Source: Deltaproteobacteria bacterium (GTDB lineage Bacteria; Desulfobacterota; DSM-4660; Desulfatiglandales; Desulfatiglandaceae). Taken from it: a stretch of DNA of 54,774 nucleotides. How positions within the stretch are numbered: position 1 is the first letter of the stretch; each line of letters starts with the position of its first letter. The stretch is from positions 1 to 54,774 of the forward strand of contig JAIPDI010000036.1 of assembly GCA_021737785.1 (NCBI GenBank), read 5' to 3'. The position numbers and the translations under genes are program-made. Below are positions 1-54,774 of the stretch, piece after piece. The notes beneath the pieces are model-generated. The model made no database searches, was not told the DNA's origin, and was given only the letters and a program-made list of their open reading frames with translations.

Positions 1-300
1 ACCGAACAAATGACAAAAAGCTGCCAGGGGCTTAATGGGGAGCTATATCCAAAAAATCGCAGATTTTTAACACCTTGATTTTACAATACTTTTTTTGAGG
101 CAAATTTTTCCTTGACAGGACCATTATAGGATGTCCCCACGATAATACTGAAAGCGAATTTTACCCAAAGGTTGCCCCCTAACAAATCGTACTTTTCTTC
201 CAGGATGAAGCCGAGCCACATGGACAGTATTATAAAAACAACGCTTAGCATCCCTTAAAACCTCAGCCTAACAGGGTAGCGTGCCGAAAACCTGGCAGGA
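1..300. other. AT-rich leading spacer, no gene seen
   Basis: No reading frame here resembles a protein and I see no RNA gene. The stretch is AT-rich like the polysaccharide genes that follow. It lies downstream of the minus-strand operon, so it may be the 3' flank of that cluster. Confidence 0.4.
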
Positions 301-540
301 TCATGATTGGATTTGTGATAAATCTTTATGTCCCATGCCTCCGCCGCTGATCACCCAGATCCGTAGAACTGTCTCTGCTCCTGAATGGGGTATGAATTCT
401 AACTCTAGACTTGTCGTATCTGATTTTGCAGTAACCCCGATCGACTTCGGTACGGTCTTTTCTCCCTCTGGTTCGTACCAGAACCCAAATTCGCCCTTAA
501 ATACCACCTGATTACGTTGACGTATTATTAACGTCGGCAT
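301..540 (-). CDS. possible small hypothetical protein or C-terminal gene remnant
   Basis: A 79-codon minus-strand frame whose translation has protein-like composition (GFWYEPEGEKTVPKS, LELEFIPHSGAETVLRIWV), reminiscent of a small beta-rich domain. I recognise no family. There is no clear Shine-Dalgarno site before its ATG. The frame starts inside the 3' end of the 44-aa frame at 512-646, in another register, so the two may be halves of one gene split by a frameshift, or unrelated. A plus-strand frame covers the same bases, so coding is not certain. Confidence 0.25.
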   Translation of the reverse strand: MPTLIIRQRNQVVFKGEFGFWYEPEGEKTVPKSIGVTAKSDTTSLELEFIPHSGAETVLRIWVISGGGMGHKDLSQIQS

Positions 541-646
541 GAAATATTTGATACAGGCACTTGATATTCAGGTAAACAACAAAGAGAATCATCGCAAGAA
601 TCGGGACATGCAAAAGGATCGAAAAGAAGTTCTCAAGAAAAACCAT
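512..646 (-). CDS. predicted 44-aa single-pass membrane protein
   Basis: A short frame starting 5 bp after the stop of the upstream glycosyltransferase gene, with GAGGG two bases before its ATG. This spacing fits translational coupling at the end of the polysaccharide operon. Residues about 7-33 are strongly hydrophobic (SILLHVPILAMILFVVYL), followed by a polar tail ending NNTST. No family is recognised. Small membrane proteins often sit beside family-2 glycosyltransferases, but here the frame could also be the N-terminus of a longer gene continued in the overlapping frame at 301-540. Too short for composition to prove coding. Confidence 0.4.
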   Translation of the reverse strand: MVFLENFFSILLHVPILAMILFVVYLNIKCLYQIFHADVNNTST

Positions 647-651
647 ATCCC

Positions 652-1365
652 TCAGCTCCTGAGTTTTGATTCTTTGTACAAGAGGAATAGCTCTACAAAT
701 GCCTTAAGAATAACCTTCAAATTGCTCCCTGTCTGTGTTCCGAACCTCCGCGGGATATGTGAGACTCCAACCTGTTTGATATGAGCCCCCGAAAGTTTCA
801 TCTTTACCAAGAGTTCTGTGCTGATTGTTGCTCCTGAGGAATTCAATGAAATGCCCTCCAATGCTTTTTTCCTGATTAACTTGAAGGCACAATTCAGATC
901 CCTTATCTTCAGGCTAAATAGGATTCGAACAAGCCGATTCCATGACCATGCATAAAGAGTCCTATGCCAGGGGTCTTGTCTTTTTTTTCTAAATCCAAGG
1001 ATTAAATCGTAATGATCAATTTCTTTTAGAAGCATTTCGATCTCGTGCATATGGAACTGGTGATCCCCGTCTGTAAAAAAAATCCATTCATGTGCAGAAC
1101 TGCTAAATCCAGAGATAAGGGCTGCCCCATACCCTCTATTTTTTTGATGGTGAATGACCCGGACGTTTTTATGTTTAACGGCCAGCTTTTCAGTCACAAG
1201 ACCGGTATTGTCGGTGCTTCCATCATTTATTATCAAAATTTCATATTCTTGAACAAGATTATCCAAAATTTCGGTCGCTTCAAGAACCAGATCCTCGATG
1301 TTCAACGCTTCATTGAAGCATGGGAAAAATACAGAGAGGGAAATGTGGTGTTTTTTGGTAAACAT
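652..1365 (-). CDS. family 2 glycosyltransferase (DPM1-like)
   Basis: A 237-aa GT-A fold glycosyltransferase. Near the N-terminus it reads SLSVFFPCFNEALNIEDLV, the usual nucleotide-sugar binding start, followed by IINDGSTDNTG (about residues 45-55) and the metal-binding FFTDGDHQFH (about 95-104). The C-terminal third resembles polyprenyl-phosphate mannosyl/glucosyl transferases (RDLNCAFKLIRKKAL). Such enzymes move a sugar from a nucleotide donor to undecaprenyl phosphate or another lipid at the cytoplasmic membrane. No C-terminal transmembrane pair is present, so it is probably a soluble or peripheral enzyme. It is the fourth recognisable gene of a minus-strand operon with a carbamoyltransferase, a radical SAM enzyme and another GT2. 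Donor and acceptor cannot be predicted. Confidence 0.85.
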   Translation of the reverse strand: MFTKKHHISLSVFFPCFNEALNIEDLVLEATEILDNLVQEYEILIINDGSTDNTGLVTEKLAVKHKNVRVIHHQKNRGYGAALISGFSSSAHEWIFFTDGDHQFHMHEIEMLLKEIDHYDLILGFRKKRQDPWHRTLYAWSWNRLVRILFSLKIRDLNCAFKLIRKKALEGISLNSSGATISTELLVKMKLSGAHIKQVGVSHIPRRFGTQTGSNLKVILKAFVELFLLYKESKLRS

Positions 1366-1438
1366 CCTATTTTGTGACTATCCGTCTATAAGGACTAAGA
1401 TCTTGAAATTTGCGTCAAATTTTTGGAATCATCAATCA

Positions 1439-3136
1439 TTAGGGGCCATTACAATGTGCCAGATATTTTTGTATAGCCATGTATCGGCTTCCTGTTCTTT
1501 TAAAAGTGGAGACAGCATCTTCAGGGGAACAGACGATCGGTTCCCCGTGAATGTTTAAGCTTGTATTAAGCACGATACCGTTACCCGTCAGGTTTTTGAG
1601 TTCCATGAGCAGGCTGTGAAAAATGGTGTCCTGTTTCTTGATAATCTGAGGACGGCATGTGCCGTCCACGTTTATCACCCCCCGTACAAGGGGCTTCTTA
1701 TCTTCCCGAACCATATAGGCCATTGTCATGAACTCATTTGGGCGCCCATCATAGTCTTCCAAGATTTCTTCCGCATCCTCCTCAAGCATGGCAGGACAGA
1801 AGGGCTGGTACCAGACCCGTTTCTTGAGCTTCAAGTTAAGGGCATCTTTGACGTCGGTGGAGTCGGGCCGCGCAAGGATGGATCGCGCCCCTAAGGTCCT
1901 GGGACCCAGTTCCATACGCCCCTGAAACCATAGAACGATCTCGCCAGCGGCGATTAGCCGGGCAACTTCTCTAACAATATCAGTAGATTTTCTGTAAGAA
2001 AGCCCGTTTTGTCTAAGGGTATGCTCTATCTCCACATCATCGTATTCCGGGCCGAGAGAAAGGTGATTCAGGAGGACCCGATTTGTGCTGTTCAACCGGA
2101 AATTTGCCACCAATGCGGCTCCCAGCGCTAAACCCCCATCGCCCATATGCGGGAAAATGAAGCACCGTTTTACTTGAGGCAAGGTCCTCAGACGCCGGTT
2201 TACCTTCACGTTTGAAAATACCCCTCCGGAAAGGCAGATGTGCTCTTGCCCAGTAATAGCGATGGCGTTCTGCACCAATTGCATGCACTTGACCTCCAGG
2301 GTGCGCTGAGCCATATAGGCAAACTGCTCCGACGGATAACGCCAGAGGATCTTTCTCAGCGCCTCGTACATTCCCAGTGAGGAATGGCGGCAGTGCACTG
2401 ACATGCCTTCCACAGCGATTAGATTGAGCAAAGGATTTTCAGCGTCGGCTATTGGATGTGCATAGTTGGCGAGTGCCATCACCTTTCCCTCATCCTCCAA
2501 CTCCCGCATATTCAACAAATTAGTCACATGTTCAAAAAAGATGCCGAGGGAGTGACGAGCTGAGAGGGAGGCCATTTTTTCAAGCCGCCCATTTTCAAAA
2601 CGATACACAGAGCCTGACAAGCCATCTCCCACACCGTCAAGAGTGAGAACCAGAGATTGCGAAAATCCGCTGCAAAATGCCGCTGCCGCAGCGTGGGCGT
2701 GATGGTGGTCCACCAGATGCAACCTAAACTGTTTAAATCCAATACTTTTAAGGCGTTTCTGAAGTGTACTGGAACTGATCCAGTTCGTGGGGAGGGAGGG
2801 GCCATATTCTGTCAGTCGGTATTTCATTCTTTTCTTGAAGGGAGAGGTCCCGGCCGGGCCTTTCTTTCTTCTGCGGATAAGATAATATTCCTCCTTAAGC
2901 GAGGGAAAAACACGGGTTAGCGTTTTTGCAAAATCCGATGTGGAAATAGCGATCTCGGATAGTTGCGAGATCTCGGTCCCAGTATACTCGAGACAAGCCC
3001 GAATGGACATTTCGGGGAACGCGACTTCCAGCTTTCTTCGAGACAGTCGTTCCTCGTTAATGGCGAAAAGGATTTTATCGCCTTCGATCAAGGCCGCTCC
3101 TGAATCGTGGCCGTCCCATATGCCAAGTATTTTCAT
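1439..3136 (-). CDS. NodU/CmcH-family carbamoyltransferase
   Basis: A 565-aa O-carbamoyltransferase. These enzymes transfer a carbamoyl group from carbamoyl phosphate to a hydroxyl on a sugar or secondary metabolite. The N-terminal ASKHA/Kae1-like half opens with MKILGIWDGHDSGAALI and has EERLSRRK, then the metal-binding HHHAHAAAAAF (about residue 145). LSGGVFSNVKVNRRL follows near residue 305. The C-terminal YrdC-like half carries WFQGRMELGPRTLGARSIL (about 405-423) and LNTSLNIHGEPIV (about 525). Length matches the family. The 18-bp gap to the radical SAM gene upstream supports one operon. Given the glycosyltransferases on both sides, carbamoylation of a surface glycan sugar is the best inference. 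Confidence 0.9.
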   Translation of the reverse strand: MKILGIWDGHDSGAALIEGDKILFAINEERLSRRKLEVAFPEMSIRACLEYTGTEISQLSEIAISTSDFAKTLTRVFPSLKEEYYLIRRRKKGPAGTSPFKKRMKYRLTEYGPSLPTNWISSSTLQKRLKSIGFKQFRLHLVDHHHAHAAAAAFCSGFSQSLVLTLDGVGDGLSGSVYRFENGRLEKMASLSARHSLGIFFEHVTNLLNMRELEDEGKVMALANYAHPIADAENPLLNLIAVEGMSVHCRHSSLGMYEALRKILWRYPSEQFAYMAQRTLEVKCMQLVQNAIAITGQEHICLSGGVFSNVKVNRRLRTLPQVKRCFIFPHMGDGGLALGAALVANFRLNSTNRVLLNHLSLGPEYDDVEIEHTLRQNGLSYRKSTDIVREVARLIAAGEIVLWFQGRMELGPRTLGARSILARPDSTDVKDALNLKLKKRVWYQPFCPAMLEEDAEEILEDYDGRPNEFMTMAYMVREDKKPLVRGVINVDGTCRPQIIKKQDTIFHSLLMELKNLTGNGIVLNTSLNIHGEPIVCSPEDAVSTFKRTGSRYMAIQKYLAHCNGP

Positions 3137-3154
3137 AGGGCTAAAAGCTGCTTT

Positions 3155-4582
3155 TCAAGATGAATTCGCCATCCATCGAACAAATTTGGCACCACCTTTA
3201 ATGTTCTGAAGAATGCCAGCTGCTCGCAATAGTTTGGAAAAGCTGACGAAGCGGCTCGGTCTGAGGTAAAATTTGCGAAATCCCAATCTCCTGTAATAGT
3301 TTACTACCGAAGGGGGAGCTCCAGGCATGTTCATGATAGCGTTGTCCTGTCGAAAGTCATCAAAATTCCTATTTTCTATCCATCCTTGTTTTTCTGCAAG
3401 TTCGTAGAGCGATGATCCAGGGAAAGGCACAGCACAGTAGAACTGCGCTACATCCGGGTCCAGATCCAAAGCCAATTTAATTGTTTTTTCAAGCGTCTCC
3501 GCTGTTTCTCCAGGAAGTCCTAGGACAAAATGCGCTGCCACCTTTATCCGGGCATCCTTGGCGAACCTCACTGCTTCCCGACATTGATCAACTGTAGTAT
3601 TTTTGCGGGCCTTGTCCAGAACCTTCTGATCCCCGGATTCAATACCATAGCTGATCATCCAGCATCCCGCCCGTTTCATTGTGTTGAGCAGACTTCCATC
3701 TACCGTATCCACCCTGCTGTTACATGTCCAGCCGACATGGAGTCTGCGCTTCAAAATGTGTTGGCAAAACTCAAGTACGTATTCGCGATCGGATGTGAAT
3801 GTATCGGCCCACATGAAGAACTGTTTTATGTCGAAGGCACTCATTACATATTCGATCTCGGCTATAACCCTGGGCACTGTCTTCTTTCTGATCTTTCTAC
3901 CGTAGTAGGTCTGGGCTGTGCAGAAATTACATTGATAGGGACAGCCCCGTAAGGGGGCGAGGATCAAAAATTTTTCCCCTGTCAGAGGCAGGCGATATGG
4001 ATCCAAATTCAACAGATGCCAGGCTGGAAAGGGAAGATTGTCAAGGTTGTTGATAAAGGGACGTCTGTTATTATGGCACACATGCCCCCTTGTATCCCTG
4101 TAGCTGATTCCCATGACACCTTCTAACCCCTTGCCTTTCTCCAGTGCCTCTGCGAGGCCTTTCAGGGATTCCTCAGGCTCATTTCTAACAATGAAATCAA
4201 GGTGATGCGAATCATCCAGGCACTCGTCGGCAAGGGCGGTGACATGTGTTCCAAAAACGCCGGTCTTTACGCCGGAAGCAACTGCCTTGATTTCTCCTGC
4301 CAGGGCCAGATCGCTGTTAATCGACGGAGTCGCTGTGGCCCAGGCAACAAGATAATAATTGCCCTTTTTGATTCTCGCCAGAAGCTCTTTTAACCGGATC
4401 CCTTGAGCCGCACAATCCAGTATATCCACACAGTGACCAGACGCTTCAAGGATGGCCCCGGCAGAGGCCAAAGTTATGGGCGGCCACAGAGTGCTCCAGA
4501 CACCCTGTTCCTGATTGCAGCGACCTTCTCTGATGAATGCCCGATTGTCGTAAGTAGGGGGGTTTAACAGGAGTATTTTCAT
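3155..4582 (-). CDS. B12-binding-domain radical SAM enzyme
   Basis: A 475-aa class B-type radical SAM protein. Residues 1 to about 160 form a cobalamin-binding Rossmann-like domain (MKILLLNPPTYDNRAF; TLASAGAILEASGHCVDILD). The radical SAM core follows with RGCPYQCNFC, giving the CxxxCxxC cluster ligands at C214, C218 and C221. GIESGDQKVLDKARK and HFVLGLPGETAETLE are typical of the BchE/elongator-type TIM barrel. Members catalyse methylations, cyclisations or rearrangements using B12 and an Fe4S4 cluster. It sits 20 bp after the upstream GT2 and 18 bp before the carbamoyltransferase, so modification of a polysaccharide or its lipid carrier is plausible. The exact reaction is unknown. Confidence 0.88.
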   Translation of the reverse strand: MKILLLNPPTYDNRAFIREGRCNQEQGVWSTLWPPITLASAGAILEASGHCVDILDCAAQGIRLKELLARIKKGNYYLVAWATATPSINSDLALAGEIKAVASGVKTGVFGTHVTALADECLDDSHHLDFIVRNEPEESLKGLAEALEKGKGLEGVMGISYRDTRGHVCHNNRRPFINNLDNLPFPAWHLLNLDPYRLPLTGEKFLILAPLRGCPYQCNFCTAQTYYGRKIRKKTVPRVIAEIEYVMSAFDIKQFFMWADTFTSDREYVLEFCQHILKRRLHVGWTCNSRVDTVDGSLLNTMKRAGCWMISYGIESGDQKVLDKARKNTTVDQCREAVRFAKDARIKVAAHFVLGLPGETAETLEKTIKLALDLDPDVAQFYCAVPFPGSSLYELAEKQGWIENRNFDDFRQDNAIMNMPGAPPSVVNYYRRLGFRKFYLRPSRFVSFSKLLRAAGILQNIKGGAKFVRWMANSS

Positions 4583-4602
4583 CTTAGGACCTGCAAGATC
4601 GG

Positions 4603-5295
4603 TTAAAAGAACATATACTTAATCAGGCTGAAAACATATCTGAACCATACCCTCCTCAAGCTGATCTTAGAATAACCAGCCACCCGTTTGTGCTCATGCG
4701 AGGGGACCTCAGCCATTTGAAATCCATTTTTCAGGGTCTTGATGATCATTTCTTGTTCTATGGTGGTGATGTCTTCCTCAAGATTCAACTTTTTGATTAC
4801 GTGGGTCTTTATGGCTCGGAATCCGTTTTGGCTTTCGCTCAGTCTGACATTGAATTTCCAGTTGATGCAGGCGGTTATGAAGGAACTACCCATTAAACGA
4901 AAACACTCGTCAAATCCGCCGTGAAGCTCACTCGAACCCCCCATCAGGCGTGAACCTGATACATGATCGGCTTCACCATCGACTATAGGCTGAATCAATT
5001 TAGGAATGTCATCGGGATTGTGGGAACCGTCGGCATCTATGAAGACAACAATGTCACCAGTCACATGAGATAAGGAACAACGCAATGCCTCGCCTTTGCC
5101 TTTCTTGTGGTCAAGGATGACCTTGACCCCTAAGGCCTCTGCCACCTTACGGGTTTTATCAACTGAATTACCATCTATCAGGATGAGTTCATCAGCATAT
5201 GGCTGACAACCTCTGATAACGGATCCGATTGTGCCTTGCTCGTTGAGGGCAGGTATCACCACGGTGATTTTGGGGTGAGAAGATTTTCGGGTCAT
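4603..5295 (-). CDS. family 2 glycosyltransferase, first gene of the polysaccharide operon
   Basis: A 230-aa dolichol/polyprenyl-phosphate sugar transferase-like protein. It starts PKITVVIPALNEQGTIGSVI and has LILIDGNSVDKTR (about residues 37-49) and the metal-binding VVFIDADGSHNPDDIPKLI (about 84-102), with GSRLMGGSSELHGG and NGFRAIKTHVIKKL further on, all standard for the DPM1/ArnC-like GT2 branch. No transmembrane helices follow the catalytic domain. It is the promoter-proximal gene of the minus-strand cluster, with about 890 bp of gene-free DNA upstream. It probably makes a lipid-linked sugar or extends a glycan; the sugar is not predictable. Confidence 0.87.
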   Translation of the reverse strand: MTRKSSHPKITVVIPALNEQGTIGSVIRGCQPYADELILIDGNSVDKTRKVAEALGVKVILDHKKGKGEALRCSLSHVTGDIVVFIDADGSHNPDDIPKLIQPIVDGEADHVSGSRLMGGSSELHGGFDECFRLMGSSFITACINWKFNVRLSESQNGFRAIKTHVIKKLNLEEDITTIEQEMIIKTLKNGFQMAEVPSHEHKRVAGYSKISLRRVWFRYVFSLIKYMFF

Positions 5296-5843
5296 CGTTG
5301 TTCTATTAGAAAGAAGTTAACGACTTGTGATATCCTCGATTCGAATACATTGAGTGAGGTCTGAGGTTGACTCCTTAATCAGCTATCGGAACTGTTGACA
5401 AATCTTCTGGAAACCTCATGGATTTCGGGCAACCAAAAAGTACAGATATGCCTTACTTATGTTGTAAGTATTTAATTCCCTCCATTTAATTCCCGAGATC
5501 CGCTTTGTAAGAGATCCATTTAATTGCTTTGATTCCATATTATTGTTGAGATTCCAATCGGTGAGCCTCTGACAAGAACCAGCCGGAAGCGCCTTGGTCA
5601 AAACCTTCATGTGACATGGCAAAACCGTGGGCCTTTCTGTGATGCTCGGCGGGCTTTCTCAATCGCTTTCCCGGTCACAGAAGTTCTCGCCCGAGGCGAT
5701 CGCATCAAAGCAGAAGGGATTGGCGGGTGTCATGACGTCACTGCCTCTGACTCGGCACAGCCGAAACAAAAATTTCCCGCACAAAGACGCAACGCCACCA
5801 AGATTCTTTCTTTTGTAAAAAGGCTGTCCTTCGTTTCCTTCGC

Positions 5844-5930
5844 TATCTTCTGTAAAATTCCAACGGCCTAAAAGAAGTCTCACACAGAGACCAGAGGCAC
5901 AAAGGTTTCATGCTTTAAAAAAAGCTGTCC
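5844..5930. repeat. dispersed 87-bp repeat, copy 1
   Basis: Matches 6067-6153 along its length. It begins TATCTTCTGTAAAATTC, contains TCTCACACAGAGACCAGAGG and CACAAAGG, and ends in an A-run before GCTGTCC. A shortened third copy (CCAACGGCCAAAAGAAAGCT) lies around 6756-6790. The CACAGAG/CACAAAG core also recurs at 32357-32452. Confidence 0.75.
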
Positions 5931-6066
5931 TTCTGTCGCTGGGAGGCCGCAAACAAAACCGCCATGCCTTCGGCAAACGGCTCATAAAAAAAGTATGCTC
6001 CGCGACCTCTGTGACTCGAGTGACCACGCCATGGCGCGGGAATGGGCACTGAGGCCACATCATCCT

Positions 6067-6153
6067 TATCTTCCGCAAAATTCTGAATGGCCCAAAAGAG
6101 ATCTCACACAGAGCCTCAGAGGCACAAAGATTCTTCCTTTAAAAAAATCAGTC
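6067..6153. repeat. dispersed 87-bp repeat, copy 2
   Basis: Second copy of the element at 5844-5930, with the same order of blocks: TATCTTCCGCAAAATTC, then TCTCACACAGAGCCTCAGAG, CACAAAGATTC, and an A-run. It ends about 35 bp before the stop codon of the adjacent lipoprotein gene. Confidence 0.75.
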
Positions 6154-6187
6154 TTCGTTTTCTTCTGTAAGATAAATTCCAGTTTTT

Positions 6188-6733
6188 TTACCGGACCGGC
6201 TTTTGCCATTCCTTGGCAAAGATCTCAGCCACCCGGTTGACCTGGCTCGGATCGATCTTGAGGGCCTTGGCCACCTCCAGATAGAGCTGCCGCCTGTCGT
6301 TGTTCTCGGCGCTGACAAGGCTGTTGAGATCCCGCTTCTCCTTGAGCCCCAACCCCGCGGCATTGCCTAAGGAGACATAGCCGTCATTCCCCTCCTTGAG
6401 CATCCCCTTTTCATAAAAGGGTTTCATCTGGGCATACCGGGCCTTCATTTGCGCCTTGAGGCTCCGGATGGTGGGATTGGATACGCTCAGCTCGTCGGCC
6501 CACGCAGGGGCGCACGCCAGGGCCATCAGGGTTTCCCTCAGATGGAGGCCCCTCCCCTTCCAGAAAAAGCTCCCTTTTCCGTCCGGCGTCTGACTTCTGA
6601 TCTCATCCACAATCTCTCCGGCAACCGATTCCACCTTCTCCGCCGGAAAGTAAATGTTGATGGTCACGCAGGCAACGATCAACGATAAAAAGACCGACGT
6701 TGTTATCCATAAAGCCTTTCGATAGGTGTTCAT
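6188..6733 (-). CDS. lipoprotein with YnbE-like N-terminus fused to YdbL-like (DUF1318) domain
   Basis: A 181-aa exported protein. AAGGAGG lies six bases before the ATG at 6733, which sets the start in preference to the adjacent in-frame ATG at 6736. Residues 8-22 form a lipoprotein signal with lipobox LIVAC and acceptor C22. The next stretch, CVTINIYFPAEKVESVAGEI, resembles the small outer-membrane lipoprotein YnbE. Residues about 66-80 (LRETLMALACAPAWAD) look like a leftover cleavable signal peptide, and about 82-181 is the YdbL/DUF1318 domain (SNPTIRSLKAQMKARYAQM). In E. coli YnbE, YdbL and the AsmA-like YdbH act together in phospholipid transport between membranes. The YdbH-like gene lies just upstream here, which supports the same role. 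Confidence 0.8.
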   Translation of the reverse strand: MNTYRKALWITTSVFLSLIVACVTINIYFPAEKVESVAGEIVDEIRSQTPDGKGSFFWKGRGLHLRETLMALACAPAWADELSVSNPTIRSLKAQMKARYAQMKPFYEKGMLKEGNDGYVSLGNAAGLGLKEKRDLNSLVSAENNDRRQLYLEVAKALKIDPSQVNRVAEIFAKEWQKPVR

Positions 6734-6794
6734 CATTCCCCTCCTTAAATATGCATATCTCCAACGGCCAAAAGAAAGCTCACATAAAGGTTTT

Positions 6795-6975
6795 AGTACC
6801 TTACTTCCTGGTCTTGTGTCATGAAAAACAAGAAAATATGGCCATCCTTCCACCGCACACTTACCCTTCCGTCATTCCGGCACGGTTTTGGCCGGAATCC
6901 AGGAATACGCCGGACTGGATTCCGGCTAAGGGCATGCCGGAATGACGGGGCAGCACCAGCCGTTTTGGTTGCGGT
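6795..6975. repeat. nested-palindrome dispersed repeat, copy A
   Basis: A 181-bp element nearly identical to 37424-37597. Outer inverted arms are CGTCATTCCGGCA (6870-6882) and TGCCGGAATGACG (6935-6947). Inner arms are GCCGGAATCC (6891-6900) and GGATTCCGGC (6918-6927, approximate). Conserved flanks outside the palindrome (GTCATGAAAAACAAGAAAAT on the left, GTTTTGGTTGCGGT on the right) show the unit is longer than the hairpin. It lies between the YdbH-like and YdbL-like genes. No transposase is present, so a non-autonomous element is likely. Confidence 0.85.
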
Positions 6976-7036
6976 TATCGCTTTGGCTTTGTTAATGCCT
7001 GTTCTTCGTTCCCTTCGGTTTCTTCTGTAAAAATCC

Positions 7037-10000
7037 CTATTTGATAACCGGTCCGCCTTGGGAGGTCTTTATTCGCCGGATGCGCTTGATCATATCCTTG
7101 AAACTGACCCGATTATCAGGGTTCTGATTTACCACGTTCACCCCCGATAATAAACCCCTTTTTACCAGATACTCGGTCTCCCCCTCCTTGATGGTGCCGT
7201 TGATTCGGAAGACATCGTTCTCCAGGGTGGCGTGCACGCCGATCTTTTCATAGGGGAACTCCTTGAAAATGGAGGCAAACATACCTGCCATCCCCACAAA
7301 GGGACTCTGGCCCCCGCCGATCTGGGCGATATTTTCCACGGCCTTGACGCTGATCCGCTGGGACGTCCCCTCCTTTTTGACGGTCTCCACCAGAAGGTCG
7401 AATTTCTGGACCTGGCCCTGGGCGATCTCCACCTCTTTGGCATGCCCCTTCAACACCCCCTCGATCCTTCCGAAGGCCGTGTCTGCCGTAAGTTTCGACA
7501 GGTTCAGGTCCTTCCACCGGGCATTCAGTTGAACGACCGGGGTTCCGGAAGAAAGTCCGGACACACCGGGATCGGTAAGGATGACCTCGCCGTCAAACAC
7601 CCTTGCGGTCAAGGCCCCGCTGCTGGTGAGCCGTCCCCCTTCCACGCGTACGGGATTGAGGGTCCCGCTGACGGTTCCTTGTACCGGACGGGGCCATACC
7701 GAAGCCAGGAGCGGCCCCAGGTCCACCCTGTCCATGGCAAGGTCTGTGCTGATTGTGGCGGCGGCTGGCAGATGATCGATCATCACCGGCCCCAGCCGGA
7801 CTTCTCCTCCGGGGATCTTGACAATGGTCGGGGATACCACGGACAATCGATTGGGGCCTGCTCGAAGCAAAACAGCCAGGGCCTGTTCAGGGATGAACGG
7901 AACCCTCAATGAATCTATGGACAGGCCCCCCTCCATCGCAGTCCCCCCACCCTCCCTGTCGTGGTTTTGAACCCAGAGGGGGAGCGCAAATTGGATCCCT
8001 GCGAGCCCCACTCCCCTCTCTTCAGACGAGATCCTCCCCTCCCTCCATCGGAGCGATCCCCTGGTTGTCCAGGCGGACGAGGTCCCTGTGACGCTCACAC
8101 CTGCGGAGATTGCCCCTTCCAGTTGAAGGGTCCCAAGGAACGGCTTTTCCGCCTGATACGGCTCCACAACAAGGAATCTGAACAGCGGCTTCAACGGAAT
8201 CTCGGGGATATCCGCGGTGAGATCCAGTTGCCAGGCAGGTTTTCTTTCAACAATACGGCCCTTCACCGCACAGGTCAGGAGATCCTTTAATCCGAGGTTG
8301 AGACGTGAAAGTTGCAGTTCTCTCTCCTGCATATTGTACGTTCCCGTACAACGGGAAGCCATGGGATGTGTTTTCAAGTTTACGTAGAACCTGTCGTAGA
8401 GGACCTCGCCCTCCCCCGCATCCACGGCCACATCCCCACTGACCACATGGCCTGAAGGGTCTGTCTTGGCGTTAAGGGTCGCCTTGAGAGAGAGATTCTC
8501 TCCCATAATGGTCCCATCCGGGTCCTGAAAGCCCGCTTCCTGAAAGGTCCATTCAGAGGTAACCGCCATCCCCTTTTCTTCATCAAACCGGACCCGGACC
8601 TGAAGCCCATCCTTCACGTCCACCTGCCAGCCTGAAGCAAGAAGGCCCAGACCGACGGCACCTTTGGCCAGCCCGGTCTCTTGGCCCTGGATATGGATCT
8701 TTTTGAACGTTCCATTCTCAAGCTCCAAAGACGCGGTGATGTTTTTCAACAGGGAAGACCCAAACCGGATCTCCGGCAGGGACATTTCCCGGGTGGCGGC
8801 GTTCATCCGGCCCTTGCCGGCCTCCAGATGGATATCCTCCACCTGGACGGCCCTGTCCCTAAACCGCCCGGTTACCCGCGGTATCCGGGCGGACAGCGCT
8901 TTCAGATCGAGGAGCGGGTATCTCCCTGAAAAGGAGACGGCCGCCTCAAGGGGTTCCATTGCGATTCCATTTCCTCGATATATGACATCTTCCGCCTTCA
9001 GGTCGGCGGAGATCTCCATGCCGGGGACCTCCCCCCGGGCCTCGATGCTGCCGGAAAGGGTCCCTCTCAATTTGAGATCCCCACGCGTGAAAGAGACCTG
9101 ATTCCGCTCCAAACGGGCATTGAGATCCGTATCCCATACCCATCCCGCCTCTTTCTCTGCGCCCTTGATCCTCCCGGCGACATGGATCGGCCCGCCCAGT
9201 TTTACGGGTTCCGTCGTGTTTCTCAATCCGGCGGGAAGAAGCGGGACCAGCTCCTGGGGCGTTAGGCGGCAGTCCGCCACCTTGAGGTCCATGGTTTTCC
9301 CGACCCCCACCCCTCCATCCAGTTCCCCTTCCAATTGCAGCCGCTGGCCAAGGGTGAGATGGAGGGGATGAACCGTCACTTGGCGATCTTTCAGGCTGAA
9401 GGCGCCGTCTGCAGTGACCTTAAGGTCCAGCCGGACAGGCTCCTTTTGCCCATTCGTCCGGATATCCGCCTCCTCGAGGGTGACATTCAAGTCCTCAAAC
9501 ACCACTGTTCCCTTGTCCGGCCGGTATCCCAGACGCGTGTCCCCTTTGAGATGTTTGAAATCCAGAAAAGGGCTTTGGAACCGGACATCATCCATGGTGA
9601 CGGAGACCCCGATCCGGGTATCTACCAGGGATAAGGCCCCGTCCGTCTTCATCTGAAGCCGGGGCGCCAGGAGATGCATCTTTCTTGAAGGCCATTCAAA
9701 TCGGACACTGGAGGAGATCTCGACCCGATGATCGATGCTCAGCCTGGCCTCAAGGTCATTGAAGAGAAGGGTCTGGTCGTCCAATTGGACCCTTGCGGCG
9801 CCATGGGTAAGGGTTGCGTCCTCAAGCCTGAGGTCCCTGAACACCAAGGCTGCAAACACCCTCTTCAGGATCCCGCTTATAAAAGATGGGGGCTTCGGCC
9901 CCCGGGCCATGCTGGATACAGAGGGAGCTTTGAGAATGCGGAACCACAGGCCCTTGACCTCAAGGCGGGTGACCACAAGGGATTTGCGGCCAAAAGAACC

Positions 10001-10288
10001 CTCCACGGAAAACGCTGCATCGAGATCCGGAACATCCAGAAAAATGCCATGCACCTCTTTTCCCGGTTTGACCGTGATTCCCTCTGCCGAGAGGTGTAAG
10101 GGATCGCGGCCGTAGGAAAGCCGCCCGATGGACACGGATGCCCCCATGGCCCGGGAAAGGGAGGCCTCCACCAGGTCCTTTGTTGCGGAGGGATGGGTGT
10201 AATAGTAGAGCACTGCGCCGGCAGATGCGATAATGGAGAGGAGAAGAAAAAGGGAGACGATCAGAATAATTTTTGTTCCGGTCTTCAT
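7037..10288 (-). CDS. YdbH-like AsmA/TamB-type intermembrane lipid-transport protein
   Basis: A 1083-aa inner-membrane-anchored periplasmic protein. An N-terminal helix (IILIVSLFLLLSIIASAGAV, about residues 8-27) is followed by more than 1000 residues of repetitive beta-rich sequence typical of the AsmA/YdbH bridge-like lipid-transfer proteins. The C-terminal part (GRIEGVLKGHAKEVEIAQGQ; KFDLLVETVKKEGTSQRIS; VFRINGTIKEGETEYLVKRG) fits the YdbH C-terminal domain, which contacts the small lipoprotein YnbE. E. coli YdbH is about 880 aa, so this one is longer. The YnbE/YdbL-like fusion follows on the same strand after 303 bp. The role inferred is anterograde phospholipid movement to the outer membrane. 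The family is clear; the YdbH subfamily call rests on context as well as sequence. Confidence 0.75.
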   Translation of the reverse strand: MKTGTKIILIVSLFLLLSIIASAGAVLYYYTHPSATKDLVEASLSRAMGASVSIGRLSYGRDPLHLSAEGITVKPGKEVHGIFLDVPDLDAAFSVEGSFGRKSLVVTRLEVKGLWFRILKAPSVSSMARGPKPPSFISGILKRVFAALVFRDLRLEDATLTHGAARVQLDDQTLLFNDLEARLSIDHRVEISSSVRFEWPSRKMHLLAPRLQMKTDGALSLVDTRIGVSVTMDDVRFQSPFLDFKHLKGDTRLGYRPDKGTVVFEDLNVTLEEADIRTNGQKEPVRLDLKVTADGAFSLKDRQVTVHPLHLTLGQRLQLEGELDGGVGVGKTMDLKVADCRLTPQELVPLLPAGLRNTTEPVKLGGPIHVAGRIKGAEKEAGWVWDTDLNARLERNQVSFTRGDLKLRGTLSGSIEARGEVPGMEISADLKAEDVIYRGNGIAMEPLEAAVSFSGRYPLLDLKALSARIPRVTGRFRDRAVQVEDIHLEAGKGRMNAATREMSLPEIRFGSSLLKNITASLELENGTFKKIHIQGQETGLAKGAVGLGLLASGWQVDVKDGLQVRVRFDEEKGMAVTSEWTFQEAGFQDPDGTIMGENLSLKATLNAKTDPSGHVVSGDVAVDAGEGEVLYDRFYVNLKTHPMASRCTGTYNMQERELQLSRLNLGLKDLLTCAVKGRIVERKPAWQLDLTADIPEIPLKPLFRFLVVEPYQAEKPFLGTLQLEGAISAGVSVTGTSSAWTTRGSLRWREGRISSEERGVGLAGIQFALPLWVQNHDREGGGTAMEGGLSIDSLRVPFIPEQALAVLLRAGPNRLSVVSPTIVKIPGGEVRLGPVMIDHLPAAATISTDLAMDRVDLGPLLASVWPRPVQGTVSGTLNPVRVEGGRLTSSGALTARVFDGEVILTDPGVSGLSSGTPVVQLNARWKDLNLSKLTADTAFGRIEGVLKGHAKEVEIAQGQVQKFDLLVETVKKEGTSQRISVKAVENIAQIGGGQSPFVGMAGMFASIFKEFPYEKIGVHATLENDVFRINGTIKEGETEYLVKRGLLSGVNVVNQNPDNRVSFKDMIKRIRRIKTSQGGPVIK

Positions 10289-10365
10289 GTTTCACGTTCG
10301 CGGCTGAAACGCCGCTCCCCTTCAACCCTTGACTTGAACAGCTCTTTTCAGCTACCCTACCACGT

Positions 10366-10650
10366 ATGGAAACATCGATCAATAGACTGAAAGAGGCACT
10401 CAGGAATTCCGAGAGGGTCGCTGTCCTGACAGGGGCCGGCGTTTCCGCGGAAAAATGCCAGGTCATGCTGGTGATCGGGACGTCCAGCGTGGTTCAGCCG
10501 GCCGCGTCCCTGGCCTATACGGCCAAGTCAGGGGGGGCGCCGGTGGCGGAAATCAATCTCGAGAGGACCCCCAACTCCGACCTGATGGATATTGTGCTCA
10601 CGGGAAAGGCCGGGGAGATCCTTCCCGGGCTGGTGGAGGGGTGGGCGTAA
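10366..10650 (+). pseudogene. internally deleted sirtuin (NAD-dependent deacylase remnant)
   Basis: A 94-aa frame whose two ends both come from a Sir2-family protein. Residues 1-29 read as the sirtuin start (LRNSERVAVLTGAGVSAE, the NAD-binding GAGxSAE). The next residues jump to the C-terminal Rossmann strand (MLVIGTSSVVQPAASLAYTA, then VAEINLERTPNSDL and a family-typical ending). About 150 residues are missing, including the QNVDGLH catalytic region and the zinc-binding cysteines, while the frame stays open. Normal length is about 240 aa. The product cannot be an active deacylase. There is no good ribosome site. The GTG start of the next gene lies inside its last codons. It is either a true genomic deletion or an assembly collapse. 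Confidence 0.85.
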
Positions 10651-11474
10651 AGCCGTCAGGGGTGGTGACCCTTCTCACCGATTTCGGGCTGGAAGACCCC
10701 TATGTGTGCATGATGAAAGGCGTTATCCTTTCCATCAATCCCGCCGCCCGCATCATCGACATCAGCCATCATGTCACGCCGGGGGCCGTCGGCCAGGCCG
10801 CACAGATGTTGCAGGAAACCTATCCCTATTTCCCGGAGGGAACCGTCCATGTGGCCGTGGTGGATCCGGGGGTGGGCACTGACCGCCGGGCCATTGTTTT
10901 ACTCGCCCGATCCCATCTTTTTGTGGGTCCGGACAACGGCACTTTCTCGCCCATCATGGAGGCCTGCCCGGAGGCCGAGGTCATCCATCTTTCCAAGACC
11001 CGATACTTTCTGGAGCATGTCAGCAACACATTTCACGGCCGCGACATCTTTGCCCCGGTGGCAGCCCATCTCTCCCAGGGGATCGATCCCCTGGACATGG
11101 GTCCGGTCATCCACGATCCCATCCATTTGAAATTCCCTGCGCCTTACCGGAAAGGAGGGTCCCTTTACGGCCTGGTCGTCCGGATCGATCGTTTCGGGAA
11201 CCTGATCACCAACATCCGGGCCGCGGACATCGCGGAATTCTCAGCAGGGAGCGTTTTGATCGTCCGTATCGGGGATCTGCGTATTGAAGGGATACGACGG
11301 ACCTATGCCCAAACCGCCCCGGGAGAGGCCCTGGCCCTGTTGGGGAGCTCCGGTTATCTTGAGATCGCGGTCAACAGGGGCCGGGCCGCGGATCGCACAG
11401 GGATCGACCCAACGGAAATTATCGGTAGGGAGGTGGAGGTGAGCCGGGTCCAGGGGGATTCACATCAGTCCTGA
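10641..11474 (+). CDS. SAM hydrolase / SAM-dependent halogenase-fold protein (DUF62)
   Basis: A 277-aa DUF62 protein (S-adenosyl-L-methionine hydrolase, adenosine-forming). Family marks are VVTLLTDFGLEDPYVCMMKG at the N-terminus, DISHHVTPGAVGQAA (about residues 42-56), HVAVVDPGVGTDRRAI (about 73-88), VGPDNGTFSP (about 97-106) and the C-terminal VVRIDRFGNLITNI. Most members hydrolyse SAM to adenosine and methionine. The start is taken as GTG 10641, directly after GGTGGAGGG; GTG 10662 or 10665 are alternatives because the conserved sequence begins there. It overlaps the end of the sirtuin remnant and converges with the HNH gene, overlapping it by 10 bp. Confidence 0.88.
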   Translation: MGVKPSGVVTLLTDFGLEDPYVCMMKGVILSINPAARIIDISHHVTPGAVGQAAQMLQETYPYFPEGTVHVAVVDPGVGTDRRAIVLLARSHLFVGPDNGTFSPIMEACPEAEVIHLSKTRYFLEHVSNTFHGRDIFAPVAAHLSQGIDPLDMGPVIHDPIHLKFPAPYRKGGSLYGLVVRIDRFGNLITNIRAADIAEFSAGSVLIVRIGDLRIEGIRRTYAQTAPGEALALLGSSGYLEIAVNRGRAADRTGIDPTEIIGREVEVSRVQGDSHQS

Positions 11475-11788
11475 AGGGCGTCCAGTGACTTCAGGTATTC
11501 CTCCCACTCCACCGGCAGGAGGTAGTTTTTTTTGTTGTTGCATTCCTTGCAGGCAGCAACGATATTTCCCTTACTGCTCCGCCCCCCCCTGGCCAGGGGG
11601 ACCACATGGTCCATGGTCAGGGTTTCACGGCCCACCCGGCGCCGGCAGTAATAGCAAACACCCTTCTCGATCCGGCTGTTCCACCAGTGGGTTTTTCTGA
11701 GCCGCCTGGCCTTTTCCTTCTCGCGCCGGATATCCGCGTCGCTCACATCTGGAAAATCAAAGTACATTTCCTGATTCCTGGGGCTCAC
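11465..11788 (-). CDS. HNH endonuclease family protein
   Basis: A 107-aa single-domain HNH protein. A basic N-terminal part is followed by CYYCRRRVG and TMDHVVPLARGGRSS, giving the first HNH histidine and the D/H pair, then NIVAACKECNNKKNYL with the second CxxC zinc knuckle and the N/H positions. The size and the paired cysteines match small stand-alone HNH nucleases found widely in deltaproteobacteria, whose role is usually unknown. No toxin, intron, phage or restriction gene is adjacent, so no special system can be inferred. It converges with the SAM hydrolase gene. Confidence 0.82.
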   Translation of the reverse strand: MSPRNQEMYFDFPDVSDADIRREKEKARRLRKTHWWNSRIEKGVCYYCRRRVGRETLTMDHVVPLARGGRSSKGNIVAACKECNNKKNYLLPVEWEEYLKSLDALQD

Positions 11789-11860
11789 CGGCTTTGTTGG
11801 GTGAGTTGGGTTTGTTGGGCAAAAGCCTTAGAATTTTTTTCCTTCCCTTCTGTAAAAGAA

Positions 11861-13399
11861 TTACTTCCCGTACTTCTTCTGAAGGCCCTGGAGGACCGCT
11901 TCCAGGCGTTCTTCCGCTTCTTTGTCAGGTGCGGTTTCAGGTTCCGGCGACCCGGCATCCTCTGCCGCAATCTCGAAAAAGGAGATCTGGATGGGCGGGT
12001 TGACGCGGAGGTTGAGGAGAAAAAGACGTTCGGGCGCCTCTTGTTCCACAGCATAATCGATTCTGTAGGGGTAGTACCCTCCTGAGCCCACCTCCTTGAA
12101 ATTGTCGAATCGGACCGACACCAGGTTCTCGCTCCCCGGCTGCACATAAGAAAACAGAAGCGGCAGATAGGTCTCCCTCTGGATCAGGAGTTTCGGACTT
12201 TTAAGAAAGGCGTCGCCGATGCGGTAGACCACCTTTCCGTCCAGCCGGGCCAGGGCCACCACCTCGATATTGACCCCCTGTCGGGACAAGAAGTCCAAGA
12301 TTTGATCCGATTCATCGGCCATCAGGAGCCATCTGAAGGTGGTGTCACGGTACGGCCCTTCAGACCGGGCCTCCGAAGCAAGGGGTTCTGCCTCCGGGGT
12401 CTTTCCCCTGCCGATGATCTGCGATCGGCAGTATCGCGGCAATTTGAGCCATACCCTCTCCTGCACCACCTTGGGGGTCTCCCCCTCCCGGGGGGGGATG
12501 ACCTGAGCGGTCTGATCCACAATCAATGCATGAAACCCGGAAAACCGGTCCGTCATCTTGTGGATCAACTCCTCAACCGGGAGGACATACCCTTCCGAAC
12601 CGCCGGGCACGGCCCACAACAGGCATGAGAAGAGCCAGAGGAGGATGAGCCGTGCCTTGACGGCGGCATTTCTCTTTGCACCTGTTTCAGAACCTTGTGC
12701 TTCCATCTGTGTCACCATCTCCGTTCTCACCCGTTCCATGAGCAGAGGGATATCCCTCTTGCCCAGGCCTGAAAGCGACACCGGCCTTCCGATACGCAAT
12801 CCGAAAGACCCTCTCCGTATCCTGAGACTCCCCTTGGGCGCGATCCGGAAACTGTCTTGAATGCCGATGGGGACGATGTCACACCCCGCCTTGATCGCCA
12901 GGTTAAACCCCCCCCGCTTGAATTCCTGAAGCCTTCCATCCGAACTCCGGGTCCCCTCCGGAAAAATCACCACCGAGGCCCCGTTCCTGATGCGGTCGGC
13001 GGCCTGTTTCATGCTCAGAACCGCCTTTCTCGGATCTTCCCTTTCGATCCCGATGTACCCGGCCTTTTTCATGGCAGGCCCCAGAAAGGGAATCTTCATC
13101 AGTTCCTGTTTCAGGATGAATTTAAAATTCACCGGCAGGCATGCCAGGAGGGCGAAGATGTCAAAGAAACTCTGGTGATTGGTCATGTAGATGCGCGGCA
13201 CGTTCGGATCCACGTTTTCGAGTCCCTGCACATTCACCCTGATCCCGCACACCCGGAGTATGGTCCTGGCCCACGGCACTGCGCAATGGAAATGGACCTT
13301 CCTGCCGTTCTTGTCAACCACCGATATGGCCAGGCCCCACAAGCACATGAGGATTGACCATAAGCCGATAAATGCGTTCAGACTCACATACCTGATCAT
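11861..13399 (-). CDS. PlsC-type acyltransferase fused to a LolA-like periplasmic domain
   Basis: A continuous 512-aa frame with two unrelated halves. Residues 1 to about 235 are a 1-acyl-sn-glycerol-3-phosphate acyltransferase: an N-terminal hydrophobic segment, the catalytic NHQSFFD (74-80) and FPEGTRSSDGRLQEFKRGG from 146. Residues 250-269 (RLILLWLFSCLLWAVPGGSE) look like a signal peptide or membrane anchor. From about 270 to 512 the sequence resembles the LolA/outer-membrane lipoprotein-sorting fold (RDTTFRWLLMADESDQILDF; FDNFKEVGSGGYYPYRIDYA). The second half could also start separately at M232, in which case a stop codon between two neighbouring genes has been lost. The acyltransferase would make phosphatidic acid; the second domain probably binds lipid or lipoprotein in the periplasm. 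Confidence 0.8.
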   Translation of the reverse strand: MIRYVSLNAFIGLWSILMCLWGLAISVVDKNGRKVHFHCAVPWARTILRVCGIRVNVQGLENVDPNVPRIYMTNHQSFFDIFALLACLPVNFKFILKQELMKIPFLGPAMKKAGYIGIEREDPRKAVLSMKQAADRIRNGASVVIFPEGTRSSDGRLQEFKRGGFNLAIKAGCDIVPIGIQDSFRIAPKGSLRIRRGSFGLRIGRPVSLSGLGKRDIPLLMERVRTEMVTQMEAQGSETGAKRNAAVKARLILLWLFSCLLWAVPGGSEGYVLPVEELIHKMTDRFSGFHALIVDQTAQVIPPREGETPKVVQERVWLKLPRYCRSQIIGRGKTPEAEPLASEARSEGPYRDTTFRWLLMADESDQILDFLSRQGVNIEVVALARLDGKVVYRIGDAFLKSPKLLIQRETYLPLLFSYVQPGSENLVSVRFDNFKEVGSGGYYPYRIDYAVEQEAPERLFLLNLRVNPPIQISFFEIAAEDAGSPEPETAPDKEAEERLEAVLQGLQKKYGK

Positions 13400-13436
13400 A
13401 ACGACTGCTCCTGATACGGCCCTCTCGATTCCCGTA

Positions 13437-15677
13437 TCACATCTGGCGTGCCAGAGGGAGTTGGATATTCAAGACCACGTCTTCTCCCTTGCGAGACACG
13501 TCGATCTTCCCCCCATGTCGGTGGATGATAATCTTGGTAAGGGGGAGGTCGTGCACAACGGACACATCCTTTCCGGTAAACCGGGGAAAAAAGAACTGCT
13601 CCAGATCCTCTTCCGCCAGAGTTTCAGCCCTGTAGCGGACGGTTATCAACAGATGATCGTGCTCCATCCGGGTGGAGACAAAGAGGGTATCCCCCTCGTA
13701 CATGGACAGGACCGCGTGCTTCAGAATATTGTCAAAGGCCCTTCCCAGCATGTCGGCGTCGCCCTGGATCTTTGCAGTAAAAGGCAACATCGTCTCCTGG
13801 AGATGGACTCCCCTTGCAATCATTTCGTCTTTCAACGACTGAAGCGAAGCGCGGAGAATGGGATTCAGATCCACTTCGGCCATGGAGAGGGTAAACGGCT
13901 CGATGGAAGAAAGGATGACCTTGACAATGTATTCCAGCCTGGCCACCTCTTCTACGATGATATCTGCAAACTGCCGGTGCTTATCGTCCTTGGGAAGGTC
14001 ATCCCGGAGCCGGCGGGCAAACCCGCCGGCGGTCACCAGGGGATTCCTCATTTCGTGGGCAAACCGGGCGGATATTTCGCCCAGAACCTTGATCTCTTCG
14101 GTCTGCAGGGCCATGTCCTGCAGACGTTTGAGCATGGTGATGTCCATCATGATGCCGTCAAGCCACTTGAGATCCCCCTTATCGTCCCTTGCGGGAATGG
14201 CATGATCGATAAAGGTGTAACTGCGTCCTTCCCTGTCCTTCACCACCCGTTCCACCCGGAATCCCTTGGCGTCCCTCCTCAACTCTTCCCAGATTTTTTC
14301 CGCCTCCTCCCTGTCGCACTCCCAGATATGTTTTGCCCAGAAGCCCTTGTCGCTCACCACCTCTTCGGGGGTGTAGCCCAGTTTTTCCGTGAAATAGGGA
14401 TTCACGAACTCGGTGGTCCCGTCATAAAGAATCCGGTATACGCAGAGGGGGAGATTGTCCACCAGGGTACGATATTTCTCCTCCGAGAAAACCAGGTCTG
14501 CAGTCCTTTCCTCCACCTTTCTTTCCAGGGTTCTTGCATACTCCTGTATCCTTCGCCTCCGTTCCTTGAGAGAATCGAGCATGATATTGAGGGATTGGGT
14601 CAGCCGTCCGATTTCATCGTCAGGCCTCGGCTTCAAACGGGCCTCCCGTCTTCCTTCTGCGATTTCCCTGGCCCGGTTGACAATCACCTCTATGGGCCGG
14701 GTAAAAAGAATGGCCACCACCCAGATCAACGCAAAGGAGATCAGGATCCCTGTTGCCCCCACAACAATCATGAGATTCAGGGTCCGGGCCAACCGCCGGA
14801 TGATCTCGGTGCGGTCGGCTTCAACTTCAACTATCGCCATGACCTCGCCGTAGTGGTCCCTGATGGGGCCGACCAGGATGGAACTGGCAGGATGACCGGC
14901 AGGTGCGATGAGGATAACCGGTTCACCGTCCAGGGGCGGGGTCAGGTGTCCCAGCGGACAGGATGGCGAGACCTCTTTCTTGGTGGTGGCGACAAGGAGA
15001 AATTTGTTTTCACTCCTTTTTTCAAACACCGAAACGTCAGGGCCCCAGGTGGTTTTGAGATCTTCCAGAAAAGGGGTTCCAAAAGGGAAACCGATTTCAA
15101 AGCTGCCGGCCAGTACGTCGTTGTGGTATATGGGAACGATCCCTCGCATCCCCAGACCCGTCAATCCCCATTCAAAGGTCGCAATGCCGATGCCGCTCTT
15201 CATGACGTCCATAATCGCCCTTCTGTAGGAGATCATTTCGCCCGCCGGACTCAATGCATGCATGCGCAGAAAGGATTTCCCCGGAGGGATATGAAAATGA
15301 AACTGCTGAATTCCGAAATTCATTTTCAATTGTTGATACAGGGGCCGGGTGTATTCCCGGAGGGCGTCAAGGTCTCCTTGTGCCAGCAATTCCTGCACGC
15401 GGTGGTCTTGCGCGACGATCGTTGCCATGGAAAGGGCCTGTTCTCCCTTGTGACTAATCGCTGTTAGAAACAGGCTGTAGAAATCACGGATCCCTCTTCG
15501 CTCTTCCTGCCGGATCAGTTCCTGCTGGGAGCTTAATCCGATGTATGCCAGCACCACGGTGCCGATGAAGGAGAAGAGAAGAAAGGGGATCAGGAGCTTC
15601 CATTTCAGACTGATCCCCTGGATCCTGAACAAGAAGTCGGATATGCGGTTGACGAAGTGCCTGAGGTTAGCGTTCAT
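13437..15677 (-). CDS. membrane sensor histidine kinase with PAS domain and degenerate ATPase
   Basis: A 746-aa sensor. TM1 is about 27-47, a large periplasmic sensing region about 51-300, TM2 about 301-325, HAMP about 326-378 (RPDDEIGRLTQSLNIML), and a PAS/PAC domain about 400-515 (TEFVNPYFTEKLGYTPEEV; MMDITMLKRL). The HisKA domain has the phosphoacceptor H541 in FAHEMRNPLVTAGGF. The ATPase domain (640-742) is recognisable but eroded. The N-box is FDNILKHAVLSM, with His where the second Asn is expected. The DxGxG box is replaced by RYRAE, and no GxGLGL is visible; only the F-box (FFFPRFTGKD) is near normal. It may be kinase-dead or act through another kinase. No response regulator lies nearby. 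Confidence 0.87.
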   Translation of the reverse strand: MNANLRHFVNRISDFLFRIQGISLKWKLLIPFLLFSFIGTVVLAYIGLSSQQELIRQEERRGIRDFYSLFLTAISHKGEQALSMATIVAQDHRVQELLAQGDLDALREYTRPLYQQLKMNFGIQQFHFHIPPGKSFLRMHALSPAGEMISYRRAIMDVMKSGIGIATFEWGLTGLGMRGIVPIYHNDVLAGSFEIGFPFGTPFLEDLKTTWGPDVSVFEKRSENKFLLVATTKKEVSPSCPLGHLTPPLDGEPVILIAPAGHPASSILVGPIRDHYGEVMAIVEVEADRTEIIRRLARTLNLMIVVGATGILISFALIWVVAILFTRPIEVIVNRAREIAEGRREARLKPRPDDEIGRLTQSLNIMLDSLKERRRRIQEYARTLERKVEERTADLVFSEEKYRTLVDNLPLCVYRILYDGTTEFVNPYFTEKLGYTPEEVVSDKGFWAKHIWECDREEAEKIWEELRRDAKGFRVERVVKDREGRSYTFIDHAIPARDDKGDLKWLDGIMMDITMLKRLQDMALQTEEIKVLGEISARFAHEMRNPLVTAGGFARRLRDDLPKDDKHRQFADIIVEEVARLEYIVKVILSSIEPFTLSMAEVDLNPILRASLQSLKDEMIARGVHLQETMLPFTAKIQGDADMLGRAFDNILKHAVLSMYEGDTLFVSTRMEHDHLLITVRYRAETLAEEDLEQFFFPRFTGKDVSVVHDLPLTKIIIHRHGGKIDVSRKGEDVVLNIQLPLARQM

Positions 15678-15686
15678 CTGCGTTCT

Positions 15687-16415
15687 TTACCGGTTGGATG
15701 CTCCATTCAGGGGGACAACCAGGGGCATTCTGTCCAAATCCCTGAGTATCCGTTCCTGCCTCCTGAGGGTATGGGGGCCGGGGCGGGTCGGCGACCATCG
15801 GTGCGGGCTCGGGAGGATGGCCGCCAGGAGCGCTGCCTGGCCCCGGGTCAGGTGCGCTGACGAGACATGGAAATAGCGCTGTGAAGCCGCTTCGATCCCC
15901 ATGATCCCTTTTCCCCAGTCCACCGTGTTCAGATAGATCTCAAGGATCCTGTCCTTTCCCCAGAAGAGTTCGATGAGCACCGTATAGTATGCCTCCAGGG
16001 CCTTCCTGAACAGGCTCCTGGCCGGCCATAGAAAAACGGTCCGCGCCGTCTGCATGGTAATGGTGCTGGCCCCTCTCACCCCCCTGCTCGAGGCCATGTC
16101 CTTCACGGCTTTGTTGATCTCTGTAAAATCGAACCCGCTATGGGACAAAAACCGTTGATCCTCGCCTGCGAGAACCGCTTTTCGAATATAGGGGGACATC
16201 TCCTCCAGCGGCCGCCAATGCATTCGGGGCGCTTCTTCCCCATCCCCTGCCAGATGGCGGATCCATTGACGGGCCGACATGACGGTAACCCGCGGATTCA
16301 CCCACTTCAAGAGCGCCACCTCCAGGACGCTCAGGACAAAACAGACAAAGAGTATTGCGCAGATCCATTTCAGAATCCCGCGAAAGACCCTCTTTTTCCG
16401 CTTCGCTCTCGGCAC
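15687..16415 (-). CDS. mtgA: monofunctional peptidoglycan glycosyltransferase
   Basis: A 242-aa GT51 enzyme that polymerises lipid II into glycan strands on the periplasmic face. One N-terminal helix (WICAILFVCFVLSVLEVALL, about residues 17-36) is followed by the transglycosylase domain with AVLAGEDQRFLSHSGFD, whose Glu is the catalytic base, and GASTITMQTARTVFLWPARS. ELFWGKDRILEIYLNTVDWG and GIEAASQRYF complete the fold. Length agrees with MtgA and there is no transpeptidase domain. It lies 9 bp after the mazG gene and 9 bp before the sensor kinase gene, so all are probably cotranscribed. Confidence 0.93.
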   Translation of the reverse strand: MPRAKRKKRVFRGILKWICAILFVCFVLSVLEVALLKWVNPRVTVMSARQWIRHLAGDGEEAPRMHWRPLEEMSPYIRKAVLAGEDQRFLSHSGFDFTEINKAVKDMASSRGVRGASTITMQTARTVFLWPARSLFRKALEAYYTVLIELFWGKDRILEIYLNTVDWGKGIMGIEAASQRYFHVSSAHLTRGQAALLAAILPSPHRWSPTRPGPHTLRRQERILRDLDRMPLVVPLNGASNR

Positions 16416-16424
16416 ACCCCACCT

Positions 16425-17222
16425 TTATCCCTCGCGCTCTTTTATCGCTTCCCACGCCGAGTTCATCTGATCCGGGGTAGCCTCTTCCAACCCAACACCC
16501 GAATCCGTCAATCGTCTTTCCATCTTCTCAAATCGCCTCAGGAACTTCTGGTTCGCGTCTCGCATCAGATTCTCGGCATTTTCACCCCAGTGCCGCGCCA
16601 GGTTCGTAAGGGTGAAGAGGAGATCCCCCAATTCCGAGGCCATGGCCTCCGGATTCCCGTCATCCATGGCCGTCCTCAACTCTTTCAACTCTTCATCGAC
16701 CTTGGCCCAGACGTCATCTGCATTGGCCCAGTCGAATCCTGCCTTGGCGGCCCGTTCGCCCATCCTGTGGCCCCTCAGAAGGGCCGGCGAACCCGAGGGA
16801 ACCTTTTTCAGCGAAGCGGAAATATCCTCCGGCATCCCGGTTTCCCTCTGTTTGATCCTGGCCCAGTTGGACGCGACATCCTCGGCATTTTCCACCTGTA
16901 CATTACCGAAGACATGGGGGTGCCTGCGAATCATCTTTTTTGCGATCGTCTCCATCACATCCGCAAGATCAAACTCTTTCCGCTCAGACGCCAGATGGGC
17001 CAGAAATACGATCTGAAACAGGAGGTCCCCCAATTCCGAGCAGACCTCCCGGGGAGATGCGCCCTCAATGGCATCCAGGACCTCGTACGCCTCCTCGATC
17101 AGATAGATCTTCAGGGTATCATCGGTCTGTTTGGCATCCCATGGGCAGCCTCCTGGCCCCCTGAGCCGGGCCACCAGATCCACCAGGGATCGAATCGCAA
17201 CGGATAGTCTATCTCCGGTCAT
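16425..17222 (-). CDS. mazG: nucleoside triphosphate pyrophosphohydrolase MazG
   Basis: A 265-aa tandem MazG protein that hydrolyses NTPs and dNTPs to monophosphates and pyrophosphate. Domain 1 has GGCPWDAKQTDDTLKIYLIE and the metal-binding EVCSELGDLLFQIVFLAHL (ExxE-12-ExxD pattern). Domain 2 repeats it with EEAMASELGDLLFTLTN-type residues (about 200-215; the actual sequence begins PEAMASELGDLLFTL). AGFDWANADDVWAKVDEEL sits between them. Length and both domains are normal. It overlaps the upstream cvpA gene by 14 bp and is followed by mtgA after 9 bp. Confidence 0.93.
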   Translation of the reverse strand: MTGDRLSVAIRSLVDLVARLRGPGGCPWDAKQTDDTLKIYLIEEAYEVLDAIEGASPREVCSELGDLLFQIVFLAHLASERKEFDLADVMETIAKKMIRRHPHVFGNVQVENAEDVASNWARIKQRETGMPEDISASLKKVPSGSPALLRGHRMGERAAKAGFDWANADDVWAKVDEELKELRTAMDDGNPEAMASELGDLLFTLTNLARHWGENAENLMRDANQKFLRRFEKMERRLTDSGVGLEEATPDQMNSAWEAIKEREG

Positions 17223-17778
17223 GGTCTCCGGCAGGATCCCTCCTCGGCCCTGAGAGCGCGCCGGGGATCCGTTCCTTCTGTCCTGTAAACCGCTTCTTCA
17301 GATTTTCATAGGTCCCTGGAGATAAGAGTCCCACCACAGACTGATAGGAATGGACGATCACCGGCGCCAGTTTTGAGTCGGTGATGAAAGGCGACTTGGA
17401 GGGGACAAAATAGGTCATCAGGACAATTGCAAAATAGATAATGACCACCCCCTTGAGGATGGCAAGGCCCGCCCCCAGTGTCCTGTCAGCCCAGCCCAGA
17501 AACACCTTTCTAAGGAACTTATGGAGCAACCAGGCAAACACATTGCAGAGAACAAGGAGTATGACCACTATCAGGACAACGCTGAGCAGGGGGAGGTATT
17601 TCCAGGCCGGTAAAAAGGACCCAAGAACACCGGTCATCTCCGGGTGATACACATAGGCCGCCCAGATACCCAGGAAAATGCCTGCGAGCGACCCCAATTC
17701 CCTGACAAATCCGCGGAATATGCCCCGAACGATCAGGAAAATCATACAGGCGAGGATCAGCACATCGAATAGATTCAT
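17209..17778 (-). CDS. cvpA: CvpA family membrane protein
   Basis: A 189-aa inner-membrane protein with four hydrophobic helices, starting MNLFDVLILACMIFLIVRGI and with the family-typical FRGFVRELGSLAGIFLGIWA. Helix 3 is about 62-85 (LPLLSVVLIVVILLVLCNVF), followed by GWADRTLGAGLAILKGVVII. The C-terminal 50 residues are polar and probably cytoplasmic. CvpA in E. coli is needed for colicin V production and affects envelope stress tolerance. Its 3' end overlaps mazG by 14 bp, supporting cotranscription. Confidence 0.85.
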   Translation of the reverse strand: MNLFDVLILACMIFLIVRGIFRGFVRELGSLAGIFLGIWAAYVYHPEMTGVLGSFLPAWKYLPLLSVVLIVVILLVLCNVFAWLLHKFLRKVFLGWADRTLGAGLAILKGVVIIYFAIVLMTYFVPSKSPFITDSKLAPVIVHSYQSVVGLLSPGTYENLKKRFTGQKERIPGALSGPRRDPAGDHDRR

Positions 17779-17886
17779 AACATGGTGTCTTCAGGGTCGA
17801 AGGTTCAGGGTTCAAGACTCCGTCGCGCTCACGCCTTCGCCGGACAGATTCTCTTATCATTTATACACGGCGAATACAAGAAAGGA

Positions 17887-18603
17887 TTATGGCTGTTCTC
17901 TGATCAGAAGCGGGTTGAAACGGGTATCATGATCAAAGGCATCCAGTCCTTCCTGTCGCTTTAAAAATCCCACCACCTTATATGTAACCGGGGTGGCAAC
18001 CGCCTCATAGGCGGATTTAACCAGCCATTGGGTGATGATGCCGAGGGCCATGGCCCCGATGGGGAGGGTCCCGGCAAAGGCGATGGTAATGAATATCAGG
18101 GAGTCGACCCCCTGCCCCACCAGTGTGGAGGTTATGGTGCGCGTCCACAACCAGCGTCCCTTTGTGGCGATTTTCATCTTTGCCATGACATAGGCGTTAA
18201 GAAATTCCCCTGCAAGGTATGCCAGGAAGGAGGCGCACAGGAGTCTTGGGGCATAGCCCAATATCCGCTCGTAGGCCGTCTGTCCGTCCCAGAATGCGAC
18301 CGGAGGCATGACCTGGCCCAGCCAGATAACGATCACCATCAGGAGATTGCAGGAAAACCCGAGCCAGATAACCCGCCGCGCCCGGCCGTACCCGTACACC
18401 TCCGTCAGGACATCACCCGCGATATAACTCACCGGGAAGATGACAATGCCCGCGGGCAGCACCAGACCCCAGAGGCTGATCAGTTTGACCGACGTGATGT
18501 TGGCGGTAAGGAGGCTCGTGATGAATACCGCCACCACGATCACGAACCAGGAGGAGTAGGTGGCCATGGTCTTGTTTTCACGTTTCTGCATCATTTCACT
18601 CAT
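17887..18603 (-). CDS. yhhQ: queuosine precursor transporter, YhhQ/VUT family
   Basis: A 238-aa integral membrane protein with about six helices. Family marks are ITSLLTANITSVKLISLWG, IVIFPVSYIAGDVLTEVYGY and RARRVIWLGFSCNLLMVIV near the N-terminus, and GQGVDSLIFITIAFAGTLP near residue 165. YhhQ-type proteins import preQ0/preQ1 for queuosine tRNA modification. No queuosine biosynthesis gene and no recognisable preQ1 riboswitch is visible in the 137 bp upstream, so the substrate is taken from the family only. Two closely spaced N-terminal Met codons leave the exact start open. Confidence 0.87.
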   Translation of the reverse strand: MSEMMQKRENKTMATYSSWFVIVVAVFITSLLTANITSVKLISLWGLVLPAGIVIFPVSYIAGDVLTEVYGYGRARRVIWLGFSCNLLMVIVIWLGQVMPPVAFWDGQTAYERILGYAPRLLCASFLAYLAGEFLNAYVMAKMKIATKGRWLWTRTITSTLVGQGVDSLIFITIAFAGTLPIGAMALGIITQWLVKSAYEAVATPVTYKVVGFLKRQEGLDAFDHDTRFNPLLIREQP

Positions 18604-18663
18604 CTTCTCTCATTCAGCGAATCGCATGCCCGCTCAATAACCCTTCAGGCTTCTGGAAATATG

Positions 18664-18687
18664 GCAAAAGACCCGGCAGGGGGTCTC
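18664..18687 (-). terminator. probable intrinsic terminator after the DUF4301 gene
   Basis: On the minus strand AGACCC pairs with GGGTCT around a six-base loop (CCTGCC), followed by a short T-run (TCTTTTG). It lies about 55 bp after the stop codon of the DUF4301 gene and upstream of yhhQ, separating the two transcripts. The T-run is short, so termination may be weak. Confidence 0.5.
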
Positions 18688-18740
18688 ATTTAAATGAGCT
18701 GCAACCCTTAAGGGGCCATAAGGCTCGGCCGCCGCCCCTG

Positions 18741-20318
18741 CTATCCGGCGGGCTGGTGCCCTTTCCGCAGAAGGTCGTTGACCGTCTTCACCGGGTTGAA
18801 TGTGATATCCGGGACCTCCACCAGCTGGGTGATCCAACCGGACATCGATCCGTTCCAGAGACCCGGGTGTTCCAGTGCCTTGAGGTCCTTTCCATCCTTA
18901 AATTTACGGGAGATGAAGACGGCATCGGGATCGACAAACCGGGTCAGATCGAACGGCCTCCCCTGCCAGTCCTTGACCCCGCAGACCAGGTCCACCGGAT
19001 TGAAATGGGTGGAGGCGTCAAAGATCTCCCGCTGTTGAGCGGAATCGAAATCGATCTGGGCGGTTTCCACGATCTGGATTGATCGCTGGCCGGACCCGTC
19101 CTCAACCCAGAAAGGCCCTCCCCCGGGCTCGCCCACATTCCTTACCATGCCGCACACCCTGATCGGGCGATCGAGTCTTTCCGCAAGATAGGCCCTTCTC
19201 TCTTCAGGGGGCCCCTGTTTCATATGCCCCGGCACGGAAATCAGGAGTTCCTTTTCCAGAAAATCGGCTGCCTGGTCCAGAAGCCGGGGATCTGTATTCC
19301 CGGAGGCCAGTTTCTCCATAAAGCCAAAGATCCGACCCTGCATCTCCAGGAGATACCCGGCGGTAATCTTTTTCCACAGGGAGGTTTCGGGTTTGAGATG
19401 ATCCGGAACCACATTATCGATATTTTTAATAAAAATGATTTCCCCGTCAATAAGGTGGAGGTTTCTCAGGAGTGCGCCATGGCCCCCCGGACGGAACAAC
19501 AGGCTCCCGTCCTCCTGCCGGAAAGGGGCATTGTCCAGGTCTACGGCGATGGTGTCTGTGGAAGGGTCCTGAACGGAAAAAGAGACGGCATACTGAACTT
19601 TGAATTTCTCCTCATATACCCCTTTGGCCTCTTGGAGAGTAGCGTTAAACCTGTCCATGTGCTCCGGTGAGACCGTAAAGCCGAGGACACACCGCCCATC
19701 TCTCCGGGTCACATAGGATGCGGCCTCCACCAGATGCTCTTCAAAGGCCGTCCGGCTCCCTGTGGGATATTCATGAAACTTGAGGAGCCCCTTGGGCAGA
19801 TCCGCATAATCGAGTCCCTTATCGGTGAGGAGGAACCCGAGGATGTCCCTGAAGCGCCCCTCCTTCAGGAGGGCATCCACCCTGAGATTGTGATCTTCCA
19901 TAACAGATTGAAGATCCCTGAAAAATGCAAACCTTTTCAGCCCGTCTGCAAAAATGAGGAATTGCTCCGCATCCGGACTCCCTGCGGCCGCCTCCCCGGC
20001 AACCATCGACCTCGTGATCTCCCCATCCCGGTGAAAATAGCGGAGAAGGACCTTGAACATCCGGGAGGCGGCCCCGGATGCGGGCACAAACTTGACGCAG
20101 TCACGGCCGGGGCCCTTGCTCTCATAGACAGCGGCCAGGGTGTCCCTCTTTTCCCGGTCAAAGGTCCGGATGCCGTCTTCGACGGTACAGGGGGCTGTCA
20201 GCTTCAGAAAAGAGGCGGGCCTGTTGAAAATCTCCAGTTGCCGGTTTACCTCCGCTGACGTGAGACCCCAGTCCTCCATCTGTTTGAGGTCCTGTTCACT
20301 GAATGCATATGGTTCCAT
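18741..20318 (-). CDS. DUF4301 domain protein of unknown function
   Basis: A 525-aa soluble protein matching the DUF4301 family by its opening (FSEQDLKQMEDWGLTSAEVN), KFVPASGAASRMFKVLLRYF (about residues 75-95), FRPGGHGALLRNLHLIDGEI (about 280-300) and IFIKNIDNVVPDHLK. The GAASRMF and GGHGALL patterns suggest a nucleotidyltransferase-like fold, but no activity has been established to my knowledge. No transmembrane or signal sequence is visible. The gene is monocistronic as far as visible, with about 630 bp of spacer upstream and a candidate terminator downstream. Confidence 0.85.
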   Translation of the reverse strand: MEPYAFSEQDLKQMEDWGLTSAEVNRQLEIFNRPASFLKLTAPCTVEDGIRTFDREKRDTLAAVYESKGPGRDCVKFVPASGAASRMFKVLLRYFHRDGEITRSMVAGEAAAGSPDAEQFLIFADGLKRFAFFRDLQSVMEDHNLRVDALLKEGRFRDILGFLLTDKGLDYADLPKGLLKFHEYPTGSRTAFEEHLVEAASYVTRRDGRCVLGFTVSPEHMDRFNATLQEAKGVYEEKFKVQYAVSFSVQDPSTDTIAVDLDNAPFRQEDGSLLFRPGGHGALLRNLHLIDGEIIFIKNIDNVVPDHLKPETSLWKKITAGYLLEMQGRIFGFMEKLASGNTDPRLLDQAADFLEKELLISVPGHMKQGPPEERRAYLAERLDRPIRVCGMVRNVGEPGGGPFWVEDGSGQRSIQIVETAQIDFDSAQQREIFDASTHFNPVDLVCGVKDWQGRPFDLTRFVDPDAVFISRKFKDGKDLKALEHPGLWNGSMSGWITQLVEVPDITFNPVKTVNDLLRKGHQPAG

Positions 20319-20949
20319 CCTCGCCTCCCTTCAATGGGTTTATCAACCCCTTTCATAATCCGGAGTGTCGGCCCATCACGTCCGGTGCAGGCACCGGGAC
20401 GCTGAATCTGCAAAATGCCGACCCTCCTGTTTCATCTTGATGGCCAGGTACTTAGATTGTCAACAAAGAAAGTGGGGCCGCTGTCAACCTTTCCCATCTT
20501 ACGATCATCAGGCAGATCCCATAAACAGCCGGGGGATCCGTTGATATGGATGCATGTTCAAATTTATATGGAATTTAAAAAAATTATAACTATAATAATA
20601 ATGTTTTCACATCAACTTAGTCCTGTTTCAATCGAAGCGAGTCATCTGGTCCAAATTCCCATTATCAGAATTCGTTAAAACAGTGCTGGTTTTCAATTGT
20701 GAAGACTGAGAATTTGAGTTAACTGGTACCCGAACGCAACCCCGGAAAATCAAGAAACAGTGAAATATGAGAAGAGGTTCTGTTAATGTAAATTTTGTTC
20801 CATCAGTTTTCAATTTTCAATTCTCGAATATTCAATTGTGCCTGAATCACGCCAAGGCGTGATTTTTGTTCAGGCACTAACTATCGGATTGTCGGGACTC
20901 AGTTGTCAACACGCAATCAGCCAACCCGGTCCATGGAGGTCATATTAAA
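20319..20949. other. AT-rich divergent intergenic region between the DUF4301 gene and ftsH
   Basis: About 630 bp without a convincing gene. The middle (20560-20620) is very AT-rich and the right part holds a strong nested hairpin (separate entry). Promoters for the minus-strand DUF4301 gene and for ftsH must lie here. I see no pair of clean consensus boxes for either. Confidence 0.55.
20838..20877. repeat. nested perfect hairpin upstream of ftsH
   Basis: Outer arms GTGCCTGAA and TTCAGGCAC enclose inner arms TCACGCC and GGCGTGA (20847-20862) with a two-base AA centre. The inner 16-bp palindrome has the same arms as the one at 47121-47136. No T-run follows the outer arm on the plus strand, so a simple terminator is unlikely. 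It lies 72 bp before the ftsH start, where it could be an operator or a leader structure. Confidence 0.7.
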
Positions 20950-22857
20950 TTGAATCCTTTCTATAAGAATCTTGCACTGTGGCTGGTCATCAGCCTCATG
21001 ATGGTGATGCTTTTTCAGATATTCAAACAGCCCGACCGGGCCAGAACGGGTATCAGCTACAGTGATTTTCTGACTATGGTGGACAATGGGAGCGTCAATC
21101 AGGTGACGATCCAGGGGGAAAATATCTCGGGGATGTCCACCCAGGGCCCTTTCAAAACCTACGCCCCCAAAGATCCGGAACTCATCAGTCTCCTCAGGAG
21201 CAAAGGGGTACAGATCAGCGCAAGGCCTCAGGAGGACTCATCGTGGTTTCAGGTATTTCTTTCGTGGGTCCCGATGCTCTTGCTGATCGGCGTTTGGATT
21301 TTTTTCATGCGGCAGATGCAGGCCGGCGGAGGGAAGGCCCTCTCCTTCGGAAAGAGTCGCGCCAGGCTTATGACCGACTCCCAGGAGAAGGTGACCTTCC
21401 AGGACGTGGCAGGGATCGACGAGGCCAAGGAAGAACTGGGGGAGATCGTTGAGTTCCTCAGCGATCCCAAAAAATTCACCCGTCTCGGGGGCAGAATCCC
21501 CAAGGGGGTCCTCCTGGTGGGATCGCCGGGAACAGGGAAAACGCTCCTGGCAAGGGCCATTGCAGGCGAGGCAGGGGTTCCCTTTTTCAGCATCAGCGGG
21601 TCCGATTTCGTGGAGATGTTCGTAGGGGTGGGGGCCTCCCGGGTCAGAGACCTCTTTAACCAGGGCAAGAAGAACGCGCCCTGCATCATCTTCATCGATG
21701 AGATCGACGCGGTGGGCCGGCACCGTGGGGCGGGCCTGGGCGGGGGCCATGATGAACGGGAACAGACCCTCAACCAGCTCCTGGTGGAGATGGACGGTTT
21801 CGAATCCAACGAGGGGGTCATCCTTATTTCAGCGACCAACCGGCCCGACGTGCTCGACCCGGCCCTCCTGAGGCCAGGGCGGTTTGACCGGCAGGTGGTG
21901 GTGCCGGTCCCGGATCTGGGGGGACGCGAGGGCATCTTAAAGGTGCACTTCAGAAAGAAACTGGTATCCGATAACGTGGACGTCTCCGTGCTGGCCAGGG
22001 GAACCCCCGGGTTTACCGGCGCGGACCTGGAAAACATGGTCAACGAGGCCGCCCTGATGGCGGCGCGACGGGGCAAGGACCGGGTGGAGATGGATGACTT
22101 CGAAGACGCCAAAGACAAGGTCCTGATGGGCACCGAACGGAAGAGCATGATTATCAGCGAGGAAGAGAAGCGCATTACCGCCTATCATGAGGCGGGCCAT
22201 ACCCTGGCCGCCAAGCTCCTTCCCGGCGCCGACCCGATTCACAAGGTAACCATCATACCGAGAGGCCGCGCCCTGGGGCTGACCCAGCAGCTTCCGATCA
22301 ATGAGAAGCATACCTATCCCAAGGAATACCTCCTGAACAATATTGCCATACTCATGGGCGGGAGGGCCGCTGAGGAAATCGTTCTCCAGACAGAGACCAC
22401 GGGCGCCGGCAATGACATTCAAAGGGCATCGGACCTTGCCCGTAAGATGGTCTGCGATTTCGGCATGAGCAAGGAACTGGGGCCTTTAAGCTTTGGGAGG
22501 AAAGACGAGCAGATCTTCCTGGGGAGGGAACTCTCCCAGCACAGGGATTACGGGGAAGACACCGCGCGCAAAATCGATGAAGAGGTGAGAAACATCGTTA
22601 CCACCGCCTATGAAAAGACCTCCAAACTCATTCGGGACAATCTGGACACCATGCACAAGATCGCCGAGGCCCTCCTCGAAAAGGAGAGCCTGACCAGCGA
22701 CGATGTGGACGCGATCATGGCAGGCGAAAAGGGGCCCAGGCCCAAGAAAAAGATCGTTCGAAAGAAGAAACCCGTCCAGGCAAGAGATGTGGAGGCCCCT
22801 GTGGCATCCGATGCAGAAGAATCGGAAGCCGAAGCACCCGAAGAAGAGAAAGAATAG
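20950..22857 (+). CDS. ftsH: ATP-dependent membrane zinc metalloprotease FtsH
   Basis: A 635-aa inner-membrane AAA+ protease that extracts and degrades membrane and short-lived cytoplasmic proteins. TM1 is about 7-25, a small periplasmic domain about 26-100, and TM2 about 103-120. AAA motifs are Walker A GSPGTGKT (191-198), Walker [16 protein letters not shown] and the [22 protein letters not shown]. The zinc site is HEAGH (413-417). The Lys/Glu-rich tail ([14 protein letters not shown], then an acidic end) is typical. The start is TTG at 20950, with GGAGGT nine bases upstream; no in-frame ATG fits better. It begins the run ftsH-folP-coaX-ldcA, with folP starting 2 bp after its stop. Confidence 0.97.
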
Positions 22858-22859
22858 AT

Positions 22860-23711
22860 ATGGGCATGGCGCTGAAATGGAACGGACACATCCTGGACCT
22901 GGATAAGAGAACCCACGTTATGGGGGTCCTGAATGTGACCCCGGATTCCTTTTCAGACGGGGGTCATTATTTTGAAACAGGAAAGGCCGTTGCCCATGGC
23001 ATCCAGATGGACCGGGACGGGGCCGATATCATCGATATCGGGGGCGAGTCCACGCGGCCCTATTCCGAGTCCATTTCCGCTGCCGAAGAGATGGACCGCG
23101 TCATCCCGGTCATAGAGGGAGTTCGTAAAGAGGTCACCGCCCACATCAGCATTGACACGTGCAAAGCCGAGGTAGTCCGGGAGGCCCTCAGGGCCGGGGC
23201 GTCTATCATCAATGACATCAGCGCCCTCCGGTTCGATCCGGAGATGGCCGGGACCGCGGCCCGGGCGGGGGTTCCCGTCATCCTGATGCACATGAAGGGA
23301 ACCCCCGGCGACATGCAGAAAAACCCTGTCTATGAGGACCTGATCAATGAAATCCTGGAGTTCTTGGGGGAGGCCGTTGATCGCTGCGAGGCTGCCGGCA
23401 TTCGAAGGGACCTGACAATCGTGGATCCGGGCATCGGTTTCGGAAAAACCTTTGATCACAATCTCCGGATTATCAAAGAACTCCACCACTTCCTGGGTCT
23501 TGAACGGCCCGTTCTCTTAGGACCGTCCAACAAGGCGTTTATCGGTCATATCCTGGATAAGGCGCCCCATGAGAGGGACACCGGTTCCATGGCCGCGGTG
23601 GCCGCAGGCGTCATGAACGGCGCCCACATCGTGCGGGTGCACCATGTAGCAAAGGCCGTGGAGACCGTTCGAATCATCGATGCGATCAAGAGGGGAAAGG
23701 TCGGGGAGTGA
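22860..23711 (+). CDS. folP: dihydropteroate synthase
   Basis: A 283-aa TIM-barrel enzyme joining 6-hydroxymethyl-dihydropterin diphosphate and p-aminobenzoate in folate synthesis. Signatures are [19 protein letters not shown] (about residues 20-38), [19 protein letters not shown] (about 57-75), [33 protein letters not shown] and [33 protein letters not shown] and the C-terminal [19 protein letters not shown] complete it. It starts 2 bp after ftsH, an arrangement common in many bacteria, so it is cotranscribed with the protease gene. ATG 22866 is an alternative start. Confidence 0.96.
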
Positions 23712-23727
23712 GGAGGGTCTGAACATC

Positions 23728-24495
23728 ATGCTGTTCTGCATGGATATCGGCAATACGAATATTGTCCTGGGCGTGACCGAGGGGGAGCGCATACTCCATC
23801 ACTGGCGGATCCGGACCGAAAAGGAAACGACCGCCGATGAATTGGGCATCCTCGTGGGCACCCTGTTCCAGTGGAAGGGGATCCGCTTTGAGGACATCCG
23901 CAATACGATTATTTCGTGTGTGGTCCCCCCGCTGCTCAACACGGTAGAGGAGTTTTCCCGCCGCTATTTTCAGGTAAAGCCCGTAATCGTGGGTCCCGGC
24001 ATAAAGACGGGGATGCCCATCCTATATGACAACCCGAGGGAAGTGGGCGCGGACCGGATCGTCAATGCCGTGGCCGCCTTTGAAACTTATCGCACCGCAT
24101 TGGTGGTGGTCGATTTCGGCACCGCCACCACATTCGATTGCATATCCAAACAAGGGGCGTACATCGGAGGGGCCATCGCCCCGGGGGTCATCATATCCTG
24201 CGAGGCCCTTTTTCAGGAGGCCTCCAAGCTTCCGAGGGTGGAGATATTTTCCCGGCCCAAGACGGTCATTGCCAAGGACACGGTCAGCAGCATGAACGCC
24301 GGCATTATCTTCGGGTACGCCGGCCTGGTGGACGGCATTGTCCACCGGATCTGGAAAGAATCCGGGGAGACATCCATGGTGATTGCCACAGGAGGTCTGG
24401 CCCCGCTGGTGGCCGAAGTCTCGGAGACCATCCATCATGTGGAGGAATTTCTCACCCTCCAGGGACTCATTATCCTCTTCAACAGAAACCTCTGA
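23728..24495 (+). CDS. coaX: type III pantothenate kinase
   Basis: A 255-aa ASKHA-fold kinase for the first step of coenzyme A synthesis. It begins [20 protein letters not shown], the phosphate-1 motif. [38 protein letters not shown] (about residues 94-112) and the catalytic [17 protein letters not shown] (about 123-139) follow, then [16 protein letters not shown] and [16 protein letters not shown]. The ATG at 23728 is preceded by GAGGAGGG. It lies 16 bp after folP and 5 bp before ldcA. CoaX-type kinases are not feedback-inhibited by CoA, which suits an organism running many acyl-CoA reactions. Confidence 0.96.
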
Positions 24496-24500
24496 AACCG

Positions 24501-25427
24501 ATGTCGCCTTCCAGACCCCAGAACCCTCCCCTCATCATCCCTCCCCGGCTGAGGCCGGGGGACCTTATCGGCGTCATTTCACCGGCGGGTCCGGTGGATG
24601 CCTCCGGCGTGAAGCCGGGGCTTGACCTGCTGATGTCCAGAGGCTTCAGGGTTCGTGAGGCCGCGCACCTCTATGACCGGCACGATTACCTGGCGGGCCA
24701 TGACGAAGCCCGGCTTTCCGATCTTAACGCCATGTTCCTGGATAGTGAGGTCACGGCCGTCTTCTGCGCCCGCGGCGGATACGGCAGCCTCAGACTCCTT
24801 GAGAGGCTTGATTACGACCTGATCCGCCAACACCCCAAGATCATCGTGGGGTACAGCGATATCACCGCCCTCCTCATGGCGGTTTATAAAATGACCGGGC
24901 TGGTCGTTTTTCACGGCCCCATGGTGCAGGGGCTTTGCTCCATCTCCGACAGCAGCCTGGAGGGCCTCTTCAAGATACTGTCGTCGGAAGAGCCGGTTTC
25001 CTTCGATCTCAAGGGAGGAACCCCTCTCCTTACGGGGAGTGCCGAAGGGCCGTTGCTGGGGGGCAACCTGAGTCTTCTCTGTCACCTGGTGGGGACCCGT
25101 TATCTCCCCTCTTTGAAGGGCGCCATTCTTTTTGTGGAGGACAGGGGGGAACCCCTGTACCGCATCGACCGGATGCTGACCCATCTCTCCCTGGCAGGTC
25201 AACTGAACACCATCGCCGGCCTGATCGCCGGGGAATTCGTAGACTGCGGCGACACCTCATCAACGGATCGTCTCCTCATGGCGATGGCGTCCGAGCTCGA
25301 TATCCCCCTGATTACCGGGTTCCCCGCAGGGCACGGCCAAGACAATCTGACCCTTCCCATCGGCATGCCCGCGCATCTGGACACCCGACGCATGACCCTT
25401 TCCACAACAGGCGCCTGTGTCAGATAG
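24501..25427 (+). CDS. ldcA: LD-carboxypeptidase (muramoyltetrapeptide carboxypeptidase)
   Basis: A 308-aa S66-family serine peptidase that removes the terminal D-Ala from tetrapeptides released in peptidoglycan recycling. The N-terminal domain has RPGDLIGVISPAGPVDASGV and FCARGGYGSLRLLERLDYD, followed by VGYSDITALLMAVYKMTG with the nucleophilic Ser of GYSD. The C-terminal domain provides LEGGNL-like LLGGNLSLLCHLVGT, FVEDRGEPLYRIDRMLTHL and the catalytic-His region PAGHGQDNLTLPIG. No export signal is seen, as expected for a cytoplasmic recycling enzyme. The ATG at 24501 is 5 bp after coaX; no other start precedes the conserved N-terminus. Confidence 0.92.
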   Translation: MSPSRPQNPPLIIPPRLRPGDLIGVISPAGPVDASGVKPGLDLLMSRGFRVREAAHLYDRHDYLAGHDEARLSDLNAMFLDSEVTAVFCARGGYGSLRLLERLDYDLIRQHPKIIVGYSDITALLMAVYKMTGLVVFHGPMVQGLCSISDSSLEGLFKILSSEEPVSFDLKGGTPLLTGSAEGPLLGGNLSLLCHLVGTRYLPSLKGAILFVEDRGEPLYRIDRMLTHLSLAGQLNTIAGLIAGEFVDCGDTSSTDRLLMAMASELDIPLITGFPAGHGQDNLTLPIGMPAHLDTRRMTLSTTGACVR

Positions 25428-25543
25428 TTGGATATGGACGCGAAGGGCTTTCCTCAAAATCGTCCCGTTGTCAGAGCTGGAGGCGATTGTCGGCTCCTTA
25501 AGGGGACCGCTCGCTTCGAACGTCATGGCGCATGGAGCATAGC

Positions 25544-26542
25544 ATGATTGCTGTGGAAAAGGCCGTTATCACCGATGTCACATTGAGGGAGTTCGGTCAG
25601 AATGTGCCGGGGACCCATCTGCATATATTTACACCCGAGATAAGGATCAAGATAGCGTCGGAGCTGGTGGATCTCGGCTTTCCCGGTCTGGAAGTCCTTT
25701 CCTGCATCCACCCCAAAATCGCCCCGGCCATGCATGAAGAGGCCCTCAAAAAGATCTCCTCGGATCTGGGGAGAGTCGACCGGGCCCATATCATCACCCT
25801 GGTCCCCAATCTCATTGGCTACAGGTCTTTTCTCCGCCTCGACCTGGGCCCGGACGGCTTCAATCACACCATGGGGATATTTTTTTCCGCGGTGGAGGCC
25901 CACAACCTGGCCAACCTGGGAAGATCCGTAACCGAGACGGTGGATGAGTACAAAACCATTCTGAAGGACGCCTCTTTGCGGCATATCCGGGTCGTGGCCT
26001 ACATCTCTGCTGCATTCGGATATATGGACTTGGAAAAAGCGATGTTCACTGGAGCGGACCTGAACGAGATAAGCCGGCACATGGACCTCCTTTTCGATCT
26101 GGGGGCCCGCACCGTAACCCTCTCGGACCTCCAGGGGGTGGCGGGAAATGATGAGACCGCACAGATCCTGGAAACACTCCTGGAACTGAGGAAAGGAAGA
26201 GACCGCCATCGCATCGGATACCACCCGCACCACATATCAGGGGCTCAGGCCCTGGCCAATTCCCGGATCGCCTTTGATCTGGGGATCCGGCGCTTCGACG
26301 CCTCCCTCGGGGGGACCGGGGGCTGCATCACCGGGGCCCCGGGAAATCAGCCCACCGAGGGGCTGATTCGTTTTTTCAATAGGTCAGGGATAAAGACCGG
26401 GATCGATGAAGAGGGCGTGACCGCCCTGGCTGAAAGGGTGAGGAGGGACCTCTTTGAAAGGATTCCCCTCCCTCGATCCCTCCCCCGCGACAACGGCGCC
26501 GGGGGGAAGGATCTGGAGAAAGTCTCTATTTCTTTTCTCTGA
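25544..26542 (+). CDS. HMG-CoA lyase-family enzyme (retains active-site Cys)
   Basis: A 332-aa TIM-barrel lyase/carboxyltransferase of the HMGL-like family. The barrel start reads DVTLREFGQN (R15, with Glu16 where HMG-CoA lyase has Asp). E50 in GFPGLEVLSC matches the second acidic residue. Metal-binding HxH is H227/H229 in GYHPHHISGAQALAN, and GTGGCITGAPGNQPTEGL holds the lid-loop C261 and Asn268. So most lyase residues remain, but RDGLQNE is replaced by REFGQN. The start is set at ATG 25544, six bases after GGAG; ATG 25532 is possible. It ends tail to tail with a second HMGL-like gene, overlapping by 17 bp. Substrate is unknown: a 3-hydroxy-3-methylglutaryl-type thioester is one possibility. 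Confidence 0.82.
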   Translation: MIAVEKAVITDVTLREFGQNVPGTHLHIFTPEIRIKIASELVDLGFPGLEVLSCIHPKIAPAMHEEALKKISSDLGRVDRAHIITLVPNLIGYRSFLRLDLGPDGFNHTMGIFFSAVEAHNLANLGRSVTETVDEYKTILKDASLRHIRVVAYISAAFGYMDLEKAMFTGADLNEISRHMDLLFDLGARTVTLSDLQGVAGNDETAQILETLLELRKGRDRHRIGYHPHHISGAQALANSRIAFDLGIRRFDASLGGTGGCITGAPGNQPTEGLIRFFNRSGIKTGIDEEGVTALAERVRRDLFERIPLPRSLPRDNGAGGKDLEKVSISFL

Positions 26543-27701
26543 CTTCCGGGGGCACCTCGGCCTGTTCGGGCCATCCCTCGGGGATGAGCTGACCCGGTTT
26601 CTCGCCCAGCCTTTCCTTGGCTATAGGGAGGCCGGGCCGCTTGAAATCCTCCCGCGGTGCCTTGGGGATCCGACCGTTCAGGATCGATTCCGAGCGGAGC
26701 CTCCTCCCGGCCGTTCGTTCCATCATCCGTCCGATCTCCAGGATCCGGTCGATGTTGATCCCGTCGATATCAATCCCCATCTCATCCAGCATGACGCACG
26801 TATCCTCAAGGGTGACCAGCCCCACCACATTTGGGTCCTTGTAATAATACGACCCTGTGCCCGGGACCGGGACCTTGCCCAGGAAGTTGGCGGGCTGACC
26901 GCCCATCCCGCCGATGGTGCCCTCAAAGATATCGACCCCGGCCTGGAGGGCCGCCAGGACATTGGCCAGACCCCATCCCCGGGTCACGTGAAAATGGGCG
27001 ATATGGAGGTCCGTATTGGGGAGTTCATCCAGTACCATGGAAAAATAGCGGTGCACCTGATTGGGCGGGGCAGAGCCGTCGTGATCCGCATGTTCGATAT
27101 CATCGGCCCCGATGCTGAGCCATCGCTTGGTAAATTCCAGGGCGTCCTCAAATCGGGTAGGCCCTGATATGGGGCTTCCCCAGATGGTGCTGACCGTGCC
27201 GCACATCTTGATACCGGCCGCCTTGCACTTCTTGATGCAGCGCTCGGCCTCTTTCCAGTAATCGGGAAGTGTGGTGCCGCTGTTGGCAAAATGGTGTTCT
27301 TCATCGGTGGATACCATCATCAGGACCCTGTCCGGGCCATAGCCCTTTTCCCTGAGCCGGATGGCCTGGTCCACGGCAGGTTCGCGAATGGTGACGCACG
27401 TCCATTCGATATCCTCATGGCTCAGCCCCTTCCTGGCCAGCCGCTTTTTAAATATGTCGTCGTGCACCCCCTTGAGGACCTCCTCGGCATCCTTGAACTG
27501 GGGCATGATCCTGGGGTTTCCCAGATTGGTCACCTCCATCCGTTTGACACCGGCAAAGGCCAGCTCCTGAAGATAGTATATCTTGGCCTCTGTGGGGATC
27601 CATTCCTCTTCATGCTGGAATCCGTCCCTGATGGTGATATCGCCCAGTCTCACCTTCCTGGGCATCCTCGAATTGACCTTAAACATATCATGCTCGCTCA
27701 T
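26526..27701 (-). CDS. HMG-CoA lyase-family enzyme lacking the lid-loop Cys
   Basis: A 391-aa HMGL-like TIM-barrel protein. GDITIRDGFQHEEEWIPTEA carries R25 and D26, and KRMEVTNLGNPRIMPQF carries E56. The HxH ligands are H236 and H238 in HFHVTRGWGLANVLAALQAG. The loop that in HMG-CoA lyases reads GLGGCPYA is GMGGQPANF here, so Gln269 replaces the active-site Cys. This argues against a classical HMG-CoA lyase and for a related aldolase or carboxyltransferase-type reaction. The C-terminal 90 residues extend past the usual end. AAGGAGG lies five bases before the ATG. It follows the gcdA-like gene by 87 bp and is likely the last gene of a crotonase-carboxyltransferase-lyase operon. Confidence 0.82.
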   Translation of the reverse strand: MSEHDMFKVNSRMPRKVRLGDITIRDGFQHEEEWIPTEAKIYYLQELAFAGVKRMEVTNLGNPRIMPQFKDAEEVLKGVHDDIFKKRLARKGLSHEDIEWTCVTIREPAVDQAIRLREKGYGPDRVLMMVSTDEEHHFANSGTTLPDYWKEAERCIKKCKAAGIKMCGTVSTIWGSPISGPTRFEDALEFTKRWLSIGADDIEHADHDGSAPPNQVHRYFSMVLDELPNTDLHIAHFHVTRGWGLANVLAALQAGVDIFEGTIGGMGGQPANFLGKVPVPGTGSYYYKDPNVVGLVTLEDTCVMLDEMGIDIDGINIDRILEIGRMMERTAGRRLRSESILNGRIPKAPREDFKRPGLPIAKERLGEKPGQLIPEGWPEQAEVPPEVREKK

Positions 27702-27788
27702 TGTCTCCTCCTTTTCCTCGAGCCGGTTTCCTATAGTGCCGCGCTCTACCTATCAAGTATCCAAGTGTCCAGAAACCAGTATCCATTA

Positions 27789-29528
27789 CTATCCCCTGAC
27801 GGATCTCGGCAGCAGCATCTGATGCTGAGGGCAGATGCGCTTCGGGTTCTGATAGCAGCACCTGGCAAATCCAACGAAATAGTCCCTTAACGCCGCCATC
27901 GGGGCAATCTCATCCACCAGCCCCGCCTTTGCGCAGTATATGGGCCTGGACTGATCATAATACTGCTTGGCCAGGGCGTTCATCTTCTCGATCACCGGAT
28001 CGAGGGGATGTCCGGCATCCTTTTCCTTGACCAGGCGCCTGGCAAAGGCCGCGGCCGCAGCGGTCTCCCCGTGCATCACATATATCTCCGTCGTGCCCAC
28101 ACCCAGGGTAAAGGCGTTGTTCCGGGTGGCCTGGGGCCCTCCCATGATGTAGTGGGCCGCAGCCGTTCCCTTTCTCAGGACAACGCACATCATCGGGACG
28201 TGGGAGCTTTCAATGGAGTAGATCAGGGACTGGCCCAGACCCAGAAGCTCTGCCTGCTCAGCGATATCGCCCACATCGATGCCGCTCGTATCCTGAAACC
28301 AGATGAGGGGGAGTTTGTCCCTGCCGCAGTACATGACCAGTTCATTCATCTTGATGAGGCCCTCGCGGTAGAGCTTGCCCCCGATGCCGAGGTATTTGCC
28401 CTCTGCATATTTTGGATAGCCCTTTCCCAGGAATCCCTGTCGGTTGGCAATGACGCCGATGGGAAAGCCGTCTATCTTGGCCAGGCCGCAATAGACCTCG
28501 GGACCGTAGTCCGGCCGGTATTCCATGTGTTCGCTGCCGTCAAAAAGCCTTGCCAGGACCTGTTCCGTGCTGTAGGTCCTTTTCTGATTATAAGGGACCA
28601 CAAAGTTAAGGTCCTCCGGCGAATACAACGGATCGGCCGGTTCGGCCACCCTGAAGGTGGCGGGATCATACAGGGGCATGCCGGCCATGCACTTTTTGAC
28701 CGCATCCAGCACCCCCTCTTCCGTATCAAAGACCTCTCTCATGAACCCGGTCTTGTTGTGGTGGATTCCAACGCCGCCGGGCGGGACCTCTTTGAACTGC
28801 CGGGTCGCCTCGATCAGGGTCTCGGCGCCTTCCAGGTCAAAATGCCCCTTTGGGGACATGCCGCTGACAATGCCGCCGCCGCCCACGGCCATATTGGACT
28901 TTTCGTGGGCAAAGATGATGGCCGGGCTGATGGCATGATAGCCGCCGCCTGCCGGATTGGTGCCGAACATGCCGACGATCACCGGGATCCCCTTTTCCGC
29001 CAGTTCGGCATGCCTGAAAAAGGTCCTCCCTCCGGATCGCCGGCCCGCATATACCTTCTCCTGTTCGGTCAATTTGACGCCGCTGCAGTTGAGCACCCAG
29101 ACCAAGGGGATGTTGAGTTGTTCGGCCATATCCTGGGCCCGGAACACATGTTCCCGCTGCCCGGGGATCCACGCCCCGGCCAGGACCTTGTTGTCGGACG
29201 CAATAATCACCGCGTATCGGCCGGATATCCTGCCCAATCCGGTCCAGACGCCGGTGCTTCCCTCCTGGTTGAACTCGGGATCGTAGAGACTGTTCAAGGG
29301 GAGAAAGGACCCCGGGTCCACCAGAAGACCGATCCGTTCCCAGGCCGCTTTTTCGCCCCTTTTATAGATCTTTTCCAGGGGGATCCCGGCCTGTTTTCTC
29401 TTCTCCACGGCCTCGGCGATCTCCATATCCACCCCGGCTATCTCACGGGCGTTTTCCCGGTTCTGTTCACGATCTTTTTCGTTGATCGGCTTTCCGATGG
29501 GCGTCATCTTTTCAAAATAGTCTTTCAT
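27789..29528 (-). CDS. GcdA-like acyl-CoA carboxyltransferase (glutaconyl-CoA decarboxylase alpha type)
   Basis: A 579-aa tandem crotonase-fold carboxyltransferase that aligns along its length with the alpha subunit of Na+-pumping glutaconyl-CoA decarboxylase as I remember the Acidaminococcus protein. Shared stretches include ASDNKVLAGAWIPGQ, WVLNCSGVKLTEQEKVY, GMFGTNPAGGGYHAISP, ANRQGFLGKGYPKYAEG and LPLIWFQDTSGIDVG. The subunit moves CO2 from an acyl-CoA to a biotin carrier protein. No biotin carrier and no membrane beta subunit are encoded here, so partners must be elsewhere or it is a soluble carboxylase subunit. It starts 1 bp after the crotonase stop, indicating coupling. The substrate could be glutaconyl-CoA or another dicarboxyl-CoA. 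Confidence 0.87.
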   Translation of the reverse strand: MKDYFEKMTPIGKPINEKDREQNRENAREIAGVDMEIAEAVEKRKQAGIPLEKIYKRGEKAAWERIGLLVDPGSFLPLNSLYDPEFNQEGSTGVWTGLGRISGRYAVIIASDNKVLAGAWIPGQREHVFRAQDMAEQLNIPLVWVLNCSGVKLTEQEKVYAGRRSGGRTFFRHAELAEKGIPVIVGMFGTNPAGGGYHAISPAIIFAHEKSNMAVGGGGIVSGMSPKGHFDLEGAETLIEATRQFKEVPPGGVGIHHNKTGFMREVFDTEEGVLDAVKKCMAGMPLYDPATFRVAEPADPLYSPEDLNFVVPYNQKRTYSTEQVLARLFDGSEHMEYRPDYGPEVYCGLAKIDGFPIGVIANRQGFLGKGYPKYAEGKYLGIGGKLYREGLIKMNELVMYCGRDKLPLIWFQDTSGIDVGDIAEQAELLGLGQSLIYSIESSHVPMMCVVLRKGTAAAHYIMGGPQATRNNAFTLGVGTTEIYVMHGETAAAAAFARRLVKEKDAGHPLDPVIEKMNALAKQYYDQSRPIYCAKAGLVDEIAPMAALRDYFVGFARCCYQNPKRICPQHQMLLPRSVRG

Positions 29529-29529
29529 G

Positions 29530-30741
29530 TCAGTCTGCCTCCCTGTAATCTGCGACGGTTTGCTCCAGTGTGGCGATCAGACCTGCACGGAACCGGGGAT
29601 TGCGGTACAGCCCGGCATCCGCCTTCATCTCCTTTTCCACAAAGAGATGCTCATCAAATCCAGATGGATCATACGCTTTTAGAAGTCTGGTCAGGGCCTC
29701 TATGGACTGGGGGGCCAGGGGCCTTCCCAGTCGCTTGATCTCATCGTTCACCGCTCTCAAGGATTTCCCCCGGAGATGGGCGTAATTTTCAGGGGCTTTT
29801 CTCCTGGCGACCTCTCGGGAGACCTCCTCCCGGGTGGCCAGGACCCCTCTTTCATCCTCACTTATCACGGGGATGGCGTCTTCCGGACAGGTCGCCATAT
29901 CCAGGGCCTTGGGGAGAAGAAGGAGTCCTGTTTCATCGTTATGGGTCTCCAGGGCCGCCAGATAATGGGCCTTGTCCGCATCGGGATCAGCGGTCTTTCC
30001 CCTCCTGGGAAATGGAAAGGGGATATGGACGATCTCATTATAGATCCCGATGGCCTTGAGTTCATCGGCCTTTACCTCTCGGGAGGTCATGGCCATACAG
30101 ACCGCATTGACCGGACCCGCCTTGATCAGGGTTCGGGCGATCCCTGCCCAGCCCGGTATCAACCCGATCATGGCCTCGCTGAAACACATGCCGCTCCTGG
30201 AATCGCCCACCAGATAATCGGCCATAAGGGGGATCTCCGCGGATCCGCCGAACCGTGTTCCACCTCCACACACGGCCACCACCCGCATGTCCCGGGCAAT
30301 CTTCCGGATAGTTCCGTGAAGGGAAATTCCTTTTTTCAACCTATTGTCGGCCCACTCGAAAAGCCGGTCGATATCTTCTGCAGATGCGCCGGCGGATGCC
30401 TTCTCCTCCTTGGCCCTGAGCGTGGTCTCCAGCCGGTCAAGGCTTTCCTTGAGATCCCCCCCCGCATGCACGGGATCGTTGGCGCCGTAAAGGATCAGGA
30501 AACTGAGATCGTCTCCCTGTTCATAGACTTTTCCCAACCCCTCGAGATAGGCATCCAGACCGGGGTTTCCCACCTGATGCACCGGGGGATTACAGTAACA
30601 GAGGATGGCGCCGGTCTTTCCATTGAAAGACACCCTGTCGATGGCAAGATATGCTTTTTTCTCCGACCATTCATAGATCGGCCCCAGATTTTTGCACCCC
30701 GCTATGGTGTCGGACCGAACCACTCGTACGGGTCCTTTCAT
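29530..30741 (-). CDS. enoyl-CoA hydratase/isomerase-family protein with C-terminal extension
   Basis: A 403-aa crotonase-superfamily enzyme. The oxyanion-hole region is NDPVHAGGDLKESL (about residues 106-119), and the second is GGGTRFGGSAEIPLMADYLV followed by FSEAMIGLIPGWAGIARTL, placing acidic residues where hydratases have their catalytic pair. The last 150 or so residues exceed a normal 260-aa hydratase and include an acidic/basic helical tail. It is not the BamA ring hydrolase, whose motifs differ. AAGGAGG six bases before ATG 30741 fixes the start; the frame stays open 109 codons further upstream but without coding character. It is the first gene of the minus-strand acyl-CoA operon and faces a divergent acyl-CoA dehydrogenase. 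Confidence 0.82.
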   Translation of the reverse strand: MKGPVRVVRSDTIAGCKNLGPIYEWSEKKAYLAIDRVSFNGKTGAILCYCNPPVHQVGNPGLDAYLEGLGKVYEQGDDLSFLILYGANDPVHAGGDLKESLDRLETTLRAKEEKASAGASAEDIDRLFEWADNRLKKGISLHGTIRKIARDMRVVAVCGGGTRFGGSAEIPLMADYLVGDSRSGMCFSEAMIGLIPGWAGIARTLIKAGPVNAVCMAMTSREVKADELKAIGIYNEIVHIPFPFPRRGKTADPDADKAHYLAALETHNDETGLLLLPKALDMATCPEDAIPVISEDERGVLATREEVSREVARRKAPENYAHLRGKSLRAVNDEIKRLGRPLAPQSIEALTRLLKAYDPSGFDEHLFVEKEMKADAGLYRNPRFRAGLIATLEQTVADYREAD

Positions 30742-30784
30742 GATACGCCTCCTTACGGTGTGAAGTTGGTGGATAAATGACAAT

Positions 30785-30813
30785 TTAATATAATAAAAAG
30801 CATACCGAATCAA
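30785..30813 (-). promoter_or_regulatory. candidate sigma70 promoter for the crotonase-gcdA-lyase operon
   Basis: On the minus strand TTGATT and TATTAA are separated by exactly 17 bp, about 44 bp before the crotonase start codon. It sits back to back with the plus-strand promoter at 30859-30887, so a regulator bound between could control both directions. Confidence 0.55.
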
Positions 30814-30858
30814 GCAATTCCGACAACCGGGGATATTCGGCACCGGCCGCTTTTCTAA

Positions 30859-30887
30859 TTGACAAAGTGTAAATGCACGCCTATAAA
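30859..30887 (+). promoter_or_regulatory. near-consensus sigma70 promoter for the acyl-CoA dehydrogenase gene
   Basis: TTGACA and TATAAA are separated by 17 bp, close to perfect consensus. It lies about 195 bp upstream of the dehydrogenase start, leaving a long leader. A 25-codon frame with GGAGGAG nearby starts at ATG 30899 and ends at 30976 in this leader; it could be a leader peptide or chance. Confidence 0.65.
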
Positions 30888-31082
30888 CTGGGTGGTTTAT
30901 GGAGGAGAAAACATTGCGGGGACGAGGGATTAAGGGCCTGAGAACGTGCTTTTTGGACGAAGAAACGGTTGAATGAGACAGGTGAACCCTATGAAGGAAT
31001 CTTGCGGATGGAATCAAAATAGCTGTTTTTACCCTGAATTCCTGAATTCGCGATTCCTCAATTGTCAATTGAAGGAGTGATT

Positions 31083-32234
31083 ATGGACTTCAGCCTTTCG
31101 ATGGAACAGGAAATTCTGCGCAATTCAGTCCGTGACTTTGCCGAAAAGGAGATCAAACCGGTTGCAAGGGAGCTGGATGAAAAAGAGGAGTTTTCCTATG
31201 ACACCATGCGGAAAATGGCTGATCTGGGCCTTTTCGGGATGTTTGTCCCGGAAAAATACGGCGGCCAGGGGATGGATTACGTCTCTTACATCATCGCCAC
31301 CGAAGAGATCGCCAGGGTGGACGGCTCCCATGCGGCGACGGTGGCCGCGGGCAATTCCTTGGGGATCGGGCCCCTCTACTACTTTGGGAATGAGGAACAA
31401 AAGGAAAAATATCTGCCCGCATTGTGCAGCGGGGAGGCCCTTTGGGGGTTTGGTCTTACCGAACCCAACGCAGGTTCCGATGCCGGCAATTCCAAGACCA
31501 CGGGGGCCTTGGACGGCAATGAGTGGGTGGTTAACGGAAGCAAGATCTTCATCACCAATGCCTCCACCAGGATCACATCGGGGGTGACGGCCCTGTGCCG
31601 CACCGGGACCCGTGAAGACGGCCGGCCCGAGCTTTCGTGCATACTTGTGGAATCGGGGACCCCCGGGTTCGAGGCCAGGGAGATGCATGGCAAGCTGATG
31701 TGGCGCGCGTCCAATACCAGTGAACTCTATTTTGACGATTGCCGCGTCCCCCAGGAAAATCTCCTGGGTCCAAGAGGTCATGGATTTTACCAGATGTTGC
31801 AGACATTGGACGGGGGACGCCTCTCCATCGGCGCCATGGGTCTGGGGGGGGCACAGGGGTGCCTTGATCTCTCCCTGAAATACAGCAAGGAACGGGAACA
31901 GTTCGGCAAACCGATATCCAACTTCCAGGTGAATGCATTCAAACTGGCCGACATGGCCCTCGAGATCGAATGCGCCCGGCTCATCCTCTATAAGGCCTGC
32001 TGGCTGAGAGACAATAAAAAGCCCTTTTCCAAAGAAGCGGCCATGGCCAAGCTCCACTGTTCCGAGGTCATGTATCGATGCGCCAACCATGCTGTCCAAC
32101 TCCACGGCGGTTATGGATTGATGAAAGAATATGACGTGGAACGATTCTACCGGGACCAGAAGCTCCTGGAGATCGGAGAAGGGACCTCCGAGGTGCAGCG
32201 GATCGTCATCTCCAGGCTTATCGGCGCATTATAA
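31083..32234 (+). CDS. acyl-CoA dehydrogenase
   Basis: A 383-aa FAD flavoprotein that introduces an alpha-beta double bond into an acyl-CoA and passes electrons to ETF. It has the usual three domains: an N-terminal helical bundle (MDFSLSMEQEILRNSVRDFA), the middle beta domain with FGLTEPNAGSDAGNS (about residues 125-139) and ITNAS, and a C-terminal bundle with YSKEREQFGKPISNFQ. The catalytic base is Glu in LLEIGEGTSEVQR near residue 366, as in butyryl- and medium-chain enzymes. GAAGGAG precedes ATG 31083. It is transcribed away from the crotonase operon and probably supplies its enoyl-CoA. Chain length cannot be told. Confidence 0.93.
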   Translation: MDFSLSMEQEILRNSVRDFAEKEIKPVARELDEKEEFSYDTMRKMADLGLFGMFVPEKYGGQGMDYVSYIIATEEIARVDGSHAATVAAGNSLGIGPLYYFGNEEQKEKYLPALCSGEALWGFGLTEPNAGSDAGNSKTTGALDGNEWVVNGSKIFITNASTRITSGVTALCRTGTREDGRPELSCILVESGTPGFEAREMHGKLMWRASNTSELYFDDCRVPQENLLGPRGHGFYQMLQTLDGGRLSIGAMGLGGAQGCLDLSLKYSKEREQFGKPISNFQVNAFKLADMALEIECARLILYKACWLRDNKKPFSKEAAMAKLHCSEVMYRCANHAVQLHGGYGLMKEYDVERFYRDQKLLEIGEGTSEVQRIVISRLIGAL

Positions 32235-32572
32235 CCTCTGAATCCCGGATTGGAGGGCATCACTGCCCCGCATGACCCAAACGTGATTGAATGACGGATC
32301 CGTATCCGAAATCCCGTATCCACTAAAGCGGATACCCGCAATCAATCCCGCGGCGGGACTCACACAAAGACACAAAGCACACAAAGGATTTTTTTTGAAA
32401 ATAAACGGGAACATGCCCTTTTCTCCGTGTTCTTTGTGGCTCCGTGTGAGTCTATAAAATAAGGCGTACTGAGATACAAACAGATTTTCTTGTTTTTTGT
32501 TACAGGGTTATTGGAAATAAGGTACTAACCGGTCTCCAGTCTCCAGCATCCAGTATCCAGCACCCGATTTTC
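32235..32572. other. repeat-bearing intergenic region
   Basis: About 340 bp between the acyl-CoA dehydrogenase and the ABC exporter, without a gene. It contains the inverted CACAAAG-type repeat (separate entry) and short CAGTATCCAG-like tracts just before the exporter. No clear promoter consensus is visible. Confidence 0.55.
32357..32452. repeat. inverted copy of the CACAGAG/CACAAAG dispersed repeat
   Basis: Left arm GACTCACACAAAGACACAAA and right arm (ending CTCCGTGTGAGTC) are imperfect inverted repeats around an A/T-rich centre; the outermost GACTCACAC (32357-32365) and GTGTGAGTC (32444-32452) match exactly. Each arm resembles the core of the repeats at 5844 and 6067, so this is a head-to-head pair of the same element. 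Confidence 0.7.
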
Positions 32573-34435
32573 ATGATAGATCTTATCTTAGGTAAAGAGA
32601 TTGCCGCCTATGTCCGGCGTCATCGGGGGATGGTCATCTGCGCAGTGGTGCTGATGGCCATATCCTCAGTGTTCGTGGTGGTTCCCGCCTACCTTCTGCA
32701 GCCCTTTGTCGATGAAGGGATGAAGACAGGATCGGCACCCGTGGCCTGGAAAATTCCCTGGATCCAGTTGGAAGCCGGATCATGGTTCTCCTTTAAAAAG
32801 ACGGAACTGACCATTGTGGAGGGGATCACCCCGAATCGTCTCCTCGTACTCCTCACGCTGGTGGCCTTTGTCTCGGTGTTCATCAAATCCATCACCACCT
32901 ATCTGGGCGGCCTCTCGGCTGCGGCATTTTCCAACCGGGCGGTCAAGTCCCTCAGGATAGACCTCTTCGCCCAGTTTATCTCCCTTTCGCCGGGGTTCTA
33001 TCACAAAAGAAAAGCAGGGGAGTTGATTGCCAGGTCCACGGCGGATCTCGCCGTATTGCAGGGGCTGATCGCCGAGGTGCTCCTGGGCCTGATCGAGTAC
33101 CCGCTCTCGGCCCTGGTGTTCCTGATCTATCTCTTCGTGATGAACCTCAAACTGACCTTGCTGGTCTTTTTTGTGGTACCCCTGATCGCCCTCCTGGTCA
33201 GGATCTTCGGGAAGAAGGTCAAGAAACATTCCTTCAGGGTCCAGGAGGCCACTGCAGAGGTCACGTCCGCCTATCATGAAACCCTCCTCTGCATCAAACT
33301 GGTGCATGGGTTTTTTATGGGGAAGAGGGAGGTTAAGCGGTTCAGTGCGCTTGCCGAAAACCTCTACCATCGGATCATGCACTGGAACCGATGGCAGTTG
33401 GGCCTCGGTCCGATGATGGATTCTGTTGTCTTTCTGGTCATGCCCGGGGTATTGATCGTAGGAAAGGTCTATTTTCATCACAGTCTCGGTGAACTCATGG
33501 CAATGGCCTATGCCTTTTCACGGGTCTACAGACCGGTCAAGCGCTTGGCCCTGGTGAACAATCAGATCAAGACTCTTCAGGGGGCCACCCAGCGGGTCTT
33601 CGGGATTATGGGAACCGTCTCCGACATTCGGGACCTTCCCGGAGCCGCACCGCTCCCGCGCCACAGGGAAACCATCGCATTTGACAAGGTGAGTTTCGGC
33701 TATTCTCCCGGCGACCCGGTGCTCAAGGATGTCTCCTTCTGCCTCAGGCAGGGGGAGATGGTGGCCTTTGTAGGATCCACCGGGGCAGGCAAGAGCACGC
33801 TCCTCTCTCTCATCCCCCGTTTTTACGACGTCACCGAGGGAAAGATTTCCATCGATGGGATGGATATCCGGTATGTCACCCTGAAATCCCTGCGCCGGCA
33901 GATAGGCGTTGTGAACCAGGAGATCCTCCTTTTTAATGAAACCATCCAGTATAACATCGGCTACGGGGATCCGGAAAAAGGGATGGAGGCGATCATCGCC
34001 GCGGCAAAGGCCGCCCATGCCCACGACTTCATTATGGCCCAACCCGATGGGTATCAGACCATGGTGGGGGACCAGGGAAGCCTTCTCTCAGGCGGTCAAA
34101 GACAGCGGATCGCCATTGCAAGGGCCATACTGATCGACCCGGCCGTGCTGATGCTGGACGAGGCGGCCTCGGCCCTCGACGCAGAGAGCGAAGGGCGGGT
34201 ACAAAAGGCCATCGAAGGATTGAAAGGGACCCGGACGATTGTGATCGTTGCCCACCGCCTGAGCACCATCATGCGGGCAGACCGTATCTTCGTTTTGGAG
34301 GCGGGCAGGATCGTGGAATCGGGGACCCTCCAAGAGCTTTTGAAATTGAATGGAAGGTTCAGACAGCTTCATGACATGCAGTTCGGCAAAGAGCATGGAG
34401 CGCGGAGCGCTGAGGGGATGGCCCCTAGCGCATAG
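32573..34435 (+). CDS. MsbA-like ABC exporter (fused membrane and ATPase domains)
   Basis: A 620-aa type IV ABC half-transporter that works as a homodimer. Residues about 1-330 form the six-helix export domain, including a periplasmic loop near 50-85 that is longer than in E. coli MsbA. The ATPase has Walker A VGSTGAGKSTLL (about 402-413), the Q-loop NQEILLFNETIQYNI, the signature LLSGGQRQRIAIARA, Walker B VLMLDEAASALD and the H-loop IVAHRLSTI. MsbA-type exporters flip lipid A-core or other lipids across the inner membrane. It lies upstream of an HU-family gene and aroQ, not next to lipid A genes, so the lipid A role is only the default inference. Confidence 0.88.
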   Translation: MIDLILGKEIAAYVRRHRGMVICAVVLMAISSVFVVVPAYLLQPFVDEGMKTGSAPVAWKIPWIQLEAGSWFSFKKTELTIVEGITPNRLLVLLTLVAFVSVFIKSITTYLGGLSAAAFSNRAVKSLRIDLFAQFISLSPGFYHKRKAGELIARSTADLAVLQGLIAEVLLGLIEYPLSALVFLIYLFVMNLKLTLLVFFVVPLIALLVRIFGKKVKKHSFRVQEATAEVTSAYHETLLCIKLVHGFFMGKREVKRFSALAENLYHRIMHWNRWQLGLGPMMDSVVFLVMPGVLIVGKVYFHHSLGELMAMAYAFSRVYRPVKRLALVNNQIKTLQGATQRVFGIMGTVSDIRDLPGAAPLPRHRETIAFDKVSFGYSPGDPVLKDVSFCLRQGEMVAFVGSTGAGKSTLLSLIPRFYDVTEGKISIDGMDIRYVTLKSLRRQIGVVNQEILLFNETIQYNIGYGDPEKGMEAIIAAAKAAHAHDFIMAQPDGYQTMVGDQGSLLSGGQRQRIAIARAILIDPAVLMLDEAASALDAESEGRVQKAIEGLKGTRTIVIVAHRLSTIMRADRIFVLEAGRIVESGTLQELLKLNGRFRQLHDMQFGKEHGARSAEGMAPSA

Positions 34436-34467
34436 GGCATAGGCAAAAAAAGGGGGGGCACCGCGTC

Positions 34468-34809
34468 ATGACGTTGAACAAGGCCCGTATTGTCACCAGC
34501 GTAATGGAACATGTCGGTTTTAAACCGCGCCGTAAAAGCCTCCAGCTGTTCCTCTTCCCAGAGCTGGATCGTATATTCCTGAGCAGGAACCGCGCCGGTA
34601 AAATCGTCGACTCCCTCTTCGGTAAAATTAAGGATGCCCTGGCCCGGGGTGAAGACGTCCGCATCGCCGGCTTCGGCAGATTCCGGGTAAAATTCAAGTG
34701 GGCCAGGAAGGGGAGAAATCCGCAGACAGGGGAGATGATTATTCTCAGATCCAGCAGAACCGTCCGGTTCAAGCCGTCCAAGAAACTTCGGGAGAAGATC
34801 AATGGATAA
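34468..34809 (+). CDS. HU/IHF-family DNA-binding protein with an insertion
   Basis: A 113-aa nucleoid protein; relatives are about 90-95 aa. The second half is a normal IHF-type body: GEDVRIAGFGRFRVKF, the arm tip KGRNPQTGE and RSSRTVRFKPSKKLRE. Between helix 1 (KARIVTSVMEHVGF) and helix 2 (GKIVDSLFGKIKDALA), where relatives have a short turn, this protein has about 20 extra residues (LQLFLFPELDRIFLSRNRAG). The extra DNA is bracketed by a direct repeat, CGCGCCGTAAAA and CGCGCCGGTAAAA, so it may be a duplication or small insertion of 66 bp. Function as a DNA bender is likely if the insert is a tolerated loop. A G-rich site precedes the ATG, and the 3' end overlaps aroQ by 8 bp. Confidence 0.82.
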   Translation: MTLNKARIVTSVMEHVGFKPRRKSLQLFLFPELDRIFLSRNRAGKIVDSLFGKIKDALARGEDVRIAGFGRFRVKFKWARKGRNPQTGEMIILRSSRTVRFKPSKKLREKING

Positions 34810-35251
34810 GACATCTGTTTTGGTGATAAACGGACCCAACTTGAATATGCTGGGCCAAAGGGAACCGGATCAGTACGGGAAGATGACCCTGGAGGACATC
34901 TGCCGGAAAATCAAAGCCCATGGGGAGCAAAAACATATTCCGGTGGATTTTTTCCAGAGCAACTCCGAAGGCGAGCTGGTCAACCGCATCCAGGACGCCC
35001 CGGGCCGGTTTTCCGGGATCATCCTTAATGCCGGGGCCTATTCACATACCAGCATTGCCATCCGTGACGCCGTTTCAACTATTTCCGTCCCTGTGATCGA
35101 GGTCCATATATCGAATGTATACAATCGGGAAGGGTTCCGTCATCATTCCTATCTTGCCCCGGTATGCGCCGGATCCATCGTCGGGTTCGGATATTTAAGC
35201 TATATTCTGGCCTTGGAATATTTTGCCCTCTCTTGTCAGCCCCGGCACTAA
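34802..35251 (+). CDS. aroQ: type II 3-dehydroquinate dehydratase
   Basis: A 149-aa dodecameric dehydratase for the third shikimate step. It starts SVLVINGPNLNMLGQREP with the active-site loop, and the catalytic Tyr follows in DQYGKMTLEDI. FFQSNSEGELVNRIQ, the substrate-binding LNAGAYSHTSIAIRDA (about residues 76-91), VPVIEVHISNVYNREGF with the catalytic-His region, and APVCAGSIVGFGYLSY are all present. Length is standard. The start codon lies inside the last codons of the HU-family gene, so translation is probably coupled. Confidence 0.96.
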   Translation: MDKTSVLVINGPNLNMLGQREPDQYGKMTLEDICRKIKAHGEQKHIPVDFFQSNSEGELVNRIQDAPGRFSGIILNAGAYSHTSIAIRDAVSTISVPVIEVHISNVYNREGFRHHSYLAPVCAGSIVGFGYLSYILALEYFALSCQPRH

Positions 35252-35296
35252 TCCGGAAAATTCCTGCTTTCTGCATGGTAAATATTGAGGACACCG

Positions 35297-36532
35297 ATGT
35301 CCCGTCGCTGGCTGATTTTCCTGATTACCTCTGCTAATTTCTTCCTTTCCCAGTTCTACCGGGCCACCAATGCAGTCATTGCCGACGATCTTCTAAGAGA
35401 CCTTTCATTAGACACGCAGGGTCTGGGGACCATCAGCGCCGCCTTTTTCTATGCCTTTGCCCTGACCCAGATTCCGATCAGCATCCTTTTAGACAGGCTC
35501 GGCCCCAGGCGGATGATGACCGGGCTTTCTTTAGTGGGGATCGGGGGCGCCCTCCTCTTCTCCGCAGCCCATTCGCAGGGGATGGGTGCGGCGGGCCGCA
35601 TCCTCCTGGGCGTGGGCATGGCCTGCAATCTCATGGGGACCCTCAAGCTTCTGACGGTCTGGTTCGCTCCGTCCTCCTTTGCCACCCTCACCGGTGTGGT
35701 ATTTTCCATCGGCACCCTGGGGAACATGGCGGCCACCTCCCCCCTGGTCTTCCTGGTCAATGCCATCGGCTGGCGGCACTCGTTTATGATCATTGCGGCA
35801 ATAAACCTGGTTCTCGTCATGGCCCTGTATCTGGTGGTAAGGGATATGCCTCAGGATGCGCCTTCCGCACACCATGACCTTCCGCCCTCCGGCCCGGACA
35901 AGGTCTTCTCCGGGTTGACCCTCCTTTTGAAGACACGGGACTACTGGATCATCTCCATCGGGGCCTTTGTGAGCTACGGGGTCTATGGCGCCTTTCAGAC
36001 CCTCTGGGCCGGTCCCTATCTCATGGAGGTGATGGGCCAGAGCGATATGGACACGGGACATCTGATTTTTCTCATGAACCTGGGGGCCATTGCCGGGGGG
36101 CCGTTGTGGGGGGCGATGTCCGACAGGATCCTGAAGACCCGAAAATGGGTGGTCACCGGGGGTCTTCTGACACTCGTGTTAATCCTGTTCATCCTGGCGG
36201 GACTTCCGGTGGGAACGGGATTCGGGGTCCTTCTGATCCTGTTCTTTGCGTTCGGGCTGATCAGGGCCTCCGGATTGCTGATGTACGTGCACATCAGGGA
36301 GAACATGCCGATAGACATGGCCGGGACCGCCATGACCGGGATCAATTTTTTTACCATGATCGGCCCGGCCTTCTTTCTTCAGGGGTTGGGGATGTTCATG
36401 CAGGCCCTCTACCCTGAGGCATCCCGGGGACCGGAGGCCTTCATGACCTCCTTTGTCCTGTGTGCCTGCTGTTGCCTCCTGGCAGGACTCCTCTATTTCT
36501 TTACCAAAGAGACCCGGGGAGCCCGGAAATAA
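35297..36532 (+). CDS. major facilitator superfamily transporter
   Basis: A 411-aa permease with about 12 hydrophobic helices. The loop 2-3 motif A reads LDRLGPRRMMTGLSL (about residues 66-80), and helix 4-5 has GAAGRILLGVGMACNLMG. The second half repeats the pattern with WGAMSDRILKTRKWVVTGG. It resembles the nitrate/oxalate/sugar-phosphate-like MFS branch (FFLSQFYRATNAVIADDLL) without a clear substrate match. The start is set at ATG 35297, six bases after GAGG, rather than the in-frame TTG at 35285. It follows aroQ by 45 bp and may be cotranscribed. No ligand can be predicted. Confidence 0.85.
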   Translation: MSRRWLIFLITSANFFLSQFYRATNAVIADDLLRDLSLDTQGLGTISAAFFYAFALTQIPISILLDRLGPRRMMTGLSLVGIGGALLFSAAHSQGMGAAGRILLGVGMACNLMGTLKLLTVWFAPSSFATLTGVVFSIGTLGNMAATSPLVFLVNAIGWRHSFMIIAAINLVLVMALYLVVRDMPQDAPSAHHDLPPSGPDKVFSGLTLLLKTRDYWIISIGAFVSYGVYGAFQTLWAGPYLMEVMGQSDMDTGHLIFLMNLGAIAGGPLWGAMSDRILKTRKWVVTGGLLTLVLILFILAGLPVGTGFGVLLILFFAFGLIRASGLLMYVHIRENMPIDMAGTAMTGINFFTMIGPAFFLQGLGMFMQALYPEASRGPEAFMTSFVLCACCCLLAGLLYFFTKETRGARK

Positions 36533-36615
36533 GCCTGGGCCCGGCAAGGAACGCGGTCTGCGGGCTGCTGAACGCGCGGGGTTGAGGGCGGCCGGTTACC
36601 CGCCCCCCCCGAAGG

Positions 36616-37278
36616 TTACATAAAAGGATCGATGACCGCCCGGATATACAGAACCGCATCCTTTAATCCGATGTCTTCCATGGACACACTTAACTCGGTT
36701 CCATGTTGCACATTGGGGGGGATGTTCAAAGAAAACGTCCTTTCAGACGTCACCCGCCCCACGCCTGAACACACCGGGCAGAAAAAGGCATCCACATATC
36801 CTGTTTTCATGCACCTCGGGCAGGGTTCGGTAACAGGAACGGTTATGGGAAAAAGTCCCCCTCTTCTCGCCTCTTCCGAGGAGAGAACGGCCTCAAAATA
36901 GAGATCCTTGCCTCTTGTTTTCCCTCTTTCCGGGTGGAAGAACCCGGGGATGAATCCTTCAAAGAACTCATCGGTGGAAGAGAAATGTGTCTCCATTTCA
37001 TCAAAAAAGGATCGCCTGTGATGAATGATCCCGGCGGTCCTTTCACTTCCCCTGCGGGAAGGTTCTTTTCCCAACTCCAGATCGTAACGCTTTCGTTTGG
37101 CCTCGTCGCCCAGTGTCTCATAGGCCTCTCTGATCTCCAGGAACCGTTCCACATTCTCCGTGGAACCGGTCGCATCCGGATGATACCTCTTTATCACTTC
37201 CCGGTACGCCTTCTTGATCTTCTTGAGGTCGGCCCCCTTACTAACCCCCAAAGCGGTGTAATAGTCATCTGACATCAC
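36616..37278 (-). CDS. DnaJ-like J-domain protein with partial zinc finger
   Basis: A 220-aa co-chaperone-like protein. The N-terminal J domain is complete (DYYTALGVSKGADLKKIKKA; HPD motif in KRYHPDATG; FLEIREAYETLGDEAKRKRY). A linker of about 60 residues lacks the Gly/Phe-rich composition of DnaJ. Then come PCPRCMKTGYVDAFFCPVC, only two of the four CxxC repeats of DnaJ, and a short beta domain ending in VLYIRAVIDPFM. The second peptide-binding domain and the dimerisation tail are missing. It probably stimulates a DnaK for a narrow set of clients. Two adjacent Met codons at the start leave a one-residue ambiguity. Confidence 0.85.
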   Translation of the reverse strand: MMSDDYYTALGVSKGADLKKIKKAYREVIKRYHPDATGSTENVERFLEIREAYETLGDEAKRKRYDLELGKEPSRRGSERTAGIIHHRRSFFDEMETHFSSTDEFFEGFIPGFFHPERGKTRGKDLYFEAVLSSEEARRGGLFPITVPVTEPCPRCMKTGYVDAFFCPVCSGVGRVTSERTFSLNIPPNVQHGTELSVSMEDIGLKDAVLYIRAVIDPFM

Positions 37279-37951
37279 ATCCTCTCCTTTCCATCCGGTT
37301 GTTAAGGCAAGGGAAAATTCATCTGTCCATCATTACTGCCGATCTACAGAGCAGCGTAAAGATGTCCGCAGCAATTCAGCGCCGGGAAGCCCTCCCGGCC
37401 CCAACGATCAATTTCGGCACATCAGTACCTGGTCTTCTGTCATGAAAAACAAGAAAATGTGGCCATCCTTCTTTTGCACGTTTAGCCTTCCGTCATTCCG
37501 GCACGATTCCAGCCGGAATCCGGAGATACGGCGGACTGGATTCCGGCTAAGGGCATGCCGGAATGACGGGACAGTACGCAGCCGTTTTGGTTGCGGTCGT
37601 CAGGCCGCCTTAGAATAAACAGCAATAACAGCGTCTTAATCAGAGAAACGCACTGGTTAAAAAGATAAATCATGCGTAATATTCTGTCAAGAAAAGCAAA
37701 AGGACCGGCGAAGTCTAAAAAAGGGGCGTCAGATGCCCCCAAAAATCCCGTCATAATTTTAGTATTGCAAAGCGATGGGAAAGTAGACAAAGATCATCTC
37801 AATGAATGATTATTGTTGAGCCGGTCCGGATTTTCGGTTAGATAATCGCTCCAGCCGGATATCAAGAAATTTGCCCTTAATCTGTTTATCCGACATGCGC
37901 TTGACATCTGCTGCGGGTATCAGGCTCCGGCATCCAGAAAGGAGATATGTA
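37279..37951. other. intergenic region with a dispersed nested-palindrome repeat
   Basis: About 670 bp between the divergent J-domain and amidohydrolase genes. It holds the second copy of the 180-bp repeat and an AT-rich right half. Frames crossing the repeat (for example 37482-37790 on the minus strand) are translation of the element, not genes. No consensus promoter was found. Confidence 0.55.
37424..37597. repeat. nested-palindrome dispersed repeat, copy B
   Basis: Matches 6795-6975. Outer arms CGTCATTCCGGCA (37491-37503) and TGCCGGAATGACG (37556-37568); inner arms AGCCGGAATCC (37511-37521) and GGATTCCGGCT (37538-37548). The flank GTTTTGGTTGCGGT is shared, and the following AGGCCGCCTTAGA recurs near 54463-54475. 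Confidence 0.85.
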
Positions 37952-38722
37952 ATGAGCCTCCCATTTGTCATATCCATCCCCCACTGCTCCGACCGGATTC
38001 CCGATGAGATAAAACCGGCCCTTGCCCTCAACCAAGAGGACATCGAGGATTCCGTGGACTCAGGAACGCGAGAGATTTTTGGATCTTTGGACGCCACGGA
38101 TATCCTGTGGGCCCGCTGGAGCAGGCTGGTGGTGGATCTGAACCGGGACCCCTCGCGGATGGATGCCAAAGGGGTCGTTGCAAGGATCGACTATTCCGGC
38201 CGGCAGGTCTATCGCCCGGGCATGGCCCCCCATGCAGCACAAATAGATGAGCGCCTCAACAAATACTACCGGCCGTATCACCTCCGGTTGAAAGAGGCCC
38301 TGGAGCAGGATCATATCAGAGGTTTGTTGGACGGTCATTCCCTCAACGGCATAGGTCCTTCCGAGGCCCCGGACGCAGGCCGGAAGCGGAAAGACATTGT
38401 GCTCAGCAACAACGGGGATCATAACGGCGAAGGGACCCCGTCCCTGGGACCGACGACCTGCCCTGTGGAGATCCTGCACCTGATGAGACGGATCTTTGTG
38501 AGCGCCGGATTTTCCGTCGCTTTGAACGATCCCTATACCGCCGGGTTCATCACCACCCACTACGGTCGCACATTGGCGCAAAGGGGAAAATTCGCGGTTC
38601 AGATGGAGATCAACCAGAGCCTGTTTATCGAACCGGGAACCGTGAGGATCCTTTGGGAAAATCTCGCACGGACCAGGGACCGCATCCGGCAATGCTTCGA
38701 TGACATCGCAAGGATGCTCTAG
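37952..38722 (+). CDS. N-formylglutamate amidohydrolase family protein
   Basis: A 256-aa FGase/HutG-like zinc hydrolase. Typical stretches are FVISIPHCSDRIPDEIKPAL at the N-terminus (metal-ligand His), EDSVDSGTREIFGSL, RLVVDLNRDPSRMD (about residues 59-72), LLDGHSLNGIG (second ligand region), and NDPYTAGFITTHYGR with QMEINQSLFIEPG near the C-terminus. The family hydrolyses N-formyl-L-glutamate to formate and glutamate or acts on related N-acylated amino acids. AAGGAG precedes the ATG at 37952. There is no histidine-utilisation gene nearby, so the histidine role is uncertain. Confidence 0.87.
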   Translation: MSLPFVISIPHCSDRIPDEIKPALALNQEDIEDSVDSGTREIFGSLDATDILWARWSRLVVDLNRDPSRMDAKGVVARIDYSGRQVYRPGMAPHAAQIDERLNKYYRPYHLRLKEALEQDHIRGLLDGHSLNGIGPSEAPDAGRKRKDIVLSNNGDHNGEGTPSLGPTTCPVEILHLMRRIFVSAGFSVALNDPYTAGFITTHYGRTLAQRGKFAVQMEINQSLFIEPGTVRILWENLARTRDRIRQCFDDIARML

Positions 38723-38758
38723 CCGGCTATTTTTCACTTCCCCTTGTCGGCTTTTTTT
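38721..38758 (+). terminator. probable intrinsic terminator after the amidohydrolase gene
   Basis: AGCCG (38721-38725) pairs with CGGCT (38748-38752) across a T/C-rich loop, followed directly by a run of T. The stem is only five pairs with a long loop, so this is a moderate candidate. It begins at the stop codon of the amidohydrolase gene. Confidence 0.5.
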
Positions 38759-38908
38759 GCTATCTTATTCTACTCAAAGGGATTATTGCATTCATCCGGT
38801 CTTCCTTGCGCGCGGTCTTTGAAGGCACTTCGTCTCCGACCTGCCTTTGCCCGGTCCCTGGGGCGGGGCTCGCGGGTTCAAGCTTCAACATTAAGGGGGT
38901 TACAGGTC

Positions 38909-39742
38909 ATGGCTGTGATTTTGAAATATGCGGAAAAAGTCTGGATACCGGTTCTTGCCGGCATCCTGGTTTCCCTGTTACCCTGCCATGTTTCTGCAAT
39001 GGAGAAAAGCATTACCAATTCTCTGGGAATGAACTTTGTGCGGATACCGGCAGGAACCTTCACCATGGGAAGCCCCCCGGATGAAGAGGGCCGAAAGGAT
39101 AACGAGACACCCCACGAGGTGACCCTCAGCAGACCCTTTTACATGCAGACGACCGAAGTGACCGTGAAACAATGGCGGGCCATTATGGGAAGTCCATTAT
39201 TTTTCAAGAAGAAGGGTTCCGACGACATGCCGGTGGTAAAAATCTCGTGGGATGACTGCATGGCATTTTTGGAGAAATTGAATGCCCGCAAGGAAGGCGT
39301 CTACCGGCTCCCCACAGAGGCGGAATGGGAATATGCATGCAGAGGCGGGAGCGACTCGGTCTATGGCTGGGGCGACACCATCGATTGCAGTAAAGCCATG
39401 TATGCCAATAACAGCCTGAAAGCGGGCGACTGCTTAAAATATGTAAAATCAAGGGGATTGTCCACAGACGATCCTGCGCCTGTCAGGAGTTATGCCCCCA
39501 ATGCGTGGGGTCTCTACGACCTGCCGGGAAATGCCTGGGAATGGTGTCAGGACTGGTACGGCCCGTACCCCCAAGGGTCGGTGGTGGATCCCCAGGGACC
39601 CCGGTCAGGATCTGTAAGGGTGCGAAGAGGCGGGAGCTGGTACGGGCACTGGGAGAGATGCCGATGTGCCAACAGGAATTTCAGTCACCCCGCCAGCAGG
39701 TACCAGACCACCGGTTTTCGGCTGGTCAGAGAGGCCGAGTAA
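38909..39742 (+). CDS. secreted FGE-sulfatase/SUMF1-family protein, likely not a true formylglycine enzyme
   Basis: A 277-aa exported protein. Residues about 1-30 are a Sec signal (VWIPVLAGILVSLLPCHVSA). The SUMF1 domain follows: FVRIPAGTFTMGSPPDEEG, MQTTEVTVKQWRAIMG, PVVKISWDDCMAFLEKLN, YRLPTEAEWEYACRGG and NAWGLYDLPGNAWEWCQDWY. In the active-site strand RRGGSWYGHWERC, Gly246 stands where formylglycine-generating enzymes have the first catalytic Cys; C251 matches the second. Conversion of a sulfatase Cys is therefore unlikely, and a binding or other enzymatic role is more probable. The start at 38909 was chosen for the signal peptide; its ribosome site is weak. Confidence 0.87.
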   Translation: MAVILKYAEKVWIPVLAGILVSLLPCHVSAMEKSITNSLGMNFVRIPAGTFTMGSPPDEEGRKDNETPHEVTLSRPFYMQTTEVTVKQWRAIMGSPLFFKKKGSDDMPVVKISWDDCMAFLEKLNARKEGVYRLPTEAEWEYACRGGSDSVYGWGDTIDCSKAMYANNSLKAGDCLKYVKSRGLSTDDPAPVRSYAPNAWGLYDLPGNAWEWCQDWYGPYPQGSVVDPQGPRSGSVRVRRGGSWYGHWERCRCANRNFSHPASRYQTTGFRLVREAE

Positions 39743-39940
39743 TCGTCACGCCATCCCGCTGATCCGCGGGTAATGTCCGCACACAAGGCGAGGTCGATCC
39801 GGGTTAAGAGGAATGAAGAGGGTGGAGAGGGTGGGAAGGTAAGAAGGCCGGTCCGCAACGAGCCACCCGTACGAGCCCGGATGTCGCACATCTTTGGTAA
39901 CGGTTTTTGAGACGATGGAGCATAAGGAGGCAGCTGTTTC

Positions 39941-41578
39941 ATGGAATATTCCGTCAGCCCGGAAGGGGAGCGATTCAAGCTTCCCCAGGAAGAAGATTAT
40001 GCGCTGGAACACGATAGACTGAAAGCGATCGTGGATGCCCGGCGCCAGGAGGGTTTCGAGATCGTGGTGGTCATGGGCCTCGGGTTCGTGGGGGCGGTCA
40101 TGGCAGGCGTGGTGGCCGATTCAGTAGACGGCAAAACCGGAAACCCCAACAAATTCGTCATCGGCATGCAGCGGCCGAGTCCTCGAAGTTTCTGGAAAAT
40201 CCCGCTCTTCAATCGCGGCGTCTCTCCGGTGAAGGCAGAGGACCCTGAGGTGGCCCCGCTGATCGAACGATGCGTCACCCGGAAGAAAACCCTCACCGCC
40301 ACCTTCACCTATGATGCCCTCGAAATGGCGGACGTCTTGATCGTGGATGTGCAATGCGATTTTCTCAAGGAGGAGTTGGGCAATCTGAGAAAGGGCTATG
40401 CAGAGATAGGGGCCCTTGAAGACAGCTTCAAGATTATCGGCAAACGGATTTCTCCCCATTGCCTGGTCCTCATAGAGACCACCGTGCCCCCGGGGACCAC
40501 CGAATATGTGGCCTATCCCCTGATCAAGAAGGGATTCAAGGCCCGGGGAATCAATGAAGAACCGCGGCTGGCCCACAGTTTCGAAAGGGTTATGCCGGGC
40601 AAGGAATATGTCCGGTCGGTGAGGGACTTCTGGCGTGTATGCAGCGGCATCGACCCGGAGAGCAGGGAACGGGTGACCCGCTTTCTCTCCGATGTTCTCA
40701 ATGTGGAAAAATTCCCCCTGACCGTACTCGACCGGCCCATTGAGAGCGAGACCTGCAAGATCGTGGAAAACAGCTACCGGGCCACCATACTGGCCTTTCT
40801 CAACGAGTGGAGCCTCTTTGCAGAGACCAACGGGGTGGATATTGTCAAGGTCATCGATGCCATCAAGGTCCGGCCCACCCACAACAACATCCTCTTTCCA
40901 GGACCCGGCATCGGCGGGTACTGCCTTCCCAAGGACGGAGGGCTGGGTCTCTGGGCCTATAAGCACCTGATGGGGTTCGAGAACGACATCTTCAAAATCA
41001 CGCCTGAGGCCATCAATATCAACGACACCAGGGCCCTCCATGCGGCCCAGCTGGTGCGCGACGCCCTGAGAAACATGGGACGCATCGTGGCCGCCTCCCA
41101 GATCGCCCTTCTCGGGGTGTCCTACCGGGAGGATGTAGGGGATACCCGATACAGCGGCTCCGAGATCGTAGCTCGAAAACTGACCGAAATGGGGGCTGAT
41201 GTCCGGGCCCATGACCCCTATGTAACACATTGGTGGGAATTGGAAAAACAGGAATCTTACCCGGCCGTGGGCGCCAGTTGGTCGCGTTTTTTCCGCAACC
41301 AGGAACACCTGGCCGACTTCTCCATGACGCCTGACCTGGAAACCGCGCTCAAGGGATCCGATGCAGTGGTCCTGGCGGTCAGGCACCGGCCCTATCTGGA
41401 ACTCCAACCGGAAGAGGTGGTCAAAATGGCCGGCGGTCCCCTGGCGGTGGTGGACTGCTTCGGAATCCTGGACGACGCTAAAATCGAACGGTATTTCGAG
41501 TTGGGGTGCGAGGTCAAGGGCATGGGCCGAGGTCATATCAACCGGATCAAGGATAGCGTGCGTAAGAGAAAAGCGTAG
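39941..41578 (+). CDS. UDP-glucose/GDP-mannose dehydrogenase-family protein
   Basis: A 545-aa nucleotide-sugar dehydrogenase. About 38 leading residues precede the NAD-binding FEIVVVMGLGFVGAVMAGV (about residues 39-57). The middle domain has VENSYRATILAFLNEWSLFA (about 275-294). The catalytic Cys is in PGPGIGGYCLPKDGGLG (about 320-336). The UDP-binding C-terminal domain has IALLGVSYREDVGDTRYSGS. Length exceeds the usual 430-450 aa through the N-terminal tail and loops near residues 60-110, so it belongs to a divergent branch. Such enzymes oxidise UDP-sugars or GDP-mannose to uronic acids for surface polymers. It stands between an FGE-like gene and the liv operon, not in a sugar cluster. Confidence 0.87.
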   Translation: MEYSVSPEGERFKLPQEEDYALEHDRLKAIVDARRQEGFEIVVVMGLGFVGAVMAGVVADSVDGKTGNPNKFVIGMQRPSPRSFWKIPLFNRGVSPVKAEDPEVAPLIERCVTRKKTLTATFTYDALEMADVLIVDVQCDFLKEELGNLRKGYAEIGALEDSFKIIGKRISPHCLVLIETTVPPGTTEYVAYPLIKKGFKARGINEEPRLAHSFERVMPGKEYVRSVRDFWRVCSGIDPESRERVTRFLSDVLNVEKFPLTVLDRPIESETCKIVENSYRATILAFLNEWSLFAETNGVDIVKVIDAIKVRPTHNNILFPGPGIGGYCLPKDGGLGLWAYKHLMGFENDIFKITPEAININDTRALHAAQLVRDALRNMGRIVAASQIALLGVSYREDVGDTRYSGSEIVARKLTEMGADVRAHDPYVTHWWELEKQESYPAVGASWSRFFRNQEHLADFSMTPDLETALKGSDAVVLAVRHRPYLELQPEEVVKMAGGPLAVVDCFGILDDAKIERYFELGCEVKGMGRGHINRIKDSVRKRKA

Positions 41579-41646
41579 ACGAATGACTGTTTTTGGGTTT
41601 GTTTCCAACTGTCGATGCCAATCCAAAATCCCAAGAGGAGGATACC

Positions 41647-42765
41647 ATGAAAAGATGCGTCTGTTTTTTAATCGCCTGGTTCCTGTTGACCGGGGTCGCG
41701 TGGGCGGATTCCATAAAAATCCCCGTTGCCGCGGCCTTTACCGGCCAGTTGGCCTCATTTGGCGAGGGGATCAAGAATGCGGCGATTTTGAAGGGGGAAG
41801 AAATCAATGCGGCGGGAGGCATTAACGGCAAGAAGGTCGACATCGTATTGGAGGATGAGCTGTGCGATCCCAAGGAGGCGGCCACCGTGGCCACCAAATT
41901 GGCCAATGACCCGCAGGTCCCGATCGTCATCGGGCATCTTTGCAGTTCCGCCACCCTGGCGGCCCTTCCCATATACCGGGACGCAAAACTTCCTGCCATA
42001 TCGCCCGCCTCCACCAATATCAGCATCGGAAAAATGAGCCCGTTCTATTTCCGGAATGTCTACAAGGATGATTTCCAGGGACTCTTTCTGGCCAAATATG
42101 CCCATCTGGCCAGAGGGTTCGAGAAAATGGCGGTCTTTTACGAGGTCAACGACTACTCCATGGGGTTGATGCAGGCCTTTATGAAGGAGGCCAAGCGTCT
42201 GGGCATCAAGATCCTGGGCACAGAGGCCTACACATCGGACACCACCGATTTCAAGCCCCAGCTCACCAAGTTCAAAAGGATGAAGCCCGATGCCATCTTT
42301 ATCCCCGGGTATGCCCCCCAGGGAACGCTCATTGTCTCACAGGCGAGGGGCCTCGGCATGAAGGATGTGGCCTTTTTCGGGGCCGACGGGCTCGATGACG
42401 ACCTGATGCTGAAAAATCCGGATGCAGAAGGCCTTTTTGTCACAACGCCCTTTTTACCGGATAAGGCAGGGCCCCGGGCCGCCGGTTTTATCGAGGCCTA
42501 TAAGAAGAAGTATGGCAAGGAGCCCAACTGGTTTGCCGCCAACGCCTACGACGGGGTGGGGATTGCGGCCCAGGCCATAGCGGCTGTAGGTCCGGACAGG
42601 GTCAAGATCCGGGATTACCTGGCCGGTATCGATTCAAAGGAAAAGGCATATCAGGGCGTTGCCGGCAACACCTATTTTGACGAGAACGGCGACTGTCTCA
42701 AGGATGCATTTGTCAAGGAAATCAAGAACGGAAAATGGGTCAGCGCTGAAAAGCAGTTACAGTGA
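41647..42765 (+). CDS. livK: branched-chain amino acid ABC transporter, periplasmic binding protein
   Basis: A 372-aa type I solute-binding protein. A Sec signal (CFLIAWFLLTGVAWAD, about residues 5-20) is followed by the two-lobed fold: KIPVAAAFTGQLASFGEGIK, INAAGGINGKKVDIVLEDEL, VIGHLCSSATLAALPIYRD and ISPASTNISIGKM. GAGGAGG upstream supports ATG 41647. The next four genes encode its permeases and ATPases. An intrinsic terminator directly after it should make more binding protein than transporter. The ligand is a branched-chain or other hydrophobic amino acid by family; no residue fixes it. Confidence 0.92.
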   Translation: MKRCVCFLIAWFLLTGVAWADSIKIPVAAAFTGQLASFGEGIKNAAILKGEEINAAGGINGKKVDIVLEDELCDPKEAATVATKLANDPQVPIVIGHLCSSATLAALPIYRDAKLPAISPASTNISIGKMSPFYFRNVYKDDFQGLFLAKYAHLARGFEKMAVFYEVNDYSMGLMQAFMKEAKRLGIKILGTEAYTSDTTDFKPQLTKFKRMKPDAIFIPGYAPQGTLIVSQARGLGMKDVAFFGADGLDDDLMLKNPDAEGLFVTTPFLPDKAGPRAAGFIEAYKKKYGKEPNWFAANAYDGVGIAAQAIAAVGPDRVKIRDYLAGIDSKEKAYQGVAGNTYFDENGDCLKDAFVKEIKNGKWVSAEKQLQ

Positions 42766-42787
42766 TCCGTACATGGTACACTTCAGG

Positions 42788-42817
42788 GGGCAGGTTGGCA
42801 GCGACCTGCCCTTTTTT
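42788..42817 (+). terminator. intrinsic terminator between livK and livH
   Basis: A perfect 8-bp stem GGGCAGGT / ACCTGCCC with an 8-base loop, followed by six T. It starts 22 bp after the livK stop. Because livHMGF follow on the same strand, it probably attenuates read-through rather than ending the operon, giving excess binding protein. Confidence 0.88.
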
Positions 42818-42887
42818 CAGCATTCAGTATTCCTTATTCAGTATTCCTTTTTAGCATGACCTGAAGGCCGTTGCCAGGGGATATGCG

Positions 42888-43802
42888 GTGGAAAATCTTC
42901 TCGATCAGTCGAGTCTTTTTCTCCAGCAGCTAGTGAACGGCATTACCCTGGGCGGGGTGTATGCCCTCATTGCCGTGGGATACACCATGGTCTATGGGGT
43001 CATCCAGCTGATCAACTTCGCCCACGGCGAGATCTACATGCTGGGCGCTTTCTTGGCCTATACCCTGGTGACCATCCTCGGTCTCCCCTTTTTTGCCGCA
43101 TTTGTCCTGACCCTCATGATCTGCGCCTGTTTCGGGATTATCCTGGATGTGGTCGCCTACCGCCCCCTGCGAAAGGCCCCGCGCCTGGCTGCCCTCATCA
43201 CGGCCATCGGGATGTCCATATTTCTTCAGAATCTGGCCCTCATGATCTGGGGCTCCCAGATCAAATCCTATCCCCGGGAGGTGCTCCCCGGCGTATTTTC
43301 CAAGGCTGCATGGAGCATAGGGGATGTCACCGTGTCCTGGCTTCAGGTGTTCATCCTTTCGATCACCGTGGTGTGCATGGCGATTCTCCATTTTACCATT
43401 CGCAGGACCAGGATCGGCACGGCCATGCGGGCCGTTTCCCAGGACAAGACCACCGCGGCCCTTATGGGGATCAGTGTCAACCGGGTGATCTCCTTTACCT
43501 TTGCCATCGGTTCGGCCATGGGCGGAATGGCCGGGATACTGGTGGGCCTCTACTACAACGCCATCTTCCCGACCATGGGCTACATCGCCGGCATCAAGGC
43601 CTTTGCAGCCGCTGTTTTAGGGGGAATCGGCAGCGTTCCGGGCGCCATGTTGGGGGGGGGCGTCTTGGGCATTGCCGAGGTGATCGGGGCCGGGTATATC
43701 TCATCGGAATACCGCGACGGCATCTCCTACGCGGTCATGATAGCGGTCATCCTCTTTAAGCCGTCCGGCCTTATCGGCAGGCAGATCAGGGAGAAGGTGT
43801 GA
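42888..43802 (+). CDS. livH: branched-chain amino acid ABC transporter permease LivH
   Basis: A 304-aa inner-membrane permease with about eight helices, opening FLQQLVNGITLGGVYALIAV and followed by GYTMVYGVIQLINFAHGEIY, the LivH signature. The cytoplasmic coupling loop is RTRIGTAMRAVSQDKTTAAL (about residues 175-194), and AAVLGGIGSVPGAMLGGGVL lies near the C-terminus. GTG at 42888 is the start, seven bases after AGGGG; no ATG fits. Its TGA overlaps the ATG of livM (TGATG), so the two are translationally coupled. Confidence 0.94.
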   Translation: MENLLDQSSLFLQQLVNGITLGGVYALIAVGYTMVYGVIQLINFAHGEIYMLGAFLAYTLVTILGLPFFAAFVLTLMICACFGIILDVVAYRPLRKAPRLAALITAIGMSIFLQNLALMIWGSQIKSYPREVLPGVFSKAAWSIGDVTVSWLQVFILSITVVCMAILHFTIRRTRIGTAMRAVSQDKTTAALMGISVNRVISFTFAIGSAMGGMAGILVGLYYNAIFPTMGYIAGIKAFAAAVLGGIGSVPGAMLGGGVLGIAEVIGAGYISSEYRDGISYAVMIAVILFKPSGLIGRQIREKV

Positions 43803-44800
43803 TGGGTCTTGGACTTCCCGCACAAAAGCCCCGCCTTTTCTTCCTGGCCCTGGTCCTTTTGGCCGTTCTCCTCCCCTGGCTCCCCCTGGGCGGGTCGACC
43901 AATTACATCGTCAGGATATTGACCACAGCGGTCCTCTACATGATCCTGGCACTCGGTCTGAACATCGTCCCCGGATTCACCGGGCTCCTGGATCTGGGAT
44001 ACGTCGGTTTTTACGGGATCGGGGCCTATACCTCAGGACTTCTGGCCATCCACTTTGATCTGGGCCTGTGGGCGATCCTCCCGCTGGCCGCGCTCAACGG
44101 GGCGATCTGGGGGATCCTCCTGGGCGCACCCACCCTCCGCCTTACCGGAGACTACTTCGCCATCGTCACCTTCGGGTTTTCCGAACTGGTGGTGCTGGTC
44201 ATCCGGAACGAACTCTGGCTCACCCGGGGCCCCATGGGTCTTCCCGGCATCTCTCCCCCTTCCATCTTCGGCCATCTCCTCACCCGCGACTGGGAGTTTT
44301 TCTATCTCATCCTGTTTCTGCTCATGATCGTCCTGGTGGTGGTGACGCGGCTCCAGGATTCCCGGCTCGGACGGGCATGGTTCGCCATACGGGAGGATGA
44401 GATCGCGGCCCAGTGCTGCGGCGTCAATCTAATCCGGTACAAGGTCACGGCCTTTGCCATCAGCGCCTCTATCGGCGCCATGGGCGGGGCCTTTTATGCC
44501 AAATGGTTCAAATTCATCCACCCGGACATGTTCAAGTTCTGGGAATCGATATTGATCCTTTGCCTGATCGTTTTCGGGGGAATGGGGAGCATTGCCGGGA
44601 CCATGCTGGGGGCGCTGATACTGATCCCCCTCTCCGAGGTGCTGCGGGCGGTCCTGCCCCAGGGCCTGTTCAGCGCCCGGTATCTGATCTACGGGCTGGT
44701 TCTGGTCCTCATGATGCGCTGGCGGCCGGAAGGCCTCATCCCCTTTGAGCGGGCCCAGGCCAGAAAGGCAGGGCTCGCAAAGGAGCGTCTCAAGATATGA
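43802..44800 (+). CDS. livM: branched-chain amino acid ABC transporter permease LivM
   Basis: A 332-aa second permease with 8-10 helices. Recognisable parts are LYMILALGLNIVPGFTGLLD, GYVGFYGIGAYTSGLLAIH, LGAPTLRLTGDYFAIVTFGF, and the coupling helix SRLGRAWFAIREDEIAAQCC (about residues 190-209). FGGMGSIAGTMLGALILIPL ends the family core. The ATG overlaps the livH stop codon and its own stop overlaps the livG ATG by 4 bp (ATGA), which indicates strict coupling within the operon. Confidence 0.94.
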   Translation: MGLGLPAQKPRLFFLALVLLAVLLPWLPLGGSTNYIVRILTTAVLYMILALGLNIVPGFTGLLDLGYVGFYGIGAYTSGLLAIHFDLGLWAILPLAALNGAIWGILLGAPTLRLTGDYFAIVTFGFSELVVLVIRNELWLTRGPMGLPGISPPSIFGHLLTRDWEFFYLILFLLMIVLVVVTRLQDSRLGRAWFAIREDEIAAQCCGVNLIRYKVTAFAISASIGAMGGAFYAKWFKFIHPDMFKFWESILILCLIVFGGMGSIAGTMLGALILIPLSEVLRAVLPQGLFSARYLIYGLVLVLMMRWRPEGLIPFERAQARKAGLAKERLKI

Positions 44801-45984
44801 ATCCGGTGCTCAGGGCCACACACCTGTCCAAGTCTTTCGGGGGGCTCTCGGCCTTGAGAGATATCAACCTCGAGGCCCGACCCGGTCAAATCGTCGGGAT
44901 CATCGGGCCCAACGGGGCCGGAAAGACGACCCTGTTCAACTGTTTTGCGGGCCTCTATCATCCGACCCGGGGGCAGATCCAGTTTCAGGCCAGACCTATT
45001 CTCCCCCAGGTCTCAGAGGCAAAGGCGAAACTTATCCGGCAATGCGCCATCCTCTTTATGGCATTGGGGGTGATCTGGCTTCCCCTTTTCTGGTCATTCT
45101 TCCTGCCCGATGCCCTGTACAAGCTGGAACTGGTGCTTTTGGGCCTCTTTATTCTGGCCATACGATTTCTACTCATTCGAGGGCTCATGCGGTTTCAGAT
45201 ATGGGCCTGGAGTCTTATGATCGTCTTTCTCCTGTCGGACCTGGGCTTTTCCGTCTGGTGGCTGACCCGGCCGTCTTCCCCGGTATTTCTGATGGGGACC
45301 CGCATCCCTCTGGACTATTTTTCCTGGCCGTGGAGTCTTGCCGCAGGAACGTTCAGCATCTACCTCCTGATCCAGTTGGGATCGCGTCAGGGACGGCAGC
45401 TTTACGGGTTCAGGTTGAGTCCCGATGCCATCTGCCGCCTGGGGATGGCCAGGACATTTCAGAATATCCGCCTCTTTTTCAATCTGAGCGTCCTGGACAA
45501 CGTGAAAATCGGGCGCCACGTTCAAATGCGGTCCGGTGTCCCCGGCGCCCTCTTCAGGACCAGGGGAATGCGGGACGAGGAGGCGGTCACCGAAAAAGAG
45601 GCACTTGAATGCCTCCGGTTTGTGGGCCTGGAAGCGCGGGCCTTTGATCTGGCCGGGGCCCTGGCCTATGGCGAGCAGCGCCGCCTGGAGATCGCCCGGG
45701 CCCTGGCATCCCGGCCGAAACTCCTCCTCCTGGATGAGCCGGCAGCAGGGATGAACGCGCGGGAATCCGCCCGCTTGATTGATCTGATCCTCCAAATCCG
45801 AGCAAAGGGAATTGCCGTACTGATCATCGAACACGATATGCGGGTCATGATGAACCTGGCCGACCATATCTACGTCCTCGATTACGGCAGGCTTATTGCC
45901 CAAGGGACCCCTGACGAGATTCGAAGCAATCCAAAGGTCATAGAGGCCTATTTAGGCGGGGGCGCGACCCATGCTGAGGCTTGA
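44797..45984 (+). CDS. livG: LivG-type ABC ATPase with an internal membrane-spanning insertion
   Basis: A 395-aa ATPase; LivG proteins are normally near 255 aa. The ABC core is intact: Walker A GPNGAGKT (37-44), the Q-loop region RLGMARTFQNIRLFFNLSVL (Gln222), signature ALAYGEQRRLEIARAL, Walker B LLLLDEPAAGM and H-loop LIIEHDMRVMM. Between about residue 66 and residue 207 lies an insertion absent from LivG. It contains four strongly hydrophobic segments: about 83-103 (AILFMALGVIWLPLFWSFFL), 108-128, 134-156 and 178-195, then RQGRQLYGFRL returning to the normal sequence. The reading frame and flanking motifs are undisturbed, so it is not a frameshift. The ATPase could anchor itself in the membrane. 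It overlaps livM by 4 bp and livF by 14 bp. Confidence 0.9.
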   Translation: MNPVLRATHLSKSFGGLSALRDINLEARPGQIVGIIGPNGAGKTTLFNCFAGLYHPTRGQIQFQARPILPQVSEAKAKLIRQCAILFMALGVIWLPLFWSFFLPDALYKLELVLLGLFILAIRFLLIRGLMRFQIWAWSLMIVFLLSDLGFSVWWLTRPSSPVFLMGTRIPLDYFSWPWSLAAGTFSIYLLIQLGSRQGRQLYGFRLSPDAICRLGMARTFQNIRLFFNLSVLDNVKIGRHVQMRSGVPGALFRTRGMRDEEAVTEKEALECLRFVGLEARAFDLAGALAYGEQRRLEIARALASRPKLLLLDEPAAGMNARESARLIDLILQIRAKGIAVLIIEHDMRVMMNLADHIYVLDYGRLIAQGTPDEIRSNPKVIEAYLGGGATHAEA

Positions 45985-46672
45985 AGACGTTCACAGTCAT
46001 TACCGGAAGATACACGCCCTCAAAGGGGTTTCCCTGAGGGTTCGCGAAAAAACCATCTGTTGTCTCATCGGGGCCAATGGGGCCGGCAAATCGACCCTTC
46101 TCATGACCATCAGTGGAATACAGCCGGTCTCGTCCGGCAGGATACGGTTCAGGGACGACCCCATCGATAAACTGCCGCCCGAAGAGATTGTACAAAAAGG
46201 GGTGGTCCAGGTCCCGGAAGGCCGGCGCATTTTCGCCGATCTGACGGTAAGGGAAAACCTGATGCTGGGGGCGTATCTCCGCCGCAACCGGCAAGCGGTG
46301 GCAAGGTCGATGGAAAATGCCTTCCAGCTTTTCCCCATCCTGAGGGAACGGCGCGACCAGTTGGGCGGGACCCTGTCGGGTGGGGAGCAGCAGATGCTTG
46401 CCATGGCAAGGGCCTTGATGGGGACGCCCTCACTCCTCCTCCTGGATGAGCCTTCCTTGGGACTGGCCCCCCTGGTGGTGGTCCATATCATGCACATTAT
46501 TCAGAAGATACGGGATGACGGGCTCACCATCCTTCTGGTGGAACAGAATGCGCAGGCGGCCCTGGAATTGGGAAATTACGGGTATGTCATCGAGACGGGC
46601 CGGGTGGTGCTGGAGGATAAGGCCGCTGCCCTCCTCCAAAATGACCGGGTGAAAGAGGCCTATCTGGGGTAG
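45971..46672 (+). CDS. livF: branched-chain amino acid ABC transporter ATPase LivF
   Basis: A 233-aa second ATPase of the transporter, normal in length. Walker A is IGANGAGKSTLL (about residues 34-45), followed by KGVVQVPEGRRIFADLTVRE with the LivF-typical Q-loop variant. The signature is GTLSGGEQQMLAMARAL (about 132-148), Walker B LLLLDEPSLGLAPLV and the H-loop equivalent ILLVEQNAQAALEL with the LivF-typical Gln. It has no insertion like that in its partner LivG. It is the last gene of the operon; no good terminator follows. Confidence 0.95.
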   Translation: MLRLEDVHSHYRKIHALKGVSLRVREKTICCLIGANGAGKSTLLMTISGIQPVSSGRIRFRDDPIDKLPPEEIVQKGVVQVPEGRRIFADLTVRENLMLGAYLRRNRQAVARSMENAFQLFPILRERRDQLGGTLSGGEQQMLAMARALMGTPSLLLLDEPSLGLAPLVVVHIMHIIQKIRDDGLTILLVEQNAQAALELGNYGYVIETGRVVLEDKAAALLQNDRVKEAYLG

Positions 46673-47175
46673 GCTGGGGACTGGATGCCGGATACCTGTT
46701 GCAGGGAAGCGGAAATTCCGTCTTCAGCAGGACCGGCCCTGGATGGAACGAGGGGGATGCTGTTCCGACCTCCGACATCTGACGCCTGACCGCGGGTCTT
46801 TTGCGGCCGGTCTTGCGCTTTGCGCCTCTATTGGGATTGCAATCAGAAAGGATTGGTGTTAAGTTCCAGGTCCCGGCCCTTTGCCGGGTATCGGTTCCCG
46901 GATTTTCGGCACGTGTCGGATCCATTCCATATTGTGCTTCTGCCTGATGCCTTGCGCCTCATGCCGGAACCTGCAGACATCCCTGTGATAAGCCCTGCAT
47001 CATCCACGTCTCGGATTTCCATTGTGCCAAGGCGTGTAAGCATGAGGTTGTTGGTATGGACTGCTGTCAGGGCCATGGTTCTGGAATGATGGAAAAGTGG
47101 AAGATGAGAAAGGAAATGAATCACGCCTCGGCGTGACCAATCAGGGCGAAATCCCTAAGAGCAAGGAGAGTCCGC
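46673..47175. other. intergenic region before the orphan binding protein
   Basis: About 500 bp with no convincing gene. It holds the 16-bp palindrome at 47121-47136 and, at its end, AAGGAG for the next gene. No promoter with good boxes is seen. Confidence 0.5.
47121..47136. promoter_or_regulatory. 16-bp palindrome, possible operator
   Basis: TCACGCCTCGGCGTGA is a perfect inverted repeat of 7-bp arms with two central bases. The same arms occur at 20847-20862 upstream of ftsH. It lies 39 bp before the start codon of the binding-protein gene, a place suited to a regulator site or an RNA hairpin close to the ribosome site. Confidence 0.4.
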
Positions 47176-47982
47176 ATGAAAAGAGGTATTTTCGCTGTTG
47201 CGCTGGCCATGGTGTTAACACTGACGTTGATAGCGACGGCATTGGCCGGACCGGCGCTGGACCGCATCTTGAAGAAGGGCCAACTCACCGTAGGGCTTAC
47301 GGGGAACCAGCCGCCCCTGAACGCCAAGAACAAGGCGGGGGAGATTATCGGCATGGATGCGGCGCTTGCCGAACTGATCGCCACCAACATGGGGGTCACG
47401 CTGAACATGGTCAGCATGCCGTTTGCTGAGCTGTTGCCCGCGCTTCGGGCGGGAAAGGTGGACATGGTCATGTCGGGCATGACCGTGACCCCGGAACGGA
47501 ATCTGAAAGTGGCATTTGTAGGACCCTACTATGTCTCCGGAAAAGGCATCCTCACCAAGACACGAACAGTGGCCAAAATCGAAGATGCCAAGGGTCTTAA
47601 CCAGAAAAACATTAAAATCGCCTCGCTCAAAAACTCCACCAGTCAGGAGATGGTTACAGAGGCGGCACCCGAGGCCACGTTTATCGCGACCCAATCCTAT
47701 GATGCGGCCGTTCAAATGCTTTTGAAGGACCAGGTGGATGTGGTGGTGGCGGATTACCCTTTCTGCGCCCTCACCGCATTTCGCAACAAGGATAACGGCC
47801 TCACCGCAGCGGATGTACGTCTCACCTTTGAGCCGTTGTGCATTGCCATGCCTGAAGACGCGCTCCTGATCAACTGGGTGGAAAACTTTCTGATGATGAT
47901 AGAGGCCAGTGGGGTTCTGGATGCCCTCAAGAATCATTGGTTCAATGAGAAGGTATGGCTGGAGGAACTCCCTCAGAATTAA
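47176..47982 (+). CDS. family 3 amino-acid periplasmic binding protein, orphan
   Basis: A 268-aa polar-amino-acid-type binding protein. The Sec signal is about residues 1-24 (VALAMVLTLTLIATALAGPA). The mature part shows ILKKGQLTVGLTGNQPPLNA, GEIIGMDAALAELIATNMGV and LRAGKVDMVMSGMTVTPERN, then the second lobe (KIASLKNSTSQEMVTEAAPE) and DVVVADYPFCALTAF. AAGGAG is seven bases before the ATG. No permease or ATPase of this type is adjacent; the liv genes upstream belong to another class. It could feed a distant transporter or serve as a sensor or non-transport amino-acid binding enzyme (cyclohexadienyl dehydratases share this fold). Confidence 0.88.
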   Translation: MKRGIFAVALAMVLTLTLIATALAGPALDRILKKGQLTVGLTGNQPPLNAKNKAGEIIGMDAALAELIATNMGVTLNMVSMPFAELLPALRAGKVDMVMSGMTVTPERNLKVAFVGPYYVSGKGILTKTRTVAKIEDAKGLNQKNIKIASLKNSTSQEMVTEAAPEATFIATQSYDAAVQMLLKDQVDVVVADYPFCALTAFRNKDNGLTAADVRLTFEPLCIAMPEDALLINWVENFLMMIEASGVLDALKNHWFNEKVWLEELPQN

Positions 47983-48007
47983 CTGGATCGCAAACGGAGA
48001 AGATATA

Positions 48008-48187
48008 ATGCCGGCGGATAAGCAAGATAATACTCAAAAGGAACCGTTACCCGGAAGGATGGAGGCACTGAGGGAACTGCCCGGGGAAATCCTGCGGGGA
48101 CTTAGCAAGGCAGAGATCAGGGCGTTTCTCTTTGATGAGGTCTGGCCCGATTCGCTCCAGGAAAAGTTGAAGGACTATTTGGCATGA
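48008..48187 (+). CDS. small 59-aa hypothetical protein
   Basis: A small frame starting 25 bp after the binding-protein gene, with GGAG eight bases before its ATG. The protein is charged and predicted largely helical: a Lys/Gln-rich start, then LRELPGEILRGLSKAEIRAF and EVWPDSLQEKLKDYLA. No signal or membrane segment is seen, so it is cytoplasmic, unlike its exported neighbour. I do not recognise the family. Close spacing and its own ribosome site support it as real. Confidence 0.55.
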   Translation: MPADKQDNTQKEPLPGRMEALRELPGEILRGLSKAEIRAFLFDEVWPDSLQEKLKDYLA

Positions 48188-48504
48188 GAAGCGTCAACTT
48201 CCTGTTGACTTTGTCTTCAGGGTCACTATAGTACATGACTGCTGAAACACTTTCGATCTGTTTGGTGAGACTTACCTTTTCCCATATCAATCACCATGGG
48301 GGGCGTAGGTCGAGGCTTTTGCAAGGCGACCGCTTCCGCTCTCCGGAGAACCGGCGTGCGCCCTTCACGGCATTCGGATCTTATTCCTTTAAATCCTTGT
48401 GCATTCCTCCGGACAGCAATCCTGATGGGGGAAAGGGACAATTCCCGCAAACTGCAGAAGCGAGTTTCCCGTGTCGGCAGCATGTCAGGTAACCATTACG
48501 AATC
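48188..48504. other. promoter region and long leader of folE2
   Basis: About 317 bp without a convincing gene. It contains the sigma70-like promoter at 48205-48232 and then a leader of about 265 bp. Open frames in the leader lack ribosome sites and family resemblance. I could not identify a known riboswitch in it. Confidence 0.5.
48205..48232 (+). promoter_or_regulatory. sigma70-like promoter upstream of folE2
   Basis: TTGACT and TATAGT are separated by 16 bp on the plus strand, about 270 bp before the folE2 start. The long transcribed leader leaves room for regulation at RNA level. Confidence 0.6.
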
Positions 48505-49275
48505 ATGGAAGACATTCAAAACCACAAGGACTACAGGAACATCGATATTGATCAGGTCGGCGTCAAGGGGATCCGGTATCCCATTACGGTGCTCGACAAG
48601 GATCAGGGAGAACAGCAGACCGTCGCCCGGATAAACATGTACGTGAGTCTGCCCCGTTACTACAAGGGCACCCACATGAGCCGCTTTGTAGAAATTCTCA
48701 ATGAGAACAGCCGGCGGATATCACTCCAGAACTTCTCCGATATCCTTGAGGAGGTGAAAACCCGGCTGAACGCCGAGAGCGCCCATATGGAAATCAGCTT
48801 CCCGTACTTTATCAACAAACGCGCACCCGTGACCGGCGCTGAGGGGCTGATGGAATACCTGTGCACCTTCAAGGGGTCCGTCAACAAGGGAAGCGATCTG
48901 GTGATCGGGGTTCATGTCCCCATCTCCACCCTCTGCCCATGTTCCAAAGAAATCAGCGACTTCGGGGCCCACAACCAGCGGGGGGAGGTCCGGCTCAAGG
49001 TCAGATTCAAGAAATTCGTGTGGATAGAGGACCTGATCCAGCTGGTGGAGAAATCTGCATCCAGCGAGGTGTTCTCTGTTCTCAAGCGGGAAGATGAAAA
49101 ATATGTGACCGAGCAGGCATACCAGAACCCGATGTTTGTCGAGGATATTGTCAGGGAAATCTCGCTGAAGCTGGGGAATGACCCCAATATTACATGGTTT
49201 TCCGTGGAATCCGAGAACTTTGAATCCATACACAATCATAATGCCTATGCATATATTGAAAAGCGCAACAGATGA
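48505..49275 (+). CDS. folE2: GTP cyclohydrolase FolE2 (type IB)
   Basis: A 256-aa zinc-independent-type GTP cyclohydrolase that makes dihydroneopterin triphosphate for folate or queuosine. Family marks are QVGVKGIRYPITVLDK near the N-terminus, LPRYYKGTHMSRFVEIL (about residues 50-66), AHMEISFPYFINKRAPVTG, and the catalytic-Cys loop VPISTLCPCSKEISDFGAHN (about 139-158). The C-terminus has SVESENFESIHNHNAYAYIE. Length is normal. FolE2 can use metals other than zinc. It follows its own promoter and precedes the AICAR transformylase gene; with folP at 22.9 kb it covers two steps of folate synthesis. Confidence 0.96.
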   Translation: MEDIQNHKDYRNIDIDQVGVKGIRYPITVLDKDQGEQQTVARINMYVSLPRYYKGTHMSRFVEILNENSRRISLQNFSDILEEVKTRLNAESAHMEISFPYFINKRAPVTGAEGLMEYLCTFKGSVNKGSDLVIGVHVPISTLCPCSKEISDFGAHNQRGEVRLKVRFKKFVWIEDLIQLVEKSASSEVFSVLKREDEKYVTEQAYQNPMFVEDIVREISLKLGNDPNITWFSVESENFESIHNHNAYAYIEKRNR

Positions 49276-49368
49276 CGGCCCAGAGGGAAGCGCAAAGACC
49301 AGGGATCAAAAGGCCCCCTGCTCCTTGCTCTCTGCTCCCTGCTCCCCGGGCAAAGGATGAGATGAGAC

Positions 49369-50661
49369 ATGAGTGATGAATTAAAGAAGATGTATCGGAC
49401 GGTCATGGATGACCATTTCCCTTCAGAGATGCGGATCTCTTTCGGGGATCAGACCCTGACCTACCGCAAACGGGCGTGGAAGATCCCCGACCCGAACGGC
49501 CAACTCATTGAAAAGGGCCTTCGCTATGGGGAGAACCCCGGCCAGGAGGCGGCCCTCTATGAACTTTCGGACGGCAACCTCGAAATGGCCGGGTGCCGGT
49601 TTATCGGCCCCGGGGAAGGCCTGGTGTCCGCCATTTCAGAAGCGGATATGCTCCAGAGTGGCAAGCATCCCGGAAAGATCAATCTGACCGATGTGGACAA
49701 TGCCCTCAATATCATGAAGTACCTGATTTCAGGCCCGGCGGTGGTGATCGTGAAACACAACAATCCCTGTGGCGTGGCCTATGGCGCGACCCTTGTGGAC
49801 GCCTACACAAAGGCCGACACCGCCGACCGGATTGCGGCCTTCGGGGGGTGCGCCCTCTTTAACCGTCCCATGGACCGGGCCACCGCCGAGCGGGTATCGG
49901 AAAACTACCTGGAGGTGGTGGCAGCCCCCGATTTTGAGGAAGGGAGCGTAGCGATCCTGTCCAAACGGGCCAACCTGCGCATTCTCCGCGTTCCCCGGAT
50001 GGACCGGATCTCCGAGTACGCCCGGCAGCGGTTCGTGGATTTCAAGAGCCTCATGGACGGGGGAATCATCGTGCAGCAATCCCCCTTGAATCGGATCCAA
50101 TCTGCAGAAGACTTCACCCTTGCCACCACGCAGCATGAGGGGAAGCCCTATGCCATTGAACGACCGCCGACTGAGGGCGAATTGGCCGATATGCTCTTCG
50201 GGTGGCAGGTGGAACAGGGCGTGACATCCAACTCGGTCATCTACGTCAAGAACGGGACCACGGTCGGCATCGGGACCGGGGAGCAGGACCGGGTAGGGGT
50301 TGCCGAAATCGCCATTTACAAGGCCTACACCAAGTATGCCGACGCCGTATGCCATCAACGGCACGGCGTCTCCTTCAAGGAACTGGAAATGATGGCGGAG
50401 ACGGGCGAGAAGGACCGGGCCCTTGTAGAGGAGATCAATCAGGAGACCAGGGAAGCCAAAGGGGGCCTTATGGGCGCCAGCATGATCTCGGACGCCTTCT
50501 TCCCCTTCAGGGACGGGGTGGATGTGGCCATCCGGCAGGGAATCCGGGCCATTGTCCAGCCCGGCGGGTCTTTGAGGGACTTCGAGGTGATCGAGGCCTG
50601 CAACCAGGCCGATCCCCAGGTAACCATGGTCTTTACCGGACAGAGGGCATTCAAGCATTAA
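49369..50661 (+). CDS. stand-alone AICAR transformylase (PurH C-terminal domain only)
   Basis: A 430-aa protein equal to the formyltransferase part of PurH, which formylates AICAR with 10-formyl-tetrahydrofolate in purine synthesis. LRYGENPGQEAALYEL opens the domain, followed by the catalytic VVIVKHNNPCGVAYG (Lys-His pair, about residue 128). Later parts are RIAAFGGCALFNRPMDRATA, NSVIYVKNGTTVGIGTGEQD and AKGGLMGASMISDAFFPFRD, ending in IRAIVQPGGSLRDFEVIEAC. The IMP cyclohydrolase domain (about 200 aa) normally at the N-terminus is absent, so that step must be encoded elsewhere. The first 35 residues are not recognisable. It lies 93 bp after folE2 and 18 bp before efp. Confidence 0.92.
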   Translation: MSDELKKMYRTVMDDHFPSEMRISFGDQTLTYRKRAWKIPDPNGQLIEKGLRYGENPGQEAALYELSDGNLEMAGCRFIGPGEGLVSAISEADMLQSGKHPGKINLTDVDNALNIMKYLISGPAVVIVKHNNPCGVAYGATLVDAYTKADTADRIAAFGGCALFNRPMDRATAERVSENYLEVVAAPDFEEGSVAILSKRANLRILRVPRMDRISEYARQRFVDFKSLMDGGIIVQQSPLNRIQSAEDFTLATTQHEGKPYAIERPPTEGELADMLFGWQVEQGVTSNSVIYVKNGTTVGIGTGEQDRVGVAEIAIYKAYTKYADAVCHQRHGVSFKELEMMAETGEKDRALVEEINQETREAKGGLMGASMISDAFFPFRDGVDVAIRQGIRAIVQPGGSLRDFEVIEACNQADPQVTMVFTGQRAFKH

Positions 50662-50679
50662 CCATCGGAGAAACAGAAC

Positions 50680-51243
50680 ATGTACGCTGCCAGTGATTTG
50701 AGAAAAGGGCTGAAGATACAGATTGACCATGAACCCTATGTGGTGACGGAATTTCAGTTCGTCAAGCCCGGCAAAGGTCAGGCCCTGTACCGCTGTAAAT
50801 TGAAGAATATGATCACCGGGGTTATCATCGACCCCACCTATCGCTCGGGCGATACCTTTGAACAGGCCGACCTCAGCGAACGGAGGATGCAGTATCTGTA
50901 CAACCAGGAAGATGAATACTGGTTCATGGACGTTGAGAATTACGAACAGTCCGTCCTCTCTGAAAAGCAGGTCGGTGATGCCAAGAACTACCTGATAGAT
51001 AATCTGGAAGTGGATATCCTCTTTTTCGGGGAACGGCCCATCGGGATTACCCTCCCCAACTTTGTCGACCTGACCGTTACCCGGGCAGACCCCTGGGCCA
51101 AGGGAGATTCCGTTGCCGGCGACACCAAGCCGGTGACATTGGAGACCGGTTATGTGCTCAGGGTGCCCCCCTTTGTCGAGGAGGGGGGGAAGATCACCAT
51201 CGATACCCGGACCGGTGAATATGTCACCCGGGTCAAAGAGTGA
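50680..51243 (+). CDS. efp: elongation factor P
   Basis: A 187-aa translation factor that relieves ribosome stalling at polyproline. Domain I contains VVTEFQFVKPGKGQALYRCK; K32 in PGKGQA is the residue that EpmA beta-lysylates in E. coli. Domains II and III follow with SGDTFEQADLSERRMQYLY, FGERPIGITLPNFVDLTV, and the C-terminal signature KPVTLETGYVLRVPPFVEEG and GEYVTRVKE. GGAG sits nine bases before the ATG. The neighbouring epmA gene, whose start overlaps its end, supports lysylation as the modification type. Confidence 0.97.
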   Translation: MYAASDLRKGLKIQIDHEPYVVTEFQFVKPGKGQALYRCKLKNMITGVIIDPTYRSGDTFEQADLSERRMQYLYNQEDEYWFMDVENYEQSVLSEKQVGDAKNYLIDNLEVDILFFGERPIGITLPNFVDLTVTRADPWAKGDSVAGDTKPVTLETGYVLRVPPFVEEGGKITIDTRTGEYVTRVKE

Positions 51244-52174
51244 CCCGTGGCCCAGTGAAGGAACGAGGCTGGCCGGACGGATACAAAATCTCCGGGTACG
51301 TGCGCAAGTGGTCCAATGGATCCGGACCTTTTTTATCGACCAGGACTATCTGGAGATAGAAACTCCCCAGCTCATCTCCGCCCCGGCCCCGGAAATACAT
51401 ATCGAGGCGGTCGAGGCGGACGGTCGTTTTCTCCATCCTTCCCCCGAACTCTGCATGAAGCGGTTACTGGCGGCCGGCCTTCCCCGGATATTCCAGATCA
51501 GCAGGTGCTTCAGAAAAGGAGAACGGGGGGATCTCCACCTCCCTGAATTTACACTCCTTGAATGGTACAGGACCGGGGGCGACTACCGGGTCCTCATGGA
51601 TGACTGCGAGGCCCTGATCCGTTTTCTGGCCCAACGCCTCAGCGGGAAAGCGCACCTCTCATACCTGGGAAGAGACATCGACCTTTCACCCCCGTGGGAA
51701 CGTCTATCCGTCAGGGCGGCCTTTGATCGATACGCCCGTCTCTCCCCTGACCAGGCACTTGAGAAAGGATGTTTTGATCAGGTGCTGGTGGAGGAGATCG
51801 AACCCCGTCTGGGAAACCTTCGGCCCACCTTCCTGTACGAATATCCCGCACCTCTGGCCGCTTTGGCCAGGCTCAACCCCGATGATCCGACCCTGTCCGA
51901 GCGGTTTGAACTCTATATTGCCGGGATGGAACTGGCCAACGGGTTTTCAGAGTTGAATGATCCTCGAGAGCAGCGGGCCAGGTTTGAGGCGGAGCGGGGA
52001 CAGAGGGCGGCGGCGGGGAAAAAGGCCTATCCCTTGCCGGAACGGTTCCTGCAATCCCTCGAGAATATGCCGGAGGCAGCGGGTATCGCCCTGGGCGTGG
52101 ATCGGCTGGTCATGGTATTTTGCGGCGCCTCCCGTATTGATCAAGTGGTATCGTTTACGCCGGAAGAGACCTAG
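51221..52174 (+). CDS. epmA: EF-P beta-lysine ligase EpmA
   Basis: A 317-aa class II lysyl-tRNA-synthetase-like enzyme lacking the anticodon domain; it attaches (R)-beta-lysine to EF-P. Motif 1 region: QWIRTFFIDQDYLEIETPQL. Motif 2: FQISRCFRKGERGDLHLPEF followed by LLEWYR. Then YEYPAPLAALARLNPDDPTL and IAGMELANGFSELNDP; motif 3 is GIALGVDRLVMVFCG. The ATG at 51221 lies inside the last codons of efp, overlapping by 23 bp, and gives the family-typical length; no in-frame ATG, GTG or TTG occurs between there and the conserved region. The lysine 2,3-aminomutase EpmB needed to make beta-lysine is not in this window. Confidence 0.93.
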   Translation: MSPGSKSDPWPSEGTRLAGRIQNLRVRAQVVQWIRTFFIDQDYLEIETPQLISAPAPEIHIEAVEADGRFLHPSPELCMKRLLAAGLPRIFQISRCFRKGERGDLHLPEFTLLEWYRTGGDYRVLMDDCEALIRFLAQRLSGKAHLSYLGRDIDLSPPWERLSVRAAFDRYARLSPDQALEKGCFDQVLVEEIEPRLGNLRPTFLYEYPAPLAALARLNPDDPTLSERFELYIAGMELANGFSELNDPREQRARFEAERGQRAAAGKKAYPLPERFLQSLENMPEAAGIALGVDRLVMVFCGASRIDQVVSFTPEET

Positions 52175-52310
52175 ATGGGGTCCGGGAATCCGTAATCCCA
52201 GACCCTTTCCCAACCGGAATCGCCGTGAGGATTTCCTTGATCAGCTGCCCGATTTACGGTATAAAGAGAACGCGTTTCACCACAGGGACCGAATCGTGGA
52301 TCAAGCAAGA

Positions 52311-53075
52311 ATGTATGGGATTAATCTTATGACCACCTCTGCAGCGCAGGTAACCGGCAGGAAACCGGTCAGGGACCAGACCCGGGTAAGGACGAAAACA
52401 TGCCTGGCCTGCGGTAAACCCAATATAGATGCCCGAAGGCGTTACTGCTCAAAAGAATGCAGGGACTACATTCAGTGGGTTCTCTCCCTTTCAAAGGGAC
52501 TGCTCAGGGCGGTCAACGCCAGATATGCGGCCTTTTCCTTCACAGACGATAGGGTAATCCTGGATGTGTTTCCGATCTGGTCCAAGCGCGTCTCCAGATT
52601 TATTTCCAGGCGCATCAAAGGGAATAAGCCCGCCGAAGACTTAAAAAACCTGGTGCTTCAGTTCGGCCAGGAGTGGCACGATATCGTCAAGAACAACGGG
52701 TCACGGAGCTATGCATCCCTCTGTCTCGTGAACCGGAATCACAATAAGAGTATTCAACCCAGCAGCATCCGGCCGGGCAGGAAATCCCTTCCGAGGTTGT
52801 CCAGGCAGGAGACCAAGTGTCTGGAGATGTTAAAACTCGAGAGGACCGATTTGTCTGATGATGGCCGCATGGTCAAGATCAAGTCGGCCTATAAGAAGAT
52901 GGCAAAGGTGCACCACCCGGATGCGGGAGGAGACGAAGAAGCGTTCAAAAAATTAAATGATGCCCATGAACAGATGCTGCTATGGGCGGAAAACCCCCAT
53001 TACACCTCCCGAAAGGCCCTTCCAGGCTGCTGGTCCTATGACGGCGCCACCAGCCGCTGGTCCCCCCCGTTGTAA
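52311..53075 (+). CDS. protein with N-terminal zinc ribbon and C-terminal J domain
   Basis: A 254-aa protein. Near the N-terminus RTKTCLACGKPNIDARRRYC and SKECRDY form a four-cysteine zinc-ribbon-like motif (about residues 30-52). The central 130 residues are basic and helical with no recognised domain. The C-terminus holds a J domain: VKIKSAYKKMAKVHHPDAGG (HPD motif) and EAFKKLNDAHEQMLLW, near 195-235. A J domain at the C-terminus behind a zinc motif differs from DnaJ order. It probably recruits DnaK to a particular client. Start is uncertain: ATG 52311 or 52329, both with weak ribosome sites. It lies 136 bp after epmA. Confidence 0.75.
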   Translation: MYGINLMTTSAAQVTGRKPVRDQTRVRTKTCLACGKPNIDARRRYCSKECRDYIQWVLSLSKGLLRAVNARYAAFSFTDDRVILDVFPIWSKRVSRFISRRIKGNKPAEDLKNLVLQFGQEWHDIVKNNGSRSYASLCLVNRNHNKSIQPSSIRPGRKSLPRLSRQETKCLEMLKLERTDLSDDGRMVKIKSAYKKMAKVHHPDAGGDEEAFKKLNDAHEQMLLWAENPHYTSRKALPGCWSYDGATSRWSPPL

Positions 53076-53150
53076 ACTTCAGGAACTCCGCGGAGCACGT
53101 TGCCCCCATATGAATACCAAGCCCGGGCAAAGGCGCTCTTTCTATCTGTT

Positions 53151-54152
53151 TCAGACCACCGAACGCAATGACGCTGATGTCCTGCTGAACCTCCCCACAA
53201 TGAGGCTCCCCAACAGGAGCTGGAGGGGATGGTAAAAGAGGAGCGGGAGGATGACCAGGGCAACCGATATCCGGGTGGATGCAAAGATGGCATAGGCCAT
53301 CGGCACACCCGTGGAGATGGCCTTCTGGGTGGCGCTGAAGAAAAAGGCGATGCCGTTCGCCCTTTCGTATCCGGCCGTCTTCCACCAGATGCGGCCGGCC
53401 AGCATCACCAGGATGAGGAGGAGGAGGGTGGAAAAAAACGCCAGGGAGATTTCGTGGGCCTTCAATGACTGCCATATGTCGCTCTTCACCGAGTTGCAGA
53501 AGGCCGCATAGACAATGAGCAGGATCAGTCCCATGCTGGCCTTGGACATGTGCCGCTTATGGGCGTCGGCCCAGGGTTTCACCCATCTCCTGACCACCTG
53601 GCCCAACACAAAGGGGAGGAGGATAATGAGCATGATCTTGAAAATGAGGGAGTCCAGAGGCGGGATCGGCGTCTTCTGAGACACCTGGAGGGAGACCCAC
53701 AGCGGGACGATGAATACGCCCAGGATATTGGAGAGGGAGGCATTGAACAGGGCCACGGCACTGGCGCCGCCGGCCTCGGTGGTGAACACGATGGATGTGG
53801 AGATGGTAGTGGGGACCACGGCCAGAAAGAGAAATCCCACACAAAGATCGTAGGGAAAGAGACGACGTGAGAGCAGCAGACCGGCATACACCAGCACCGG
53901 AATGAACACGAAGATAAACACCTGAATGGCCGCGTGCAGACGGTATCGGGCCAGTCCTTTCCTGACCTCCTGAGTCGGGAGCGACAGCCCCTGCATCATA
54001 AAAATGAGGAAGACCGCCACCCGCGTGGTAACCCCTGTATGCAGCCACCCCCCTCTGGCCCCCGGATCCGGAAATATCCACGCAAGTCCGACTGCGGCCG
54101 CAAGCAAAAAAACAAAGACATACGTGCCGCTGATGTGCAACCGGCCCTTCAT
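53151..54152 (-). CDS. bile acid:sodium symporter family (SLC10A7-like) transporter
   Basis: A 333-aa integral membrane protein with about ten helices. The opening GTYVFVFLLAAAVGLAWIFP, then FLIFMMQGLSLPTQEVRKGL, FLAVVPTTISTSIVFTTEAG with its Thr/Ser-rich crossing region, FNASLSNILGVFIVPLWVSL, and FFFSATQKAISTGVPMAYAI match the YfeH/SLC10A7-like branch. These transporters couple Na+ to uptake of organic anions; substrates of bacterial members of this branch are mostly unknown. The gene stands alone and converges with the J-domain gene. Confidence 0.88.
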   Translation of the reverse strand: MKGRLHISGTYVFVFLLAAAVGLAWIFPDPGARGGWLHTGVTTRVAVFLIFMMQGLSLPTQEVRKGLARYRLHAAIQVFIFVFIPVLVYAGLLLSRRLFPYDLCVGFLFLAVVPTTISTSIVFTTEAGGASAVALFNASLSNILGVFIVPLWVSLQVSQKTPIPPLDSLIFKIMLIILLPFVLGQVVRRWVKPWADAHKRHMSKASMGLILLIVYAAFCNSVKSDIWQSLKAHEISLAFFSTLLLLILVMLAGRIWWKTAGYERANGIAFFFSATQKAISTGVPMAYAIFASTRISVALVILPLLFYHPLQLLLGSLIVGRFSRTSASLRSVV

Positions 54153-54443
54153 AGCCCCGCCTCTCTATTCATACCGTAATTTTAAAAATCGCTCCCGATA
54201 GCGGCTTCTCCAGCCGTTTATCTTTTGTAAAAACCATCTCTCACAGAAGAGAACCTTTACCCCCCTTTGCTCTCCCCTGTCAACCGGTTATCGGGCGAGC
54301 CACCCACAATGTCCCGCTGCTCTTCCCTTTCACCACACGCATGCGTAGGCCGGTCTTAGCTGTTGCAGGTTTTTCTCCCGCCTCCTGGGCGGGAGAAATA
54401 GACCCCACGCACCCTTAAAAGTTTCCGGGGGTTGCACCGATAC

Positions 54444-54476
54444 CTTTTTGGTTGCGGCGGTTAGGCCGCCTTAGAC
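54444..54476. repeat. partial copy of the dispersed-repeat end
   Basis: TTTTTGGTTGCGGCGGTTAG and the following GCCGCCTTAGA match the right end of the repeat at 37424-37597 and its 3' flank. A more diverged version (GGTGCGGTGGTTAGACCGCG) lies at about 54670-54690. Confidence 0.6.
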
Positions 54477-54512
54477 TCTTTGACTGTAACTTCTACGCAA
54501 CGTGCGAAGAAG

Positions 54513-54550
54513 TTTTGGTGAACCGCGAAGGCGCAAAGGACGCGAAGAGG
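54513..54550. repeat. GCGAAGG/GCAAAGGA dispersed repeat
   Basis: A short stretch of the form AACCGCGAAGGCGCAAAGGA followed by CGCGAAGAGG, a pattern of the same general kind as the CACAGAG/CACAAAG elements elsewhere in the window. Frames across it translate to low-information sequence and were not called as genes. Confidence 0.45.
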
Positions 54551-54563
54551 TCTTGATGGGTTC

Positions 54564-54598
54564 GTTCTGATCCTGAAAGAAAGATTCAGGATCAGAAC
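54564..54598. repeat. perfect 14-bp-arm hairpin
   Basis: GTTCTGATCCTGAA and TTCAGGATCAGAAC are exact inverted repeats around the 7-base loop AGAAAGA. No T-run follows on either strand, so an ordinary intrinsic terminator is unlikely. It lies within the repeat-rich spacer. Confidence 0.7.
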
Positions 54599-54774
54599 AC
54601 AGCAGGCTCTGCCGAGCCGTCGTTCGTTATTCGGCAATGGCCTTTGGATAAAAGAGATCTTTGTGTCTTGGGTGCGGTGGTTAGACCGCGCTAGGGCATA
54701 GTCCTCAGGGTTTTTCATTTAATTGCCAGAATTCCTTAACTTTAGGCACTTTAGATCACTTTAGACATTTTAGT

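Follow-up and report, generated by a model that had tools for sequence, protein, structure and literature searches.

What becomes of an intermembrane bridge when its lipoprotein and its chaperone are encoded by one gene is the question raised by this locus. The route by which phospholipids reach the outer membrane is, to our knowledge, an open question. Escherichia coli has three redundant routes, of which the YdbH-YnbE-YdbL bridge is one; the YdbL component of this bridge is a soluble protein with an N-terminal signal peptide of its own. YnbE reportedly multimerizes, and YdbL is said to be the chaperone that holds back the YnbE multimers, in work by Kumar, Davis, and Ruiz (PNAS, 2024). According to work cited in PMC12045153, E. 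coli YdbH is extended by YnbE through strand addition.

The window, the whole stretch of 54,774 nucleotides analyzed here, carries a gene in which a lipoprotein start runs into a YdbL-like domain. The preliminary description of this DNA had taken the joint between the two parts for a former signal peptide with its cleavage site. The question is then whether the product stays whole or is cut into two. No account of the fusion turned up in the open-license literature searched.

Layout and relationships of the fused protein

The fused gene occupies positions 6188..6733 on the minus strand, from an ATG at 6733-6731 to a TAA at 6190-6188, and encodes 181 amino acids over which homologues span the full length. 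A likely Shine-Dalgarno sequence, TAAGGAGGGG, was read by eye at 6738..6747 (minus strand). All features of the protein that follow lie on this strand. Residues 1-21 (6671..6733) form a predicted lipoprotein signal peptide, seen as a helix over residues 3-23 in the AlphaFold2 model (mean pLDDT, 81.6), and residues 19-22, I-V-A-C, are a lipobox with Cys22. The Cys is found at this column in 115/115 unique fused proteins, whose rows were picked by a Cys-containing pattern.

The putatively lipidated Cys22 opens a strand-like segment, CVTINIYFP (residues 22-30; 6644..6670). In the alignment of the 115 proteins, its C, T, N, Y, F, and P are invariant; the row-selecting pattern itself fixes C, T, N, and F and leaves Y and P free. 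The segment has low confidence in the monomer model. An amphipathic helix, AEKVESVAGEIVDEIR (residues 31-46; 6596..6643), is modeled over exactly these residues, with A38 and I41 conserved, and it leads into a variable linker (residues 47-68; 6530..6595) with low column conservation and a pLDDT below 50 over residues 50-67. The joint, LMALACAPAWAD (residues 69-80), comprises a degenerate h-region-like stretch, LMALACAP (residues 69-76; 6506..6529), and a conserved A-x-A motif, AWA (residues 77-79; 6497..6505), with a predicted cut after residue 79. The YdbL/DUF1318 domain takes up residues 80-181 (6191..6496). The reading frame, the lipobox, and the DUF1318 match were all present where the preliminary description had placed a YnbE-like layout running into a YdbL domain.

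Three lines of evidence identify the domain. PF07027 (DUF1318) matches over residues 97-169 with a score of 34 bits, where the Pfam cut-off is 27, and it was matched by 69/69 relatives at a threshold of E up to 10. A profile of the 69 relatives matched the crystal structure of E. coli YdbL, 28oj, at an E value of 5.6e-8. The same structure was the first fold match of the AlphaFold2 model, with a probability of 1.00 and a TMt of 0.69 across 79 columns, although the E value from Foldseek was 0.14. No match was obtained by phmmer with the single fused protein against the PDB or by an NCBIfam search with it. Judged from family, profile, and modeled fold, the C-terminal half of the fused protein is a YdbL-type domain, and this part of the preliminary description is borne out.

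The domain nevertheless departs from E. coli YdbL in its setting. It is carried on a lipoprotein and sits behind a lipoprotein signal peptide, whereas E. coli YdbL is soluble and the stand-alone YdbL relatives in the sampled genomes carry an N-terminal signal peptide. The usual C-terminal G-W...G-x-W-x-x-K tail, present in 76/115 relatives and forming a small hairpin in the model of the relative L060, is absent from the window's lineage (window 6188-6230).

The resemblance of the N-terminal part to YnbE holds better in layout than in sequence. Like E. coli YnbE, it has a lipobox, a short segment of strand-forming type, an amphipathic helix, and a place between an AsmA-like gene and YdbL. PF13617 (YnbE), however, had no match anywhere in the window's own genome at E up to 10, and it was not among the 25 of 72 families listed for the 69 relatives. 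When 107 mature N-termini were compared by hhalign with 28 YnbE-type lipoproteins, gathered partly by PF13617 and partly by strand pattern, the probability was 33.8% and the score, 19.5, exceeded all 119 column shuffles (maximum, 15.3). Taken apart, the two YnbE subfamilies gave scores of 11.1 and 14.1, reached by 7/119 and 1/119 shuffles, and hhalign probabilities of only 0.9% and 3.8%. The suggested kinship with YnbE is a weak one on these profiles, and the YnbE-like start stands only as a layout.

The upstream gene and the distribution of the fusion

Upstream of the fused gene, at 7037..10288 on the minus strand, lies a gene for a 1,083-residue AsmA-like inner-membrane protein, identified by weak YhdP, DUF748, TamB, and AsmA matches and YdbH-like by position. 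AsmA-like relatives lie directly upstream in 149 of the 162 fused loci with at least 600 nt of upstream sequence, so that the lipoprotein gene stands beside an AsmA-like bridge gene, in the order of ydbH-ynbE-ydbL. The median gap is 35 nt, and the gap in the window is 303 nt.

PF11739 (YdbH) had no match in the Pfam search of the upstream gene, nor in any of 6 upstream proteins of fused loci, whereas the split-operon control L114 matched at 82.5 bits. Of 20 split loci searched, 15 had large open reading frames that did match a profile of the fused-associated AsmA-like proteins, with a best E value of 2.3e-20 and mostly towards the C-terminus. These matches indicate a distant homology between the upstream gene and the YdbH of the split loci. 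The fused gene is a variant of the YdbH-YnbE-YdbL kind, alike in gene order (AsmA-like protein, lipoprotein, YdbL domain) and in parts; it differs in that two of the parts are fused and in that the AsmA-like partner is a distant match outside PF11739.

A survey of DUF1318 proteins, which the preliminary description had called for, found the fused architecture in several lineages. In a sample of 297 genomes from the window's phylum, 48 matched the window protein and 74 matched DUF1318. By reading frame lengths and sequences, these 74 were assigned to stand-alone YdbL (21 genomes), the window's own fusion type, termed type B (43), type C (8, one of which also has type D), and type D only (2). 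Type C begins CAIITVNVYFP... and type D begins CTLAKVDVNVV.... In the class of Methylophaga, 45 of 229 genomes carried the fused form and 21 carried PF13617. Fused genes were also found in named Nitrospirota and Aminicenantes loci, within a set of relatives that comprises the 80 best among 521 confirmed ones and leans to the window's own lineage.

The split and fused forms were alternatives in the sampled genomes. Their overlap was zero in the 229 genomes (P = 0.008 if independent, with relatedness ignored), and it was likewise zero between the 21 split and 43 type B genomes of the phylum sample (P = 0.03, relatedness again ignored). A YnbE-type lipoprotein lay beside the stand-alone YdbL in 15/22 such loci examined. 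That the fusion also exists in other lineages lends support to the view that chaperone and lipoprotein act as a pair, and the fusion gives their stoichiometry.

A tree was built from 83 domains, namely, every third row of the 115 proteins and of 30 gammaproteobacterial proteins, plus the stand-alone, type C, and type D rows. The 21 stand-alone and 62 fused domains were split on one branch (99/95) in this tree, which has few columns, and type D formed a clade (100/99). Types B and C have a common N-terminus (hhalign, 98.6%). Provided that the root falls among the stand-alone forms, the simplest reading of these sequences would be one old fusion, with the joint motif retained in types B and C and absent in type D.

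The other fused types were observed as follows. Type C, a second fused lineage (CAIITVNVYFPEKAVKEAY; L190, L191, L193, L194, L195, L197, L200, and L113), carries a longer insert ahead of its YdbL domain, and an A-x-A is present. The window's own genome holds a second DUF1318 lipoprotein of type D, CTLAKVDVNVVSERTALENQ (L002, C5, 1495-2082, minus strand), with no A-x-A at the joint. The large open reading frame beside it (L002, 2303-3319, minus strand) is putatively AsmA-like, as judged by place and look.

The joint motif and its possible cleavage

Conservation at the joint is concentrated in two residues. Among the 115 proteins, position -3 is A in 105, V in 7, C in 2, and I in 1, and position -1 is A in 114 and G in 1. 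The corresponding conservation is 3.79 and 4.25 bits, against 0.70 and 1.70 bits at the positions flanking -3; position -2 and the positions preceding the motif are variable. Ala stands at both -3 and -1 in 104/115 proteins; over 1,000 shuffles of the linkers, the mean was 1.9 and no shuffle exceeded 7. The 115 include L113, which belongs to type C by sequence and tree, and omit L099 and L122, which were missed by the pattern and both have A-Y-A before the domain.

The same was seen beyond this set. Both Ala residues were found in 30/30 proteins of the Gammaproteobacteria sample, which was read from 30 of the 45 gammaproteobacterial fused genes and in which one row, L203, equals L066 of the 115. 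In type C, the A-x-A was found in 7/7 proteins, plus L113. Rows read by eye gave A-x-A in 21/22 near relatives of the window and CFA in the other one, with linkers that differ widely. All four Ala codons are used in the motif, which indicates that selection acts on the protein. The proposal would have failed had the joint proved simply a linker; the observations go against this, since the A-x-A is conserved within a linker that otherwise lacks conservation.

The remainder of the joint falls short of a signal peptide. For the most hydrophobic 8 residues ahead of the motif, the median hydropathy was 1.40 in the 115 fused proteins, against 3.12 in 17 signal peptides of stand-alone YdbL and 0.70 at 701 chance A-x-A sites, and only 9% of the fused joints reached 2.5. 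The mean charge of the n-region was 0.10 in the fused family and 1.76 in stand-alone YdbL. The window protein is among the better joints, with a hydropathy of 2.09 and an n-region charge of +2. In a set of 68 heuristically chosen N-terminal signal peptides, just 13/68 have A at -3; membrane anchors are probably among them, and the set did not serve as a standard for -2 and +1. The possibility that the joint holds a second lipobox (ALAC) was rejected, because only 8/115 proteins have Cys at that column.

The proposal of a former signal peptide thus held for the c-region and failed for the h- and n-regions: as a family, the joints have neither a hydrophobic h-region nor a positive n-region. Since the h-region lies far below those of true signal peptides and the n-region carries almost no net charge, standard presentation to signal peptidase I is doubtful. 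On the residues compared here, the joint is more than a plain linker and less than an intact signal peptide, and the A-x-A itself appears to be under selection, since it was kept while the h- and n-regions decayed in most relatives.

This pattern bears on two alternatives. The joint could be a relic, an old ydbL signal peptide left by the gene fusion and now a neutral linker, as its position, which agrees with the cleavage site of stand-alone YdbL, and its decayed h- and n-regions might suggest. Under neutral decay, however, -3 and -1 would not be the only positions spared, and the A-x-A is conserved like structural residues over several phyla while its surroundings are not; a relic is already disfavored and seems very unlikely. 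Alternatively, an internal start codon could yield a second, separately exported YdbL. An in-frame ATG, GTG, or TTG does occur in the linker of 46/115 proteins, with a Shine-Dalgarno-like sequence in 12, but only 8/115 combine a start, such a sequence, and K or R before the h-region. The internal starts are unconserved and the segment is too weak as a signal peptide, and a dual start was rejected as highly improbable.

The motif has the features of a cleavage site. Stand-alone YdbL, in which cutting is obligatory, has the same kind of site. P or G occurs at -6 to -4 in 82/115 proteins, compared with 37% at background A-x-A sites, and Ala at -3 and -1 accords with the residue preferences of signal peptidase I. 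Pro is never found at +1 of the joint in the 115 proteins, and Pro at +1 blocks this enzyme according to PMC11898559.

The structure models give a further indication. The motif lies in low-confidence coil both in the window protein (mean of 55 over residues 71-80) and in L060 (mean of 67 over residues 81-90), so that the monomer would offer no structural reason for the A-x-A. Cutting would best account for a motif conserved within an exposed linker. If it is cut, the A-x-A would, by its sequence context, probably be cut by signal peptidase I. The disordered, exposed site and the poor h-region would also suit another periplasmic protease that cuts the linker at an A-x-A of its own preference; the motif with P or G at -6 to -4 resembles the c-region of signal peptidase I substrates, and we consider such a protease unlikely.

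The serious rival is that the protein stays whole. The YdbL domain would then hang from the outer membrane on its linker as a tethered chaperone, and the A-x-A, often with an aromatic residue in the middle, would be a docking motif for the AsmA-like partner or for the lipoprotein strand. The decayed h- and n-regions agree with this rival, as do a conserved S-L/F start with a hydrophobic stretch ahead of the motif and a helix (residues 67-79) that precedes it in the L060 model. What makes the rival serious is position -2 and type D. In 80% of the 115 proteins, position -2 holds an aromatic residue or His, which is stricter than signal peptidase I needs. Type D has the same overall layout and is fused, with A-x-A at the joint in 0/7 proteins (a lone A-F-A in L202 lies later); this speaks against cutting, in that a fused form can work uncut.

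Against docking, the gammaproteobacterial proteins show a freer position -2 (H, Q, E, V, Y, R, and L), and the motif falls in coil in both monomer models. The combination of A at -3 and -1 with Pro never at +1 is the pattern of signal peptidase I, and an aromatic -2 is also found in 12/17 sites of stand-alone YdbL, where the site has to be cut. We regard the uncut protein as a possibility of perhaps one chance in a few, short of an even one.

The reading that we prefer, with about an even chance of being right as a whole, is that of a two-part envelope pre-lipoprotein that would serve an AsmA-like lipid bridge and be cut after residue 79 to release its chaperone. The chain would be held at the inner membrane by its lipoprotein end while it is cut, either by signal peptidase I or by a protease with the same A-x-A preference. 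This tether may help access to so weakly hydrophobic a site, with the short amphipathic stretch perhaps lying in the surface of the membrane. The products would be a lipopeptide of about 58 residues and a periplasmic chaperone of about 102 residues, made one to one because both come from one chain.

With V and not Asp at +2, the lipidated N-terminal part would be sorted to the outer membrane by the Lol +2 rule. There it would dock by adding a strand to the end of the AsmA-like protein, in the way that YnbE docks on YdbH, while the YdbL domain would stop the sticky segment from self-assembling.

Cutting by signal peptidase I outside an N-terminal signal peptide has a known counterpart in Staphylococcus aureus, in which LtaS is cut by SpsB at such a site, as PMC11898559 and PMC10865820 describe. 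LtaS is a polytopic membrane protein with its site after transmembrane segments, whereas the fused protein would be anchored by lipid, has only a poorly hydrophobic stretch, and lacks transmembrane segments. In its broader form, the reading would describe a widespread envelope polyprotein with two maturation steps, one by lipoprotein signal peptidase at the start and the other by signal peptidase I internally. The internal site would have lost its membrane-inserting half and kept its cutting motif, and the bridge-tip lipopeptide would be born with an equal amount of chaperone. This broader form, which draws on the sequences compared, we hold to be slightly less probable than an even chance.

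If the motif is cut, signal peptidase I would gain a class of substrates that has no real hydrophobic segment and lies outside the textbook rules, and signal-peptide predictors that read only the N-terminus would miss the site. The fused form also offers a simple test system for whether the chaperone needs release.

Other features of the surrounding DNA

A 34-nt inverted repeat (6869-6948), with 12 nt between its arms and 85% complementarity, lies between the AsmA-like and fused genes, and a related 13-mer occurs at 37536. Degenerate repeated blocks of families D1-D4 are intergenic on both sides of the fused gene, at 5790-6173 and 6994-7036. A 94-residue open reading frame at 10366-10650 (plus strand) had no match in Pfam; by its motifs, it looks like a Sir2-type deacetylase reduced to its two ends, without the middle. 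It is followed by a SAM hydroxide adenosyltransferase, and the neighboring genes include one for a carbamoyltransferase (PF02543, PF16861) at 1439-3136 on the minus strand.
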